From NCBI RefSeq assembly GCF_001548115.1, contig NZ_AP014821.1, forward strand, positions 2,359,262 through 2,423,261: a stretch of 64,000 nt of DNA. Direction: 5' to 3'. The position numbers and the translations under genes are program-made. Origin of the DNA: Geminocystis sp. NIES-3709 (GTDB lineage Bacteria; Cyanobacteriota; Cyanobacteriia; Cyanobacteriales; Cyanobacteriaceae). Positions 1-64,000 of this stretch are shown one piece after another (position 1 is the stretch's first letter; every line of letters begins with the position of its first letter). The notes under the pieces were generated by a model. The model ran no database searches. It was not told the origin of the DNA and saw nothing but the letters and a program-made list of their open reading frames with translations.

Positions 1-1
1 T

Positions 2-343
2 GCTATTCAACAAGTTAAATCAGTAATAGCCGATACAGTTTTAATACAAGTTTCTCCTGATATAGTAGGAGTTTTAGAATTATCAGAAATTTTTGAATGT
101 ACTAAACAAAATATTCAAAAATATGTCAATAAAGAGAGTTTTCCCAAAGCATTTTTTAAAGGCTCTCAAGCTATTTGGCACTTAGATGAAGTACTAGAAT
201 GGTTTTTAATCAATAAGGAAGAAAAAGTAGATACCAGTTTACTAGACGTAGCTCGATTAGCAAGAAGTATCAATCTAAGTTTAGAGACGAAAAAAGCTAA
301 TGTTGAAATATTTAAACAAGCTCAAGAATTAATAGCAATTTAA
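2..343 (+). CDS. Partial HTH (AlpA/MerR-like) DNA-binding protein, 5' end outside window
   Basis: An open frame enters from the left edge and stops with TAA at 341-343, leaving 113 residues. The middle reads like a small AlpA/MerR-type helix-turn-helix: VGVLELSEIFECTKQNIQKY is followed by a Phe/Trp-rich wing with IWHLDEVLEWF. I recall this arrangement, preceded by a segment like AIQQVKSVIADT, from small bacterial HTH proteins often found near toxin-antitoxin or integrated elements. The N-terminus is missing, so neither the start nor the partner gene can be judged. The role is inferred to be DNA binding and transcriptional control; the target is unknown. Confidence 0.6.
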   Translation, partial: AIQQVKSVIADTVLIQVSPDIVGVLELSEIFECTKQNIQKYVNKESFPKAFFKGSQAIWHLDEVLEWFLINKEEKVDTSLLDVARLARSINLSLETKKANVEIFKQAQELIAI

Positions 344-390
344 AAGATTGTTTGAAAAGGATCAAACCCTTTGTTAAATCTCCGGTTGTG

Positions 391-418
391 TTGACTTGTG
401 AAAAAATAGTGTTAAGAT
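391..418 (+). promoter_or_regulatory. Candidate sigma70-type promoter of the Hlip gene
   Basis: TTGACT (391-396) and TAAGAT (413-418) are separated by 16 bp and lie about 57 bp before the ATG at 475. The -35 matches consensus at five of six positions and the -10 at four of six. This is a visual match only. Confidence 0.4.
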
Positions 419-474
419 GTTAATAAAAATTAACAAAATTTTATAATTATTAATTAATTAGGACTTTATTTACC

Positions 475-645
475 ATGACTGAACCTCAACCGACAAAAAC
501 TCCCAATATTGAAGAACCAAAATTTGGGTTCAATAATTACTCCGAAAAATTGAATGGTAGAGCCGCCATGATCGGTTTTATTATTACTTTAGCGATCGAA
601 TATTTTAGTGGACAAGGTTTATTAAGTTGGTTAGGATTACATTAA
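475..645 (+). CDS. High light-inducible protein (Hlip / small CAB-like protein)
   Basis: A 56-residue protein with one predicted membrane helix carrying the chlorophyll-binding motif of the LHC superfamily: EKLNGRAAMIGF at about residues 24-35, with Glu, Asn and Arg in the expected positions. Hlips bind chlorophyll and carotenoid in the thylakoid membrane and protect photosystem assembly intermediates under high light. The N-terminus is hydrophilic and proline-rich, as is usual for the family. ATG at 475 is the only sensible start. The gene is monocistronic, convergent with crtQ, and followed by a G/C-rich hairpin at 721-737. The family assignment is firm; which Hlip paralog it is cannot be told. 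Confidence 0.9.
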   Translation: MTEPQPTKTPNIEEPKFGFNNYSEKLNGRAAMIGFIITLAIEYFSGQGLLSWLGLH

Positions 646-720
646 TTAACTTCCATCAGCTCATGTAAACGACAGAGTTTTAAACCCACGATTTTTCAGA
701 ATAAAAATTTAGTTTGTTTA

Positions 721-737
721 TCCCCCGAATAGGGGGA
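721..737. terminator. G/C hairpin between convergent genes
   Basis: A perfect CCCCC/GGGGG stem, extended by one T-A pair, closes a five-base loop. It sits between the Hlip gene (+) and crtQ (-). No long T run follows on either strand, so it may be only a weak or bidirectional terminator. Confidence 0.4.
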
Positions 738-755
738 GTATTAATTTCAGCTAAT

Positions 756-2207
756 TTATTTGATTGTCAACACCTTAATATTTGATTGCAAAATAACCTG
801 AGCTGCTTGTTTTCCTGAAATCGTAGCACCTTCCATGCTGTCAATATAATCTTGTTGAGTGTAACTACCAGCTAAGAAAAAATTAGAAATAGGAGTTTTT
901 TGAGATGGGCGATAAACATCCATACCCGGTGCTTCTCTGTAAAGAGATTGAGCTAATTTGACGACACTATACCATGTCATATTCAATTCTTGGGAAGAAG
1001 GAAATAGTTTATGAACTTGTTTTAAAACATGATTAGCAATATTTTCGTTTGTTTCTTTGATAAAAGGATCACCCGGAGTCAACACTAATTGTAACAAAGA
1101 GCCTTCACCTTCTCTATAGTAATCTGCAGGACTTGATAAGGCTAAATCTGAAAAACAGGAAAAGTCTGCATCGCAAGTATAAAGTAAGTTATCAATACCT
1201 TCTGCTTTATCTAACTGTTGGCGTTTTTTCTCATCGTGTAATTCTGTCACCCAACCATCAAACCTCAGTTGTACGGTAGCAACAGGTACAGCAGTAAGTT
1301 TATAAATATTGTCAAATTCTTTCCATTTACGCCACCCTTCAGGAATAACTTTTTGAATACCGGGGACATCACAAGCACAAACATAAGCATCAGCAGTGAT
1401 TAATTCTTCCGTGTCTCCTTTTGCTACTAATAAACCAGTAACGAGGGTATCTTCTCCTTCTTGATATTTAATTTCTCTAACTTGGCGACGGGTATGAATT
1501 TTTACTCCTTTAGATTCTAAATAATTAACGATCGGTTTATGTAAATATTCATGAGGTGAACCTTCTAACATTCTTAGCACGGATGCTTCTGTTTTGACGG
1601 CAAAAAATTGAAAGATGGTTAGCATACAACGAGCAGAAATATTTTCTGTGTCAATAAATCCTAATGCGTAGGCGATGGGATTCCACATTTTATCAAGACT
1701 TCCCTGATTTCCTCCGTGCTTACGAAACCAATCGGCAAAACTAATACCGTCTAAGTCTCGGATATTGCGCATAGCACCTTCAAAGTCGATTAACCCTCGT
1801 ACAATAGGACTCGTGCCTAATGCTAAAGAATTGGCTATTTTATCCACCAAAGATAGTTGAGAAGTGGTAAAAAATGCTTTTAAGCCATTAAAAGGAGCAC
1901 CTGTTAGGAAGCGAAAATCTAGTTCTCCGACTCTACCTCCTTCGTTGATAAAAGTATGAGTATGTTCTTTTAATCTGAGGTTTTCGATCGCACCTACTTT
2001 TTCCATTAAAGCAAAAAGATTGTAATAACAACCAAAAAATACGTGTAATCCCATTTCAATATGATTACCGTCATTATCTACCCAACTCCCTACCTTACCG
2101 CCCACAAAAGGGCGAGATTCAAATATTTCTACCTCCCAACCAGCATCAACTAAGTCAATGGCGGTGGCTAATCCGGCTAATCCTGCACCTACGATCGCAA
2201 CTCGCAT
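756..2207 (-). CDS. crtQ: Zeta-carotene desaturase (CrtQ/ZDS)
   Basis: A 483-residue FAD-dependent desaturase. It begins with a Rossmann dinucleotide fold ([14 protein letters not shown], about residues 3-16). The segment [17 protein letters not shown] at about 49-65 distinguishes ZDS from phytoene desaturase, which has a GLHIFFGAYPN-type sequence. The C-terminus contains the flavin-binding end [13 protein letters not shown]. The enzyme converts zeta-carotene to lycopene (via neurosporene) at the thylakoid or plasma membrane, passing electrons to plastoquinone. Length is typical of the family. The start is ATG at 2207. The gene lies 178 bp downstream of ispG on the same strand; both belong to isoprenoid metabolism, but nothing in the sequence proves cotranscription. 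Confidence 0.93.
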
Positions 2208-2385
2208 TCTAATTCTAATTTTTCTTAACTTTTCTTTACATTTTTATTATACTCAGATATTGACCTCTCCTTTCCTTTGTTCAATAGAAGAATATTACAG
2301 AGGATAAGGAGAAATCCATCAAAATTAGGGAAAAAAGTATTAAATTGATGGTTAATTGTTCACAAAAATAATTAGCAATGGTTAA

Positions 2386-3597
2386 CTATGGTTCAACCCA
2401 TCTGCCATCAGCTTTAATTAAGTTGATTAATTCGGTTACGCCCTCAGTTTCTGGCACTTTTTTGATTTCTTCTTTGCCACGATACAAGGAAATAAAACCG
2501 GGTTGTTTACCTACATAGCCATAATCAGCGTCAGCCATTTCTCCAGGCCCATTTACAATACACCCCATAACGGCTATATCTAACCCTGTTAAGTGTTTTG
2601 TGGCTTCTCTTACTTTGTGTAATACTTCTTCTAAATTAAATAAAGTACGTCCGCAAGAAGGACAAGCTACATATTCCACCATAGTTTTACGCAATCCGAG
2701 GGCTTGTAAAATGCTATAGCAAACAGGGATTTCTTTTTCTGGGGCTTCTGTTAAAGATACTCGGATAGTATCGCCGATGCCTTCAGCCAATAATGTACCA
2801 ATACCTGCGGTGGACTTGATACGGCCATATTCTCCGTCTCCTGCTTCGGTAACGCCTAAATGTAAGGGGTAATCCATGCCTAATTCGTCCATGCGTTTTA
2901 CCATTAAGCGATAAGCCGATAACATTACAGGTACTCTGGAGGCTTTCATGGAGATGATGAGGTTACGGAAATCTAATGATTCACAGATTTTAATAAACTC
3001 GATCGCAGATTCTACCATACCTTCGGGAGTATCTCCATAGGTAAAGAGCATTCTTTCGGCTAAAGAGCCATGATTAACCCCGATACGCATAGCTTTTCCT
3101 TGATCTCTTAAGGAAATCACCAAAGGTTCCAGAGTTTCCCTAATTTTATCCCCAATATCAGCAAATTCTTTATCACTGTAATCTGTTCGATCGTTTTTAG
3201 GTTTTTCAAAGACGTATAAACCCGGATTAATACGCACCTTATCAACGTGTTTAGCCACCTCAAGAGCGATTTTCATGCCATTATGGTGAACATCAGCGAC
3301 TAAAGGGACATATTGATAGGTTTTGATCAATTTTTCCTTAATTTCTCCCACTGCCTTAGCATGGGCAAGACTTGGCACTGTCACTCGTACAATTTCGCAA
3401 CCAATTTCATGTAAACGACGAATAGCGTCAACAGAAGCAGATACATCGAGGGTATCTTCATTTATCATGGATTGCACTACTACGGGATTATTTCCGCCGA
3501 TAGTAATGTTACCTATTTTAACAGGGCGAGTTTTACGGCGATGAATTGTACCATCAAAGAGATTCAGGCTAGGTAAGGGTTTATCTATAGTTTGCAT
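2386..3597 (-). CDS. ispG: 4-hydroxy-3-methylbut-2-enyl diphosphate synthase (ferredoxin)
   Basis: A 403-residue IspG/GcpE, the penultimate step of the MEP pathway: reductive conversion of methylerythritol cyclodiphosphate to HMBPP with a [4Fe-4S] cluster. In cyanobacteria the electrons come from ferredoxin. The cluster ligands are visible as CPSC (Cys312, Cys315) and Cys346 in CIVNGPGE, with Glu353 as the fourth ligand expected for this family. The N-terminal TIM barrel contains RVTVPS and ADVHH. The start is ATG at 3597. No clear Shine-Dalgarno is visible: the leader on this strand is an AT-rich spacer preceded by 18 TAACTCC heptamers. It lies downstream of ndhH on the same strand. Confidence 0.95.
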
Positions 3598-3610
3598 ATT
3601 TAATTAATTA

Positions 3611-3736
3611 GGAGTTAGGAGTTAGGAGTTAGGAGTTAGGAGTTAGGAGTTAGGAGTTAGGAGTTAGGAGTTAGGAGTTAGGAGTTAGGAGTTAGGAGTT
3701 AGGAGTTAGGAGTTAGGAGTTAGGAGTTAGGAGTTA
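3611..3736. repeat. Heptamer tandem array, 18 x GGAGTTA, in ispG leader
   Basis: Eighteen uninterrupted copies of the 7-bp unit GGAGTTA (+ strand) fill 126 of the 194 bp between ndhH and ispG, ending 13 bp before the ispG start codon. Read in the ispG direction the unit is TAACTCC. No mismatch between copies was seen, which points to recent expansion or active slippage. This matches the short tandemly repeated repetitive (STRR) heptamers known from cyanobacteria. Confidence 0.97.
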
Positions 3737-3791
3737 AAAAATTCTCCCCAACACCCCAATAGCCTAATACCCCAACACTCCAATACTCTAC

Positions 3792-4976
3792 CTATCGATC
3801 GACCGATCCCATAATTACGTCAATACTACCAAGGATTGCCATAATATCAGCAACCTTGACTCCTTTAAGAAGGTGAGGCAGAATTTGTAAATTATTAAAA
3901 TCAGGGGCGCGGATTTTCCAACGCCAAGGGAAAACATCATCATTCCCCACAATAAACACCCCTAACTCGCCCTTACCACTTTCTAGGCGGACATAATGTT
4001 CACCTGCTGGAATTTTGAAGGTGGGGGCAACTTTTTTGGCAATGTATTGATACTCAAAGTTATTCCATTCGGATTTTTTGCCTTCTTGCAGTCTTTTGGC
4101 TTCTAAGTTTTCATAGGCACCACCGGGTAAACCTTTTAAGGCTTGACGGATGATTTTTACCGATTCGCGCATTTCTCTAATTCTAATGATATAACGGGCA
4201 AAACAATCACCTTCCGTTTCCCATTGCACATCCCAATCAAAATCATCGTAACATTCATAACGATCGACTTTACGCAGATCCCATTTTACCCCTGAACCAC
4301 GCAACATAGGCCCTGATAAACCCCAGTTAATAGCTTGTTCTCTGGTAATAGTACCGATGCCTTCAATCCGTTTACGGAAAATAGGATTATTGGTGATTAA
4401 CTTCTCATATTCATCCACTTTAGGTAAGAAATAATCGCAAAAATCTTCACACTTGTCCACCCAACCGTAAGGCAAATCAACGGCAACTCCTCCAATACGG
4501 AAATAGTTGTTATTAATTAAACGCATTCCTGAAGCGGATTCCCATAAATCATAAATCATCTCTCTTTCACGGAAAATATAGAAAAAGGGAGTTTGTGCGC
4601 CTACATCTGCTAAAAAAGGGCCAAGCCATAGTAAATGGTTAGCTATGCGGTTTAACTCTAACATGATGACTCGGATATATTGCGCCCGTTTGGGTACTTG
4701 AATATCCGCTAATTTTTCTGGGGCGTTGACGGTAATGGCTTCGTTAAACATTCCTGCGGCATAATCCCAACGACTAACATAAGGTACATACATTACATTA
4801 GTTCGATTTTCAGCGATTTTTTCCATGCCTCGATGTAAATAACCAATGACGGGTTCACAATCTACCACATCTTCACCATCAAGGGTGACAATTAGCCTTA
4901 AAACCCCGTGCATGGAAGGATGATGAGGCCCCATATTGAGAACCATTGGTTCTGTTCTAGTTTCTATTTTAGCCAT
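3792..4976 (-). CDS. ndhH: NAD(P)H-quinone oxidoreductase subunit H (NDH-1)
   Basis: A 394-residue homologue of the 49-kDa/NuoD subunit of complex I, in the peripheral arm of cyanobacterial NDH-1, where it helps form the plastoquinone site. Visible family signatures are [13 protein letters not shown] near residue 15, [10 protein letters not shown] near 43, and [11 protein letters not shown] in the middle. The C-terminus, [18 protein letters not shown], is the conserved end of the family. Length agrees with NdhH (about 394). The start is ATG at 4976. It stands apart from other ndh genes here, as ndhH often does in cyanobacteria. Confidence 0.96.
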
Positions 4977-5157
4977 AAAGCTGATTTATTTATAGGGTTG
5001 AATGATTACTCTAAAACTTTGTTGGTTATTTAATTGATTCAATTTATTGCTATAATCTATCATAAAAGTCATAGTTGATTCAAGACACCATTAGAAGTGG
5101 TTTTACTCGATCGAGTTATGTAGAGGTTTGCTTATATAAAGCCCAATTTATCTAATT

Positions 5158-5784
5158 GTGGAGTTGATTGTGGGTGTAAATTTTAATAGTTCTTCGGCGG
5201 TGACAGAAGGTATTTTTTTAGATGGCGATTATTGTTTAGATCATAGTTCGATCGGTATTCCTGTTCATCCTTTACAATATAGAGCGATCGGAGTTATTCA
5301 AGGTATTTATGAACCATTAGAAAATACTTTAACTAAAGGTATTATAACCACTGCGGATAATTCTACTTTTGAGACTGTATTGTTAGGCAAAACCATTAGT
5401 GCAGTAAAAAATCATGTGGACTTAAATGAGGTGCAAAATTGGGTTGTTTATCCTCATATTGTACCAGAACTCGATCGAATTCATTTACAAGTAGCCGGTA
5501 TTTTTGTGGTAAATAACACCAATAATAATTATTTACCGCCCAATTATTTTTCCATTAGAGGAGAAGTTATTTATTCTTCTAAAAAAGAGCAGAAAGTTAT
5601 TGTTAAAATCTGTAAAAATGATAGTTTATCAAGTAAAAGAATTAGCTTTTTTAAACTAGAATTAACTGGAAAAATTCCCGATCATACTATCAAACATTTT
5701 TACTCTTTTAGTGTTTTTTTAGAAGGACAAAAACTAATAATTAAAAAATATATAGATTTAGGCTTAATTGCAGTTAATTTCTAA
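5158..5784 (+). CDS. Conserved cyanobacterial protein of unknown function
   Basis: A 208-residue soluble protein with no signal peptide or membrane segment. I do not recognise a named family, though parts such as KGIITTADNSTFETVLLG, VKNHVDL and NWVVYPH look like the conserved core of a cyanobacterial hypothetical protein. It is rich in beta-prone segments, so an OB- or barrel-like fold is possible; this is inference. The start is a GTG at 5158, because an in-frame TAA lies at 5137-5139 and no ATG is available; TTG at 5164 and GTG at 5170 are alternatives. It is divergent from ndhH. Confidence 0.6.
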   Translation: MELIVGVNFNSSSAVTEGIFLDGDYCLDHSSIGIPVHPLQYRAIGVIQGIYEPLENTLTKGIITTADNSTFETVLLGKTISAVKNHVDLNEVQNWVVYPHIVPELDRIHLQVAGIFVVNNTNNNYLPPNYFSIRGEVIYSSKKEQKVIVKICKNDSLSSKRISFFKLELTGKIPDHTIKHFYSFSVFLEGQKLIIKKYIDLGLIAVNF

Positions 5785-6185
5785 TTTTATCGCCATTCTC
5801 TGAAAATTATAGGTAAAGAGGGGAAATAGTGATAATAATTGATTTAAAACTATAAAAAATTGATTTATTTCGATTGTTTATTACATTTAATACCTCTGAT
5901 TTGTACAAATTTTGTCTGATTAACACCCTCAAAGGTTATTAATTAAAGTTTAATGTCAGGTTCGATTAAATAATTATAGTAGAATTTCTACCAAAGACCA
6001 CTCATGACGCAAAATTTCATTGTAACTGATTATCGGAACTTGATATAAGATGTCAAACTCAAATTATTATCGATAAATTTTATTTGTTGTCAAAATAAAT
6101 TAAAATTCGATTAAAATTTAAAATATAGGAGGTAAAGAGTTAATTAAGATGTTGGAAAATACTGAAATTAATTCATAGTAAGTAT
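5785..6185. other. Intergenic region, 401 bp
   Basis: AT-rich, with no RNA gene recognised. A strong Shine-Dalgarno-like AGGAGGT at about 6127-6133 precedes a ten-codon reading frame (6149-6178) just before the TauE-like gene. Confidence 0.5.
6149..6178 (+). other. Possible leader mini-ORF upstream of TauE-like gene
   Basis: ATG at 6149 opens a nine-residue frame ending TAG at 6176-6178, eight bases before the TTG start of the next gene and in a different frame from it. An AGGAGGT lies 15 bp upstream, longer than usual spacing. It could be a leader peptide, the remains of a true N-terminus lost by frameshift, or chance. Confidence 0.25.
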
Positions 6186-6995
6186 TTGTCTTTTATCTTC
6201 TGCTATATTATTGATACAAATTTTCTAGGAATTTTTACATTGACACCTACCGAATTAATAATTTTAATTAGTATTTTTCTGTTGACTAGTGTTATCGGTG
6301 TTGTAACAGGTAGTAACTCATTAATTACCGTACCTGTAATGCTTGAGTTCAATATATCTCCAGCAAATGCGATCGCAACTAATATGTTTGCATTAATATT
6401 CATGAGTGTTGGGGGTACAATTCCTTTCTTAAAAGGAGATTTGCTCAAACGCAAAGACTTATACTTATTAATCTTTTTGACTGTTATTGGTTCTATATTG
6501 GGGGCATTATTGGTGGTAATAATACCTTCAAAAACGATGCCTTTGCTTATCTCAATTTTCATGATTGCGGTGACAATTTTTTCTGTAGTAAATCGCAATA
6601 AAGGAGTCGAAAAAAAGGAAAAACCTTCCCCAAAAGCAGAAAAAATCGGTTATGGTTTAACTTTTGCGTTAGGTATTTATGGCGGATTTTTTAGCGGAGG
6701 TTATGTTACCACTCTTACCGCTTCTTTTGTTGCTTTTTTAAACATGACGTTTGTTGAAGCTGTAGCAGTGACAAAAGTTCTCAATATTTTTTCTTCATTG
6801 GTTGCGACTTCGATTTTTATGACTCAAGGATTTGTGGATTATAAATTAGGAATAATTTTAGGAATAACGATGTTTTTTGGGGCAATGATTGGGGCAAAAT
6901 TTGCTTTAAAAATGAGTAATCTTTGGTTAAGAAGAATTTTTATTGTTACGGTAATTATTCTTGCTTTGAGAAATTTATTACAATGGTTAACTTAG
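6186..6995 (+). CDS. TauE/SafE-type membrane permease (putative sulfite/anion exporter)
   Basis: A 269-residue integral membrane protein with about eight hydrophobic segments. The two glycine-containing half-repeats of the TauE/SafE (DUF81) family are visible: VIGVVTGSNSLITVPVML near residue 35 and GIYGGFFSGGYVTTL near 160. Characterised members export sulfite, sulfoacetate or related anions across the plasma membrane; the substrate here cannot be told. The start is uncertain: TTG at 6186 is the longest form and TTG at 6240 (before TPTELI) is also possible. The usual family length (about 250-270) fits either. It is followed after 69 bp by the permease at 7065 on the same strand. Confidence 0.8.
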   Translation: MSFIFCYIIDTNFLGIFTLTPTELIILISIFLLTSVIGVVTGSNSLITVPVMLEFNISPANAIATNMFALIFMSVGGTIPFLKGDLLKRKDLYLLIFLTVIGSILGALLVVIIPSKTMPLLISIFMIAVTIFSVVNRNKGVEKKEKPSPKAEKIGYGLTFALGIYGGFFSGGYVTTLTASFVAFLNMTFVEAVAVTKVLNIFSSLVATSIFMTQGFVDYKLGIILGITMFFGAMIGAKFALKMSNLWLRRIFIVTVIILALRNLLQWLT

Positions 6996-7064
6996 AGTTA
7001 AAATCTAATAAACATTTCCCAAAATTTAAAATAAAATAAATTTTTATCGACAAATTATAAATAG

Positions 7065-8075
7065 ATGAAACAATATTGGTGGTGGAATGAAAATCTAATT
7101 TATCTGTTAAAACGTCTATCTCAAGGACTTTTAACACTATTTTTAGCATCAATGCTCAGTTTTGCTATTATTCAATTGGCACCAGGTGATTACTTAGATA
7201 ATCTTCGACAAAATCCGACGATTTCTCAAGAAACTATTGAGGAATTAAAAATTCGTTTTGGTTTAGATAAATCTCCTTTACAACAATATGGTTTGTGGCT
7301 TAAACAGGTTGTTACAAGGTTTGATTTTGGGGAAAGTTTTGTCTATTCTCGATCGGTTTCTAGTCTTATTTTAGAAAGGATTCCAGCTACTTTACTTCTC
7401 GCATTTTCTTCTCTAATTATTACATGGTCGATCGCTTTACCATTAGGAATTATTAGTGCGGTTAAACAAAACACTATTATCGATCGAATTTTGAGAGTAA
7501 TTAGTTATTTTGGACAAGGATTTCCTAGTTTTATTACTGCTCTATTATTGTTAATTTTGGCTCAAAATTTAGCACCTATTTTTCCTGTTGGTGGTATGAC
7601 AAGTATTAATCACGATGAATTGTCTTTTATGGGGAAAATAACAGATATAGGATGGCACATGATTTTACCCACTCTTGCCCTTAGTATAACAAGTTTCGCT
7701 GGATTACAACGGTTAACGAGAGGACAACTTTTAGATGTATTAAGACAAGATTATATTCAAACAGCAAGGGCGAAAGGTTTGCCAGAAAATCGTGTTTTAT
7801 ATGTTCATGCTTTACGCAATGCTATCAACCCTCTAATTACTTTAATTGGCTTTGAATTTGCTAGTTTATTAAGTGGTTCATTTATTGCCGAATATTTCTT
7901 TAATTGGCCTGGTTTAGGGCGATTAATATTACAAGCCGTACAATCTCAAGATTTATATTTAGTAATGGCTAGTTTGATGATGGGTGCGACGATGCTAATT
8001 ATTGGTAATTTAATTGCTGACTTACTTTTGAAAGTTGTTGATCCTCGTATTCAATTAGAAAATCTCGATAGTTAA
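7065..8075 (+). CDS. ABC transporter permease, DppB/OppB type
   Basis: A 336-residue binding-protein-dependent permease of the dipeptide/oligopeptide/nickel class. An N-terminal membrane helix is followed by LAPGD and a periplasmic loop (about residues 40-95), then five more hydrophobic segments. The EAA loop that contacts the ATPase is seen at about 225-245 (DYIQTARAKGLPENRVLYVH). The C-terminal PGLGRLILQAVQSQD is typical of DppB. No partner permease (DppC), ATPase or binding protein is nearby, so the rest of the transporter must be encoded elsewhere. Substrate is unknown. ATG at 7065 is the start. Confidence 0.88.
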   Translation: MKQYWWWNENLIYLLKRLSQGLLTLFLASMLSFAIIQLAPGDYLDNLRQNPTISQETIEELKIRFGLDKSPLQQYGLWLKQVVTRFDFGESFVYSRSVSSLILERIPATLLLAFSSLIITWSIALPLGIISAVKQNTIIDRILRVISYFGQGFPSFITALLLLILAQNLAPIFPVGGMTSINHDELSFMGKITDIGWHMILPTLALSITSFAGLQRLTRGQLLDVLRQDYIQTARAKGLPENRVLYVHALRNAINPLITLIGFEFASLLSGSFIAEYFFNWPGLGRLILQAVQSQDLYLVMASLMMGATMLIIGNLIADLLLKVVDPRIQLENLDS

Positions 8076-8240
8076 AAATTTAGAGATGTTAATTAATGAT
8101 AAAAAAAATCTAACATATTATTACAATTGTTTATTCTATGTTTAATATTCGTTATTATATGTGTAGGAAAATAATTTGTTTTCTCGTTATAAATTAATTG
8201 TCGATTTCATTAAAAACTATTGTGAAAATTAGTGACTATT

Positions 8241-9788
8241 ATGGATAATTATTCTTCTGCTAATTTACGTTTAATTAATTCTAATTCAGGACAAGAAAAT
8301 CATTATATTCTCTCTACTAATAAGCCTAATTTAATAGGTCGATCGCCAGAATGTCAAGTAATTTTAAATCCTCAAGAATTTATTACGGTATCTCGTATTC
8401 ATGCTCAAATAGAGTTTATATCTCAAGACGATCGAGGTTATTGGCAAATCACAGATAACTATACGACTAATGGCACTTTAATTAACGGAGAAAAAATTAC
8501 TGATTCTTATATTTTAAAATCAGGCGATCGGATTATTTTAGGATTAAAAGGACCAGAATTTATTTTTGAAACTGAAATTGTAAATTCGATTTTAAATTCA
8601 ACGGTTTTAGTAGAATTAACAGAAGAAGAAAGTACCATTTTAGAAATAGTAAAAGAAGAAGAAATAACGGAAGAATCGATCGAAGAAATTGAAGAACTAA
8701 ATCAAGAGGATATTGAAGAAATTATAGAAGATAGTGAGGAGATAATAGAAGAATTAAAAATAGTTGAAGTACAAGAACAAAAAGAAGAAATTATCGAATC
8801 AAAACAAGTCGTAATTACTCCTACAGAAATTATTGTTAATATTCCTACCAATCAGGATAAATTGTTATCAAATATCGTTGAAGAAAATATTTTACCGACA
8901 GAAATTATTGACAATGTAACCAATAAAAATATTGAACAAACTAAAACGGAAATAATCAGCAATGAAAACATTCCCAATTTTTCTGTGGAAAATAAATTGG
9001 CTACTACTACTATTTGGAATTTATTTAATTTTCAGGAAATAACACATATTGAAGCAGAGCAAAATAGTATTCAATGTTTGGCTTTGAGTGATGATCAAAA
9101 AATGATTGTCAGTGGTGGAAATGATAACTTAGTTAAGTTATGGAATATCGAAGAAAGAGAAGAAATTGCCTCTTTTTCTGGTCATAAAATGGCAGTAAAT
9201 GGAGTAAGTATTAGTCCTGATAATAAATTAATTGTTAGTGGTGGAAATGATAAATTAGTCAAGTTATGGAATATCGAAGACAGAAAAGAAATAGCCTCTT
9301 TTTCTAGTCATAAAATGGCAGTAAATGGAGTAAGTATTAGTTCTGATAATAAGTTAATTGCTAGTGGTAGTAGTGATAAATTAGTTAAGTTATGGAGTGT
9401 GGAAGATGAAAAAGAAATAGCTTCTTTTACTGGGCATAAAACAGAAATAAATACAGTTGTTTTTAATCATAATAATGAACTTATTGCCAGTAGCGGAGGA
9501 GATCAACTTATTAAACTGTGGAATATAAAAACTAAAGCAGAAGAAAAGACTGTCAAAGCAGAATTTAAGTTTCCCATTACAGGCTTATTTTTTCATCCAA
9601 ATAATACCTCTATCATATGTATCAGTCAACAAGATCAAAAAGTTTCTTTAATTGATTTAGACAGTGAATTAGAATTATTTAGTTTTCATATTCCCTCTAA
9701 ACTTTCTGATTTAAAATTTATTAGTATGAATGGTAGTTTTTTTCTTAGTATTAAAGACAATAAAATGCTGATCAATCAGTTAAATTAG
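8241..9788 (+). CDS. FHA domain - acidic linker - WD40 repeat protein
   Basis: About 515 residues in three parts. An N-terminal FHA domain (about 10-115) has the phosphothreonine-binding signature: GRSPEC, SRIHAQ and TTNGTLING. A Glu/Ile-rich linker (about 125-255) is low in complexity and strongly acidic. The C-terminal half (about 260-515) is a WD40 propeller with four clear blades, each ending in KLW plus two residues, then two weaker ones. FHA domains bind phosphothreonine made by Ser/Thr kinases, and WD40 propellers are protein-binding scaffolds, so a signalling scaffold is inferred. Two middle blades are nearly identical in DNA, suggesting recent duplication. ATG at 8241 is preferred over GTG at 8232. 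Confidence 0.85.
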   Translation: MDNYSSANLRLINSNSGQENHYILSTNKPNLIGRSPECQVILNPQEFITVSRIHAQIEFISQDDRGYWQITDNYTTNGTLINGEKITDSYILKSGDRIILGLKGPEFIFETEIVNSILNSTVLVELTEEESTILEIVKEEEITEESIEEIEELNQEDIEEIIEDSEEIIEELKIVEVQEQKEEIIESKQVVITPTEIIVNIPTNQDKLLSNIVEENILPTEIIDNVTNKNIEQTKTEIISNENIPNFSVENKLATTTIWNLFNFQEITHIEAEQNSIQCLALSDDQKMIVSGGNDNLVKLWNIEEREEIASFSGHKMAVNGVSISPDNKLIVSGGNDKLVKLWNIEDRKEIASFSSHKMAVNGVSISSDNKLIASGSSDKLVKLWSVEDEKEIASFTGHKTEINTVVFNHNNELIASSGGDQLIKLWNIKTKAEEKTVKAEFKFPITGLFFHPNNTSIICISQQDQKVSLIDLDSELELFSFHIPSKLSDLKFISMNGSFFLSIKDNKMLINQLN

Positions 9789-9796
9789 ATTCTCTT

Positions 9797-9820
9797 GAAA
9801 AAGTACTTTTTCCCTTTTTT
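9797..9820 (+). terminator. Rho-independent terminator after FHA-WD40 gene
   Basis: A perfect 16-bp palindrome at 9797-9812 (GAAAAAG/CTTTTTC arms with TA at the centre) is followed by CC and six T. It starts 8 bp after the stop codon and lies between convergent genes. The stem is A/T-rich, so strength is uncertain. Confidence 0.5.
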
Positions 9821-9823
9821 CAT

Positions 9824-10996
9824 TCAGTAACTTTTTGTATTCACCAAATTTATCCGAAACCATTCTAATTCTCTAGTTTGCGAATGGTAACGCCAACGAA
9901 TTAAATTTGCAGAAGAACCTATTTGTAAACATGGTAAATCGATCGCCTTACGAGGTGCATCTGTGACAAGGGAGATTGCTTGTTCTATATTACAAATATC
10001 CCATTTTACAAGGTTTTGAGCTCCCACAAAAAGAGGTAAAGTAGTGCCAGATAAAGTTCCATCGGGTAATCTAGCAGTACCATTTATGACTTCAATAGTT
10101 CGATCGTCCCAAGGGTAAACCCCATCCCTCAAACCAATAGGAGATAAAGCATCACTAACTAAAAAAATACCTTCGTCATAATTACTAGCCCTCAAAATAA
10201 GGTTTAACATAGTGGGATTAACATGATTACCGTCAGCAATTAAACCACAATAAACCTTCGGATTAATAATAGCTTCCCCTAATAACCCCGGTTGACGATG
10301 ATGCAAATTTGGCATAGCATTAAAAGCATGAGTAACCATTGATGCACCTTGACTAAAAGCTCGTTTTGCTTGTTCTGCTGTTGCTTGAGAATGTCCTAAA
10401 CTAACTATAATCTCGATCGAGTTTAAATAGGGAATAACCTCCTCTGATTGCTCTAATTCAGGGGCTAGAGTCATAATTTTAATAATATGGGAATATTCTC
10501 CTAAAACTTCTTTAACATTATCCAAAGTCAACGGTAATAAATGTTGTTCAGGATGTGCACCTCTTTTATCATAATTTAAAAAAGGGCCTTCTAAATGAAC
10601 CCCAATAATTTCTGCCTGTTGAGGTTTTTTTTCTAAATTCATAAACTCATGAATAATCCTTAAAGATTGATGAATTTTATCGACTGAAGTAGTAACAATT
10701 GTTGGTAAAAATTGATCAACTCCTACCCCCCATAAATAAGCACAAATATCATGAAGTTTAGGAATATCATCGATCGACAAATCAGGAAAAGCTAACCCTA
10801 ATCCCCCATTAATTTGTAAATCAACTCCCCCTAAAGAAAGCCAATCTCCTTGTAAATCTAAGTCTCCTTGAAGACATAAATAACTGTCTTGGATTTTTGT
10901 AATTACATTATTTTCAATGGTTATAGTTTGTAGATTTTTATAACCAATCAATCTTGCATTAGTGATAATTTTAGTAGTAATTTCCTTCAAACTCAT
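9824..10996 (-). CDS. nagA: N-acetylglucosamine-6-phosphate deacetylase
   Basis: A 390-residue amidohydrolase-superfamily protein that removes acetate from GlcNAc-6-phosphate in amino-sugar recycling. Recognisable NagA segments are the metal-binding HLEGPFLN (about residue 145), SLGHSQATAEQA (about 200), THAFNAMPNLHHRQPG (about 225), GLIADGNHVNP and SDALSPIG, the last holding the catalytic Asp. Length is normal. ATG at 10996 is the start. No nagB or sugar transporter lies beside it, so a cell-wall or glycan recycling role is inferred rather than shown. Confidence 0.92.
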   Translation of the reverse strand: MSLKEITTKIITNARLIGYKNLQTITIENNVITKIQDSYLCLQGDLDLQGDWLSLGGVDLQINGGLGLAFPDLSIDDIPKLHDICAYLWGVGVDQFLPTIVTTSVDKIHQSLRIIHEFMNLEKKPQQAEIIGVHLEGPFLNYDKRGAHPEQHLLPLTLDNVKEVLGEYSHIIKIMTLAPELEQSEEVIPYLNSIEIIVSLGHSQATAEQAKRAFSQGASMVTHAFNAMPNLHHRQPGLLGEAIINPKVYCGLIADGNHVNPTMLNLILRASNYDEGIFLVSDALSPIGLRDGVYPWDDRTIEVINGTARLPDGTLSGTTLPLFVGAQNLVKWDICNIEQAISLVTDAPRKAIDLPCLQIGSSANLIRWRYHSQTRELEWFRINLVNTKSY

Positions 10997-11297
10997 AACT
11001 CGATCGTGTTTAATTTACAATATTTTAATTATAAAGAAAGTCAACATATTTTAATTAAAGCGATTAGCTTTTAGGTGTTAGCTGTTAGCCTTTTTTCCAT
11101 TAAAGAATAAGTAATCAATTACTAATGTTAGCCAGAAATTTAACTTCACAATAGCTGATAACTAATTGCTAATTGCTAATTAAACATAATTATTTCACAC
11201 GAATCATATAGAATTGCTATATTAACTATTCAAGGATGCAAGATCTGAGTATAATTAGAAGTGTTGACCTGCTGAGATATTCAAGAGGAATAAATCA
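10997..11297. other. Intergenic region, 301 bp, divergent promoters
   Basis: Region between divergent nagA and the DUF151 gene. It holds imperfect runs such as TTAGGTGTTAGCTGTTAGC (about 11071-11089) and GCTAATTGCTAATT (about 11168-11181), resembling the heptamer repeats elsewhere, and a TATAAT box at 11250-11255. Nothing else was recognised. Confidence 0.5.
11250..11255 (+). promoter_or_regulatory. Candidate -10 box of the DUF151 gene
   Basis: A perfect TATAAT lies 43 bp before the ATG at 11298; a start site near 11262 would give a leader of about 36 nt. No good -35 hexamer is seen at the expected distance. Confidence 0.35.
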
Positions 11298-11798
11298 ATG
11301 ATCGAGATGAGGGTGGCGGCTATTGCTTTAGATGCGGTAACTCGTAGTCCTATTGTTTTGTTAAAGGATGCCACTGAGCGTCGTGCCTTACCTATCTATA
11401 TAGGACAAGATCAAGCTAGATCTATTATAGGAGCATTAGAGCAACAAGCAACACCAAGACCGATTACCCATGATTTAATGGTCAATATTTTTACTGCATG
11501 GAATTTAAAGTTAGACAAAGTTATTATTAGTTCTCTACAAGATAATACTTTTTATGCTGTTTTGTGTTTAAAAATGGGTAAAAGAGAAAAAAATATCGAT
11601 TGTCGTCCGAGTGATGCGATCGCCCTTGCCATTAGGACAGGTTGTCCTATTTGGGTGATGGAAGAAGTAGTATTAGATGCTTCTATACCAGTAGATAGAG
11701 AAGCCGATGAAGAAGAAAGGGAAGCATTTAAAGATTTTGTTGCTAATTTGAGTCCTGAAGAATTAATCCGTCGCACTAGAAAAGCAGGAGAAGATTAA
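11298..11798 (+). CDS. Bifunctional nuclease family (DUF151) protein
   Basis: A 166-residue protein of the BFN/DUF151 family. The signature is at the N-terminus (VLLKDATERRALPIYIGQDQARSI, residues about 20-43) and in the middle (IDCRPSDAIALAIRTGCPIWV, about 98-118). A plant member has both RNase and DNase activity; the bacterial role is poorly known. The C-terminal tail is acidic. The ATG start at 11298 is supported by GAGG about 10 bp upstream. It is monocistronic and convergent with trmL. Confidence 0.87.
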   Translation: MIEMRVAAIALDAVTRSPIVLLKDATERRALPIYIGQDQARSIIGALEQQATPRPITHDLMVNIFTAWNLKLDKVIISSLQDNTFYAVLCLKMGKREKNIDCRPSDAIALAIRTGCPIWVMEEVVLDASIPVDREADEEEREAFKDFVANLSPEELIRRTRKAGED

Positions 11799-11856
11799 GA
11801 CAATGTTCAGGATGCAAGAAAATAATAACTAAGAGAGAATAGATAAGATAAAACCG

Positions 11857-12318
11857 TTAATTTTTAATTCTTAATTGTCTTATTGATTCAAATAAAATTA
11901 CTGACACACTAACAGATAAATTTAAACTACGAACAGAAGGACTTGCCATTGTAATAAAACAAGTTAAATCACATTGTTGTAAAACTTCTGGAGGTAAACC
12001 GTCAGTCTCGCTGCCAAATAAAAGCCAATCATCAGACTGAAATTGACACTCCAGATAATTTTGTTTTCCCCTAACACTTAAACCGATTAATCTTCCTCCT
12101 TTTTCTCTGGCAGTTTGAATGAAACTCTCTATATTCTGATGATAAGTTAGTTTAACATGAGGCCAATAGTCTAAACCTGCCCTTTTTAAATAACGATCGC
12201 TAATCTCAAATCCTAAAGGTGCAACAAGATGTAGTTCCGTTTCTGTAGCGGCACAAGTTCGGGCAATATTTCCTGTATTGGGAGGTATTTGAGGATGTAC
12301 TAAAACAATTCTAGCCAT
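11857..12318 (-). CDS. trmL: tRNA (cytidine(34)-2'-O)-methyltransferase TrmL
   Basis: A 153-residue single-domain SPOUT methyltransferase that 2'-O-methylates the wobble base of some leucine tRNAs. Motif 1 is NTGNIARTCAATETELHLV (about residues 15-33), motif 2 is LFGSETDGLPPEVL (about 100-113), and motif 3 is SVRSLNLSVSVSVILFE (about 128-144), where the AdoMet-binding knot forms. Minor departures occur in motif 3: TMASPSVRSLNLS replaces the more usual IPM-type wording, but the knot residues are kept. ATG at 12318 is the start. It stands alone between convergent and divergent neighbours. Confidence 0.9.
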   Translation of the reverse strand: MARIVLVHPQIPPNTGNIARTCAATETELHLVAPLGFEISDRYLKRAGLDYWPHVKLTYHQNIESFIQTAREKGGRLIGLSVRGKQNYLECQFQSDDWLLFGSETDGLPPEVLQQCDLTCFITMASPSVRSLNLSVSVSVILFESIRQLRIKN

Positions 12319-12507
12319 GATTTTCGATATTATGAATTATAAATATTTCTGCAATGAATTTTTTATTTTAAATCGCTTTGTTGTATAAATTCAAAATCTG
12401 GATGGATTTTATAGCTCACTCAGGTTAATTAATGGTCATCTTGTAGATAAAATATTAAATATTAATCGATGTCGATCGACTTATACTAATCTTTATCGGA
12501 AGTATTC

Positions 12508-12777
12508 ATGAGTAAGAAATTTAATTCCAAAGTATATGTAACCTTAAGACCTTCAGTATTAGATCCAGCTGGTACAGCAGTAGAATCAGGATTACATCAA
12601 TTGGGTTATCAAGGAGTAGAAAACGTCAGAATCGGAAAATATATTGAATTAACCGTCTGTGCCGAAAATCAAGAGTCCGCCGATAAACAGATACATCAAA
12701 TGTGTGATCAACTTTTAGCTAATCCCGTCATCGAAAATTATTCCTTTGATTTAATACCCCTTCAAGAAGAAACTTGA
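12508..12777 (+). CDS. purS: Phosphoribosylformylglycinamidine synthase subunit PurS
   Basis: An 89-residue PurS, the small bridging subunit of the three-part FGAM synthase (PurL-PurQ-PurS) in purine synthesis. The family signature includes VYVTLRPSVLDPAGTAVESGL (residues 9-29) and VRIGKYIEL. PurS passes ammonia from PurQ to PurL. It lies 107 bp upstream of purQ on the same strand, the usual order in bacteria with split FGAM synthase. purL is not in the window. Confidence 0.94.
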   Translation: MSKKFNSKVYVTLRPSVLDPAGTAVESGLHQLGYQGVENVRIGKYIELTVCAENQESADKQIHQMCDQLLANPVIENYSFDLIPLQEET

Positions 12778-12884
12778 TCGAAGATAATAGGTTTGACATA
12801 AGCTCATTTTAAACAGTATAAAAGACGAGAAGATAATTAATTGCTGAAAGTTGACAATTTATAGTTCATTATTTATTATTTATT

Positions 12885-13562
12885 ATGAAATTTGGTGTAG
12901 TGGTATTTCCCGGCTCAAATTGCGATCGAGATATAGCAATGGTTACAGAAGGAATCTTAAGTCAACCGACTCGTATGGTATGGCATCAAGAAACAGATAT
13001 TGATGATTTAGATATAGTAGTTATTCCGGGAGGATTTAGTTACGGTGATTATCTTCGTTGTGGCTCGATCGCACGTTTTTCTCCCATCATGAAGAGTATA
13101 GTTCAACACGCAGAAAAAGGCAAATTAGTCTTAGGAATTTGTAACGGATTTCAAGTTTTAACGGAAGTCGGTTTATTGCCCGGTGCTTTAACCCGTAATC
13201 GAGATTTACACTTTATTTGTGATCAAATTCCCGTTAGAGTAGAACATAATAACTCCCTTTGGACAAAAGGTTATCAATCAGAGGAAGTAGTTTGTTTTCC
13301 TATCGCCCACGGAGAAGGTAATTACTACGCTAATGAAGACACTCTTAAAGAATTAGAAGATAATGGACAAATATTATTTCGTTATTGTGGTGAAAAAGGT
13401 GAAATAAATCCTGAAAATAATCCTAACGGTTCTTGTAAAAATATAGCAGGAATTACTAACAAAAAAGGGAATGTTTTAGGGATGATGCCACACCCAGAAA
13501 GAGCTAGTGATACAGCGTTAGGATTTACTGATGGAAAAATCTTATTTGCTGCGTTATTATAA
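12885..13562 (+). CDS. purQ: Phosphoribosylformylglycinamidine synthase subunit PurQ (glutaminase)
   Basis: A 225-residue class I glutamine amidotransferase that supplies ammonia to PurL. The nucleophile Cys86 sits in [10 protein letters not shown], and the rest of the catalytic triad in MMPHPERA (His203, Glu205). The N-terminus [12 protein letters not shown] is typical of PurQ. The protein is full length. It probably shares a transcript with purS, though the 107-bp gap could hold its own promoter. ATG at 12885 is the start. Confidence 0.95.
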
Positions 13563-13835
13563 ACTCAAATAGACAGAAGTTTAGGAATAGAGTTATAGAA
13601 AAAAGTTAATAGATAGAAATTTTATTAGTTGTTAGTAATAAAAAACTTGTTAAGTAGTTGGTCTTAATTTAAGCAATTAATTTATTATTATTTATTCTTA
13701 ATTACCAATTGACAATTGATCCATTCGAGGTTTAAACCGTCCCCTTTTTTAGGGAAAAAATAAAAGATTTCCATTTTTTATTCAATCCTTTTCCTTAAAG
13801 GGAGAGGCAACTGTTAATTGTACATTGTTAAATGA

Positions 13836-14474
13836 CTATCTTACCCCCATAAACTTGTGAGTTTGTAAACTCAAACGCCATTCCGGATGATCGAGAATAT
13901 AGTTAAAAATTAACTCTTGGCTAAGAGGATTATCCCATTGAGGCTGTAAATATTTAGGAATATTATTAGGAATTTTTTTAGCTTCTAATTCAGCAAAAAT
14001 AAAGTCATTGTTATTATCAATAATAATCTTTAGTTCTCCCACTCGATCGTAAATACTATTATGGATTTTTTTGTAAGGTTTAGGGGAAAAAGTTACCCAA
14101 TCAAAATCTCCTGTAAAATGATGACTTCCTGAAGTTTCTAAATGAGTTTTATACCCTTTTTTTTTGAGAATATTTGTTAAAGGTAAAAGATCATGTAATA
14201 AAGGTTCTCCACCAGTAATAATAATATGTTTAGTATTAATATTTTCAAGATTATCAACAATATTTTGCACAGTAAATAAAGGATATTTTTTCATCGACCA
14301 AGTTTCTTTTTGATCACACCAAGGACAAAAAACATCACATCCAGCTAAACGAATAAAAAACGCATTCACTCCACTCCAAAATCCTTCTCCTTGAATAGAG
14401 TGAAACATCTCAACAAGGGGATATTCGTAATCTAAATTTAAAGAATAATCAACTTTATTTTGACTTAATAACAT
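13836..14474 (-). CDS. queE: 7-carboxy-7-deazaguanine synthase (radical SAM) QueE
   Basis: A 212-residue radical-SAM enzyme that contracts carboxytetrahydropterin to 7-carboxy-7-deazaguanine in queuosine/7-deazapurine synthesis. The cluster-binding motif is compact, CDVFCPWC (CX3CX2C) at about residues 47-54, preceded by FHSIQGEGFWSG as in QueE. A Gly-rich SAM-binding segment, IITGGEPLLHD, follows at about 90. The C-terminal SLQTHKFMGVR is typical of the family. ATG at 14474 is the start. No other queuosine gene is adjacent; the 273-bp gap to purQ carries nothing I recognise. Confidence 0.9.
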   Translation of the reverse strand: MLLSQNKVDYSLNLDYEYPLVEMFHSIQGEGFWSGVNAFFIRLAGCDVFCPWCDQKETWSMKKYPLFTVQNIVDNLENINTKHIIITGGEPLLHDLLPLTNILKKKGYKTHLETSGSHHFTGDFDWVTFSPKPYKKIHNSIYDRVGELKIIIDNNNDFIFAELEAKKIPNNIPKYLQPQWDNPLSQELIFNYILDHPEWRLSLQTHKFMGVR

Positions 14475-14622
14475 TTAGCACACATCGAGAAAATGAAACG
14501 ATCTATAAACTTTTTCTATTTTAGCCAATCGTTACAAAATAAGGAAATTCAACTATGATATTTTGTTTTTTTTGCTCGATCGAAATCTTTGGTACAATTA
14601 ATCATTATATACCTATAAAGTC

Positions 14623-15132
14623 ATGAAAATGTTCAAAAAGAATAATTGTAATTTTATAAAAATCATCATAGCACTTTTATTGACACTAATGATCGATTTA
14701 ATAATCTGTGATCAAAGTTTTGCCGATGTTATTAAACAAATCGAAGAACAAGGACAAATATTATATCAAGTCCGAAATCGCTTAACTGACAATGAAGGGA
14801 ATAATTGGCAAATCATCCTATTTAAAAGACTTAAAGAAGGAAAAACTACTGAAGTTGATTTAAGGTTGGTAGGGTTTCCTGATGCCGTGAAATTTAATCA
14901 TCCTCAAGATTTAACTCTTTCCACTGTCAAAGGCGAACAGATAAAAGCTCATGATCAATTTGCAGAAAAAGCACCAGCAGACAATGTAGGACAATATGAC
15001 CTTCAGAAAATTTTATCACGATCGATCGACGAAAAATCAATCACTTTACTACTGCCCGTCAAAGAAAAATCTTTAGCTCTTAAAATACCTTATCCCATAC
15101 TATTGGAATGGCAGGAAATTGCAAATCCATAA
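14623..15132 (+). CDS. DUF3122-like secreted/lipid-facing cyanobacterial protein
   Basis: A 169-residue protein with a basic N-terminus and a hydrophobic stretch (about residues 12-30) ending at SFADV, which looks like a signal peptide cleaved after Ala. The mature part contains LYQVRNRLTDNEGNNWQIILFKR, resembling the DUF3122 family of cyanobacterial proteins of unknown role. ATG at 14623 is the start (ATG at 14629 is also possible). It lies 100 bp upstream of ndhD1 on the same strand, which may be chance. Confidence 0.7.
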   Translation: MKMFKKNNCNFIKIIIALLLTLMIDLIICDQSFADVIKQIEEQGQILYQVRNRLTDNEGNNWQIILFKRLKEGKTTEVDLRLVGFPDAVKFNHPQDLTLSTVKGEQIKAHDQFAEKAPADNVGQYDLQKILSRSIDEKSITLLLPVKEKSLALKIPYPILLEWQEIANP

Positions 15133-15232
15133 GTCAAGGTGATTCATGATCAAATGTTAACTTTTACTTGGCATTTGTTACAAAACTTAATAGAATATAA
15201 GAAGATTCACTAAGTATAAATTACTATTCGTC

Positions 15233-16828
15233 ATGATTAGTTCAGAATTTCCTTGGCTTACAGCAATTATTCTATTTCCCTTAATAAGTGCCTTTGCTAT
15301 TCCTCTCATTCCCGATAAATATGGCAAAAACATCAGAAATTATGCTCTTATCATTGCTTTAACTAATTTTTCCTTAATTGTTTACGGTTTTTGGGAAAAT
15401 TACTCTATCAAAAATGCAGGTTTTCAGTTACAAGAATCCTATGGTTGGTTTCCTCAAATCGGTTTAAATTGGGCGTTAGCCGTTGATGGTTTATCGATGC
15501 CTTTAATCGTATTATCAGGGTTAATCTCTACCCTCGCAATTCTTGCCTCATGGCAAGTCAAACACAAATCAAAATTATATTTTTTCTTATTATTAGTTTT
15601 ATATAGTGCTCAAATTGGTGTCTTCGCAGCACAAGATTTATTTTTATTTTTCATCATGTGGGAATTAGAATTAGTTCCTGTTTATTTATTAATATCTATA
15701 TGGGGTGGAAAAAAACGTCTTTACGCCGCCACAAAATTTATTCTTTATACTGCTTTAGCTTCTATTTTTATCCTCGTTGCTGGTTTTGCTATGGCATTTT
15801 ATGGAGATCATTTCACATTAAATATCGCAGAATTGGGCATGAAAAATTATCCCATTGCCTTAGAAACTTTAGCTTATGTGGGATTCTTAATTGCTTTCGG
15901 TGTAAAACTACCTATTTTTCCATTCCATACATGGCTACCAGATGCTCATAGCGAAGCTTCAACCCCTGTATCAATGATTTTAGCTGGAGTTTTGTTGAAA
16001 ATGGGAGGATATGGCTTAATTCGCTTCAATATGGAGCTTTTGCCTGATGCACATATAAAATTTGCTCCCCTTTTAATTACCTTAGGAGTTATTAACATAG
16101 TTTATGGTGCATTTACTGCCTTCGGACAAACTAATCTTAAACGTCGTCTAGCTTCTTCTTCCATTTCTCACATGGGATTTGTATTAATTGGTATCGCTTC
16201 TTTTACGGATTTAGGGTTAAATGGTGCGATGTTGCAGATGTTATCTCATGGTTTAATTGCCGCCGCTTTATTCTTCCTTTCTGGTGTGACTTACGAAAGA
16301 ACTCATACTCTAATGATGGATGAAATGGGAGGCATGGCAAAGATCATGCCTAAAACTTTTGCTTTATTCACCGCCGTTTCTATGGCTTCTTTAGCTTTAC
16401 CCGGTATGAGTGGTTTTGTCAGCGAGTTAAGTATTTTCTTAGGAGTGGCACAGAGTGATGCTTATAGTTCAACTTTTAAAATTGTTATCCTATTTTTAGC
16501 CGGAGTTGGCTTAATTTTAACCCCTATTTATTTACTTTCCATGTTAAGAGTGGTTTTCTACGGTAAACAAGAAACTGGTTTACAATTAGAAGGTTTTTCT
16601 TTTGACGCTAAACCTCGTGAACTTTTCATTACGGCTTGTTTAATCTTACCCATTATTGCCATCGGTTTATATCCTAAAATTGCCATGGATAGTTATGATA
16701 TTAAAACTGTGGAAATAGCGAGTAAAGTTCGATCGTCTTTTGAGGTTATTGTACTAAACTCCGATGTATCTTCTCACGCTAATTTTACCCTTGCAGAATT
16801 AGAATTAAATAACAAAGTAGCAAAATAA
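15233..16828 (+). CDS. ndhD1: NAD(P)H-quinone oxidoreductase subunit 4 (NdhD1 type)
   Basis: A 531-residue antiporter-like membrane subunit of NDH-1 with about 14 hydrophobic segments. Hallmarks are [21 protein letters not shown] near residue 140, with the Glu of the proton channel; [23 protein letters not shown] near 225; and [14 protein letters not shown] near 310. It best matches the NdhD1/D2 class of the respiratory and cyclic-flow complex rather than the CO2-uptake NdhD3/D4 class; this subclass call is by recall. ATG at 15233 is the start. No ndhF is adjacent. Confidence 0.9.
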
Positions 16829-16953
16829 ATAAAATTATACTCGATCGATAGTTTAGTCAAGGACATAAAAATTTATTTCCTCACAATAGCTGAAATCATT
16901 TTAAAATTAACTTCGATCGATATAATCAAATAAGTTATTATATTTTCTATTTA

Positions 16954-17703
16954 TTAGCTATCAAATAAACTTTGTTTTTCTACGATCGCTTTTTGTAAAA
17001 ATTTTTGATAAACTAACTCTCTAAAGATTTCTAAATCTTTGCCCCAAGAATTAATTATTCCGATCATTTTGTTTGTACGAGTTTCTCCAGTTAATTCTGT
17101 AAGAGTATAATTAAAACTACCTGCAAATAAAACCGCAGAAATAACCGCTTCATTTGGCTGTTGTAATTTAGCAGGATTAATATTAAGAACTAACTGACAT
17201 TGATCTAATTGATAAAATAAATTTAATGATGCTTGGGGAGTCAAATTGCCAAAATTACGCCATTGCCCTTCGTTTAATAACTGATTATTGATATAATTTT
17301 TGCCACCGTCTTCTTCTTGGATAAATGGGACAATAATTTTAGGGCTAATACTAATACCCTGATATTCAGCATTCGACATTTTACTGATATATTTTTGAGC
17401 TACATTTGCAAACTCAAGGGTTTTGGAATCTTTATTTGCTAATCCTTCTACAAAACTAATTGTATTGGGTTGAGCAATAATATTAACTCCATTTTTGAAA
17501 CTTACTTGTGATCCACGAGGGTTTACCACTGGTTGTCGAGCTAATTCCCAATCAAGAGGTACAATACCACTCATGGTTAAAAGATCATAAGTTAATAGAG
17601 TCGGATTAAAGTTTTTGATTACTAAACTAATTGTTAATTCTTCAATGTCATTTAACATTGGGGTTTGCTGAGATTCGTTGGGAATTTGTGCTTTTGAAGC
17701 CAT
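16954..17703 (-). CDS. Conserved cyanobacterial protein of unknown function
   Basis: A 249-residue soluble protein without signal peptide or membrane helices. The sequence resembles conserved cyanobacterial hypothetical proteins: LLTYDLLTMSGIVPLDWELA near residue 36 and SFVEGLANKD near 83. It has no motif I can link to an activity. It is divergent from the DUF2993 gene, with 172 bp between start codons. ATG at 17703 is the start. Possible roles cannot be inferred from context. Confidence 0.6.
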   Translation of the reverse strand: MASKAQIPNESQQTPMLNDIEELTISLVIKNFNPTLLTYDLLTMSGIVPLDWELARQPVVNPRGSQVSFKNGVNIIAQPNTISFVEGLANKDSKTLEFANVAQKYISKMSNAEYQGISISPKIIVPFIQEEDGGKNYINNQLLNEGQWRNFGNLTPQASLNLFYQLDQCQLVLNINPAKLQQPNEAVISAVLFAGSFNYTLTELTGETRTNKMIGIINSWGKDLEIFRELVYQKFLQKAIVEKQSLFDS

Positions 17704-17875
17704 TGATAATATCGAAATATTTTAATAATTGTCAATACTTTAAGATTAACTTATTTTTTCCTTCTAGTCACGATCGTTTTCTAGTATTCATAAACTTAAG
17801 AATCCTTGAAAAAAAATCCTCATAAATGTTACGATGCTTAATAATTCTGAAAATTACCCTTCCTATTAACCAATC

Positions 17876-18622
17876 ATGTTACTAAACAAGTTTGACAATA
17901 TCGGCGAAAAAACTATCAATAAAATTGCGGAAATGGCTTTTAAAAGCCAAATTAAAGATGCTCAACATTTGAGTGTACAAGTGAAAACTGATCCGCAAAA
18001 ATTAGCTAAAGGAGTTTTAGAGTCTTTAGATATTGACGGTTATGGTTTAGTGATGCAAAAAAACTTCAGATTAGAAAAAATGAGGATTACGTTAAATAAT
18101 ATTGCCGTTAGTCCTTTTAAGGCTTTGATGGGGAATGTACAATTAACTCAACCCAGTGAAGGTGATGCGTGTATTATCCTCAATGAAAAAGACATCGAAA
18201 CGGCTTTAAATATTGATAATCTTAATCAAAAGTTGCAAAAATATGATATTTTTTATCAAAATCGTCCGGTAGGAGTAACGTTTTTTCGAGTTGATTGTCG
18301 TATTTTAGGGGATGGAAGGGTTGCCATTAAAGCAAAATTGAAAATTTCAGAAACTAATTCGATCGAAAGTGTGTGTTTAGTAATTAAACCTCGTATTTGT
18401 ACTCATGGTCAAAGTATTTTAATGGATGAAGTGGAATGTACTCAAGGACAACAATTTTCATCTATCTTAACTGATGCCATCTTAGAAGAATCAACCAAAA
18501 TCTTTAACCTAGATAGTTTATTAATGGATGGAATTTCCTTTAAAATGAATTATATTTCTATGGAAGAGGGAAAATTTAATGTTTTGGCGATCGCAGGTAT
18601 CACTCATCTACCAAAAGTTTAA
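17876..18622 (+). CDS. DUF2993 (LmeA-like) family protein
   Basis: A 248-residue protein matching the DUF2993 pattern: an N-terminal helical region with repeated VQVKTDPQKLAKGVLESL-type segments, FRLEKMRITLNNIAVSPFKAL in the middle, and a beta-rich C-terminal half ending in VLAIAGITHLPKV. The actinobacterial member LmeA is a phosphatase in lipomannan synthesis; cyanobacterial members have no known role, and no signal peptide is visible here. ATG at 17876 is the start. Divergent from the gene at 16954. Confidence 0.75.
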   Translation: MLLNKFDNIGEKTINKIAEMAFKSQIKDAQHLSVQVKTDPQKLAKGVLESLDIDGYGLVMQKNFRLEKMRITLNNIAVSPFKALMGNVQLTQPSEGDACIILNEKDIETALNIDNLNQKLQKYDIFYQNRPVGVTFFRVDCRILGDGRVAIKAKLKISETNSIESVCLVIKPRICTHGQSILMDEVECTQGQQFSSILTDAILEESTKIFNLDSLLMDGISFKMNYISMEEGKFNVLAIAGITHLPKV

Positions 18623-19065
18623 CTATACTTAGCACTGGAATAATTTGATATTGATGAAAATGATACTAGGATACTGAAGAAATTTTGTTTTTTTTCCGAG
18701 AGCTATACTATTACATTAGATTATGACATCAGTCACTATAATATTAGATTTCTTTAAGAAATCATAGTTTAGGATGTTGAGTGTAAAATTTATTATTTAT
18801 GTAATTTTTTTTATTCTCTAATTTATTTTTATTTTACAACAGATCTTTTTAACTGCGTTTTAGGTTATTTAATCAAAATTTAACACCCATAAAATTAAAT
18901 TTCTCAATAAAAAGTAATAGTAAAGAAAGATATAATAAAAATATAATTTTGTATATAACTATCACACTGTCCCCCGATTAGGCATAAATTAGATAATAAA
19001 TATAGTGCATAGTATAAAAACATAATCTCTTGTTTAATCGATGTTCTCAAAATGACATACATTTT
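18623..19065. other. Intergenic region, 443 bp
   Basis: Very AT-rich sequence upstream of the response regulator gene. No ORF, hairpin terminator or RNA gene was recognised. It must hold the promoter of the downstream gene. Confidence 0.4.
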
Positions 19066-20016
19066 ATGGCTAATTATAATCCCAGAAACTTTCTTATTTT
19101 GGCAGTAGATGATAATTCTATTAATCGTATTTTACTGGAGAAACTTCTAAAAAAAGAAGGATATAAAATTTCAATTTTGAGTACGAGCGAAGATGTTATG
19201 CCTTATCTAGTAAAAATGACTCCAGATCTTATTTTATTGGATTTGATGATGCCTAACATTAATGGTTTAGAACTTTGTGAAAGAATTAAACTCAATCCTA
19301 ACTTTCAAGAAATCCCCGTTATTTTTATTACTGCGAGTGATGAAAAACAAGATTTGCTAAAGGCTTTCGATTTAGGAGCAGTAGATTACATTACAAAACC
19401 TTTTCATAATCAAGAATTATTAGCGAGAATTAAAAATCATTTAGAATTAAAATTTACAAGGGATGAGTTAAAAAAAGCATTAGTAGAATTAGAAAAATTA
19501 GCTAAAACCGATGATTTAACTGGTATTTCAAACCGTCGTCATTTTATTTCTTTAGCAGAAAGAGAATTTAATTTAGCAAGAAGACAAAAAAGATCTTTTT
19601 CTTTACTGATTTTAGATATTGATTATTTTAAAAAAATTAATGACACCTATGGTCATCCAGTCGGAGATTTAGTTATTCAATTCGTGGCACAACAATGTGT
19701 TTTATGTATCAGAAAAGAAGATTTATGTGCTAGATGGGGAGGGGAGGAGTTTATCATTTTTCTTTCGGAAACTAACTTAGAAGATGCTGTATTGGTAGCT
19801 AATCGAATTAGGACAAATATTTATAATGAAATTATTGATATAGATTCTTATAAAATCAGTTTAACTGTGAGTATTGGAGTTTCTGTTTACAAATCTGATG
19901 ATACCAGTGTTAGTCAGGCTATTTCTAGGAGTGATATGGCATTATATCAAGCAAAAAATAGTGGTAGAAATCGTGTTGTCGATCAAGATGGTATTTTATA
20001 TGAAGATAAGGGCTAA
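19066..20016 (+). CDS. Response regulator with GGDEF domain (diguanylate cyclase, PleD-like)
   Basis: A 316-residue two-domain protein. The receiver domain (about residues 8-125) has the acidic pocket VDDN, the phosphoacceptor Asp in LILLDLMMPN, and Lys in ITKPF. A short helical linker leads to a GGDEF domain (about 150-310) with TDDLTGISNRRHF and the active-site WGGEEF, so it should make cyclic di-GMP when phosphorylated. A candidate product-binding I-site (RxxD) is not obvious. ATG at 19066 is chosen over the upstream TTG at 19030. No histidine kinase is adjacent, so its sensor is unknown. The stop codon is inside a terminator hairpin. Confidence 0.92.
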   Translation: MANYNPRNFLILAVDDNSINRILLEKLLKKEGYKISILSTSEDVMPYLVKMTPDLILLDLMMPNINGLELCERIKLNPNFQEIPVIFITASDEKQDLLKAFDLGAVDYITKPFHNQELLARIKNHLELKFTRDELKKALVELEKLAKTDDLTGISNRRHFISLAEREFNLARRQKRSFSLLILDIDYFKKINDTYGHPVGDLVIQFVAQQCVLCIRKEDLCARWGGEEFIIFLSETNLEDAVLVANRIRTNIYNEIIDIDSYKISLTVSIGVSVYKSDDTSVSQAISRSDMALYQAKNSGRNRVVDQDGILYEDKG

Positions 20017-20027
20017 AGCCCTTTTTA
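20008..20027 (+). terminator. Rho-independent terminator overlapping stop codon
   Basis: AAGGGC and GCCCTT arms enclose a TAAA loop and run into five T. The TAA stop of the GGDEF gene (20014-20016) lies in the loop, so the last codons form the 5' arm. Confidence 0.7.
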
Positions 20028-20051
20028 AGAGGGGAAAAATTAATTAACAAT

Positions 20052-20642
20052 TTAAACAGCTAAACGTTTTTGTAAGCTATCATGAGCGAATAATTGAGCC
20101 TCTACTTGTTCACAAATGCGATGATAGGTGATTAAATGTATTTCTTGAACGTAGGGAGTATGTTTTTCTTTTACGAAAAGAGGATAATCAATTAAACTAT
20201 TCATCATTCCTCCATCATTTCCTGCCATGCCAATGGTTATCATTCCTTTTTCCTTGGCTGCTTTTAAAGCAAGAATAATATTACGAGATCTTCCAGATGT
20301 AGATAATGCCCAAAGGATGTCCCCTGCTTTGCCAAAACATTGTACTTGACGAGCAAAAATTGTTTCAAATTCATGATCATTACTCCAAGCTGTTAAGGTT
20401 GCAGGATTTGTCCCTAATGCGATCGCAGGTAAACCAGGTCGATCGATTTGAAAACGTCCGACAAATTCTGCTGCAATATGTTGTGCATCGGCGGCTGAAC
20501 CTCCATTACCACAAATTAAAAGAGTATGCCCTGACTGAAAATGAGAAGCAACTACTTTACTCACTTGATCTATCGATCGACAATACTTTTGGTCTAAGGC
20601 CTCTTGTAATGATTTTAAACGTTCTTGTACCCAATAATTCAA
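20052..20642 (-). CDS. gmhA: D-sedoheptulose-7-phosphate isomerase (SIS domain)
   Basis: A 196-residue SIS-domain isomerase of the GmhA family, first step toward ADP-heptose for LPS-type glycans. The key segment ICGNGGSAADAQHIAAEFVGRF lies at about residues 43-64, and the C-terminal HLITYHRICEQVEAQLF carries conserved His and Glu. The start appears to be TTG at 20642, supported by a strong GAGGAG eight bases upstream; no ATG fits. Other heptose genes are not near. It could also be a DiaA-like SIS protein, but the sequence favours GmhA. Confidence 0.87.
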   Translation of the reverse strand: MNYWVQERLKSLQEALDQKYCRSIDQVSKVVASHFQSGHTLLICGNGGSAADAQHIAAEFVGRFQIDRPGLPAIALGTNPATLTAWSNDHEFETIFARQVQCFGKAGDILWALSTSGRSRNIILALKAAKEKGMITIGMAGNDGGMMNSLIDYPLFVKEKHTPYVQEIHLITYHRICEQVEAQLFAHDSLQKRLAV

Positions 20643-20973
20643 TGGTTTTTCTCCTCACCCTTGATAATTACAGAAATTCTACACTAATTTCCATCTTAAT
20701 TTTTAATAGTTTAACTATAGCAGTCCTAAATCACTTATGGAAAATCAACTAATATTCGAGTAACCTAAGACTTATCTAAATTTATTGAGAATAAGATAAC
20801 AAACAAAAAATAATAGTTTAACAGATTCTGATCAACCTAAAATTTACAATTTATAGATAAAGATACTTTCAGAATTGTTGGCTATTATTGGCACTTTACA
20901 AATAATTTAGAGTCACTACAGCATTTAATTTTAATCTCCGTAGTTAATTGTCAACTATCACTATTAATAATTT
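20643..20973. other. Intergenic region, 331 bp
   Basis: AT-rich, between two minus-strand genes, downstream of the synthase-like gene and upstream of gmhA. It ends with the Shine-Dalgarno of gmhA. Nothing else recognised. Confidence 0.4.
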
Positions 20974-21786
20974 CTAACTGCAAACTTGGGAAACTAAAGC
21001 CATAACATCACTGCGACTAAGTTTTGGTTTTCCTAAAATAAGAACTTCTAAAGTCGCATGGGCAAGAGTTAAAGGTATTTGACAAAATTGTAAAGCAGGT
21101 CCTTTGGGTAATGATTTAGTATAAGAATCCGCTAAACTAAGATTATAACGAGCGTATTTGTGCATATCATCCAATTGCCAACCTTCAGGGAAAAAACTAA
21201 CTCCTCTCATTTTATCTTCTCGATAGTTGCGAAGAATATTAACGGCTTGTAAACCCCTACCAAAACCAATAGCCTCCTCTCGATTTGTTTGGGTGTTGTC
21301 ATACCATCCCCATAAATCTGATAACAGTAAACCCACTGCACCAGCAACACTAAAAGTGTATTGATCTAAATTAGATTTTGTTTTGATTGTCCAATTATTT
21401 TCTGCCCAATAAGCCATTCTATCTGCCATCGCCGCCGTTGCATCCCAAATTCTCGAAGCAATACTTGGCGGTGCTAATAATGCCCATTCCCCAAAGCGAT
21501 AACTAACGTCAGGTATTAAGTTTTGATAAGATTTAACTGCTTCCGTCATTTCCTCACGAGTAATATTTTCATGTCCTGATTGTAATGCTAAACTAATTTC
21601 TTTCAAAATTTTTACTTTAAGCTGATTGTCAATACCTGGATGATCTTCGATTTCATCGATCGCTCTCATACAAAGGTAAGCAGATGTAACAGCTTCTTGA
21701 AGACCATCGGGTAAACGACTAATTGGAATATAGAAGGTGCGACTGGTTTCCTTGAGAGTTTTTAAGGCATCTTTCTTCAAATTCAT
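20974..21786 (-). CDS. Phytoene/squalene synthase-like (trans-IPPS head-to-head) protein
   Basis: A 270-residue all-helical prenyl synthase homologue, shorter than CrtB (about 300-310) or squalene synthase (about 350). The first Asp-rich motif is present as DEIED (about residues 43-47). The second reads NYRED within NILRNYREDKMRG, with Asn where CrtB and squalene synthase have Asp. TSRTFYIPISRLP at the N-terminus and GVSFFPEGW after motif 2 are typical of the superfamily. It is not the canonical cyanobacterial CrtB; I recall a conserved cyanobacterial family like this without known product. Activity is therefore uncertain. ATG at 21786 has GAGGAG upstream. Confidence 0.75.
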   Translation of the reverse strand: MNLKKDALKTLKETSRTFYIPISRLPDGLQEAVTSAYLCMRAIDEIEDHPGIDNQLKVKILKEISLALQSGHENITREEMTEAVKSYQNLIPDVSYRFGEWALLAPPSIASRIWDATAAMADRMAYWAENNWTIKTKSNLDQYTFSVAGAVGLLLSDLWGWYDNTQTNREEAIGFGRGLQAVNILRNYREDKMRGVSFFPEGWQLDDMHKYARYNLSLADSYTKSLPKGPALQFCQIPLTLAHATLEVLILGKPKLSRSDVMALVSQVCS

Positions 21787-21995
21787 TGATATTCACTCCT
21801 CACGCCCATTAAACGGGATAATACTAACACTGTTTAGGTAATCTTAACTGAATCTTCTCTAAATAGAATGAAAAATTTTTCTGACCTAGTGGGTGATTAT
21901 TTCCCCAATTTTGGTTTTAGATAAGAAATTGAAGACCATTTTACAACAAATAAACAAATAAAAATGAATCAATAAAAGACTTTTTTTTTAAGTTG

Positions 21996-22004
21996 TGGTA
22001 TAGT
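21996..22004 (+). promoter_or_regulatory. Candidate extended -10 promoter of ndbB
   Basis: TGGTATAGT (TGn plus a five-of-six -10 hexamer) lies 36 bp before the GTG start of ndbB. No -35 hexamer stands out, which is acceptable for an extended -10. Confidence 0.35.
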
Positions 22005-22039
22005 GAAATTGTCCTGACTTTATCAAGAGTAATAGCAAC

Positions 22040-23209
22040 GTGAAAAAAATTGTCATTCTCGGTGGTGGATTTGGAGGGCTTTATACCGCTTTACGATTAA
22101 TCGATTTGAATTGGACACAACAACCCCAAATTACTATTATTGATAAAAACGATCGTTTTGTTTTTTCTCCATTACTTTATGAATTAGTTACAGAGGAAAT
22201 ACAAAGTTGGGAAATAGCACCCTCTTATACTGATTTATTAGCTAATACTCCTATTCAATATCTTCAAGATGCTGTCACAGATATTGATGTTAATGCACAA
22301 AAAGTTATTTTAACTGGTTCTAGTTTGAATTATGATCGTTTGGTGATAGCCTTGGGCGGCACAACTCCTGATGAGATGGTAAAAGGAGCAAAAGACTATG
22401 GTATTCCTTTTCGTACTTTAGAAAATGCTTATACCTTGAAAGAAAAACTGAGAATGTTAGAAAATTCTGACAAAGAATTTATTAGAGTAGCAATAATAGG
22501 TGGGGGTTATAGTGGTATTGAATTAGCTTTAAAAATAGCTGATCGTTTAGGTAATCGTGGTAAAATTAGGATTATAGATCGTGGTAATGATATTCTCTCC
22601 AAATCATCAGAATTTAATCAAAAAACTGCTAAAAAAGCCTTAAACGATCGAAAAATCTGGTTAGACTTGGAAACGAAAATAGTGGAAATAGAAAAAGATC
22701 AAATTACGATCGAATATAAAAATAAAATAGACACTATTCCCGTTGATGCAGTAATGTGGACAGTTGGTACAAAACCAATAAAACTCATTAATCAATTATC
22801 CTTGCCCCAAAATTCTCAAGGTAAAATTGACATCAATTCAGAATTACAGGTAAAACAACATCCCGAAATTTTTGCGATCGGAGACTTAGTAGAATGCTAT
22901 GATCAAGATGGAAAAATCTTACCAGCAACCGCACAAGTAGCCTTTCAACAATCTGATTATTGTGCATGGAATATCTGGGCAAGTATAGAAGAAAAACCTT
23001 TGTTACCCTTTCAATATCAACCCCTAGGAGAAATGTTAGCTTTGGGAACACAAAATGCCACCTTAAGCGGTTTTGGAATATACTTAAATGGTAACATTGC
23101 CTACTTAGCAAGACGTTTAATTTATCTCTATCGTTTGCCAACTTTTGAACATAAATTAGCCGTTGGTTTAAATTGGATAACTTCTCCCATTGCCTCTCTG
23201 ATTAATTAA
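22040..23209 (+). CDS. ndbB: NDH-2-type FAD-dependent quinone reductase, NdbB-like
   Basis: A 389-residue type II NAD(P)H dehydrogenase family member with two Rossmann motifs: IVILGGGFGGLYTAL (FAD, about residues 4-18) and VAIIGGGYSGIELAL (NAD(P)H, about 150-164). The C-terminal FAD segment is FAIGDLVE. The end, with GEMLALGTQNATLSG and ARRLIYLYRLPTFEHKLAVG, matches the NdbB/NdC1 group, which reduces demethylphylloquinone before its final methylation and is needed for vitamin K1 in cyanobacteria and plants. That subgroup call is from recall. The start is GTG at 22040. It is not in an operon here. Confidence 0.83.
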   Translation: MKKIVILGGGFGGLYTALRLIDLNWTQQPQITIIDKNDRFVFSPLLYELVTEEIQSWEIAPSYTDLLANTPIQYLQDAVTDIDVNAQKVILTGSSLNYDRLVIALGGTTPDEMVKGAKDYGIPFRTLENAYTLKEKLRMLENSDKEFIRVAIIGGGYSGIELALKIADRLGNRGKIRIIDRGNDILSKSSEFNQKTAKKALNDRKIWLDLETKIVEIEKDQITIEYKNKIDTIPVDAVMWTVGTKPIKLINQLSLPQNSQGKIDINSELQVKQHPEIFAIGDLVECYDQDGKILPATAQVAFQQSDYCAWNIWASIEEKPLLPFQYQPLGEMLALGTQNATLSGFGIYLNGNIAYLARRLIYLYRLPTFEHKLAVGLNWITSPIASLIN

Positions 23210-23297
23210 GTATTTCACTAGCTTTTTGGATGTACTTCTCAAATTCTAATTGATCCTCAGTACTCATGTTAATAGTATTAACGTAAGTTGCTAGTTA

Positions 23298-23957
23298 TTA
23301 TAAAAAGGAACTTTCTAAAGTGTATGCAAAAATAAACGATGATACTTTGAGTAAAAATCCTTGAAAAGTTACTGCATGGATATTTTTTGGGAATTTTCTG
23401 GTAATTCTACTGAAAACTGTTTCGATAAAATGACGGCTTGTTTGCTTAATGTAATGAACCCATTTACTATCTTCTCTTTTCGATTTCTTTTTTCTGATTA
23501 TCTCTAAGGAAATTTTTTCTAATTCTGCCAATTGATCTTCCATTTCGTAATCATTAAATGCTTTATCTGCATAGATTTCACTCCCCGGAGGAAGGTTTAA
23601 TGGTAATAAATTCAAGCCACTAACATCATGACTACTTCCCGGTATAAACACCCATTCCACAGGTATTCCTTCTTTTGTACTGAGTAAATGTATTCTTACA
23701 CCATAAAAGTAAAGTTTTTTTGAAGCTATGTAGCCTCTATAATCTTCTGAATTAATCAACCGACAACGAGCAATTCTGATATTGTTGCAAACAGGTACAG
23801 GAAAAGAATCCAGTAGATATTCCATCGAGTCGTTGAGATTTTTAAAGATTATTCCTATTTGTTGTTGAAGATCATATTGGGTGGAATACTTTAAATGCCT
23901 CCAAATCATTAATTTTTGGTTTTGGACCACGATGATAATTTGTCTTTGGAATAACAC
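23298..23957 (-). pseudogene. IS982-family transposase remnant (N-terminal part missing)
   Basis: The last 200 residues or so match IS982 transposases: YLLDSFPVPVCNN carries the first catalytic Asp, YGVRIHLL and IYADKAFNDYEMED follow with the second, and the end has RHFIETVFSRITRKFPKNIHAVT with the catalytic Glu. The usual N-terminal 80-100 residues are absent. The first 20 residues of the open frame are only an out-of-frame reading of another element. Genuine IS982 similarity begins near 23890. No terminal inverted repeats were located. It is presumably inactive. Confidence 0.8.
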
Positions 23958-24030
23958 TACCTGTTTCTTGTTTTTGTTTTAGCCAAAGATAAAGAGTATT
24001 ACGACTAAATTCTAGTGTTTTTCCTCTTTC
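23890..24030 (-). pseudogene. Helix-turn-helix fragment, probably IS630-type transposase
   Basis: Forty-seven codons running directly from the dprA stop read SRNTLYLWLKQKQETG and NYHRGPKPKINDLEAFK, the style of the helix-turn-helix start of IS630-group transposases. The match ends abruptly near 23890, where the IS982 sequence begins in another frame. There is no start codon. Family assignment is by recall; another HTH transposase is possible. Confidence 0.6.
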
Positions 24031-25179
24031 TCATGCTCGACAATACATCATCCCGGGAAGTTGAGTTATTAAACCATCTAACTCCAGTTGTAGAAGAATT
24101 CCTGAAACTTCTCCACTATTTAATTGACTCTTATCAACAATAACATCAAAAAGAGTGGGGTTGACTTCGATCGAGTCATAAACTAATTTAAAACTAGAAG
24201 ATAAACGAGGTTCTTTGGGTGTTTTTTCTGGTAGAGAAGGGGAAGATACGGGAAATAAAGATAATTGTTGTCCTTGATCTAAACTTGGTATTATCCCTAA
24301 ACTAGATAACAACTCCTCTTCATTGATAATAATTTCTGCTCCATTATGAATTAACCTTAAACATCCTCTAGCTTGAACATTATCAGGGCTATTAGGTAAT
24401 GTATAAACATCTCGATTAAACTCATTAGCATAACGTGCGGTAATCAATGCTCCCGATTTTTCTGGCGCTTCCATAACCAATACCGCTCGACACAATCCTG
24501 CAACAATACGATTACGAGCAGGAAAATTACCCCTTTCTGGTTGACTTCCATACTCATATTCTGTCATAATTAACCCTTTTTCCGCAATTTCTGCCATTAA
24601 TTGACGATTATTGGAAGGATACGCTCGATCGAGTCCATTTCCTAGTACTGCAATAGTTCTACCTCCACCATCTAAACAACCACGATGTGCCACTGTATCG
24701 ATACCTTCTGCTAACCCAGATACCACCGTAAAACCATTTTTTCCTAAAGCCTTACTAATATTATATGTCCATTTTTTTCCATGTTCTGTGGGCTTTCTTG
24801 TACCCACAATGCCAATTAAAGGAGTTATACCTTGATTTTCCGATAAATTTACTTGTCCTAAATAATATAAAATCGAGGGAGGACTAGGAATTTCCAGTAA
24901 TAATTTAGGATACTCTAATTCAATAACCGTCCAAAATTTAGGATTTTTTTCTATATGTTTTAAGTATAGTTTTTCCGGCTCAATTTTTCTTTTTTCTTCT
25001 TGAATTAAATTACATAGTTTTTTGCCAATACCATCAATCAGCATTAATTCTTGTGATGAAGCTGTCCAAGCCTGTTCTAAATTGCCAAAATAATCATATA
25101 TTTTCTTTAAAGATACTACTCCAACCCCTTTAATTTTTGACCATGCTAACCAATAAATTTTTTCTGTATCTTGAATCAT
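24031..25179 (-). CDS. dprA: DNA-processing protein DprA
   Basis: About 382 residues. DprA binds incoming single-stranded DNA and loads RecA during natural transformation. An N-terminal SAM/HhH-like region (IKGVGVVSLKKIYDYFG, LMLIDGIGKKL) is followed by the Rossmann-like core with GIVGTRKPTEHG, VSGLAEGIDTVAHRGCL and GNGLDRAYPSNN. A winged-helix end follows, with GEVSGILLQLELDGLITQLPGM. ATG at 25179 is preferred; the longer form from TTG at 25212 adds a hydrophobic, unlikely N-terminus. The stop TGA at 24031 directly abuts the IS630-like fragment, but the protein looks complete. It follows the kinase gene by 38 bp, so they may share a transcript. Confidence 0.93.
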   Translation of the reverse strand: MIQDTEKIYWLAWSKIKGVGVVSLKKIYDYFGNLEQAWTASSQELMLIDGIGKKLCNLIQEEKRKIEPEKLYLKHIEKNPKFWTVIELEYPKLLLEIPSPPSILYYLGQVNLSENQGITPLIGIVGTRKPTEHGKKWTYNISKALGKNGFTVVSGLAEGIDTVAHRGCLDGGGRTIAVLGNGLDRAYPSNNRQLMAEIAEKGLIMTEYEYGSQPERGNFPARNRIVAGLCRAVLVMEAPEKSGALITARYANEFNRDVYTLPNSPDNVQARGCLRLIHNGAEIIINEEELLSSLGIIPSLDQGQQLSLFPVSSPSLPEKTPKEPRLSSSFKLVYDSIEVNPTLFDVIVDKSQLNSGEVSGILLQLELDGLITQLPGMMYCRA

Positions 25180-25217
25180 GATAAATAATATAATACAGTT
25201 GACAATTCTCAATTCTC

Positions 25218-26837
25218 TTAGTTAATTCCACAGTCCATAATTCGAGAAATCAGAGTATAAATTCCTCTTTCTAATAACCCCGACATGGCAACACTGGGTA
25301 AATGTCCTTGAGGTGCTTTAATAGTATAAATTAAATAGTCTTGAAATAACCAAATTCCGTTCATGCGCCATCCAAGACGATCGCCAACAGTTTCCCATAT
25401 TTTCTTATCGTAACTTCTTTTTCCTCCTAAACTCAGATAAATTCTTTTTTGTACAGAAAAACCAAATTTACCGTTACTATATTGAAGCCAAAGTCGATCG
25501 AGGGTTTGTAAATCTTTAGCAGGAAAAGTACTCATAGAATTTCGATCAATCCAACCGGAAGCCTCTTTATTGACTGCTTTAAGCATGATTCTATGGGTTT
25601 CTTCATCAGCTTTGCGCCATGCTTGACTACTCAACAATTCTTCTAATCGACTATAATCAATACCCACCTCCGATAAAGAAGAAGATTGAGATTCCAATAC
25701 AGTTTCAGGATTAGCCATTTCTGTAGGGATAGAAGACTCCTCCTCATAATAATTATTAAAAACTTGCTCATCACCTAAAGAAGAAGTGGTTTGTGATTGG
25801 GTAGGAGGTGAAGCAATGGGAGGATTATGGTGAAATCTGTTGGGGGAAAGAGGATCATAGGTTTCTGTTTCCATGGGTGTTGCCCTAGAGGTTTTGACTA
25901 CTCGTCTAACCTTTTTAGTTGTAGGAACAGGAGGTACAGCCATCACGGGCATTTTTTTTGAAGTAGCCACCGCAGGAGGAGTAGCTGCAGTTGTAACAGG
26001 AGAAGAAAGGACAATTTCTCTATTTTCTGTTAGCATACTTAACCATTCAGCGATCGATTCTGGACGATCATCCGAATGTAACTCCATTCCTTTCAAAATA
26101 GCTAAATTTGTTCGATCGCTAATCTTCGGATTATGTTGTTGAGGAGGAATTAAATTAATACCCTGATTGCGAAACTGAGCCGGAAAAGGTATTTGTAAAG
26201 TCAAAGAATAATATAAAGTAGCGGCCAAAGCATACACATCTGTATAAGCTCCCCTTTTGGCATTTCGAGAATATTGTTCTAAAGGAGCGAAACCTTCTGT
26301 TCGAGAATTGGTATGAATTTGGGTTTTATCCTCAATAAAATCTCTTGCCAATCCAAAATCAATCAATACAGCTTCATTATTTTGACTGCGACGCATAATA
26401 TTAGCCGGTTTCACATCTCGGTGTAAAATACCCCGTTGATGAATATAACTTAATGCACTTCCCACCTGATAAATATAACGAATCGCTTCAACTTCTTCAA
26501 AACCACCCTTTTGTTTAACTAAACTTTCTAAATTTCCTCCATCAATATATTCCATCACCATACACCACAACTCACCTTCTTGACAGACATCATCTACTTG
26601 AATTACATGAGCATGACTACATTTAGCTAAACGAAAAGCCTCTTGAATAAATCTTTCTTGATGTTTTTTAAAGTCTGGTTGAGCTTGAATAGTAGCATTA
26701 AGAGTTTTGACGGCGACAATATTTCCCATTTGAAGATCTTTGGCACGATAAGTAATACCAGCACCTCCTGCCCCTAAAACCTTATCAATCACATATTTTC
26801 CTTTTTGAATAATCTGCCCAGTTTTCCAATAACTCAT
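25218..26837 (-). CDS. Ser/Thr protein kinase with C-terminal GUN4-like domain
   Basis: A 539-residue Hanks-type kinase. Kinase domain at about 10-275: glycine loop GAGGAGITYRAKD, AVKTL lysine, catalytic HRDVKPANIM, DFGLA, and an APLEQY activation-segment end. A Pro/Ser/Thr-rich linker (about 280-390) with several basic stretches follows. The C-terminal 148 residues resemble GUN4: DYSRLEELLSSQAWRKADEETHRIML, TFPAKDLQTLDRLWLQYSNGKFGFSVQ, and a W-rich end. GUN4 proteins bind Mg-porphyrin and stimulate Mg-chelatase; in kinase fusions the domain may sense tetrapyrroles, which is inference. No transmembrane helix. ATG at 26837. dprA follows 38 bp downstream. Confidence 0.9.
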   Translation of the reverse strand: MSYWKTGQIIQKGKYVIDKVLGAGGAGITYRAKDLQMGNIVAVKTLNATIQAQPDFKKHQERFIQEAFRLAKCSHAHVIQVDDVCQEGELWCMVMEYIDGGNLESLVKQKGGFEEVEAIRYIYQVGSALSYIHQRGILHRDVKPANIMRRSQNNEAVLIDFGLARDFIEDKTQIHTNSRTEGFAPLEQYSRNAKRGAYTDVYALAATLYYSLTLQIPFPAQFRNQGINLIPPQQHNPKISDRTNLAILKGMELHSDDRPESIAEWLSMLTENREIVLSSPVTTAATPPAVATSKKMPVMAVPPVPTTKKVRRVVKTSRATPMETETYDPLSPNRFHHNPPIASPPTQSQTTSSLGDEQVFNNYYEEESSIPTEMANPETVLESQSSSLSEVGIDYSRLEELLSSQAWRKADEETHRIMLKAVNKEASGWIDRNSMSTFPAKDLQTLDRLWLQYSNGKFGFSVQKRIYLSLGGKRSYDKKIWETVGDRLGWRMNGIWLFQDYLIYTIKAPQGHLPSVAMSGLLERGIYTLISRIMDCGIN

Positions 26838-26929
26838 AGTGACTATCGATTCTGATGATGATCTGTCTTATCTATTATTTTAGTGGATTTGATGCTAAAT
26901 CTTTTTTTGTGTTAAGGATCATCTAAATT

Positions 26930-27289
26930 TTAGAATAGTTCTTTAACAAAAACTTGAAAACAACTATCATCATTAATAATATGGTTTAAAGCGGATCTCA
27001 TTAAATCAACACCATAACGATCGTTAGCTAAATTATCTTTTGTAAAAACTACCTCTAATTTTTCCATTAATTTAAGAGTATTTTCTTCACCATACTTATC
27101 GATCAAACTCTCTGCAAATTTCTCCATAATTTTATCGTCAGTGATCATTCCCGTATTTTCAAAAGATTGACACATATAGTCACCAAATAAAGTACCCACT
27201 TCTGACGAGGAAGGTAAATTTTGTGCTTGAGCTAAATTGCCGAAATTTAATGATAAAAATGCACCTAATAAAAAAGGTAAATATTTCAT
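26930..27289 (-). CDS. Small secreted protein of unknown function
   Basis: A 119-residue protein with a clear signal peptide (MKYLPFLLGAFLSLNFGNLAQAQ), likely cleaved after AQA near residue 22. The mature part is acidic and helical with two Cys (about residues 40 and 112) that could pair outside the cytoplasm. No family recognised. It is separated by 33 bp from the coiled-coil gene upstream on the same strand, suggesting one transcript. Confidence 0.65.
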   Translation of the reverse strand: MKYLPFLLGAFLSLNFGNLAQAQNLPSSSEVGTLFGDYMCQSFENTGMITDDKIMEKFAESLIDKYGEENTLKLMEKLEVVFTKDNLANDRYGVDLMRSALNHIINDDSCFQVFVKELF

Positions 27290-27322
27290 GATTTTAGTTT
27301 TTAAAATGTTTATTTTTCTGAA

Positions 27323-27868
27323 TTATAAATTGTTTTTCATATCTTGTAATTGCTGATCAATTTCCCACTGTTGAAATTTTGTTTCTAAATCATCATAGTA
27401 TTTATTTTGATTCCATGATTGACTTTGATAAGTATTCGTATAAGTTTGATTTGCTTTTAATTGATCTATTTTTAAATTAATTTCTTTTTCTTTGGTTTCG
27501 ATCGAAATTAATAACTCTTTATTAGTTTTAATTTTTTGTTTAATTTCTTCCATCTGTCGCCAAAGTAATGCACCTTCAGTTAATAACGATCGTTCTCTGT
27601 TTTCTGCTTCTTGTGCTAAATCTAATCTTCCAGCTTGTTGTGCTTTTTCAATCCGACTATGCCATGTTTGAATATCTTTTCCTATAGTTAATATCTTATT
27701 TTCAATGGTTTTTAACTCAGATTCTGATTGAGAAATCAACTTGAGAGTGTCATTTTTTTCTGCTTTTAATTCTTGAGCAATAATCGTCAAATTTAGATGA
27801 GGATTACTTTGTAAAAATTCATCTAAGCGAGATTCTAAAAACTTACTAAAATCTTCAAAAAAATTCAT
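27323..27868 (-). CDS. Coiled-coil protein, TIGR04376-like
   Basis: A 181-residue highly charged helical protein. The N-terminus FFEDFSKFLESRLDEFLQSNPHL and the central IEKAQQAGRLDLAQEAENRERSLL resemble the cyanobacterial TIGR04376 family, itself reminiscent of a short PspA-like coiled coil. This match is from memory. Heptads extend through about residues 45-145; the end is Gln/Asn/Tyr-rich. No membrane segment. ATG at 27868 is the start. It lies between a proline-rich membrane protein gene (90 bp upstream) and a small secreted protein gene (33 bp downstream), all on the minus strand. Confidence 0.7.
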   Translation of the reverse strand: MNFFEDFSKFLESRLDEFLQSNPHLNLTIIAQELKAEKNDTLKLISQSESELKTIENKILTIGKDIQTWHSRIEKAQQAGRLDLAQEAENRERSLLTEGALLWRQMEEIKQKIKTNKELLISIETKEKEINLKIDQLKANQTYTNTYQSQSWNQNKYYDDLETKFQQWEIDQQLQDMKNNL

Positions 27869-27958
27869 ATTATAAAGTACTTATTAAACTATTTAATTAG
27901 ATTAAGTTTATTCTTTCGATCGAAAAGTTTATCAATAACTAAAGTTAAAAAAAATTGA

Positions 27959-28747
27959 TTAAAAAGTTTCTCCCACTCTAAGATAAACCGATTGATTTTG
28001 ACGACTAATAACAGCTTGTTTATCATTTATCCCCATTAATACCCATCCTGTCGCACCAATTTCCCCCCCAACAGAAACTTTTTCGGTGACATTATTAATA
28101 TTGAACAAAGCAACACTATTAGTATTTCCTAATTCTACAACCCCTTGTAAAGTATAGTTATATTTAGTTTCTCTACCTGTTACTGTTGATGGAGAAACCA
28201 CCGTAGAGATATTATTGTCTAAATTATTAGGAAGTGTCGTAGTATTTGCAGTCTTAAGTACTGGTACTTTATTTAACTTTGGTGGTGGTGGTAAGGTAGA
28301 AGAATCATTAAAATTATTTACCGATGGCAAAGGTGGCGGTGGTGGTAAAGTTGGTTTTGGTGGTGGAGGAATCGGAATAGGAGAGACTTCAGAAAGATTG
28401 GTTGAGATATTGGTATTGGTATTAGGTAAAGGAGGAATAGTTAAAGTCTCATTTGTGGAAGATGGTAATAAGGAAGAAAGATTCGATGGTGATGAATTGT
28501 TGGTGTTGTTATTAACAGGTAACAAATTCATTTGATTATCTAAGGGTAATTTATTTTCCCCATTAAATATCTGATTTTCAGGAGATGACCCATTATCCTT
28601 AACTAAAGGTGATGATGAGTTGATTTGTTGATTTTCGTGATTCTTCCAAAACCAACCTGCCACTAGCAGAAGATAAATACTTGCAAAAACAAATAATAAT
28701 TTATCTAAGTTATTTTTAAAGCCTATTTTTCTTTTAATATTATTCAT
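27959..28747 (-). CDS. Single-pass membrane protein with proline-rich stalk and PilP/GspC-like end
   Basis: A 262-residue protein. A short cytoplasmic N-terminus and one membrane helix (about 17-33) are followed by a 150-residue low-complexity Pro/Ser/Asn stalk with several PPPPKP-type runs, then a folded C-terminal 65 residues (LQGVVELGNTNSVALFNINN, VGGEIGATGWVLMGI, RVGETF). The last part resembles the beta-rich homology regions of GspC or PilP periplasmic linkers; this is a faint resemblance, not an assignment. ATG at 28747. It may be cotranscribed with the two genes downstream. Confidence 0.65.
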   Translation of the reverse strand: MNNIKRKIGFKNNLDKLLFVFASIYLLLVAGWFWKNHENQQINSSSPLVKDNGSSPENQIFNGENKLPLDNQMNLLPVNNNTNNSSPSNLSSLLPSSTNETLTIPPLPNTNTNISTNLSEVSPIPIPPPPKPTLPPPPPLPSVNNFNDSSTLPPPPKLNKVPVLKTANTTTLPNNLDNNISTVVSPSTVTGRETKYNYTLQGVVELGNTNSVALFNINNVTEKVSVGGEIGATGWVLMGINDKQAVISRQNQSVYLRVGETF

Positions 28748-29259
28748 AGGTGTAATTATTGTTTCAGAAATTCAAATAAAACTAATGGGAAGTTAGAACT
28801 TTTTTATTTTTACGATCGAATTATTTTTTGATGTTACTCTAAAAATTTTACCTTTTGTCCTTATTAACTTTAACTAATTCAACATCATTTATTTTAAGCC
28901 CAGATCTTGGATCAATTGTCAATTATCAATTGGTAACTTTTCCCTCTCGTCATTGACACATAAATATGTGAAAACCTAAGTTCGAGAAAAAATCCTTGAT
29001 GTAGGTAGGTTTTAGGCTTTAGGGTTTAGGTTTTAGGTTCTAAAAATACCAAATCTGATTGAATTATTTAATTAAATTAATCTAAGTAAAATCAATTGTT
29101 AACCTAATACCTAACAACTAATACCTAATACCTTGCTATTACCCATACATTTTGCATTGAACTGAGATTGCGAAAGAGGTTTTATCCAAATGTTTGTATA
29201 ATGATATTCTGTGCCAAAATAATTAACGGAAATTAAAATTATTGTAGGAATTATCTTTC
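28748..29259. other. Intergenic region, 512 bp, with repeats and promoter
   Basis: Between divergent genes. It contains TTAGG-rich imperfect repeats at about 29003-29040 and a segment at 29099-29166 that recurs near 56474. A TATAAT at 29197-29202 may serve the gene at 29260. Confidence 0.5.
29099..29166. repeat. Dispersed repeat, right-hand segment, copy A
   Basis: TTAACCTAATACCTAA, then a 14-bp insertion, then TACCTTGCT, TTACC and GCATTGAACTGA match the sequence at 56474-56527 with few differences. The inserted 14 bp is itself a duplication of ACTAATACCTAA-type sequence. Confidence 0.6.
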
Positions 29260-29517
29260 ATGGCAAGAAAACCCGATGAATATATAGCACATATATTAAT
29301 TAGTAACGGACATAGAGAAGAAGTGCGTTTTCCCACGATACAAGAGTTTCAAAAATGGTACAGTGGAGAGTTAATACCAAAATCTGACTCTAAAGATTTT
29401 ATTAGCGTACCTATTAAAAATATTCAGGGTGAGTATATGGTTGTGCGTCCTGCTAATATTGTTTGTATAAGAGTTGAACCTGTATTCTTTGGTAGTGTCG
29501 ATCGAGATTCTATTTAG
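29260..29517 (+). CDS. Small conserved cyanobacterial protein
   Basis: An 85-residue soluble protein with a start MARKPDEYIAHILISNGHREEVRFPTI-type sequence and a beta-rich middle (VPIKNIQGEYMVVRPANIV). I recall it as a conserved cyanobacterial small protein with no known role. ATG at 29260 fits. It is preceded by a TATAAT about 57 bp upstream and is convergent with rpmB. No further function can be inferred. Confidence 0.65.
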   Translation: MARKPDEYIAHILISNGHREEVRFPTIQEFQKWYSGELIPKSDSKDFISVPIKNIQGEYMVVRPANIVCIRVEPVFFGSVDRDSI

Positions 29518-29634
29518 AATTTACTGAAAAAAGATAAAATCTTGAGGAGGAAAAGCTAATTACTAATTATTCACGGTTTTTTTGTGGTGAACTATTTTTA
29601 GCAATCCCCCTCTAAGATACTGTATAATCAAAAT

Positions 29635-29877
29635 TTATTGACACTTATATTGTTTTAAATCAATTCCAGCCTCTCTAGCCATAGCGTTTAAACCTCTGTT
29701 ATCTAAAGTTTTGAGAGCTTTTGTTGAAATACGAAGTTTAACAAAACACTTTCCTTCTGCCCACCAAATTCTCTTATCTTGTAAATTTGCGTGTTGTAAC
29801 TTTTTAGTTCTACGATGAGAGTGAGAAACCGCAAAACCATTATTTGCCCTTTTTCCAGTAAGTTGACAGACTCGCAT
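29635..29877 (-). CDS. rpmB: 50S ribosomal protein L28
   Basis: An 80-residue L28, two longer than the common 78. Family features: [30 protein letters not shown] at residues about 3-32 and [15 protein letters not shown] at about 47-61. It binds near the exit region of the large subunit. ATG at 29877. No ribosomal-protein operon surrounds it, as is usual for rpmB. Confidence 0.96.
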
Positions 29878-29982
29878 AAAAAATTATCTCCTAATTTATT
29901 AATAAATATTTAGTTTATTGTGCAAACTTCCATTTTACTCGGATTTTGTGGTTATGGCAACAATGGCGAGTCGGTTAATAAC

Positions 29983-30210
29983 TTATTTCTGTATTCTTTC
30001 AAATTGAGGAGTTTTTTCTGTTAAGCCAAATTTTGACATTACTTTAATTAAACCAAAAGATACGATCGCACCAATAACTAAACCAATGGTTATAAGAAGG
30101 ATAAATATTTTTTTTAGTTCTTGTTGTTTCTGAGGAGAGACTTTTGCTAATTCCTCTCGATCGATTTCTTGATTACCGTTACTATCAGGATCAAAAAAAG
30201 AATTATTCAT
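29983..30210 (-). CDS. Small single-helix membrane protein
   Basis: A 75-residue protein: polar, acidic N-terminus (about 1-33), one hydrophobic helix (IFILLITIGLVIGAIVSFGLI, about 35-55), and a basic-polar tail. Looks like a conserved small cyanobacterial membrane protein; no family name recognised. It lies 53 bp downstream of rplY on the same strand and 105 bp before rpmB. Confidence 0.65.
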   Translation of the reverse strand: MNNSFFDPDSNGNQEIDREELAKVSPQKQQELKKIFILLITIGLVIGAIVSFGLIKVMSKFGLTEKTPQFERIQK

Positions 30211-30263
30211 AAAAAAGCAATGATTAGTAATTGTTAACTGTTAATTGTTAATGATTAATAGAT

Positions 30264-30827
30264 TTAACCTTTTTTACGAGGTGCAACAATACCCATAATA
30301 TTCTTATTGGGATCGTCCAATACTTTAATTCCTTCAGGTAAAACTAAGTTAGCCACAGAGAAAGTTTTACCAATATCCACGCCAGAAATATCCATTTCTA
30401 AATATTCAGGAATATTTGTCGGTAAACAACGAACTTTAACTTGTGTTACCATCTGTTCCATAATTCCACCTTGAGAAATACCAATGGAGTTACCAACAAT
30501 TTTTAACGGTACAACCACTTCTACATCATTATCTCCTGAAGGACAGAAGAAACTAATGTGGTGTAAATTACGTTTCCAAGGATGAGTTTGTACTTCTCTA
30601 ATCAAAACTTTACCATTCCAATCAAGTTCAGGTATAGCTAAATCGACTAAAGTATTATTAACTGAGGCATTTTTTAATAAGGTAATAGCTTCTTTATGAG
30701 TTAACACTAAAGATAATGCTTCTGCACCACTATGACCATATAAATTAGCAGGAATAAAACCTTCACGACGTAATGCTCTAGGCTTACTACCTTCAGGTCT
30801 TGTTTTACATTCTAATGTTACTTCCAT
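30264..30827 (-). CDS. rplY: 50S ribosomal protein L25/general stress protein Ctc
   Basis: A 187-residue two-domain L25 of the TL5/CTC type. The N-terminal domain (about 1-90) binds 5S rRNA and carries TRPEGSKPRALRREGFIPANLYGH. The C-terminal beta domain (about 95-185) holds PEYLEMDISGVDIG. Length is typical of the long form. ATG at 30827. It lies downstream of purA by 200 bp on the same strand. Confidence 0.95.
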   Translation of the reverse strand: MEVTLECKTRPEGSKPRALRREGFIPANLYGHSGAEALSLVLTHKEAITLLKNASVNNTLVDLAIPELDWNGKVLIREVQTHPWKRNLHHISFFCPSGDNDVEVVVPLKIVGNSIGISQGGIMEQMVTQVKVRCLPTNIPEYLEMDISGVDIGKTFSVANLVLPEGIKVLDDPNKNIMGIVAPRKKG

Positions 30828-31027
30828 TTTATTTAACTAATTTCCCTATAAGTTTAAATGTTATTGATTTATTCAAAAACAAATTTATTTACTATTAACT
30901 ATATAATACGTTGATATTTTACACAATAGACAGTTATTAATCTAAAAAACAATCAATTCAAGGTAATAAATCGTCAATTTTAATTATTATTGCCTATTGT
31001 CATTTATCCATTGTCATACTTTTAAGA

Positions 31028-32401
<1,374 letters not shown>

Positions 32402-32427
32402 TTAGAACTCTGATGTCAAGTACTTTT

Positions 32428-32477
32428 ATTAATTAGGCAAAGTTTGAAAAATTTTTTTGATGAGGGTAGGAGATAGG
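32428..32477. repeat. Dispersed repeat, left-hand segment
   Basis: ATTAATTAGG, then a T/A-rich stretch and TGAGGGTAGGAGATAGG. It closely matches 56349-56398 and more loosely 38860-38909. It lies between fabI and purA. Confidence 0.5.
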
Positions 32478-32513
32478 AAAAATAGTTATAAATCAAGAAC
32501 TCAATCTCTGTCC

Positions 32514-33302
32514 TCAATGTCCTTGACTCATGCCCATAATTTCATAACCTGCGTCAACATAAATAATTTGTCCTGTAATACCACTAGACAAGTCACTACA
32601 GAGAAAAGCGGCGGTGTTGCCTACTTCTGTTTGAGTTACCGTACGACGTAGAGGAGCAACCGATTCGACATGGTGAATCATGTCTAATATCCCTCCTACC
32701 GCCGAGGAAGCAAGGGTGCGAATAGGCCCGGCAGAGATAGCATTTACTCTTACATTTTGTGTTCCTAATTCTGAAGCAAGGTAACGTACACTCATTTCTA
32801 AGGCAGATTTGGCAATACCCATGACGTTATAGTTAGGAATGACTTTGACTCCTCCAAGGTAGCTTAATGTTACCACGCTACCACCCGATCGCATCATGGG
32901 TTTGGCGGCTTGTACTAAACGGGTTAGGGAATAAGCACTAATATCAAGGGCTGTTTTAAATCCGTCACGAGAGGTATTACTAAAATCTCCTGTTAAATCA
33001 TCTTTTTGAGCAAAAGCTAAACAATGAATTAAGATGTCAATATGTCCCCATTTTTCTTTAATTTGAGCAAAAGTTTCGTCAATCTGGGCATCATCTTGTA
33101 CATTACAAGGAAGAAAAACACTAGGGCTTAAAGGTTCTACTAATTCCCCTACTTTTTTCTCAAATCTTCCTTTTTCATCGGGTAGATAAGTAACACCGAT
33201 ATTTGCTCCTGCTTTATGTAGTTGTTGAGCAATACCCCAAGCGATGGATTTATTATTAGCAATACCTGTTACAAGGGCGTTTTTCTTGGTTAAATCTAAC
33301 AT
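32514..33302 (-). CDS. fabI: Enoyl-[acyl-carrier-protein] reductase (NADH)
   Basis: A 262-residue SDR-type FabI completing each cycle of fatty-acid elongation. The nucleotide-binding start is NALVTGIANNKSIAWGIA. The active site is Y-x6-K: the Tyr in LGGVKVIPNYNVMGIAKSALE and the following Lys. The C-terminus GQIIYVDAGYEIMG is typical. ATG at 33302. Same strand as purA; divergent from ntcA with 156 bp between starts. Confidence 0.95.
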   Translation of the reverse strand: MLDLTKKNALVTGIANNKSIAWGIAQQLHKAGANIGVTYLPDEKGRFEKKVGELVEPLSPSVFLPCNVQDDAQIDETFAQIKEKWGHIDILIHCLAFAQKDDLTGDFSNTSRDGFKTALDISAYSLTRLVQAAKPMMRSGGSVVTLSYLGGVKVIPNYNVMGIAKSALEMSVRYLASELGTQNVRVNAISAGPIRTLASSAVGGILDMIHHVESVAPLRRTVTQTEVGNTAAFLCSDLSSGITGQIIYVDAGYEIMGMSQGH

Positions 33303-33372
33303 ATTCTTGATTTTTTCTCTAATTTTCTGTAATATCTGAGAATAATTGGCTAAACTAATTAAGTTATAGATA

Positions 33373-33386
33373 GTTATCTAGTTTAC
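33373..33386 (+). promoter_or_regulatory. Candidate NtcA-binding site upstream of ntcA
   Basis: GTT-N8-TAC (GTN10AC form) 72 bp before the ntcA ATG. It differs from the GTA-N8-TAC consensus at one base. ntcA is known to be autoregulated in other cyanobacteria. A -10 at exactly the class II spacing was not found, so the promoter type is unclear. Confidence 0.45.
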
Positions 33387-33458
33387 AATTACTTATTTTC
33401 TTATAGAAAGTGTCGTTTACACGATCGATCATTAAATATTATTCCGTAACTATCCCCT

Positions 33459-34136
33459 ATGCAATCAATATCAACTCAGGAACAACCTTTAGCATCCGTA
33501 TTTCGTCAGATTGGCGCAGGAATTTATACCCCTGTGGTGGAAAAATTTGAACGTGGTAAGACGATATTTTTCCCCGGTGATCCCGCCGAAAGAGTATATT
33601 TTTTAATGAAGGGTGCTGTAAAATTGTCCCGGGTGTATGAAGCTGGGGAAGAAATTACCGTTGCTTTATTACGGGAAAATAGTGTTTTTGGAGTATTATC
33701 ACTGATTACAGGGCAAAAGTCCGATCGATTCTATCATGCTGTTGCTTTTACTCCCGTAGAATTATTATCTGCTCCTATTGAGCATTTTCAACGATCGTTA
33801 AAAGATAATCCTGAATTGTCTCGTTTAATGTTACAGGGATTGTCTTCTCGAATTTTACAAACAGAATTAATGATTGAAACTTTGGCACATAGGGATATGG
33901 CTTCCCGTTTAGTTAGTTTCTTATTAATTCTTTGTCGAGATTTTGGCGTACCTAGTCTCAATGGTATTACTATTGATCTTAAATTATCACATCAAGCGAT
34001 CGCTGAAGCTATAGGTTCAACTCGTGTAACTGTTACTAGATTACTAGGAGAATTGAGACAAGATGGCATGATTTCGATTAATAAGAAAAAAATTACTGTG
34101 CATAATCCTGTTGGTTTAAGTCAACAATTCGCCTAA
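33459..34136 (+). CDS. ntcA: Global nitrogen regulator NtcA
   Basis: A 225-residue CRP/FNR-family regulator. The effector domain (about 25-140) senses 2-oxoglutarate and is followed by a dimer helix and a C-terminal helix-turn-helix ([28 protein letters not shown], about 175-203). The recognition helix [11 protein letters not shown] is the diagnostic NtcA sequence. It activates nitrogen-assimilation genes such as glnA and nir when 2-oxoglutarate is high, with PipX as coactivator. ATG at 33459. A candidate NtcA box lies upstream, suggesting autoregulation. The gene is monocistronic and divergent from fabI. Confidence 0.97.
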
Positions 34137-34364
34137 TATCCTCAACTTTATTTCCGTTGGACATAAAATTGTGAAGAGGATACGAGTGAGTAGAAAGGTT
34201 AATTGTGATAATCTTACTTTTTTGCTCAGTATAATTGTTTTTTCCTCTGGTTATTTTTTTGTACCTCTGTCTTTTTCCGAACTCGTCTAAAATCAGGTTA
34301 CACTATAGAGATTAATGCAATGGTGTGAATAATTTTTGTGAGGAGTGTATAACTCTATAAATTA

Positions 34365-35813
34365 ATGACAAGTGCCTATATTCTCGTAGTAGCTATCTTA
34401 ATATTAGGGGGTTTAATTGCGGCATTAGGCGATCGCATTGGGACAAAAGTCGGTAAGGCTAGATTGAGATTATTTCAACTACGTCCAAAACAAACTGCTA
34501 TACTTATTACTATTGGTACAGGTATCTTAATTTCAGCTTCCACATTATTAATTTTGTTTAGTCTAAGTAGTTCTTTACGTCAAGGCATTTTTGAACTAGA
34601 TGAAATCTTAAAAAAAAGACGAGAAATTACACTTCAATTGGAAAAAGTTGAGTTAGAAAAAAAGCGAGTAGAACAGGAATTAATTTCTGCTCAACAACGT
34701 CAAAATTCTGCTAAAAAATTGTTAGATGAAACTGGACAAGAATTAAAAATTACTCAAAGTAAACTCAAAATTATTTCCAGCCAAAGTGAAAAATTAAAAA
34801 AAGAAGTAGAGAAAATTATTACTGAAAAAGATATTCTTTTACAAGAAAAAGAGGAGATTCAAAAACAACAAGAAAAATTAGAAATATCCATAGCTAAAAG
34901 AGATCAAGAGTTAAAAGATAAACAGTTACAAATAGAAGAACAGAAGGATATTTTAAAAGAACAAGAAGATAGTTTAGCACAACTAAAAAATCGTCAAAAT
35001 CAATTGCAATTAGAGATAAAATCTAGGGATCAACAGATTTCTAAACTCGATCAAAATATCTTGGCAAAAGATAAAATCCTAAAAGATAAAGAGAATGAAT
35101 TATTATCTTTAGAAAAAGAATTGGCATTTTATCGTCGAGAAGTGGAAATATTAGAACAATATTATCAAACTTATCAAGATTTAAGAGAAAGACCGATCGC
35201 TATTGTGAAAGGACAAGTATTGACGGTAACTCTCTTAAAAATTGATCGAAATACTAATATTGAAGAATTAATTGATGGTGTTTTAAATGAAGCAAATCGA
35301 GGAGTAATGTTAACTTTAGGCTATGGAGATAAATTTCCTAACGAGAGATTTGTTCAAATTACTAAAGCACAAGTACAACAAATGAAAGAACAACTATCTC
35401 AAAATGGAGAATATTTGGTCAGAATTTTATCTGCTGGTAATTATGTTCAAGGAGAAGAAAATGTGAGGATTTTTGCAGATGTTACCTCTAATCAGAGAGT
35501 TTACAGTAAAAATGACACGATCGCCTCTATTTCGATCGATCCTAAAGATTTTAAAACTGATGAATTACAAAAGAAAATAGATTTTCTTATTTCTGTCACA
35601 CAATTTCGGGCAAGGAGAGAAGGACTATTAGGTAGAATTATTATTGGAGATGGAAAAATTATCTCTTTAATTAACTTTCTTCAAGAGTTACAATTGTCTG
35701 ATCAAACAGTGGACGAAATTATTGCTGTTGCGGGGAATGAAACCTATACATCTGGCCCATTACAAGTTAATTTAGTCGTTATTTCTGAAGGTAGAGAAAT
35801 ACTTAGACTATAA
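34365..35813 (+). CDS. DUF3084 membrane-anchored coiled-coil protein
   Basis: A 482-residue protein. Two N-terminal hydrophobic helices (about 4-22 and 43-65) flank LGDRIGTKVGKARLRLFQLRPKQTA, the DUF3084 signature. A long coiled coil (about 75-265) follows, rich in Lys, Glu and Gln, then a folded C-terminal domain (about 275-482) with LVVISEGREILRL at the end. The family is widespread in cyanobacteria and of unknown function; its architecture suggests a cell-envelope or division-related scaffold, which is only inference. ATG at 34365, with GAGGAGT about 23 bp upstream, a little too far for a normal ribosome site. Convergent with the WD40 gene, 5 bp apart. Confidence 0.85.
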   Translation: MTSAYILVVAILILGGLIAALGDRIGTKVGKARLRLFQLRPKQTAILITIGTGILISASTLLILFSLSSSLRQGIFELDEILKKRREITLQLEKVELEKKRVEQELISAQQRQNSAKKLLDETGQELKITQSKLKIISSQSEKLKKEVEKIITEKDILLQEKEEIQKQQEKLEISIAKRDQELKDKQLQIEEQKDILKEQEDSLAQLKNRQNQLQLEIKSRDQQISKLDQNILAKDKILKDKENELLSLEKELAFYRREVEILEQYYQTYQDLRERPIAIVKGQVLTVTLLKIDRNTNIEELIDGVLNEANRGVMLTLGYGDKFPNERFVQITKAQVQQMKEQLSQNGEYLVRILSAGNYVQGEENVRIFADVTSNQRVYSKNDTIASISIDPKDFKTDELQKKIDFLISVTQFRARREGLLGRIIIGDGKIISLINFLQELQLSDQTVDEIIAVAGNETYTSGPLQVNLVVISEGREILRL

Positions 35814-35818
35814 AAACT

Positions 35819-37330
35819 TTATTGCGTGGTTTGTTGCCAAATTTTAATAGTACCATCAACTCCACCGGCCGCCAAAAATTCTCCATTTTTACTTAAGGCA
35901 AGTGAAAAAATACGGTTATCATCAGCTATTTTTAAATGACCTAATTCTTTGGAACTAGCAGGATACCAAATTTTGATTAAACCATCTACACCACCACTAT
36001 ACAATAGTTTTCCATCCGGACTGAAAGTTAAGTCCATTACTTGCCCATGATGCCCCTGCAATTCTAAAGTAGGCTCAATTTCTAAATACAGACTAAACAT
36101 AGTTGTCGGTAAATGCCAAATTTTGATGGAACCATCAGCACAACCTCCCGCTATATATTCTCCGGAACCAGCTATAGCGATCGATTCCAATGACGTTACA
36201 TTTCCTACTAATAAACCTAATTTTCGGTTTCCCCCTAACTCCCAAATCGTAATTTCACCATCACCACCACCACTAGCAATAAATTGTCCTTCTTCATGAA
36301 TAGCGATCGCATTTATTGCACCAGTTTCATCATAACAACTTTCTAACAATCGTCCGGTTTCACAATCCCACTGTTTAAGAGTTTGATCATAGCTACCACT
36401 GACAATAATTCCTCGAGAAGATGCAATGGTTAACCCGTGAATAGATCCCGTATGCTGAGTTAAAGTATGACGAAGATTAAATTTTAAAGAATTTTTTTCA
36501 GATTTCAAAGACCAAATTTTTACATCTTGATCTAAACTACCTGTAACAATACCATTATTAACATAGTCTTGATCGCTTAGTGAAACTGTTAAGACTCCTT
36601 GTTCTGAAGCCTTAATCCCATCAATTTCGTTACCTCTGTCTAATGACCAAATTTTTAAGTATTGATCCCAAGAAGCACTTAATAAATATTTATTATCATG
36701 AGTAATGGCTATATCAGTAACCGATTGAGTATGAGCATTAATTATATGAATACATCGCCAAGCAATTTTAGGGGGAGGTTCAATATCATAAATTACTGAT
36801 TGAGTTAAGATTTTTGAATCGGGTAATTTTATATCATTAACTGCTGGATTCACTGGTTTTCGGGACGATTGAGATGATTGATATAATTGTTCTAAGGTTT
36901 TGATCCTCAATTCTAGTTTATGTTCTTGGATATATTCAATAATGCTAGTGAGAGACTTATTTAAACTTTCCACATCGTCTTGTAAAGAGGCAATCATTTG
37001 ATTCTCAGATTTTTTTTGTTGATTACTGACAATTTTGGGGGGAGAGGAAAGGGAATTTTGTTTTTCAAGATATTGATTAATTTTACTGTTGATTTCTTCA
37101 ACTTCTCCTGAAAAACGTTTCAATTGCACATTCAAAGCGGCAGCGATACGGGTTTTACTGCGATTTTCCGATCGAAGACGATTGATAATATTTAAAATGA
37201 AAGTAACAGTAATAGCGATAAATAATAAATTATTGGACTGGAAAGTTAAAGAAAAAATCAACCCAATAATCGTTAATAAAATCCCGAGATATTCTAGCCA
37301 CTCTAACCAAAATAAAATCATAAAAATCAT
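35819..37330 (-). CDS. Membrane-anchored seven-blade WD40 protein
   Basis: About 503 residues. One or two hydrophobic segments at the N-terminus (about 5-50), a helical coiled-coil region (about 60-150), and a WD40 propeller (about 190-500). Seven blades can be counted, each ending in a (K/T)IW-type tetrad (for example YLKIWSL, DVKIWSL, EITIWEL, TIKIWQQ). The propeller would sit on whichever side the C-terminus faces; cytoplasmic is likely. ATG at 37330 is preferred; the frame opens two codons earlier with TTG. It starts 11 bp after the mgtE stop, so it is almost surely cotranscribed with mgtE. Confidence 0.85.
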   Translation of the reverse strand: MIFMILFWLEWLEYLGILLTIIGLIFSLTFQSNNLLFIAITVTFILNIINRLRSENRSKTRIAAALNVQLKRFSGEVEEINSKINQYLEKQNSLSSPPKIVSNQQKKSENQMIASLQDDVESLNKSLTSIIEYIQEHKLELRIKTLEQLYQSSQSSRKPVNPAVNDIKLPDSKILTQSVIYDIEPPPKIAWRCIHIINAHTQSVTDIAITHDNKYLLSASWDQYLKIWSLDRGNEIDGIKASEQGVLTVSLSDQDYVNNGIVTGSLDQDVKIWSLKSEKNSLKFNLRHTLTQHTGSIHGLTIASSRGIIVSGSYDQTLKQWDCETGRLLESCYDETGAINAIAIHEEGQFIASGGGDGEITIWELGGNRKLGLLVGNVTSLESIAIAGSGEYIAGGCADGSIKIWHLPTTMFSLYLEIEPTLELQGHHGQVMDLTFSPDGKLLYSGGVDGLIKIWYPASSKELGHLKIADDNRIFSLALSKNGEFLAAGGVDGTIKIWQQTTQ

Positions 37331-37341
37331 AATCAATCACC

Positions 37342-38745
37342 CTAAATCCCTAACATTGTACGGGCGATCGAGAAATAGATCAACACCCCTAAAACATCTA
37401 CTGCCGTAGTAATAAAAGGTGCAGACATCAAAGCAGGATCTAATCCAAACAATCGAAACAAAAAAGGTAGAGAAGATCCCGAAACGGAAGCTAATACAGA
37501 AATTGCCACCAAACTAATGCCAACAGATACCGCTACAATAGGATTTCTATGGGTTTGAGGTAAAAGATAAGCCCAAACCGCCGCTAAAACTCCTAAGATT
37601 AAACCTAAGATTAATCCAGCTAAAGCCTCTCGAAAAATAACTTTTCCTGTACCTAAATCGCTCACTTCATCAGTACTCAAACCCCTAATAACTACTGTAG
37701 ATGATTGAGTACCAATATTTCCCCCAGTACCTGTTAAAAGAGGTATAAAGGCAGCTAAAACCGTTACTTTCTCTAACACATCTTCTTGCGCTCCAATAAT
37801 GCTACCAGTGACAGTATTAGTTAACAATAATATCAACAACCATGATACCCGTCTTCTAGCTACGGTAAAAAGGTTAGTTTGAAAGTAGTTATCTCCGACA
37901 GATTGGACAGCACCTAAAGCGTAAATATCTTCAGTGGCTTCTTTTTCTAAAATATCAATGACATCATCAACGGTAACAATCCCCACTAATCGTAATTCTT
38001 TATCTACTACTGGTACAGCTAAAAAGTCATATCTTTGAATTAATCTTGCAACCTCTTCTTGATCCATGTCAGTTTTGACATAAACTACATCTTTAGTCAT
38101 GATTTCTTCTAAAGTTTGATGAGGTGGGTGTAAAACTAAATCTCGTAAGGAAACGATACCCGCCAAATGACGTGAAGCATCGGTTACATACATATAATAA
38201 ATTAACTCAGAAGCTCTTGCTAAAGATCTGATACGATCGAGAGTCTCTTCTACTGTTAAAGTTTGTTTTAAGGAAATATACTCTGGTGTCATAATACGAC
38301 CAGCAGTATCTTCTTCATAGCCTAAAAGTAAGTTCGTCGCCTGTCTTTCTTCTGGACTTAATTGTGCCAAAATACGGCTAACCACCGAGGCGGGTAACTC
38401 ATCAAATAATCTAACTCGATCGTCGGGAGACATTTTATCAACAATATCTAACACTTCTTGTCGCTTAAATTCTTCGATAAGTGCTTGTTGTACGCTATAA
38501 TCTAAGTGTTCGTAAACATCAATTGCTTCTGTTTTATTAAGTAAGCGAAAAGCAATCAATTGCATAGAGGAAGGTAAATATTCGATCGCTTCAGCAATAT
38601 CTACAGGTTGTACGGGGAATAATAAAACTTTTGCACCTTCAAGGTTATTTTGTTCTAATAAAAGTCTTAATTGAGAACTTACTAATTCTCTCAGTTCATG
38701 ACGAGAATCATTTTGTAGAATGGTTAAATTATCAGTATCAGTCAC
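37342..38745 (-). CDS. mgtE: Magnesium transporter MgtE
   Basis: A 467-residue Mg2+ channel. The N-terminal superhelical domain (about 20-135, with MSPDDRVRLFDELP) is followed by two CBS domains (about 140-265, MTPEYISLKQTLTVEETL and VPVVDKELRLVGIVTVDD), a plug helix, and five membrane helices (about 290-467, with GTGGNIGTQSSTVVIRGL in the pore). These are hallmarks of MgtE. The start is GTG at 38745, backed by a strong G-rich Shine-Dalgarno eight bases upstream. The WD40 gene follows 11 bp downstream on the same transcript. Confidence 0.95.
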   Translation of the reverse strand: MTDTDNLTILQNDSRHELRELVSSQLRLLLEQNNLEGAKVLLFPVQPVDIAEAIEYLPSSMQLIAFRLLNKTEAIDVYEHLDYSVQQALIEEFKRQEVLDIVDKMSPDDRVRLFDELPASVVSRILAQLSPEERQATNLLLGYEEDTAGRIMTPEYISLKQTLTVEETLDRIRSLARASELIYYMYVTDASRHLAGIVSLRDLVLHPPHQTLEEIMTKDVVYVKTDMDQEEVARLIQRYDFLAVPVVDKELRLVGIVTVDDVIDILEKEATEDIYALGAVQSVGDNYFQTNLFTVARRRVSWLLILLLTNTVTGSIIGAQEDVLEKVTVLAAFIPLLTGTGGNIGTQSSTVVIRGLSTDEVSDLGTGKVIFREALAGLILGLILGVLAAVWAYLLPQTHRNPIVAVSVGISLVAISVLASVSGSSLPFLFRLFGLDPALMSAPFITTAVDVLGVLIYFSIARTMLGI

Positions 38746-38859
38746 CAGTTTACCCCCCTATAACTACTTCTTAGAATACTTCTTAGCCATTAAACTTTAA
38801 TTCTAACCTTAGCTTGGTTCATTAAAAAATTTTTCTGTCAGTTAATTGTCTGGTTTTTC

Positions 38860-38909
38860 ATCTAATTTAGGGTTTGCTGAAAAGGTGTTTTGACGGAGAG
38901 TAGGTATTA
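38860..38909. repeat. Dispersed repeat, left-hand segment (diverged copy)
   Basis: TCTAATTTAGGGTTTGCTGAAAA followed by GAGAGTAGGTA-like sequence resembles 56349-56398, with more changes than the copy at 32428. Confidence 0.4.
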
Positions 38910-39112
38910 GCGGTACTTTGAAAAATTTTGGTACAAAAATAGCTTCAAATACAGTCAGAGTAAGGGATTTAGATAAAAGCCATAAAAACGGCTGAAACTC
39001 TTGGTATAAAAGGAAAAGTTATCGTGCGCTCTGCGTGCCTTTGGCATCGATGTAAAATCTTTGATTTATAACGATTTGAGACTCATAGTTTAATATTTTT
39101 AGTTTAAGTACC

Positions 39113-39154
39113 GTTAGGTGTTAGGTGTTAGGTGTTAGGTGTTAGGTGTTAGGT
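39113..39154. repeat. Heptamer tandem array, 6 x GTTAGGT
   Basis: Six exact copies of GTTAGGT lie in the gap between aroB and mgtE, upstream of mgtE and about 130 bp beyond the aroB stop. The unit differs from the GGAGTTA of the ispG leader. Confidence 0.95.
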
Positions 39155-39282
39155 GCAGCCCTTCAATGAATACATGAATACTAAAAGAAAAGACTCTGAT
39201 AGACTAAATTATAAATTATCTATCAGTATATCTAAACCTTTAATTTAAAAGCCTTCTGATTTATTAAGCAAACTCCAATTAC

Positions 39283-40365
39283 TTAAAATACATTTCTTAC
39301 TAATTTACTTGTAACTCGATCTGTAATTATTACTTTACCGATCGCCGTTGGCAAAATAAAGCGTACTTTTCCCCCTTTAACTTTCTTATCAGTTTGTAAA
39401 TGAGCGATCGCAGCATCTATATCAAGATAAGAAGGAATAATGGTAGGTAATCCGGTTTTTTCGATTAATAAATTTTGTCTTTTCGCTTCCGATTCTGTCC
39501 ATAAACCCATTTCAACGGAGATCTTTCCGGCTGCTACCATACCGATGGCGACGGCTTCTCCATGAACAAAAGTTTCATAATTCGTTAAACTTTCAATAAC
39601 ATGACCAATGGTGTGACCATAGTTTAAAATTGCTCTTAAACCTGCTTCTTTTTCATCCTGACTTACTACTTCGGCTTTTGCTTGACAAGAACGAACTAGG
39701 ATTTCACTTAATAGCACCCCATCAAAATTATCTAAGCTATCAAGATTATTTGCTTTTTCTAGCTGTTCAAAAAGACTTTTATCCCAAATCACTCCATATT
39801 TAATAACTTCTGCCATACCAGCCTTAAACTCTCGATCGGGCAGGGTTTTTAAAACCGTTGGATCTATCAAAACTAATTTTGGTTGATAAAAAGCACCAAT
39901 TAAATTTTTTCCTTGAGGATGATTAACTCCTGTTTTTCCACCCACAGAAGCATCTACCATCGCTAAGAGGGATGTTGGTACTTGAACAAAATTAACTCCT
40001 CGTAACCAAGTAGCGGCGGCAAATCCTGTCATATCTCCTACTACTCCACCTCCCAAAGCCAATAAAGTCGAGTTTCGCTCTAAAGAAAACTTGAGAGTAC
40101 TATCATAAATTTGGGCTAAATATTCAAGGGTTTTATAATTTTCTCCTGCGGGAATAAGGTGATAATTAACACTAAAACCAGCTTTTTCTAAGGAATCAAC
40201 GGTAAGGTTTCCATAATAATCAAAGATTTGGGGATTGGACACCACCAAAATTTTCTTTCCTAAATTTAACTCTTTAATTTTTTCTCCTAGAGTTAATAAT
40301 CCATTATTGAGAATATGAATATTATAGGAATTATTAGGCAGAGGTACGGATATAATTGATTCCAT
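39283..40365 (-). CDS. aroB: 3-dehydroquinate synthase
   Basis: A 360-residue AroB, second step of the shikimate pathway, NAD- and metal-dependent. Visible signatures are [22 protein letters not shown] (about 103-124), [21 protein letters not shown] (about 127-147), and the metal-site segment [13 protein letters not shown] (about 245-257). The C-terminus is typical. ATG at 40365. Monocistronic in this region. Confidence 0.95.
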
Positions 40366-40654
40366 TATCGATCGAGGGGACTATTTAAACCACTTTCATT
40401 GTAAGGTAAAACTGCTCGATAAAATTAAAATAAATGCTAATATTGTGATTAAAAATACCTATGAATTTCTGAACACTAAGAAATAATTAGTTAGATGTTT
40501 ATTGTTTTCTTCGCTATAAAATGGCTTCTATGACAGTCTGAAATTCTTAACGAGAGTCGTTTTTATCTTAACTGGGATTTACAAAAATTAATAAATCATA
40601 AGGATATGATTGACGAGACAAAAAATATACAAAAAATATTATTTCTTTTCAACT

Positions 40655-41515
40655 CTAACAGGGTGACATTTCCCAATCGTAACCACGAGTAAGACGAATT
40701 TGAGCCAAAGTAAAAATTACTGGAATGATTCTGGTGTAGTTAGTAGCGATCGCTCTCCAACCTAAATCTGCTAGAAAACATCCCCATAAAACAGGGCCTA
40801 GAAAAGCAAAAACTCCCCTTACGGCGGTATAACGTGCAGTACTCATCACCATGCCTCTTTTAGCCATTTGTAAAGCAAAATGATTTTGTAATTGACTAGC
40901 TGTAGCAATACCACCTTTAATAATAGTTGTTTTAGTCACTTGATAAGTTGCAAAATGTATGGCAAATTGTTGAGCAATTTTTTGCAGTAACCAAGGCTTT
41001 AGAATCGAACTTACTGCCATTAAGCTACCTCCTTGTAGTAAAATTTTGACAGGATCGTGTTGTAAACTTAGAGGTAAGGGTTCAGGCTGAGGACTTTGGG
41101 CAAGGGAATTAATTACTTGATTTTTCAATGATTTTTGTTCAGCAGAAGGCAATTTACGCCATGCTTGTTGTAGTAAGTTTAAGAAAATTTCGCTTTCAAT
41201 CTCGATCGTTGTCATTTTTTGAGAGTAAGGAATTTTGAGATAACGACAAACTTGAATTAAAACATCTCGATAACATACTTCTTTAGTTTGACCTCGTAAT
41301 ACTGTGATGCCATCAGCCGCCAAGAAACGAAAACGATTTTCTAACATATCTAGCCAAGTTTGTAAGTCGTTACTTTGAACATCCAAAGGATCTGGACTTT
41401 TTAAGTAATCAATAGGATTCAAGCGACGAGAAAAAAGAATCTTCGTGACTTGTTGTAACTCATCTTCTGTTGCTAATTCTAACACTGTCCTTAATTCATC
41501 TACCATTTTCGTCAC
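40655..41515 (-). CDS. YaaW/UPF0174-like protein
   Basis: A 286-residue protein resembling Escherichia coli YaaW: the segment MTTIEIESEIFLNLLQQAWRKLPSAEQKSL matches the YaaW STFEIEQQLLEQFLRNTWKKM pattern. An N-terminal helical region precedes it. The C-terminal half (about 170-280) has three hydrophobic stretches that could be membrane-associated. Function is unknown. The frame starts with GTG at 41515; ATG at 41506 is equally plausible. It stands alone, 289 bp from aroB. Confidence 0.7.
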   Translation of the reverse strand: MTKMVDELRTVLELATEDELQQVTKILFSRRLNPIDYLKSPDPLDVQSNDLQTWLDMLENRFRFLAADGITVLRGQTKEVCYRDVLIQVCRYLKIPYSQKMTTIEIESEIFLNLLQQAWRKLPSAEQKSLKNQVINSLAQSPQPEPLPLSLQHDPVKILLQGGSLMAVSSILKPWLLQKIAQQFAIHFATYQVTKTTIIKGGIATASQLQNHFALQMAKRGMVMSTARYTAVRGVFAFLGPVLWGCFLADLGWRAIATNYTRIIPVIFTLAQIRLTRGYDWEMSPC

Positions 41516-41945
41516 ACACCATGAAACTGACTTTTTTATTATATAGTAACCCTAAATAATTGGTGTAAATAACTTTCTCGATCGATTTTAGAAGAAACAA
41601 GAAATAACTATTTGAGTCATGAGAAAAGATTTTAACTATTATTTTTCTGATATATGTAACATTTTTTAAATAAAAAAAAGATAATTATTTCAGTAATGTT
41701 GTATTATTGTTTAATATGAGATTAATATAATTACATATTAAAAAATCCGATTTAGCAGAATAAGTCTCATGACTTAATATTACCTAATGTCCAATCATAT
41801 GCGATCGTGTTTGAGTCATAATTCGTACTTATGTACTTTAACTTTTCCCCAAATCGGATGAAAAAATGTCTATATATTTACTTATCAGGAGGAAAAGATA
41901 ATTTTATGCAGTAGCATTTTATGAAATATTAAAGTTTCTTCTGGT
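41516..41945. other. Intergenic region, 430 bp
   Basis: AT-rich, downstream of the tyrosine-kinase gene and upstream of the YaaW-like gene. No ORF, terminator-like hairpin or RNA gene recognised. Confidence 0.4.
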
Positions 41946-44078
41946 TTAGGAAAATAAGGTGTTTTTTTTCTGATCTTTTTTGTCACGATAGTAAGAGTAG
42001 TTATAGTAATAATAATTATTCTCACTGTCAGAAGTGAAGCAATTAAGAATTAAGCCGATAACATTAACTTCTGCTTGGGTTAAAGATTCTTTTATACCAG
42101 CTAACATAGAAATTTTTACTTTACTCTGACGTACAACCATTAACATTCCATCACTCATTCTGCCCAAAATTTGAGCATCTGCCGCTACACTAATAGGGGG
42201 TGAGTCAATAATAATTAAATCATAGTGGGTTTTCATTTCCTCAAGTATATCTATCATTTGAGAAGAACCAATTAAAGCGACAGGGTTAGACTTACTGTTA
42301 CCGGCAAGTAATAAATCTAAATTAGGCATAACGGGAATTGTCGATTCTGAGAGTAAAATATTCTTTTCTGAGTGCAATAACTCACTTAATCCAAATTCTT
42401 TCTCTGTACTTCCCCAAATTTTCTTTTGTCCAGGTTTTCTTAAATCGGCCTCAATCAATAAGACTTTTTTCCCTAATTCGGAAACTGCGATCGCAATGTT
42501 CGCCGCAATGGTTGATTTACCTTCTTTAGCAACACTACTGGAAATAGTAATGACTTTTAGAGGTTTTTCTTCTGTATCCATAAATTTGAGACTCGCACCA
42601 ATAGCACGAAAATTCTCACAAATGGAAGAAGATGGATTATTCTTCACAGGAAGACTACTTGTAATATTATCAGTTTTATGACGATAAAAATGGTAAAAAT
42701 AGGGAATTTTTCCTAATACTGGTTGTTGAAAATACTCTCTAATTTGCTCAATATTATTAACTCCGTTATCTAATTGTTCTAATAAATAAGCTAATAATGA
42801 ACTTGCTAAAATACCGGCTAAAAAACCTTGAATTAAATAAGTAAAACTACTATTTGTAGTAGGTTCTGTCGGTATAGAGGCAAATTCAGCCGATCGAATA
42901 TTTCCTTGAGTATTATTAAGGGCTATTTGTGCATCTTGATAATTTTTAATTAAATTTTGTAATAAGTCACTTCTAGCATCTAATTCTCGTTGTAATTGTT
43001 CTTGTTCAAACTCTAAATTAGGTAAAGTATCAACTCTTTCTCGATAATTATTAATTAATTGATTTAAAGATTTTAATTGTGCTTCTAAACTTTGAATATC
43101 TCTTTCGACCGTGCCATATTCCGCTAATAAATTGCTTTGAGTTGAACCGGGTTGATAAATTTTATCTAAATCTTCTTTGGGTAATTCTCCTTGAATATTA
43201 ATATTTTGAGCATATTTTTTTAATTGTTCTTCTAAAATTTTTTTTTCTTGTTCTAAAGTAATTAATTGAGGGTGTTTATCACCCAAACTAACTTTTTGCT
43301 GTTCAATTTTAAGATTAATTTCTTGGATTTGTTTAACTAGAGAAGCAACCATAGGAGATTCATTGACAAAACTAGAAGTAATACCAGTTTCAGAATCTAT
43401 AGGAAATATTTTTCTTAAAGAATCTCTACGAGATTTTTGAGCCGCCAATTGAGATTCTATTTCGGCGATTTGACCATCTAATTGACCAATAATATCAATG
43501 GTAGAAGTTGCTTCGGCAGTTATGTCTAAAATGCGATTATTTTGTTTAAATTCTTTTAATTTTTCGGCAGTTATCTCTAATTCTTTTTGACTTTCAGGAA
43601 TTTGCTTTTCTAAAAAATTGGCTAATTCTCTAGTTTGAGTGACTTTTTGTTCTCTGTCTAATTGTACATAATTTCTGATCCAAGCATTGACTATTTCAAC
43701 AGCTTTTTCTGGATCTTTATCTGTAAATGACAATACAATTACATCAGTGTTTTGTGGATTGACAGCAACTAAATTTCCTACTAACTTTTTCGGATCTAAT
43801 TTTAGAGGTAATTGTAAATCTTTGATAACTTTTTCTGCCAAAGAATTAGACTTAATTAATACTAAATCATTGCTTAATTTTGTTTGGGAAGATAAAGCAA
43901 AAGGATCGGCAATATTAGGACTTTTTGTCTCAAAAATAATAGTACCACTAGCTTTATAAAGAGGAATTACTTTTTTCGATCGCTCATAACCTAAAAAGAA
44001 GAATATAATGGCAAAAACTAGGGATACAGGAAGCCATCTTTTACGAATAATTTTGAAATAAATTAACAATTCTTCCAT
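41946..44078 (-). CDS. Polysaccharide co-polymerase and tyrosine autokinase (Wzc-like)
   Basis: A 710-residue BY-kinase. A Wzz/PCP domain at the N-terminus has a first membrane helix (about 15-32), periplasmic coiled coils (about 150-390), and a second helix near 415-430. The C-terminal kinase has Walker A (AKEGKST, about 516-522), Walker A' (LIEADLRKP, about 541-549), and Walker B (LIIIDSPP, about 621-628). A tyrosine cluster of seven Tyr sits at about 689-697. Such proteins control chain length and export of surface polysaccharide. It is 286 bp downstream of the Wza-like exporter gene, the classical partner. ATG at 44078. Confidence 0.93.
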   Translation of the reverse strand: MEELLIYFKIIRKRWLPVSLVFAIIFFFLGYERSKKVIPLYKASGTIIFETKSPNIADPFALSSQTKLSNDLVLIKSNSLAEKVIKDLQLPLKLDPKKLVGNLVAVNPQNTDVIVLSFTDKDPEKAVEIVNAWIRNYVQLDREQKVTQTRELANFLEKQIPESQKELEITAEKLKEFKQNNRILDITAEATSTIDIIGQLDGQIAEIESQLAAQKSRRDSLRKIFPIDSETGITSSFVNESPMVASLVKQIQEINLKIEQQKVSLGDKHPQLITLEQEKKILEEQLKKYAQNINIQGELPKEDLDKIYQPGSTQSNLLAEYGTVERDIQSLEAQLKSLNQLINNYRERVDTLPNLEFEQEQLQRELDARSDLLQNLIKNYQDAQIALNNTQGNIRSAEFASIPTEPTTNSSFTYLIQGFLAGILASSLLAYLLEQLDNGVNNIEQIREYFQQPVLGKIPYFYHFYRHKTDNITSSLPVKNNPSSSICENFRAIGASLKFMDTEEKPLKVITISSSVAKEGKSTIAANIAIAVSELGKKVLLIEADLRKPGQKKIWGSTEKEFGLSELLHSEKNILLSESTIPVMPNLDLLLAGNSKSNPVALIGSSQMIDILEEMKTHYDLIIIDSPPISVAADAQILGRMSDGMLMVVRQSKVKISMLAGIKESLTQAEVNVIGLILNCFTSDSENNYYYYNYSYYRDKKDQKKNTLFS

Positions 44079-44312
44079 GAGATTAATTATTTAGAGAATG
44101 GCGGATAATATATGCTTAATAAATAATAATATAACGTTTCTAGGACTCATCTAAGTTTACTGGTTAAGGTAGGGAAAAGGTAAAAGTTAAGGGTTTCAAT
44201 CATGTTTAAGAATTAATAAAAAACGTAAGTTAAATGCCTCTTAGCTTAGGAATCATCTAAGTTCAATGTTGGAAGGTAGGAAATAGGTCATAGAAAGCAA
44301 AATATTAGCTAT

Positions 44313-44333
44313 CAACTGTCAACTGTTAACTGT
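44313..44333. repeat. Short heptamer repeat, 3 x (C/T)AACTGT
   Basis: Two CAACTGT copies and one TAACTGT lie in the 286-bp gap between the Wza-like and Wzc-like genes. The same gap also holds two imperfect copies of a (G/A)CATCTAAGTT-type sequence. Confidence 0.6.
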
Positions 44334-44364
44334 CATCTATTCAATTTATTCTGCGCAACGTCCG

Positions 44365-45921
44365 TTAATTTCCACTAAATCGATCGACTACCAATGCAGT
44401 ATTAGCAATAATTCCTAGTATTTGGGCAAAAGGATTAATGATAGCAAAAGTAGCGTCCGAAGCTACAGCTAAATTGGATCGTTCGACAAATATCACATCA
44501 TTATTTAATAATGGAGGATTATTTTCATCACTTAAGGGGGAGCTAAAATCGACTTTGATCGATCGTCTAGTTACTGTACCATCAGGGTTGAGCCGTATTA
44601 ATTCAGCAACGCTTTCATTAGCACGACGATTGTCAAATCCTCCGGCTTGTAAGAGTGCTTGTTGTAAACTTACGTTAGGGGGTAATTGTTTTACTCCAGG
44701 AGTTTTGACTTCTCCTACCACACTAACATTAATCGTATTGGGAGAAAAACTAGCGATCGCAACTTGACGAACTTCACTATCTTTAATGGTTTCTATGGTA
44801 GGAATAAAAACTCGATCGCCGTTTTGCAATAAAGCATCTTCTCTAAACTTTCCTGTTTGTAATAATTCCCATAAATTAACTTTAACTATTTGTTCTTGCC
44901 CTGATGGTAATGTACGCCTAACTTCAATATTACGAATATCTGCTTTTGCCGTTAAACCCCCTGCGGTTTTAATTGCCCTTGTAGCTGTGGGTATTCCAGC
45001 TAAACCTTCTTGATTACGAATGGTTGTCGTGTTTTGAAAATTTAAACTATCGGTTAAACTATTGGCTCTTACATCATCACCACTTAAAGTATAAGGGCCA
45101 GGTCGATTGACTTCTCCCACAATACTAACGGTAATAGGAATACTTAAATTAGCTGAGAAATTAGCTGTGGCTACTCTCAATACTTCTACTGGGTTAATTT
45201 CTTCGGCACTGGGAATAATTATTCGATCACCATCTCTGAGGATAATATTTTGACTTAAATCACCTTTTTCCAAAAAATCCCAAAAATTCACAGGAATAAT
45301 GTACTCTTGACCTTTATAATTACGAACAACTTGGACTCGACGACTATCGGCGGAAGCATTAATACCATTGGCTAATTGTAATGCACTAATCAAATTAGGA
45401 AATTTTCGTCCTTGACTTGTTCCTGTTGAACCTTCAAAGGGAATAGAATAAGATCCAGGAGTTCTAATTTCTCCGACAATAGCAACAGTAATAGGACGAG
45501 GTGAAACTAAATTAATACTTACGATCGGATCTTTTAGTAGTTCTGAACGAACATATTCATCATAAATAAGAGCTTCCGTTTCTGCTAGAGTTAATCCCAC
45601 CACAGAGAGACGATTAATTAAAGGTAAATTAATAGTTCCATCTACTAAAACTTGGTATTCCTTACTATATTCGGGTACATTAAAAATATCTAAGGAAATA
45701 ACATCACCAGAATCAAGAGTATAAGGAAATTGTTGACTCGGATTAGATTGTCGTGAAGTATCGTATTTAAAATTGTTTGTATTGCTATTGGTGGGGGAGT
45801 TGGGAGATAAAGGTTTTAATGGTTGTCTAGGACTGATATTTTGAGCTAAAAGTAATGGAGAATAACCTAAAACAAAAATAGAAGTTAACAGTAATCGATC
45901 GTAGAAATTGGTCTTAATCAT
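44365..45921 (-). CDS. Polysaccharide export protein (Wza-like, SLBB domains)
   Basis: A 518-residue outer-membrane polysaccharide exporter. A signal peptide (about 1-26, ending LLLAQN) is followed by a Pro/Ser/Asn spacer, then the poly-export domain (about 68-145, YTLDSGDVISLDIFNVPEYSKEY). Two or three SLBB-type repeats follow, each introduced by (I/V)VGE(I/V)...PG. No lipobox Cys is seen. It would form the export channel working with the Wzc-like kinase just downstream. ATG at 45921. It starts the minus-strand export pair. Confidence 0.9.
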   Translation of the reverse strand: MIKTNFYDRLLLTSIFVLGYSPLLLAQNISPRQPLKPLSPNSPTNSNTNNFKYDTSRQSNPSQQFPYTLDSGDVISLDIFNVPEYSKEYQVLVDGTINLPLINRLSVVGLTLAETEALIYDEYVRSELLKDPIVSINLVSPRPITVAIVGEIRTPGSYSIPFEGSTGTSQGRKFPNLISALQLANGINASADSRRVQVVRNYKGQEYIIPVNFWDFLEKGDLSQNIILRDGDRIIIPSAEEINPVEVLRVATANFSANLSIPITVSIVGEVNRPGPYTLSGDDVRANSLTDSLNFQNTTTIRNQEGLAGIPTATRAIKTAGGLTAKADIRNIEVRRTLPSGQEQIVKVNLWELLQTGKFREDALLQNGDRVFIPTIETIKDSEVRQVAIASFSPNTINVSVVGEVKTPGVKQLPPNVSLQQALLQAGGFDNRRANESVAELIRLNPDGTVTRRSIKVDFSSPLSDENNPPLLNNDVIFVERSNLAVASDATFAIINPFAQILGIIANTALVVDRFSGN

Positions 45922-46230
45922 AAACTAATTATAATAATGTTTTATTGAAACTATAAGTATTAAGGGAACATTAATTTTATCAAGGTAAGAAAAACAAGGA
46001 GCTTAAATCTTTTGCTTTATTATCATAAATTCTACTGTCGCAGAATATTCAATTAATCTTGTTTAACCTCAAAACCTATCTAAAGTTAACAGACAAAAGT
46101 TATAATTTGATGTTACTCCAAAATTATTATCTCCTGCCGATCTTCACTGAAAATCAAGTTATTAACTCCCAAAGTATATTTAAAGTTTTCAATGAGTCGT
46201 GTAAAAAAATATAGTGCCATTGAGAGAGAT
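45922..46230. other. Intergenic region, 309 bp
   Basis: AT-rich, between two minus-strand genes. Nothing recognised; expected to hold the promoter of the exporter gene. Confidence 0.4.
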
Positions 46231-47508
46231 TTATCTGTGCGGATATTTTTTTGATTCATAACGAATCCCTTCAATAATCTCCATATATTTATCTACTGCA
46301 ATATTCTTACTAAAATTGTTACAAAAATATTGTCTAGCATTGTATCCCATTTTTTCACAAAGTTTTTTATTATGATATAAGTTCAAAAAGAAATTTGCTA
46401 ATCCCTCAGCATCTCCGTTTCTAAAACTCTCTCCACATTGAGCCTTGACAACTAATTGTGTCAAGAATGATGTTTCCGGGCAAATAACTCCTACCACATT
46501 TCCTGCGGCTAAAGTGGAGTAAAGTTTACTAGGTGCAACAACTCCATCCATATCTTCCGCAATAGAAATTAAAGATATATCACAAGCAGTCAGAGAATAA
46601 GGTAAGATTTCTTTTTTTTGATAGGGAAGGAATAAGACATTTTTTAACCCTAATTTGTCCATTTTATCCTTGAGAGGCTTTTGTTGAGCACCACTACCAA
46701 TAAATAAAAATTGAAAATTATCCTGATATTCTGTCAGGAGATATGCAGCCGAAATTATTGTATCCATATCATGACAACGTCCCATATTTCCTGAATAAAT
46801 TATGGTAAATTTTGTGTGTAGTCCGTATTGTTGTGCAAACCAATTATCTTCTTTATTCAAGGGTTTGATCATGTTACCATCAGCCCAATTATGAACTACC
46901 GTGATTTTATGTTTAATAGATGGACAGCTTTCAATAATTCGCTTTTTCATAGAGTCTGACAAAACAATAATTTCTTGAGCATTAATCCATGTGTGATGAT
47001 TTAATATACCCCATAATTTGACGATCGCATGATTTTTTGGCAAAACCTTCAATTGATAAAGAATATTAGGATATAAGTCATAAATAATGCAAATATATTT
47101 TTTTCTCCAGATTAAATGAGCAAAAAAACCTAGCCAAGTCATAAATGCAGGAGCAGTGGTAATGATTAGTAGATCATCTGTTTTTTGATAACGAATAAGA
47201 TGAAAAAAAGCTCTGATAAAAAACAAAATACTGTTAACTGCTTTCCCTCTAATACGATCGGGCCAAACTCTTGAACTCCTTGTTCTTTTTATATTAACTC
47301 CCTTAATAATTTCATCTCTCGGTGCTTCTTTAGTATCGAAGGCGTAAGCAGGTTGACCACTAAAAACCCGAACTTTCATTCCTTTTTCACTCAATGCAAT
47401 GGCTAGTTCTTCGATTAACTGTCCTGTCGGGGCATAGTCTGGGGGAAAAAACTGATTTAAAATTAAGATGTGATATTGATCATCAGAATTATAATAATTT
47501 ATCATCAT
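46231..47508 (-). CDS. Glycosyltransferase family 4 (WcaI-like)
   Basis: A 425-residue GT-B glycosyltransferase. The N-terminal acceptor domain has NQFFPPDYAPTGQLIEELA (about 17-35). The C-terminal donor domain has YSGNMGRCHDMDTII (about 240-254), FIGSGAQQKPL, and a donor-binding SPSKLYSTLAAGNVVG-like stretch near 330-345. This resembles WcaI-type fucosyl or related transferases of exopolysaccharide loci; the sugar is unknown. Two ATG codons begin the frame at 47508. It lies upstream of the exporter and kinase genes. Confidence 0.87.
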   Translation of the reverse strand: MMINYYNSDDQYHILILNQFFPPDYAPTGQLIEELAIALSEKGMKVRVFSGQPAYAFDTKEAPRDEIIKGVNIKRTRSSRVWPDRIRGKAVNSILFFIRAFFHLIRYQKTDDLLIITTAPAFMTWLGFFAHLIWRKKYICIIYDLYPNILYQLKVLPKNHAIVKLWGILNHHTWINAQEIIVLSDSMKKRIIESCPSIKHKITVVHNWADGNMIKPLNKEDNWFAQQYGLHTKFTIIYSGNMGRCHDMDTIISAAYLLTEYQDNFQFLFIGSGAQQKPLKDKMDKLGLKNVLFLPYQKKEILPYSLTACDISLISIAEDMDGVVAPSKLYSTLAAGNVVGVICPETSFLTQLVVKAQCGESFRNGDAEGLANFFLNLYHNKKLCEKMGYNARQYFCNNFSKNIAVDKYMEIIEGIRYESKKYPHR

Positions 47509-48393
47509 TCAAAGTGTAATTTTGATTCTCTGGAACCCTATATTATTAAACAAACATTGAGCGTTGTAACTAAAAATATTAACTACAGTTACGCAAATTT
47601 AAAATGAGTTATTAGGAGTTATGGGTCAAATGTAAACTAGAAAGTTGTCGCTATCTAATTTTTTAATTTGTTGTCTCATCTAGTTTTTTCTATTAAGTTA
47701 TTTAACATTCTTCTAATTTCGTTACTTCATTTTAGTAATAGCTTTAATTTTTCAAATAAGATCATCAAGACATAATTACCAAATAAGTTTCTAATTACTT
47801 AAGATAATGGTTAACAATAGGAAGATGATCCATATAAATACCTAAGTATTTTCCTTTCGCAATATTAACAGAAATTGACACGGCAGTTTTTTGAATTTTG
47901 GGAGTTAATCCATCAATTTCAGGAGTTGTTTGAAAGAGTTTCTGTTTTTTATAAAATAGCCATTAGCCTCCCTTTAAAAAGGCGAAAATAAATTTGAAAT
48001 CTCTTTTTCTAAGAAGCATTTAGGATAATCATTAAGTAGCATCTTCGGTGAACAAAAACTTTTAAAACAGACTCTAATTAATAGAGAAGTGTTAAAGTAA
48101 CTTGATTACAAGTAATCTTGAAATTCATTGCTTTGTGTCAAAGGATTAAATCTTTATAATTTTTTACCTTTTTATTATGATTAAACCTGAATATTATTAA
48201 ACAAAATCCTTAGAGCCTAATATTTCTAATCTTTTTTTGTGTAACTTACAAAATTGATACTTAATTAAATTATACCCAACACTTCTCATTCCATAACATA
48301 TTTATAGGTTTACAACTTTGTTTTTTTAATTTTAAGAAAATTTCATAGAAGAATATATTGATAGTGAATAAATAACTTCATATCACAAAAAAA
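47509..48393. other. Gene-poor region, 885 bp
   Basis: The longest gap of the window, between the epimerase and glycosyltransferase genes on the minus strand. It holds one possible gene relic (47795-47962) and otherwise AT-rich sequence without recognisable RNA or terminator. Gene loss here is possible. Confidence 0.5.
47795..47962 (-). pseudogene. Possible four-helix-bundle (S23-like) protein relic
   Basis: A frame of about 55 codons without a start reads LTPKIQKTAVSISVNIAKG, resembling the LTSQIRRAAVSIPSNIAEG signature of the 23S-rRNA-IVP/four-helix-bundle family, then ends after 20 more codons. The rest of the expected ~120-residue protein is absent. The match is short and from memory. 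Confidence 0.35.
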
Positions 48394-49362
48394 CTAAACT
48401 TGATAATAATTACGATACCAATTAACAAATTTTTCTACTCCTTTTTCAATAGGAGTTTTAGGACTAAACCCCACATCTGTAATTAAATCATCTACGTCAG
48501 CGTAAGTTGTTAAAACATCACCCGGTTGCATCGGTAAAAACTCTTTGATAGCAGTTTTTCTCAGGGATTTCTCGATTACTTCGATTAAATGCAATAATTC
48601 TACAGGTTGATTATTACCAATATTATAAAGTTTATAGGGTGGGACTCCTGAAGGTATTTTTTCCATAACTTTTTCTATCCCCACAACAATATCATCAATA
48701 TAAGTAAAATCTCTCTGCATTTTTCCGTAGTTGAAAACACGGATTGGTTTTTCTCCTAAAATGGCTTTTGTAAATAAAAATAATGCCATATCTGGACGAC
48801 CCCAAGGGCCATATACTGTAAAGAAACGTAATCCAGTACTAGGAATTTTGTAGAGATGACTATAGGTATAAGCCATTAATTCGTTGGCTCTTTTTGTAGC
48901 GGCATATAAACTGACAGGGCAATCAACAGGATCGTTGGTACTGAAAGGAATTTTACTATTCATGCCATAAACGGAGCTAGAGGAAGCAAAAACGAGATGT
49001 TTAACAGGATTGTGGCGACAACCTTCGAGAATATTTAAAAACCCAACGACGTTACTTTCTGCATAAACATGAGGATTTTCGAGAGAATACCTAACTCCTG
49101 CTTGGGCGGCGAGGTTAACGACTATATCAAATTTTTCCTGTTTAAACAGTTTATCAATGCTATTTCGATCGTGCAAATCCATGAAATGAAATTGAAAGTT
49201 ATCTAATTTTTCTAATTCCTGAAGACGGGCTTTTTTTAGAGAAACATCATAATAGTCATTAAGGTTATCAATGCCTATTACTTGATTATTTTGTTTTACA
49301 AGGGATTGAGAAAGATGAAAACCAATAAAACCAGCGGCACCCGTGACCAAAATTTTATTCAT
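48394..49362 (-). CDS. UDP-glucuronate 4-epimerase-like NAD-dependent epimerase
   Basis: A 322-residue extended-SDR epimerase. NAD site GAAGFIGFHLS (about 7-17), active-site Ser/Tyr/Lys in ASSSSVYG (about 127-134) and YAATKRANE (about 152-160), and substrate-binding FTVYGPWGRPDMALF (about 181-195). The last segment is typical of UDP-glucuronate to UDP-galacturonate epimerases. It would supply UDP-galacturonate for the surface polysaccharide. ATG at 49362. It is upstream of the glycosyltransferase, separated by the 885-bp gap. Confidence 0.88.
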   Translation of the reverse strand: MNKILVTGAAGFIGFHLSQSLVKQNNQVIGIDNLNDYYDVSLKKARLQELEKLDNFQFHFMDLHDRNSIDKLFKQEKFDIVVNLAAQAGVRYSLENPHVYAESNVVGFLNILEGCRHNPVKHLVFASSSSVYGMNSKIPFSTNDPVDCPVSLYAATKRANELMAYTYSHLYKIPSTGLRFFTVYGPWGRPDMALFLFTKAILGEKPIRVFNYGKMQRDFTYIDDIVVGIEKVMEKIPSGVPPYKLYNIGNNQPVELLHLIEVIEKSLRKTAIKEFLPMQPGDVLTTYADVDDLITDVGFSPKTPIEKGVEKFVNWYRNYYQV

Positions 49363-49431
49363 AAATCAATATTTATAGATAATAATTCTTCATAGTTTAG
49401 CTTTAATGGTAAATCTAAGGTATTTTTTTGT

Positions 49432-51084
49432 TTATTGCCAGACTAAAACTTTAGCTTCATAAGTACCTAAGTCGATCGTCATTCCATTATCTCCTGATTC
49501 CATTTCATAATTGCCTGTCCATTCATGCCATTTACCATTAGCTGGAAAATTAGGAATATGATAACCTGCCCGAAAAGTATCAGAAAAATTCACTATGATT
49601 ACAATACGAGATCCTTCCTCATTCCATCGGGTATAAGCTAAGATACCCGCCTCGTTATTTTCATGGAAAAAATCAATGTTTTCTGTCCACAATGCGCGAT
49701 TATTTTTACGCAATGAAATTAAACCTTTATAATATTCGAGTAAATTTTTATTTAAGTCATTCTCTAAAAGTTGCCAATCGATTTTTGAGGATTCCATTTT
49801 TTTATACTTATACTCTCCTAATTCTTCTCCCATCCAAATCATCGGTATTCCGATCGCCGTCATTAATATTGCAACGCCTAATTTAATGCGTTTAAAGGCT
49901 TCTTCATAAAAGATATTTCGATCGCTCAATTCTGCCATCAAATGATTATGATCATGATTAGTGAGATAATTTACCACATTACTCTCACCCATAAAACCTT
50001 GTCGTTTGCAGTCGATAACATCCTTGAGACTTTCTAAATCAAATCCATCTCCACAAATGTGAGTCATTATCGTGTTATAAAAACTTTCATGCCAACAACT
50101 ATCCATCGGCCCTTCTGCATTAGTAATAGTTGTAGTTTCAGGGATATGTTCTGCGATCGTGAAAAAAGGCTTTATTCCTGCGGTTTGTTTGCCTTGCCCA
50201 ACAATCCAGTGCATAAAATCATAATTATCGATTTGTCTAGCGGCATCAAGACGAATACCGTCAATATGATACTCTTTGATCCAAAAGATTAAATTATCTC
50301 CAACAAATTCCCAAGCTGGATGTATTTGTAAATTCTCATCATATAAATCATAATTAAATTCAGGCCCCCAATTATTATCAGGATCTCGGGGTGAGTGATG
50401 ATACCAATAATCATAGTTAATTTTAGTGAGAGGTGCTTCTGATTCTGAATGATTATAGATTACATCTAGGATTACACGAATTCCTTTTTCATGGCATGAG
50501 TCAATAAGTTGTTTTAAGTCAGAAGTTGAGCCATAACTGGATTCAGTGGCAAAAAAATGTCGAGGGTTATAGCCCCAACTATGATCTCCCGGATACTCAT
50601 TGACGGGCATTAATTCAATGGCATTGATACCTAACTCGCAAAGATAATCTATTTTTTCGATAATGTCTTGATATTTACCACGAATTTTATTATCTTTTTC
50701 TCCTCCTGAAAAATCACCTACATGAAGTTCATAAATTACTAATTCTCGATCGGAGGGTAAATTTTTATCATCATGTTTCCAAATATAGTCATCTACAATA
50801 CGATCGCCGTCTTTAATGATAATGATAGCATTTTGAGAAGAATTATCAATATCAGTAGCACAAGGATCAATTACATCTACCCATTCATTAGGTTCAACAA
50901 ACCAACTAAGAGATTGAACACGAAATTTATACTGATAACCTCCATCATCTAATAGAACAGAAGTACGAAAATATCCATCATCACCTTTTTTCATGGGAAT
51001 TTCTTTCCATTCAGAAAAAGAACCCATTAAGGTTGCACCCTCATTATAGGGAGCAAACAACTTAAATTCAATAGAATTATTCAT
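49432..51084 (-). CDS. GH13 alpha-amylase family protein (branching-enzyme-like)
   Basis: A 550-residue GH13 enzyme. An N-terminal CBM48-like beta domain (about 1-95, with LMGSFSEWKEIPM) precedes the (beta/alpha)8 barrel. Catalytic regions: DVIYNHSE, the nucleophile Asp in GIRLDAARQ (about 280), the acid/base Glu in FFTIAEHIPE (about 310), and the third carboxylate in YLTNHDHNH (about 370). A C-terminal beta domain follows. Architecture fits glycogen branching or trehalohydrolase-like enzymes; exact specificity is not decided. Start ATG at 51084. It is 69 bp upstream of the epimerase gene on the same strand. Confidence 0.88.
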   Translation of the reverse strand: MNNSIEFKLFAPYNEGATLMGSFSEWKEIPMKKGDDGYFRTSVLLDDGGYQYKFRVQSLSWFVEPNEWVDVIDPCATDIDNSSQNAIIIIKDGDRIVDDYIWKHDDKNLPSDRELVIYELHVGDFSGGEKDNKIRGKYQDIIEKIDYLCELGINAIELMPVNEYPGDHSWGYNPRHFFATESSYGSTSDLKQLIDSCHEKGIRVILDVIYNHSESEAPLTKINYDYWYHHSPRDPDNNWGPEFNYDLYDENLQIHPAWEFVGDNLIFWIKEYHIDGIRLDAARQIDNYDFMHWIVGQGKQTAGIKPFFTIAEHIPETTTITNAEGPMDSCWHESFYNTIMTHICGDGFDLESLKDVIDCKRQGFMGESNVVNYLTNHDHNHLMAELSDRNIFYEEAFKRIKLGVAILMTAIGIPMIWMGEELGEYKYKKMESSKIDWQLLENDLNKNLLEYYKGLISLRKNNRALWTENIDFFHENNEAGILAYTRWNEEGSRIVIIVNFSDTFRAGYHIPNFPANGKWHEWTGNYEMESGDNGMTIDLGTYEAKVLVWQ

Positions 51085-51168
51085 AAATAATTTACAAACT
51101 AGGAATTAAGAATTAAAAAATTATCTCTAGTCTTAAACATCTTCTCATTCTTTATCACTTATTACTGA

Positions 51169-52332
51169 TTATCTTCTGTTTCTGGCTTCAGGACTGTTAT
51201 AAATAGAATTTCGGACAAATTCGATCGATTGTCCATTCATAACTAAGTTTTGAAAATACTCTGATCCCCTTTCATCAGCATTACGACCTAAAAACTCTTG
51301 GTAGATTTTATTAATAGCTTGATTAAGTTCTGGTTTACTGGCAACTTCACGACGCACTTGCACTAAAGACCAATTTTGATCATTTATTTTTTGAGTATAA
51401 TTTTTTAGGTCATTAGAATCAGCGTTACGTCCTAAAACTTGAATATAGATATTGTTGATTTTGTCTTCAACACGAGTATTATTACTACTATTATTGTTCC
51501 TTCTGTTTACAGCCTCAGGACTATTGGCAACCGCATTTCTGACATAATCAATATTTCTACCATTAACAATTAAATTTTGAAAATACTGTAATCCAGCAGG
51601 ATCAATATTTCTTCCCAGTATTTCTTGATATATGCTTGTAATTGCTTGATTGGTTTCTGAATTGCGAGCAATATCATTTCGTACTTGTTCAAAAGACCAA
51701 TTTTGATTATCAACTTTTTGAGTATAATTTTTCAATTCACTAGAATTAGCGTTACGCCCTAAAACCTGAAGATAAATACTGTTGATTTTTTCTTCAACAC
51801 GAGAATTATTGATGTTATCGTAATTATTTCTGCTTCTGGCTTCAGGACTATTAGCGATCGCATTTCTGACAAAATCAATGTTTTCACCATTAACAACTAA
51901 GTTTTGAAAATACTGAAATCGAGCAGAATCAATATTGCGTCCTAAGTACTCTTGATACATTCTGTTGATAATTTTATTAAATTCTTGGTCATTGGAGGCA
52001 ATATCACGGCGCACTTGATTTAAAGACCAATTTTGATTATTCATTTTTTGGCTATAATTTCTCAATTCATCAGAATTAGCATTACGTCCTAAAACCTGAA
52101 CATAGGTATTATTAATTTCTCCATCAAAACGTGAATAATTATTGTTGTTATTATTATTATTGTTGCCCTTATTATCGTTATCTCGATACCTGAAACTACC
52201 ATATCCCGGACAATTAATAATATTCTGATTACGTACACAAGTTATTTTTTGAGATTGAGCTAATACGGGAGTAGCACTTATTAAACTGATAGATAATAGA
52301 GTTCCAGTTAAAAGAATAGTAGAAGTTTTCAT
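51169..52332 (-). CDS. Secreted protein with three DUF4214-like repeats
   Basis: About 387 residues. A signal peptide (MKTSTILLTGTLLSISLISATPVLAQS) is followed by a Cys-containing segment and an Asn-rich stretch, then three tandem repeats of about 105-115 residues. Each holds YVQVLGRNANS-like, NQNWS and GRNIDSARFQYFQNLVVNG-like segments, as in DUF4214 domains of surface-layer and calcium-binding proteins. Cell-surface location is inferred. ATG at 52332 is chosen because GGAG lies eight bases before it; a GTG at 52341 would extend it. The repeats imply internal duplication. Confidence 0.8.
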   Translation of the reverse strand: MKTSTILLTGTLLSISLISATPVLAQSQKITCVRNQNIINCPGYGSFRYRDNDNKGNNNNNNNNNYSRFDGEINNTYVQVLGRNANSDELRNYSQKMNNQNWSLNQVRRDIASNDQEFNKIINRMYQEYLGRNIDSARFQYFQNLVVNGENIDFVRNAIANSPEARSRNNYDNINNSRVEEKINSIYLQVLGRNANSSELKNYTQKVDNQNWSFEQVRNDIARNSETNQAITSIYQEILGRNIDPAGLQYFQNLIVNGRNIDYVRNAVANSPEAVNRRNNNSSNNTRVEDKINNIYIQVLGRNADSNDLKNYTQKINDQNWSLVQVRREVASKPELNQAINKIYQEFLGRNADERGSEYFQNLVMNGQSIEFVRNSIYNSPEARNRR

Positions 52333-52452
52333 AATTAACACTCCAAGAGTTGTTATTCGTTATTTGTAATATAGTAATATTCATTTTGCCTAGGGAAATG
52401 TAAAAACTTAGAAATATCCAAAGTTTCCCTTTAACCTTTACAAATGAAATTA

Positions 52453-52881
52453 TCATCGAGCATAGATATATTTAATGAAACTCACACCAATCCAACCTAA
52501 AAGAGCATAGACAACAATTGCGACTAACACATTGAGATCGAAAACGTTAGCACCACCGACGGGATTTGATCCACCTTCTGTAACAGGACTGATAAATAAG
52601 GTAGAAAAGGGTGCAATGAAAGGATCAGAGAGGTTATAAATAAATTGGGTAAACTGATTCTCTGTATTTGCCCCTGTAAAACGGAGAAAGAAGCGTAAGG
52701 TAAGCAATACTTCTAAAAATCCAATTAGAATGTAAATGCTATTAAGAATCCAGACAAATGAGGAATTTTGTTGACCAGTTTTTAATCTTCTCTCTTCTTT
52801 TTGTAGTAAGAAGGCTTCTTCTTCTTGTTTAAGTTCTTGTCGTCGATCGACATTGCTTTTATCATAAGGATCTTGACTCAT
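52453..52881 (-). CDS. YggT-family membrane protein
   Basis: About 142 residues. A charged N-terminus (about 1-45, rich in Glu, Lys, Arg) precedes two hydrophobic regions (about 50-75 and 118-140) with RFFLRFTGANTENQFTQFIYNLSDPFIAPF between them, the YggT signature. YggT/Ycf19 proteins are implicated in membrane or chloroplast division and cytochrome assembly. ATG at 52881 is preferred over a TTG at 52896, with GGAG nine bases upstream. It heads a minus-strand series of small membrane and CsbD-like genes. Confidence 0.85.
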   Translation of the reverse strand: MSQDPYDKSNVDRRQELKQEEEAFLLQKEERRLKTGQQNSSFVWILNSIYILIGFLEVLLTLRFFLRFTGANTENQFTQFIYNLSDPFIAPFSTLFISPVTEGGSNPVGGANVFDLNVLVAIVVYALLGWIGVSFIKYIYAR

Positions 52882-52950
52882 TACACAAATCTCCAAATTA
52901 ATAATAGGTGCGTAACTTTTCGATTATTAGTATCAAAGTATTTTTGAAAA

Positions 52951-53103
52951 TTAAATTCGACGACCGATCATCAAGTTGTAAACTATTCCAATAAGGGCTA
53001 AAACTAAAAGTAAGTGGATTAAGCTACCACCAACGTTAATAGAGAACCCTAATAACCAAAGGATTATTAGAATGCCAACACCAGTCCAAATCATATTCAA
53101 CAT
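52951..53103 (-). CDS. Lmo0937-family small membrane protein
   Basis: A 50-residue protein missed by length filters: MLNMIWTGVGILIILWLLGF and GGSLIHLLLVLALIGIVYNLM form two helices, ending GRRI. This is the pattern of the Lmo0937 family (about 50 residues, two membrane helices, C-terminal basic). AGAGGT eight bases before ATG at 53103 supports the start. Function unknown; members often accompany stress genes such as csbD. It lies between the CsbD-like gene and yggT. Confidence 0.82.
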   Translation of the reverse strand: MLNMIWTGVGILIILWLLGFSINVGGSLIHLLLVLALIGIVYNLMIGRRI

Positions 53104-53154
53104 TTTTTTTACCTCTTAAATAATTAATAATTCCTAATTCTTAATCCCTTATTG

Positions 53155-53637
53155 CTAATTGCCTTTAACATCCTCTACTGTATTACGGGCTTGACTTTCT
53201 AATTGTTTGGCTTTACCCATTGATTGATCTTTGGTATTACCTGTCATATTTCCGATCGCTTCTTGAGTTTTACCTTCAATATTTTTTGCTACAGCCTGAG
53301 CTCTTCCTTTTAGACTCATACTGTCTTTTATATCTTCGGTTTTATTACGAACCTTACTTTCCACTTGTTTGGCTTTACCCATGAATTGATCTTTTGGATC
53401 ACCTTTCATATTACCGATCGTTTCTTGGGTCTTACCTTCAATATTTTTACTAACTGCCTTTGCTTTACCTTCTCCCCACCACGCTATTTGATTACTTGGA
53501 GGGTTCATTGATGACACTCCCAATTTTGAAGCGTAGCTAGTTTCATCGATAGCACCAAAAGCGGTAGCTGTTGAAATTACGAAAAATAAGGTAATTGTTA
53601 TAAACAATAACTTACGAGCTTGTTCAAATAAAATCAT
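53155..53637 (-). CDS. CsbD-like protein with N-terminal hydrophobic leader, two repeats
   Basis: About 160 residues. A basic start and hydrophobic segment (ARKLLFITITLFFVISTATAFGA) looks like a signal or anchor. Two CsbD-type repeats follow, each with KNIEGKTQE(T/A)IGNM and KDQ(F/S)MGKAKQ. CsbD is usually a cytoplasmic stress protein, so an exported form is notable. ATG at 53637 is chosen: GGAG is seven bases before it, while TTG at 53649 would sit in that ribosome site. It shares its leader with the gene at 53697. Confidence 0.78.
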   Translation of the reverse strand: MILFEQARKLLFITITLFFVISTATAFGAIDETSYASKLGVSSMNPPSNQIAWWGEGKAKAVSKNIEGKTQETIGNMKGDPKDQFMGKAKQVESKVRNKTEDIKDSMSLKGRAQAVAKNIEGKTQEAIGNMTGNTKDQSMGKAKQLESQARNTVEDVKGN

Positions 53638-53696
53638 GTTATTCTCCAAAAATTTAAAATGTTGTTTATTGAATTATTTTTGTTCAAAAATCTTAC

Positions 53697-54083
53697 TTAT
53701 TTAGTTGAAAGCATCGCATCACTAGCTTCAGCTTTTATATCTTTTGTCGCCTGACGATCTTCTTTTTCTGCACCTTTAGTTTTTCCACTAGGTTTATAGT
53801 CTGGGTTTTGAATCGCATTACTGATACCGTCTTGAGTCTCAGTATCGAATTTTTGAGATTCTTCCATTTGTGACTCTGTTTTACCTTCAAGATTTTTGTC
53901 ACTTGCCTCTGTTTTTTCTTCTCCCATAGCTATTTGATTAACAGGAAGATTAACCGATGACATTGACAATGTTAAAGTAGAACGATCGTTTCCAATAAAA
54001 CCAAAAGCTGTAGCTGTTAAGAACAATAAAACTACACTAATAGTTATAAATAATAACTTTCGTGCTTGTTGAAATAAAATCAT
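53697..54083 (-). CDS. Small exported protein related to the CsbD-like neighbour
   Basis: About 128 residues. Its first 30 residues (MILFQQARKLLFITI...TATAFGFI) nearly match those of the gene at 53155, showing paralogy. The rest is hydrophilic, rich in Lys, Glu, Ser and Thr, and only loosely CsbD-like (LEGKTESQMEES). Likely exported or anchored. ATG at 54083 is chosen because GGAG precedes it by about eight bases; TTG at 54095 is part of the ribosome site. Function unknown. Confidence 0.7.
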   Translation of the reverse strand: MILFQQARKLLFITISVVLLFLTATAFGFIGNDRSTLTLSMSSVNLPVNQIAMGEEKTEASDKNLEGKTESQMEESQKFDTETQDGISNAIQNPDYKPSGKTKGAEKEDRQATKDIKAEASDAMLSTK

Positions 54084-54290
54084 TTTCTTCTCCAAAAAAT
54101 TTAATATTTTAAGATTTGTATTTATGTTTCGTCAATTATTTATTAAACAGTGGAATTCGCTAAATTAATTTATAGATTATACGGTTTATTATTAACTTAT
54201 AATTATCTAGCTAATCCACTCTAAAAGTGTCTTATAGCAAAATTATCTTGATGGGATTAACCCTCGAAACAAAAGTTAGAGATCAGAGTG

Positions 54291-54473
54291 TTAGTCGGTC
54301 GCTTTTTTTGCTTCATCTTTAACATCTTCAACAGTGTGTTTAACTTTAGCTTCTGCTTGTTTTGCCTTTCCAGCTACTTGATTTTTAGGATCATCCGTCA
54401 TATTTCCATAGGTTTCTTGAATTTTTCCTTCAACATTTTTAGCCGTTGCTTTAGCTTTATCTTTTAAGCCCAT
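54291..54473 (-). CDS. CsbD family stress-response protein
   Basis: A 60-residue canonical CsbD: MGLKDKAKATAKNVEGKIQETYGNM and KNQVAGKAKQAEAKVKHTVEDVK. It is hydrophilic and helical with no leader. CsbD is sigma-B controlled in Bacillus, but its molecular role is not known. ATG at 54473. It lies upstream of the two leader-bearing relatives and may be the ancestor of their repeats. Confidence 0.88.
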   Translation of the reverse strand: MGLKDKAKATAKNVEGKIQETYGNMTDDPKNQVAGKAKQAEAKVKHTVEDVKDEAKKATD

Positions 54474-55057
54474 AATCTATTTTTAATTTATTTTAAAAAT
54501 TTGGTTAAATAACAAGCTAATTTTTACTATTATTAAAAATTTACGCACCTTAAGTTCAAAGTTATATTTAAAAATATTTTATAAAATTTAAACAAACTTT
54601 TATTAAGTATATAGCAATAAAAATTAAGGTTAAAAATTAACTTATTACTCTTTTATATTAATTCTAATTCTATAAAGACTGTGTACGATATAGTACATAA
54701 AATAATATTTTTAAATTAAACAGCGTTATCTATATACTTTTGAGAGAATATTAAGAAAATATGTTATAAAAAATAACCCTAAATATAAAGACTATTTTTA
54801 ACTAAGTTTTTGTTATTGATTAATTAAGTTTTTGTTATTGATGAAGATCTAAAGTCCTCTAGTCTTAATCTTTATCAGTAAATATTGATTCGTTTAAGGC
54901 TTATATTGATCGAGTAAGTAATTTTACGGAAGTTGCGAAAAAAAATATTAACAACAGTGAAAATAGAAAAAAATTTGAACAAATATAGTTAATATGACTT
55001 ATAAATAAGTTAATATCTTTACAAATATTCAAGAATTAACAATTGAGGGGGACAACC
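54474..55057. other. Intergenic region, 584 bp
   Basis: Very AT-rich, between the divergent CsbD and serine-hydrolase genes. It contains a short direct repeat TAAGTTTTTGTTATTGAT (about 54805-54842, two copies). A GAGGGG Shine-Dalgarno (about 55046-55051) precedes the next gene. Nothing else recognised. Confidence 0.45.
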
Positions 55058-56353
55058 TTGTCTTTATTCTTATCTCGAACCCACGGCGAAAACCATTATA
55101 ATCGCAAATCATCTCCTACAAAAACTAAAAGAAAACAACCTCCTTCCAGAAAACCCTCTGGAGTCGGCACAAGTTCTCTTAATGGCAGAGTCATTAAAAC
55201 AAGTAATGTGGTTTCTCCCAATCAATCCATTACATCGGAGAATAAGTCGAACGATAGTTTAGGAAATGTCATACTCAGTAACGTTTTCCGATTAGCAATT
55301 ATCGGGGTAGGCATGGGAACTATTTTTGGAAGTATTTTGGCAAATATTGATTTAACTAAGCCTTTATTTCCTGATGTAAATTTACCTTTTATTGATAGTT
55401 TGTTAACAAAAATTACTCAAAATAAATTAGAAGTACCAACAAATACTATTGAGTCTCAACGTAAAAATGAATCAGAGGAAAAAACTAATAATAATGAATC
55501 TCTGACATTTACTCAAGAATTAGGAGATCTGAAAAACAAATTTATTCAATTAAAAACTAAGTATCCGAACTTAGAACCGGGTGCGTTTTTTGTGGACTTA
55601 GATAACGGCTCTTTTGTAAATTTTAACGGCACAACCACTTTCTCAGCCGCTAGTACCATCAAAATCCCTATATTGGTGGCATTTTTTCAAGATGTAGATG
55701 CAGGAAAAATTTATTTGGATGAACAACTTGCCACTAGTGCTAAAAATATCGGTAGTGGTTCAGGTGGAATGCAATATCAACCAATAGGTACAAAATATAC
55801 TGCGATTCACACCGCTACAGAAATGATTATTAATAGTGATAATACTGCTACTAATATGATTATTGAGCGTTTAGGAGGTAAAGATGAATTAAATAAACGA
55901 TTTAAAGAGTGGGGATTAGATGTCACATTAATTAATAATTCTTTACCTGATTTAGAAGGTACAAATACCACCAGTCCAAAGGATTTAGCCATTACCTTAG
56001 CTAAAGTTAATCAAGGAGAATTGATCTCTTTACGATCGCGCGATCGATTGTTAGATATAATGAGACAAACTCGCACCAGAACCTTATTACCCCAAGGCAT
56101 CGAAAAAGATGCAACGATCGCCCATAAAACAGGGGATATAGGCACAATATTAGGAGATGCAGGAATTGTGGATATACCGACAGGAAAACGATATATCGGG
56201 GGAGTTTTAGTTAAACGTCCTTATAATGATTATTCCGCTAGAACATTGATACAAGAAATTTCCCGCACTGCCTATCAACATTTTAAATGGTATCAACCAC
56301 GTCCCTCTTTACAAACTTCTTCTAATGCCTCTAATACAACATCAAGCAATTAA
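55058..56353 (+). CDS. Membrane-anchored serine hydrolase, class A beta-lactamase fold
   Basis: About 431 residues. A basic, Ser/Pro-rich cytoplasmic N-terminus, one membrane helix (about 73-95), a linker, and an outward catalytic domain. The three motifs of the penicillin-recognising fold are present: SxxK as STIK (about 199-202), SDN (about 260-262) and KTG (about 357-359). The Glu166 expected in class A enzymes does not appear: the loop reads NSLPDLEGTNTTSPKDLA. It may therefore be a penicillin-binding-like or non-lactamase serine hydrolase; that is inference. The start is TTG at 55058, eight bases after GAGGGG. An earlier TTG at 55043 falls inside that site. Confidence 0.82.
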   Translation: MSLFLSRTHGENHYNRKSSPTKTKRKQPPSRKPSGVGTSSLNGRVIKTSNVVSPNQSITSENKSNDSLGNVILSNVFRLAIIGVGMGTIFGSILANIDLTKPLFPDVNLPFIDSLLTKITQNKLEVPTNTIESQRKNESEEKTNNNESLTFTQELGDLKNKFIQLKTKYPNLEPGAFFVDLDNGSFVNFNGTTTFSAASTIKIPILVAFFQDVDAGKIYLDEQLATSAKNIGSGSGGMQYQPIGTKYTAIHTATEMIINSDNTATNMIIERLGGKDELNKRFKEWGLDVTLINNSLPDLEGTNTTSPKDLAITLAKVNQGELISLRSRDRLLDIMRQTRTRTLLPQGIEKDATIAHKTGDIGTILGDAGIVDIPTGKRYIGGVLVKRPYNDYSARTLIQEISRTAYQHFKWYQPRPSLQTSSNASNTTSSN

Positions 56354-56398
56354 TTAGGGGTTGCTGAAAAAGTTTTTTGGTGAGGGTAGGAGAGAGGA
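56349..56398. repeat. Dispersed repeat, left-hand segment
   Basis: ATTAATTAGGGGTTGCTGAAAA and GTGAGGGTAGGAGAGAGG, closely matching 32428-32477. It overlaps the stop of the serine-hydrolase gene. Confidence 0.55.
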
Positions 56399-56473
56399 GT
56401 TAGGACAGAGGAGATAGGAGACGATAAGAATTGACTTAAACATTGAAATTGTTAAGGGTTTTTTATCAACTAT

Positions 56474-56527
56474 TTAACCTAATACCTAATACCTTGCTCT
56501 TACCTATAAATCTGGCATTGAACTGAA
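56474..56527. repeat. Dispersed repeat, right-hand segment, copy B
   Basis: TTAACCTAATACCTAATACC, TTGCT, TTACC and GGCATTGAACTGAA match 29099-29166. With the left-hand part at 56349 this makes a possible composite element of about 180 bp. Confidence 0.6.
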
Positions 56528-56531
56528 GTGG

Positions 56532-57950
56532 TTAACTGGCTCGTTTATAAGCCTCGTCTAGCACTTCTGAAAGAGTTGGATGTGCGTGGATATTAAAAGC
56601 TAAATTATGCACTGATTCCCGATTGGCGATCGCATTAGCCGCCTCTTGAATTAAATCTGAAGCATGAATCCCGATAATATGAACACCGAGTAACTCTCCT
56701 GTATCTTTACGATAAATTATCTTTGCGATACCATCAGTTTCTTTCTCTGCAAGGGCTTTAGAATTACCTTTAAAGAAGGTTTTAGCTGTTGCTACTTCAA
56801 AATTTTCATTTTTCCCCAATTCTTTTGCCTGAGGTTCATTTAAACCCACATAGCTGATTTCGGGATGGGTGAAAGCCGCCGCCGGGATACTACGATAATC
56901 GATCGATTTTTCGTTGCCACACATATTCTCTACGGCTATAATACCCTGTCCTGAAGCCGCATGGGCTAACATCATTTTACCGTTAGCATCACCCACTGCC
57001 CAAAGATGAGGTACAACTTCACCATTTTTCAATACCTGCATTTTGTCGTTAACAGGGATAAAACCTCTTTCTGTTTCAATACCGAGATTTTCTAAGCCTA
57101 AGTTTTTGGTAGCGGGGATTCTTCCTGTTGCCACCAAACAAGCATCCACTTCTAATACTTCTACTACTTCTTTTGTTTTAGCATCAGTAAGTTCGATCGT
57201 AACTGGATTACCGGGGGTAATTTTGGTAGCGAAAACTCCTGTATAGGTTTCGATGTCACGACTATTAATTAAAACTTTTTCTGCAATTTTAGCAATATCT
57301 GGATCAAAGGTAGGCATTAATTGATCTAACGCTTCAATCATAGTAATTTCACTACCCAACGCTGTATAAACATCAGCAAATTCTAAACCAATATAACCAC
57401 TTCCAATAATGGCTATCCACTGGGGTAAAGATTCCAATTTGACAGCTTGATCGCTAGTATAAACGGTTTTGCCATCAACTTCCACACCTCTAGGCACGAA
57501 GGGAGTTGAGCCGGGGCAGAGCATAATTTCTTTAGCAGTAAAAACTTTTTCGCCGTTGTCGGTGATAACTCCTACTTTTTGAGATGCTAAAACTTTTCCC
57601 CAACCTCTAATAATATCCACCTTAAGACGGGTTAAACTATTAGTTAAATCTGATTGAATTTTGCTTACTAAATCGTTAGCATGATCAGCTATGAGTTTTC
57701 GATCGAAACTAACACCACCAACATTAACTCCCATACTCTGTAAATGTTCGTTATGGGATAATTCTCTCACTTTGCCTGATGCGGCTAACAAGGCTTTAGA
57801 AGGGATACAACCACGATTAACACAAGTGCCTCCCATATCTCCCGCTTCGACAATAGCAGTTTTCAAACCCATTTTAACAGCATGAAGTGCCGCGCCATGA
57901 CCACCAACACCAGCACCTATAATGATTAAATCATAATCAAACTGACTCAT
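56532..57950 (-). CDS. lpdA: Dihydrolipoyl dehydrogenase
   Basis: A 472-residue flavoprotein disulfide reductase, E3 of pyruvate dehydrogenase and of the glycine cleavage system. FAD site [13 protein letters not shown] (about 9-21), redox disulfide Cys43/Cys48 in [19 protein letters not shown] site [14 protein letters not shown], and the catalytic His457/Glu462 in HPTLSE. All are intact and length is normal. ATG at 57950. Not clustered with other E1/E2 genes here. Confidence 0.95.
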
Positions 57951-58035
57951 ATTCTTTATTATAAAAATTCGATCGAGATAACCTTTCTATTTTAAAGTTG
58001 ATGGGATGTTTCAGGCAAAGTAATTATTAGCTGAT

Positions 58036-58084
58036 AGTTGACAGTTGACAGTTGACAGTTGACAGTTGACAGTTGACAGTTGAT
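58036..58084. repeat. Heptamer tandem array, 7 x AGTTGAC
   Basis: Six exact AGTTGAC copies followed by AGTTGAT, in the gap between divergent lpdA and the menC-like gene, about 53 bp before the latter's ATG. Confidence 0.95.
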
Positions 58085-58136
58085 TGCTAATTACTAATTG
58101 CCGATATTTTGGTTTGCGTAACCTCAGTAAATATAT

Positions 58137-59231
58137 ATGATGAAAATAGAGCAAATAAACTTATACAATTTATCGATACCTTTCATTCATCCATTTAGAT
58201 TTAGCAACGGTGAATTATTAAGTCATACTTGCTTAATTGTCGCTGTAAAAAGTGAAGGTATAACGGGATGGGGAGAATGTCCAACTTTTGAGCAACCTTA
58301 TTATACTTATGAAACAATTACTACTGCTATTCATATTCTCAAAGATTTTTTAATCCCAAAACTTTTGGGTAAAAATATTAATTCTCCTACAGAAATCAGG
58401 GAGTTGCTCGGTTTTGTGCGAGGACATAATATGGCAAAATCAGCTTTAGACTGTGCTGTTTGGGATGTCTTTGCTAAACAAAAGAATATTCCCTTATCTC
58501 AATTATTAGGAGGTGTTAGGGATAAAGTAAAGGTGGGTGTTAGTGTTTCTTTAGAGAAAGATATAGAGTTGTTATTAGCAAGAGTGGGGCATTATGTTTA
58601 TGAAGGTTATCAAAGGATTAAGTTAAAAATTTCTCCCCAATGGGGAATAAAACCCTTACAAGCAGTCAGAGAAAAATATCCCGATTTGATGTTGATGGCT
58701 GATGCTAACTCTGCTTTTACCCTTGATGATTTACCTTTATTTCAAGAGATGGATAAGTTAAACTTGGTGATGATCGAGCAACCTTTGGCTTATGATGATT
58801 TATTAGATCATAGTTATCTACAATCTTCCATTAAAACTCCTATATGTCTTGATGAAAGCATTAACTCTGTTCATGATACTCGATTAGCGATCGAGCTTAA
58901 ATCAGCACAGGTAATTAACTTAAAAATTTCGAGGGTTGGAGGTATAACAAATGCTTTAGAAATTCATGATTTATGCCAACAAGCGGGAATCAAATTATGG
59001 TGTGGAGGAATGCTAGAATCAGGAATAGGTAGAGCGACAAATCTACATATCGCTAGTTTACCGAATTTTGTTTTACCGGCGGATATTTCTGCTACTAACC
59101 GCTATTTTGAGGAAGATATAACTAATACTCCTGCCCAATTAAACTGTGCAGATTCAACTATTGATGTACCAAAAAATATCGGTATTGGAGTAGAAGTTGT
59201 AGAAGAAATGATTTTCAAGTATCAAATCTAG
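58137..59231 (+). CDS. menC: o-Succinylbenzoate synthase-type enolase superfamily enzyme
   Basis: A 364-residue enolase-superfamily protein of the MLE/OSBS group. The KxK motif (RIKLK, Lys162/Lys164), metal ligands Asp189, Glu214 and Asp239 and the second catalytic Lys263 (INLKISRVGG) are all present. OSBS makes o-succinylbenzoate for phylloquinone/menaquinone. Length and wording (IKTPICLDESI, CGGMLESGIGRATNLHIASLP) resemble the OSBS/N-acylamino-acid racemase branch of low-GC Gram-positives more than the shorter (about 320) cyanobacterial MenC. Phylloquinone synthesis is the likely role in a cyanobacterium; racemase activity cannot be excluded. ATG at 58137 or 58140. The ribF gene follows after 71 bp. 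Confidence 0.82.
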   Translation: MMKIEQINLYNLSIPFIHPFRFSNGELLSHTCLIVAVKSEGITGWGECPTFEQPYYTYETITTAIHILKDFLIPKLLGKNINSPTEIRELLGFVRGHNMAKSALDCAVWDVFAKQKNIPLSQLLGGVRDKVKVGVSVSLEKDIELLLARVGHYVYEGYQRIKLKISPQWGIKPLQAVREKYPDLMLMADANSAFTLDDLPLFQEMDKLNLVMIEQPLAYDDLLDHSYLQSSIKTPICLDESINSVHDTRLAIELKSAQVINLKISRVGGITNALEIHDLCQQAGIKLWCGGMLESGIGRATNLHIASLPNFVLPADISATNRYFEEDITNTPAQLNCADSTIDVPKNIGIGVEVVEEMIFKYQI

Positions 59232-59302
59232 CCTAAGGATATAGTAGAATATTAAGTTATTTTAAGAAATGTCTCGGAATCATAAAATATCCCGTACTTT
59301 TA

Positions 59303-60274
59303 ATGGTGCTGAAAATTATCACAACATCGCTCAATAATATTCTACAAGATAACATCACGATCACTGGTTCTTGCTCGATCGCCCTTGGTAATTTTGATGG
59401 CATTCATAAAGGACATCAGCAGGTAATTCAGCCCATTTTTGACTATCCCGATTCAACTCCTTCTTTAGTAACTTTCATACCTCATCCTGAAGAATTTTTT
59501 ACTGGGACAAAAAAACTACTTCTTACCCCTATTCCTGAAAAATGTAGAATATTAGAACAATTGGGAGTTGAACAATTAATATTATTACCTTTCGATCAAG
59601 AATTAGCCCATTTAAGTCCAGAAGAATTTATTAATAAGATTTTAATTAAATATATTAAAGCTCAATTTATTAGTGTTGGAGAAGATTTTCGATTCGGTTA
59701 TCAAAGACAAGGCAATGCTGAATATTTACAAATATTAGCGAATAAATATGATGTAAAAGTAAGCATTACTAAAGAACAAAATTTAACTATCAATCAAGAG
59801 TCAATAAGAATTAGTAGTTCTTATATTCGGGAGAGTCTTGAGTCAGGGAAAACTGAATTAGCGAAAGAAATGTTAGGACGAGAATATCAAATTTGTGGGA
59901 AAGTTATTGAAGGAAAAAAATTAGGCCGACAAATAGGTTTCCCTACAGCAAATTTAGAAGTTGTGCCAGAAAAATTTTTACCAAAAATTGGAGTTTATAT
60001 CGTTAAAGTGGGATTTGATAATAAGAATTATTGGGGAGTAATGAACATAGGAAAACGTCCTACTATTGATGGTAAAAATATCTCGATCGAGGTTCATTTA
60101 CTAGATTTTAATGGTAATTTATACCATAAAAATTTAACGTTGAAATTAATTAAGTTTCTGCGTTCTGAACAAAAATTTTCTTCTTTAGATGAGCTAAAAA
60201 CACAGATACAGCTTGACACAAACCAAGCATTTTTTTTTCTGGAACATCAATATTCGCTTAAAAATAAGATGTAA
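59303..60274 (+). CDS. ribF: Bifunctional riboflavin kinase/FAD synthetase
   Basis: A 323-residue RibF making FMN then FAD. The N-terminal adenylyltransferase (about 1-175) has GNFDGIHKGHQ (about 29-39) and ISSSYIRESL. The C-terminal kinase (about 190-310) has GKKLGRQIGFPTANL and GVYIVKV, with GVMNIGKRPT. Length is typical. ATG at 59303. Same strand as menC, 71 bp apart. Confidence 0.95.
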   Translation: MVLKIITTSLNNILQDNITITGSCSIALGNFDGIHKGHQQVIQPIFDYPDSTPSLVTFIPHPEEFFTGTKKLLLTPIPEKCRILEQLGVEQLILLPFDQELAHLSPEEFINKILIKYIKAQFISVGEDFRFGYQRQGNAEYLQILANKYDVKVSITKEQNLTINQESIRISSSYIRESLESGKTELAKEMLGREYQICGKVIEGKKLGRQIGFPTANLEVVPEKFLPKIGVYIVKVGFDNKNYWGVMNIGKRPTIDGKNISIEVHLLDFNGNLYHKNLTLKLIKFLRSEQKFSSLDELKTQIQLDTNQAFFFLEHQYSLKNKM

Positions 60275-60600
60275 AAAATAATTATAATATTTGACTTATG
60301 CAGAAAATGATAATCTCAATAATGTTATACTTTGAACCAAAATGACCTAATTTTTACGTTAAAATAGATAATAGTCAAAAGATAAAAGTTTTATCAATTT
60401 TTTGTTTATTAAAATGTTTAACTTTTACGAGTTGAGAACAAGTTTAGCTTGATAAGTTTAAATGTTCCTAAGTATTTTCTAAGTATATTTTCGGATATTC
60501 TGTTTATTTGTGCCTTTTTTCTGTATATTATACTTAGTGGTTTTTTTTACCCATCAAGTCCTGACACTATATTTCATATTTTTATTACAATATCATCTTC
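60275..60600. other. Intergenic region, 326 bp
   Basis: AT-rich, upstream of the gene at 60601. No RNA or clear terminator seen; it should hold that gene's promoter. Confidence 0.4.
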
Positions 60601-61044
60601 ATGACTCACACTTTCCTTTTAGAACCTAGCAGTTGGATTATTAAAGGTACATGGCTTGATAAAAATCAAACTTCTTACCCTTTTCAAGGTGCTACTATTA
60701 TTACTTGGGATCAAGCAAATTGGTTTTCTATCAAAACTAAAATTGTTTTTCCTAAAAGCGATCGAGATGGTATTAGTTATGAATATAAAGGATTTTTACC
60801 GGCTAAGAAAACTCAATACACTTATGTTTTAAAAAGGAGTGATTTTGAGAAAATAGAAGGAGAAGGATGGTTAAGTACAGATTCTATTATTCAAAGATAC
60901 TGGGTATTAGGAGATAACCGCCGTTTAAATGGTTTTGAGACCTTTTTTCGTTTGGATGAAGACACTTATCATCTTACCAGTGGTATGATGGCAGGAAATC
61001 ATCTTTACAATACTTTAGAAGGAATTTTAGAACGTCACGGCTAA
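60601..61044 (+). CDS. Conserved cyanobacterial protein, lipocalin-like barrel possible
   Basis: A 147-residue soluble protein rich in Trp and beta-strand-prone sequence (SSWIIKGTWLDKNQTSYPFQGATIITW, SYEYKGFLP, RYWVLGDNRRLNGFETFFRL, YHLTSGMMAGNHL). Its pattern resembles small beta-barrel proteins of the lipocalin/FABP type found in cyanobacteria; the family is not identified. No signal peptide. ATG at 60601. It lies 58 bp upstream of a Ser/Thr kinase gene, so it may be cotranscribed with it. Confidence 0.6.
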   Translation: MTHTFLLEPSSWIIKGTWLDKNQTSYPFQGATIITWDQANWFSIKTKIVFPKSDRDGISYEYKGFLPAKKTQYTYVLKRSDFEKIEGEGWLSTDSIIQRYWVLGDNRRLNGFETFFRLDEDTYHLTSGMMAGNHLYNTLEGILERHG

Positions 61045-61102
61045 AATGTTAAAACATAAGTCAAAATAAGAATAGATTAAGATTTGATATATAACTTAAA
61101 TC

Positions 61103-62668
61103 ATGAGTTTAGGGAAAAAAGATAATCGTATATTAGGCGATCGTTATCAATTAGTAGAACTAATTGGTTCAGGTGCTATGGGACAAGTTTATAGAGCCGA
61201 AGATCAAGTATTAGGTGGCGTAACCGTAGCCGTCAAATTCCTATCCCAAACTCTACTTAACGAAAAAATGCGTCATCGCTTTGAAAGAGAAGCTACTATT
61301 AGTGCTCTTTTGGGAGAAAAAAGTATTCATATCATCCGAGTCAGAGATTATGGTATTGACGAGAATGAAGTCCCTTACTACGTTATGGAATTTTTAGAAG
61401 GACAGAGTTTGAGCGATATTATTAAATTTCAACCTCTCGAGTTAAAACGATTCCTTTACATCACCCGTCAAATTTGTGTGGGAATGGATACCGCTCATAG
61501 TGGAATAATGCTACACAAAGAACTTTGCCAAGTAGTACATAGGGATATCAAACCTAGCAATGTCTCTGTAATGCAAGATCCTACGCTGGGAGAGTTAGTA
61601 AAAATTCTCGATTTTGGAATTGCAAAATTAGTACAGGCGAATGCGACTCAAACTCATTCATTTATGGGAACTTTGGCTTATTGTTCTCCCGAACAAATGG
61701 AGGGCAAAGAGTTAGATAATCGATCGGACATTTACAGTTTAGGGGTGATGATGTATGAAATGTTAACCCTAGAAATGCCTATTTTACCAGAAACTTCTTC
61801 TTTTGGAGCGTGGTATAAAGCACATCATGATTTCCAACCTCGCCCTTTTGATCCCCATTTAAAGATACCTTCAGATTTAAAAAATATTATCCTGAAGTGT
61901 ATGGCAAAATCCAGAGACGATCGTCCTCAAACCGTTGCAGAAATTTTAAGGATAATTGAAAGAATAGAGAAACAAAATAATCGCAATAATGAAGGAAAAG
62001 TTACCAATTATTCTGGTCAGCAAACAATTATAGCCGATCAAGGACAAGGAAAAAATCAAAGTCAAAATCAAAGTCAAGATAAAACAGAATTTTCAGAAAC
62101 TGTAGTCGCACCTTCTCAGAAATCTCAATCCCAAGTATCAAAAGACACAAAACTTACTTGGCCTAAAAATAAGCCGATACAAAAAATAGTTTTCCCTCGT
62201 ATAGTTAATACTCAAACGGAAACCTATCCTAGTTTGTGGGTAATGCTAGATAAGCAAGATATTTTGAATCGTATCGTTAGTATCCGCTATAATCAATTTT
62301 TGTTTCTTAGTTCACCCCATCCGATGATTCTTTGGATTACAGTTATTTATAATCCTACTTATGGTCCTCGCTGGTTGCCGTGTTATTTAGATTTAAAGAG
62401 TGAAAGTTCTCGACAAGTGGTGTCTTCTTTAGCGGAATTGGGTAGTTATAAAATCCTCTTTTTTGCTTTAGAAGAACCGGAAAAATGTCATCATAGTATG
62501 ATTTCCACGATCGCCTCCAATCAATGTGCTATCATGCGAGACTGGGTAAAAAACAGCACTAACTTTAGTGACAAGGGAGACGCCAATCTCAGTCGCAAAC
62601 GGTTGAGGGATGAATTTGAGCGATTAAAACCTCGTATTGTACAAAAATTAGCAGAAAGCTATAATTAG
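61103..62668 (+). CDS. Ser/Thr protein kinase with unknown C-terminal domain
   Basis: A 521-residue Hanks-type kinase. Domain at about 10-290: glycine loop GSGAMGQVYRAEDQ, AVKFL, HRDIKPSNV, DFGIA, and GTLAYCSPEQMEG. A Gln/Asn/Ser-rich linker (about 300-360) leads to a C-terminal region (about 370-521) that I do not recognise, with several Trp and a conserved-looking LWVMLDKQDILNRIVSIRYNQ. No membrane helix, so it is likely cytoplasmic. ATG at 61103. A terminator follows the stop. Possible cotranscription with the gene 58 bp upstream. Confidence 0.9.
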   Translation: MSLGKKDNRILGDRYQLVELIGSGAMGQVYRAEDQVLGGVTVAVKFLSQTLLNEKMRHRFEREATISALLGEKSIHIIRVRDYGIDENEVPYYVMEFLEGQSLSDIIKFQPLELKRFLYITRQICVGMDTAHSGIMLHKELCQVVHRDIKPSNVSVMQDPTLGELVKILDFGIAKLVQANATQTHSFMGTLAYCSPEQMEGKELDNRSDIYSLGVMMYEMLTLEMPILPETSSFGAWYKAHHDFQPRPFDPHLKIPSDLKNIILKCMAKSRDDRPQTVAEILRIIERIEKQNNRNNEGKVTNYSGQQTIIADQGQGKNQSQNQSQDKTEFSETVVAPSQKSQSQVSKDTKLTWPKNKPIQKIVFPRIVNTQTETYPSLWVMLDKQDILNRIVSIRYNQFLFLSSPHPMILWITVIYNPTYGPRWLPCYLDLKSESSRQVVSSLAELGSYKILFFALEEPEKCHHSMISTIASNQCAIMRDWVKNSTNFSDKGDANLSRKRLRDEFERLKPRIVQKLAESYN

Positions 62669-62686
62669 AGTGCACTGAAAAAGTCT

Positions 62687-62704
62687 TGGGAGCATCCCAT
62701 TTTT
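62687..62704 (+). terminator. Rho-independent terminator of the kinase gene
   Basis: TGGGA and TCCCA arms with a GCA loop are followed directly by five T, 18 bp after the kinase stop. Confidence 0.6.
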
Positions 62705-62728
62705 GCAGAGACACTATATCGTGTTCAA

Positions 62729-62777
62729 GAGTCTGAATTTTCTCGTGATTAAAATTTAATCTCTTTTTCTCAGACTC
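62729..62777. repeat. Inverted repeat GAGTCTGA/TCAGACTC
   Basis: Two 8-bp arms at 62729-62736 and 62770-62777, 33 bp apart, directly before the IS630 relic. It may be part of the element or a hairpin. Confidence 0.5.
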
Positions 62778-62796
62778 AGATCTTGCACCTGATTAA

Positions 62797-62979
62797 GCAA
62801 AAATCAAAAAATTGATCAAACAAACTGGATGTGAAGTGATATTTTTGCCGAGCTACTCACCAGATTTAAACAAGATAGAAAAATTCTGGGCAAGACTCAA
62901 AAATTATGTAAGTAAAATTATCACAGAAGGTAAAAATTTGATTGATGCAGTGAATGAGGCATTTATAGTTTTGTCCTAA
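62797..62979 (+). pseudogene. IS630-family transposase C-terminal relic
   Basis: An open stretch of 60 codons without a start reads LPSYSPDLNKIEKFWARLKNYV, the diagnostic end of IS630 DDE transposases including the last catalytic Glu. The rest of the enzyme is gone. It lies between the kinase gene and the AraC-type gene. Confidence 0.85.
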
Positions 62980-63013
62980 TCAACTCGTTTTCTGCTATAT
63001 TTTAATTCATGTT

Positions 63014-64000
63014 TTAAATCAGCAACTCCTTTTTTAATTGATAATTTTTAGGACTTTGGGCAAATTTGCGTTTAAAGGCGGTGCTAAAGGCTTCGGGATT
63101 AGAATAACCTACCCTAGTGGCAATTTGAGCGATGGTTAAGTTAGAGTCTCTCAATAATTCTTGTGCTTGTTGCATTCGACAATTATATAAATAACCGAAT
63201 ACGGTTGTGCTGAATAATTCCTTAAATCCTTGTTTTAATTTACGATCGTTCAATCCTACTTTTCTCGCTAATTCATTTAAGGAAGGAGGATTTAGGGAAG
63301 ACTTGATTAAAATATCTTTGGCATATTCTACTCGATCGAGATCATCTTTTTTGAGACTCGATTTTTGAGGAATAAATGGACATGAATTACAACAATTAAA
63401 TTGCAAAGCAAATAATTCTAAGGCTTTACTTTCTAAATATAATTGCTTCATTAAACCATGATACGGACATTGATAAATTTGATGTAAGGCTTTTTCCATT
63501 TCTGGAGTATTTTTCCCTAACGGTAAATGAAATCTGGAAGATTGATCGTGAAACAGCGAGGTACGATTTTTATTAATTAACTCTAGCACGGGATTAGAGG
63601 GAGTTTTTTTCTCCAAGCAAAAACCATGAAAATAATCTAATGGTGCATAAATACTGATTACTTTAATTTCTGTACTACAAGACCATTTTTCCACTTCAGC
63701 TAAATCAGGCAAATGGTAAAGATAGTTTTGTCCTCGTGATTCAGTATAATTTGGTTTAATTTCCGATGTGTTGAGAGTTTCTACGGTTGACATTCCCGAA
63801 AGATAAAAATGTGCTGTCAAGGGGAAAATATTTTCATGTTTCCTCTCTAAGTACATAGTTTCTCTCAATTGTACATGGATAATTTCGATAGTTAATCCCC
63901 CTCTTAAACTAATCTGACGATTGTATCCTTTCCCTAGTCTTGGGGAAAAATGAATAATTGTCTCTTCATTATTAGTTTCAAAGGTTAACTCACTCCAATC
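63014..64000 (-). CDS. AraC/PchR-like transcriptional regulator, 5' end outside window
   Basis: An AraC-family regulator. The C-terminal two-HTH domain (LNELARKVGLNDRKLKQGFKELF and TIAQIATRVGYSNPEAFSTAFKRKF) is intact; its order and wording match PchR-like iron/siderophore regulators of cyanobacteria. The frame stays open upstream of the internal Met at 63868: residues such as QISLRGGLTIEIIHVQLRE continue to the window edge without a stop, so the true N-terminus lies beyond 64000. Role inferred: control of siderophore or iron uptake genes, with no such target visible here. Confidence 0.87.
   Translation of the reverse strand, partial: DWSELTFETNNEETIIHFSPRLGKGYNRQISLRGGLTIEIIHVQLRETMYLERKHENIFPLTAHFYLSGMSTVETLNTSEIKPNYTESRGQNYLYHLPDLAEVEKWSCSTEIKVISIYAPLDYFHGFCLEKKTPSNPVLELINKNRTSLFHDQSSRFHLPLGKNTPEMEKALHQIYQCPYHGLMKQLYLESKALELFALQFNCCNSCPFIPQKSSLKKDDLDRVEYAKDILIKSSLNPPSLNELARKVGLNDRKLKQGFKELFSTTVFGYLYNCRMQQAQELLRDSNLTIAQIATRVGYSNPEAFSTAFKRKFAQSPKNYQLKKELLI

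Follow-up and report, generated by a model that had tools for sequence, protein, structure and literature searches.

The locus examined here raises the question of why a long run of perfect heptamers stands directly before ispG, a gene of the MEP pathway, and whether it acts as a regulatory switch for that gene. The window, i.e. the whole 64,000-nucleotide stretch of Geminocystis sp. NIES-3709 that was analyzed, carries on its reverse strand ndhH (3792..4976; complex I 49-kDa subunit family, Pfam Complex1_49kDa) and, downstream of it, ispG (2386..3597; Pfam GcpE), separated by a gap of 194 bp. Within this gap Tandem Repeats Finder detects a period-7 array at 3608..3736 with 18.4 copies (the value from one assembly) and a 100% match, which reads (TAACTCC)18.4 in the ispG sense and occupies 129 bp; 18 full GGAGTTA units can be read directly from the sequence at 3611..3736. 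The edge at 3611 lies 13 bp from the ispG start codon, or 10 bp with the partial unit included, and the AT-rich leader that remains (3598..3607, reverse strand) contains no Shine-Dalgarno sequence (SD), none being present in the 30 bases upstream of the start by a 4-base criterion. The earlier note had described the 18 heptamers, their position across most of the gap, their TAACTCC reading in the ispG mRNA and the lack of an SD, and all of these observations hold. To them we add a degenerate block of G-rich octamers, TATTGGGG-like in the ndhH/ispG sense, which the same program and the sequence itself place between the ndhH stop and the array at 3746..3786 (reverse strand), with an AT-rich spacer at 3737..3745 (reverse strand) joining the block to the array. 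In 60 windows of 64 kb simulated with a first-order Markov model, the longest perfect tract of period 7 averaged 15.6 bp and never exceeded 20 bp, as against the 129 bp observed, and the array is far beyond chance. Within the gap a consensus scan detected nothing promoter-like on the ispG strand (6 promoter-like sites in the scan versus 5.8 expected), and likewise no GC stem followed by a T-run, for which reason an intrinsic terminator was set aside. Among the literature listed for the TAACTCC/GGAGTTA unit or for ispG repeats we recognised no paper on the ispG array.

A survey of repeats in this genome places the array in a larger population. Among the perfect arrays of at least three copies in 464 kb of the genome (the 64-kb window and twenty 20-kb stretches), eight have period 7 and two period 8, with none of periods 4-6 or 9-12. 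Degenerate period-7 arrays number 15 in the same 464 kb, and 400 kb of the nearest relative, a sister species (G001), contain 56; none of these 71 lies mostly inside a called gene; 68 were kept for the analysis of gene context, three without both neighbours being dropped. GGAGTTA repeated three times occurs at five places in this genome, and at two of the five the TAACTCC array abuts a start. Eighteen copies are long without being a record, as TAACTCC arrays reach 19.4 and 21.0 copies in a congener (G003), and a perfect 26-copy GGGGATT array has been described between pecE and pecF of Nostoc (PMC4692102). The tandem 7-bp units, the intergenic and dispersed distribution and the cyanobacterial host (ispG and ndhH have their best matches and their synteny in cyanobacterial records) bear out the earlier assignment to the STRR heptamers, and the ispG array is a long example of this known, fast-changing class. 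The window has two further heptamer arrays between other genes, namely a perfect (GTTAGGT)6.1 at 39113-39155 and 7.4 copies of TGACAGT (97%) at 58032-58083, and two long in-gene repeats, with units of about 327 bp (51340-52104, 78% alike) and of 126 bp (9105-9441, 88%). In other genomes, two TAACTCC units are joined to further sequence in three identical strings of one genome (G013; TGTACGGGCGAATG) and in five identical strings of another (G014; TAACTCAAATG), which suggests that dispersed elements may carry such units.

The orientation of the ispG array is that expected from a positional rule which we observed across the family. Read in the CTCC sense, TAACTCC arrays are closer to the right-hand gene at 28 of 33 loci (p 7e-5), the loci being all places of TAACTCC x4 in the family genomes with one extra place from this genome, and the ispG array itself obeys this rule. 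Arrays in the CTCC sense precede starts by 1, 3, 10, 10 and 99-121 bp, those ending 1-10 bp before a start being four in number and found in two genomes, versus none under 63 bp in the GGAG sense; conversely, 14 of 24 GGAG-sense arrays and only 1 of 20 CTCC-sense arrays fall within 8 bp after a stop. The rule extends beyond this unit: arrays of any unit with a bias between G and C follow it in 41 of 51 cases in this genome and its nearest relative together, and in 29 of 37 in G014, while in the distant genome G128 no polarity was seen (8 of 13). Arrays no more than 15 bp from a start are C-rich in the mRNA sense in 8 of 8 cases and contain 2 G in 539 nt, a regularity noticed on the same samples that were used for its count; their units include some devoid of CTCC (TAATTCC, TATCAAT-like, CTTAATT and ACCTAAT). 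At stops, 29 of 36 array-stop pairs have G>C, six G<C and one a tie, three arrays being entered from both sides. In two fresh samples, G014 showed no array beside a start and a G-rich array at 6 of 6 stops; G128 showed two beside starts, both rich in C yet with 7 G in 66 nt, and its stops were divided 3 versus 4. The same G/C bias is seen in general gaps of tandem and convergent, not divergent, context, and an avoidance of divergent gaps by the arrays was not significant (10/123 versus 52/433, p 0.26). Given this general rule, CTCC before ispG reflects the tendency of any array in such a place.

Taken together, these observations lead us to favor, with a probability of roughly 70% for the reading as a whole, an origin of the array as an STRR heptamer expanded by slippage, which forms the C-rich arm of a loosely palindromic ndhH-ispG region and is oriented by the general positional rule rather than by any anti-SD role for ispG. 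The layout along the coding strand runs from the G-rich octamers after the ndhH stop through the short AT-rich spacer to (TAACTCC)18. If ndhH and ispG were co-transcribed, the G-rich block would be able to pair with approximately the first five to eight units to form a hairpin between the genes, leaving the other, G-free units as an unstructured, SD-less 5' leader of ispG. The octamer block is the nearby G-rich partner available to the array, and in the folded gap (MFE -35.6) it is paired with the first array units, a possible role that is suggested by the folding model. The predicted hairpin of this genome is, however, no better than those of shuffled sequences of the same composition (z 0.03), whereas the corresponding gap of the nearest relative yields a strong one (z -3.22); a conserved hairpin was therefore rejected. 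Across loci, the spacer opposite the array has G>C in 25 of 32 cases, a bias that comes from G014 (14/14 there, 11/18 elsewhere).

The predicted structure of the start region bears on what the array might do. By the 4-base criterion, an SD is present in 47 of 289 sampled genes of this genome and absent from 242, the gene starts in the sampled stretches being those of a simple purpose-made gene caller; hence ispG is not exceptional in lacking one. The region -20..-1 of ispG has a predicted unpaired probability of 0.95, above the 285 compared genes (mean 0.50), and in an in silico series of copy numbers this value rises from 0.43-0.65 with 0-5 copies through 0.74 with six and 0.86 with eight to a plateau of 0.92-0.94 over 10-30 copies. 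Owing to this plateau, changes of copy number around 18 would have little predicted effect through RNA folding, and a copy-number rheostat working in this way was rejected. The same region is predicted to be paired in the nearest relative (0.30), so that the open start is not shared, which likewise spoke against a conserved hairpin. The folding model allows a threshold role for the array as a spacer, and the nearest relative does not support such a role.

It is conceivable, albeit rather doubtful, that start-abutting arrays form a leader class of their own, consisting of almost G-free mRNA with no SD, no ATG, GTG or TTG and little structure, in which the unit is rewritten to the dominant one of the species while place and polarity are kept. 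On this view the array before ispG would serve as an exchangeable spacer without an SD, shielding the start from the G-rich block 3' of ndhH, with a threshold at around 6-10 copies and no function as a dial. Unlikely, too, is the proposal that the array is kept in order to part the ispG start from that block and to supply an unstructured leader, free of start codons, for SD-independent initiation. The scarcity of G in the arrays adjoining starts, the unusually open predicted ispG start and its dependence on the first ten or so copies in silico are consistent with this, as is a Beta-lactamase2-family gene of this genome in which (TAACTCC)14.4 ends 1 bp before the start (L101:3174-3274); an annotation of the latter as isochorismate synthase was dropped, as Pfam gives Beta-lactamase2. 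When orthologues of this gene were inspected by eye, other low-G heptamer-like runs were seen in G001 and G003, a short one in the congener G004 and none in a further congener, G002, and the gene repeats a pattern in which the place is kept and the unit changed. Against the proposal stand the predicted pairing near the start in the ispG leader of the nearest relative, the derivation of the start rule from its discovery samples, and the fresh samples, in which G014 had no such arrays and the two of G128 were C-rich without being G-free. Moreover, the pattern would be the same under a tolerance filter that removes G-rich arrays ahead of starts.

Comparison with the relatives indicates what has been kept at this locus. 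IspG of the sister species is 97% identical, and in its ndhH-ispG gap the ndhH stop is likewise followed by G-rich repeats, then by an AT-rich stretch and, before ispG, by an array whose unit is CTCCATT. (ATTCTCC)x3 has 274 overlapping matches in that genome and none in the present genome or in the three congeners G002, G003 and G004, and TAACTCC x4 was found in five of the 15 family genomes, its overlapping matches numbering 36 in the present genome, 2 in its sister, 60 in G003, 1 in G004 and 17 in G014. From these counts, in each genome the ispG array is made of a unit that is frequent there, and TAACTCC is not unique to the present one. As the array kept its place while the unit changed between sister species, the sequence of the unit is probably not the decisive feature. 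Among the 13 family genomes that have an ispG match, visual inspection showed array leaders in two. None was found at 80 named ispG loci, whose leaders were covered for at most 400 bp; two of these loci are short of the start, some have less upstream sequence and six are non-cyanobacterial.

In the three congeners ispG lacks an array and does not adjoin ndhH, the two genes being about 177 kb apart in G002 and on different contigs in G003 and G004. Their ispG leaders (L241-L243) share a block of more than 40 bp, which in G002 and G003 ends in GAGG 7 bases before the ATG, and which may hold the ancestral ispG promoter. This raises the question of a rearrangement junction, in which ndhH and ispG were joined through STRR DNA in the ancestor of the two sister species with loss of the old ispG leader. 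An adjacency confined to these two genomes, the lack of an ndhH match in up to 2.5 kb upstream at any of the 80 named loci, and the absence of the conserved block from both sister species within 3 mismatches are in line with such an event, but synteny appears to be generally low and arrays occupy many other gaps too. We regard the junction as improbable as the explanation of the array; it would account for origin rather than function, and is compatible with the favored reading of a slippage-expanded heptamer oriented by the positional rule.

The suggestion of the earlier note that an anti-SD-like (TAACTCC)n run tunes ispG translation with its copy number as a dial is very improbable: it can appeal to CTCC in the unit in the ispG sense, to CTCC in the unit of the sister species and to the four arrays ending just before starts, but the leader has no SD to mask in a genome where most sampled genes have none, the start is predicted open, which is the opposite of sequestration, the response is flat between 10 and 30 copies, some start-adjacent units lack CTCC, the CTCC sense beside a start is what the positional rule predicts, and across the order (148 genomes) no CTCC-sense excess was found within 12 bp of ATG, with 24 rows versus 35 in the GGAG sense, in a search that took any ATG rather than gene starts only, counted overlapping matches and, by its 12-base limit, excluded the ispG array at 13 bases. 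A masking or sequestering leader and a general CTCC-sense excess beside ATG were accordingly rejected as candidates, and an anti-ribosome-site switch for ispG is not supported by the evidence found. An attractive switch for a MEP-pathway gene thus falls away, and a general, testable rule takes its place. Worth following are the virtual lack of G in arrays beside starts and the way in which the unit turns over from species to species; if G-free arrays beside starts aid SD-less initiation, this would have a bearing on the translation of cyanobacterial genes that lack an SD.

REP-like palindromes provide a familiar case of an intergenic G-arm and C-arm layout. Intrastrand triplex motifs (PMC4666352) have the layout seen here as well, and the arms of the ispG region differ from those of both in being unequal tandem repeats. 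Closer are the STRR heptamers upstream of hupS-hupL and hoxW (PMC2670836), which are likewise 7-bp, intergenic and endowed with hairpin potential, and for which roles in transcript stability, translation coupling or termination have been proposed; the ispG array has a different unit, 18 perfect copies beside a start, and a hairpin no better than shuffles in this genome. The TAACTGA direct repeats described in Beggiatoaceae and cyanobacteria (MacGregor 2015, PMC4679880) resemble it as TAAC-first heptamers near starts where the SD is usually missing, but the last bases differ, the unit here being TAACTCC, and most BOGUAY TAACTGA sets are start-adjacent, compared with two of the five TAACTCC arrays of this genome. 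The positional rule itself has a precedent in the GGGNATC and GGGGA(C/T)T heptamers of Xanthomonas and Nostoc (Rehm et al. 2015, PMC4692102), in which the G-strand is described as non-coding immediately ahead of ORFs and as coding immediately behind stops, and which keep their place while length and sequence vary, as is also the case here. Those heptamers are of G-quadruplex type, whereas GGAGTTA has GG only, short of G-tracts of three or more, and some rule-following units such as AATTAAG have no G-tract whatsoever. As GG-only and tract-free units obey the rule, quadruplex potential is not needed for it in this family, and the strand bias published for quadruplex-type heptamers can be extended to units without G-tracts.
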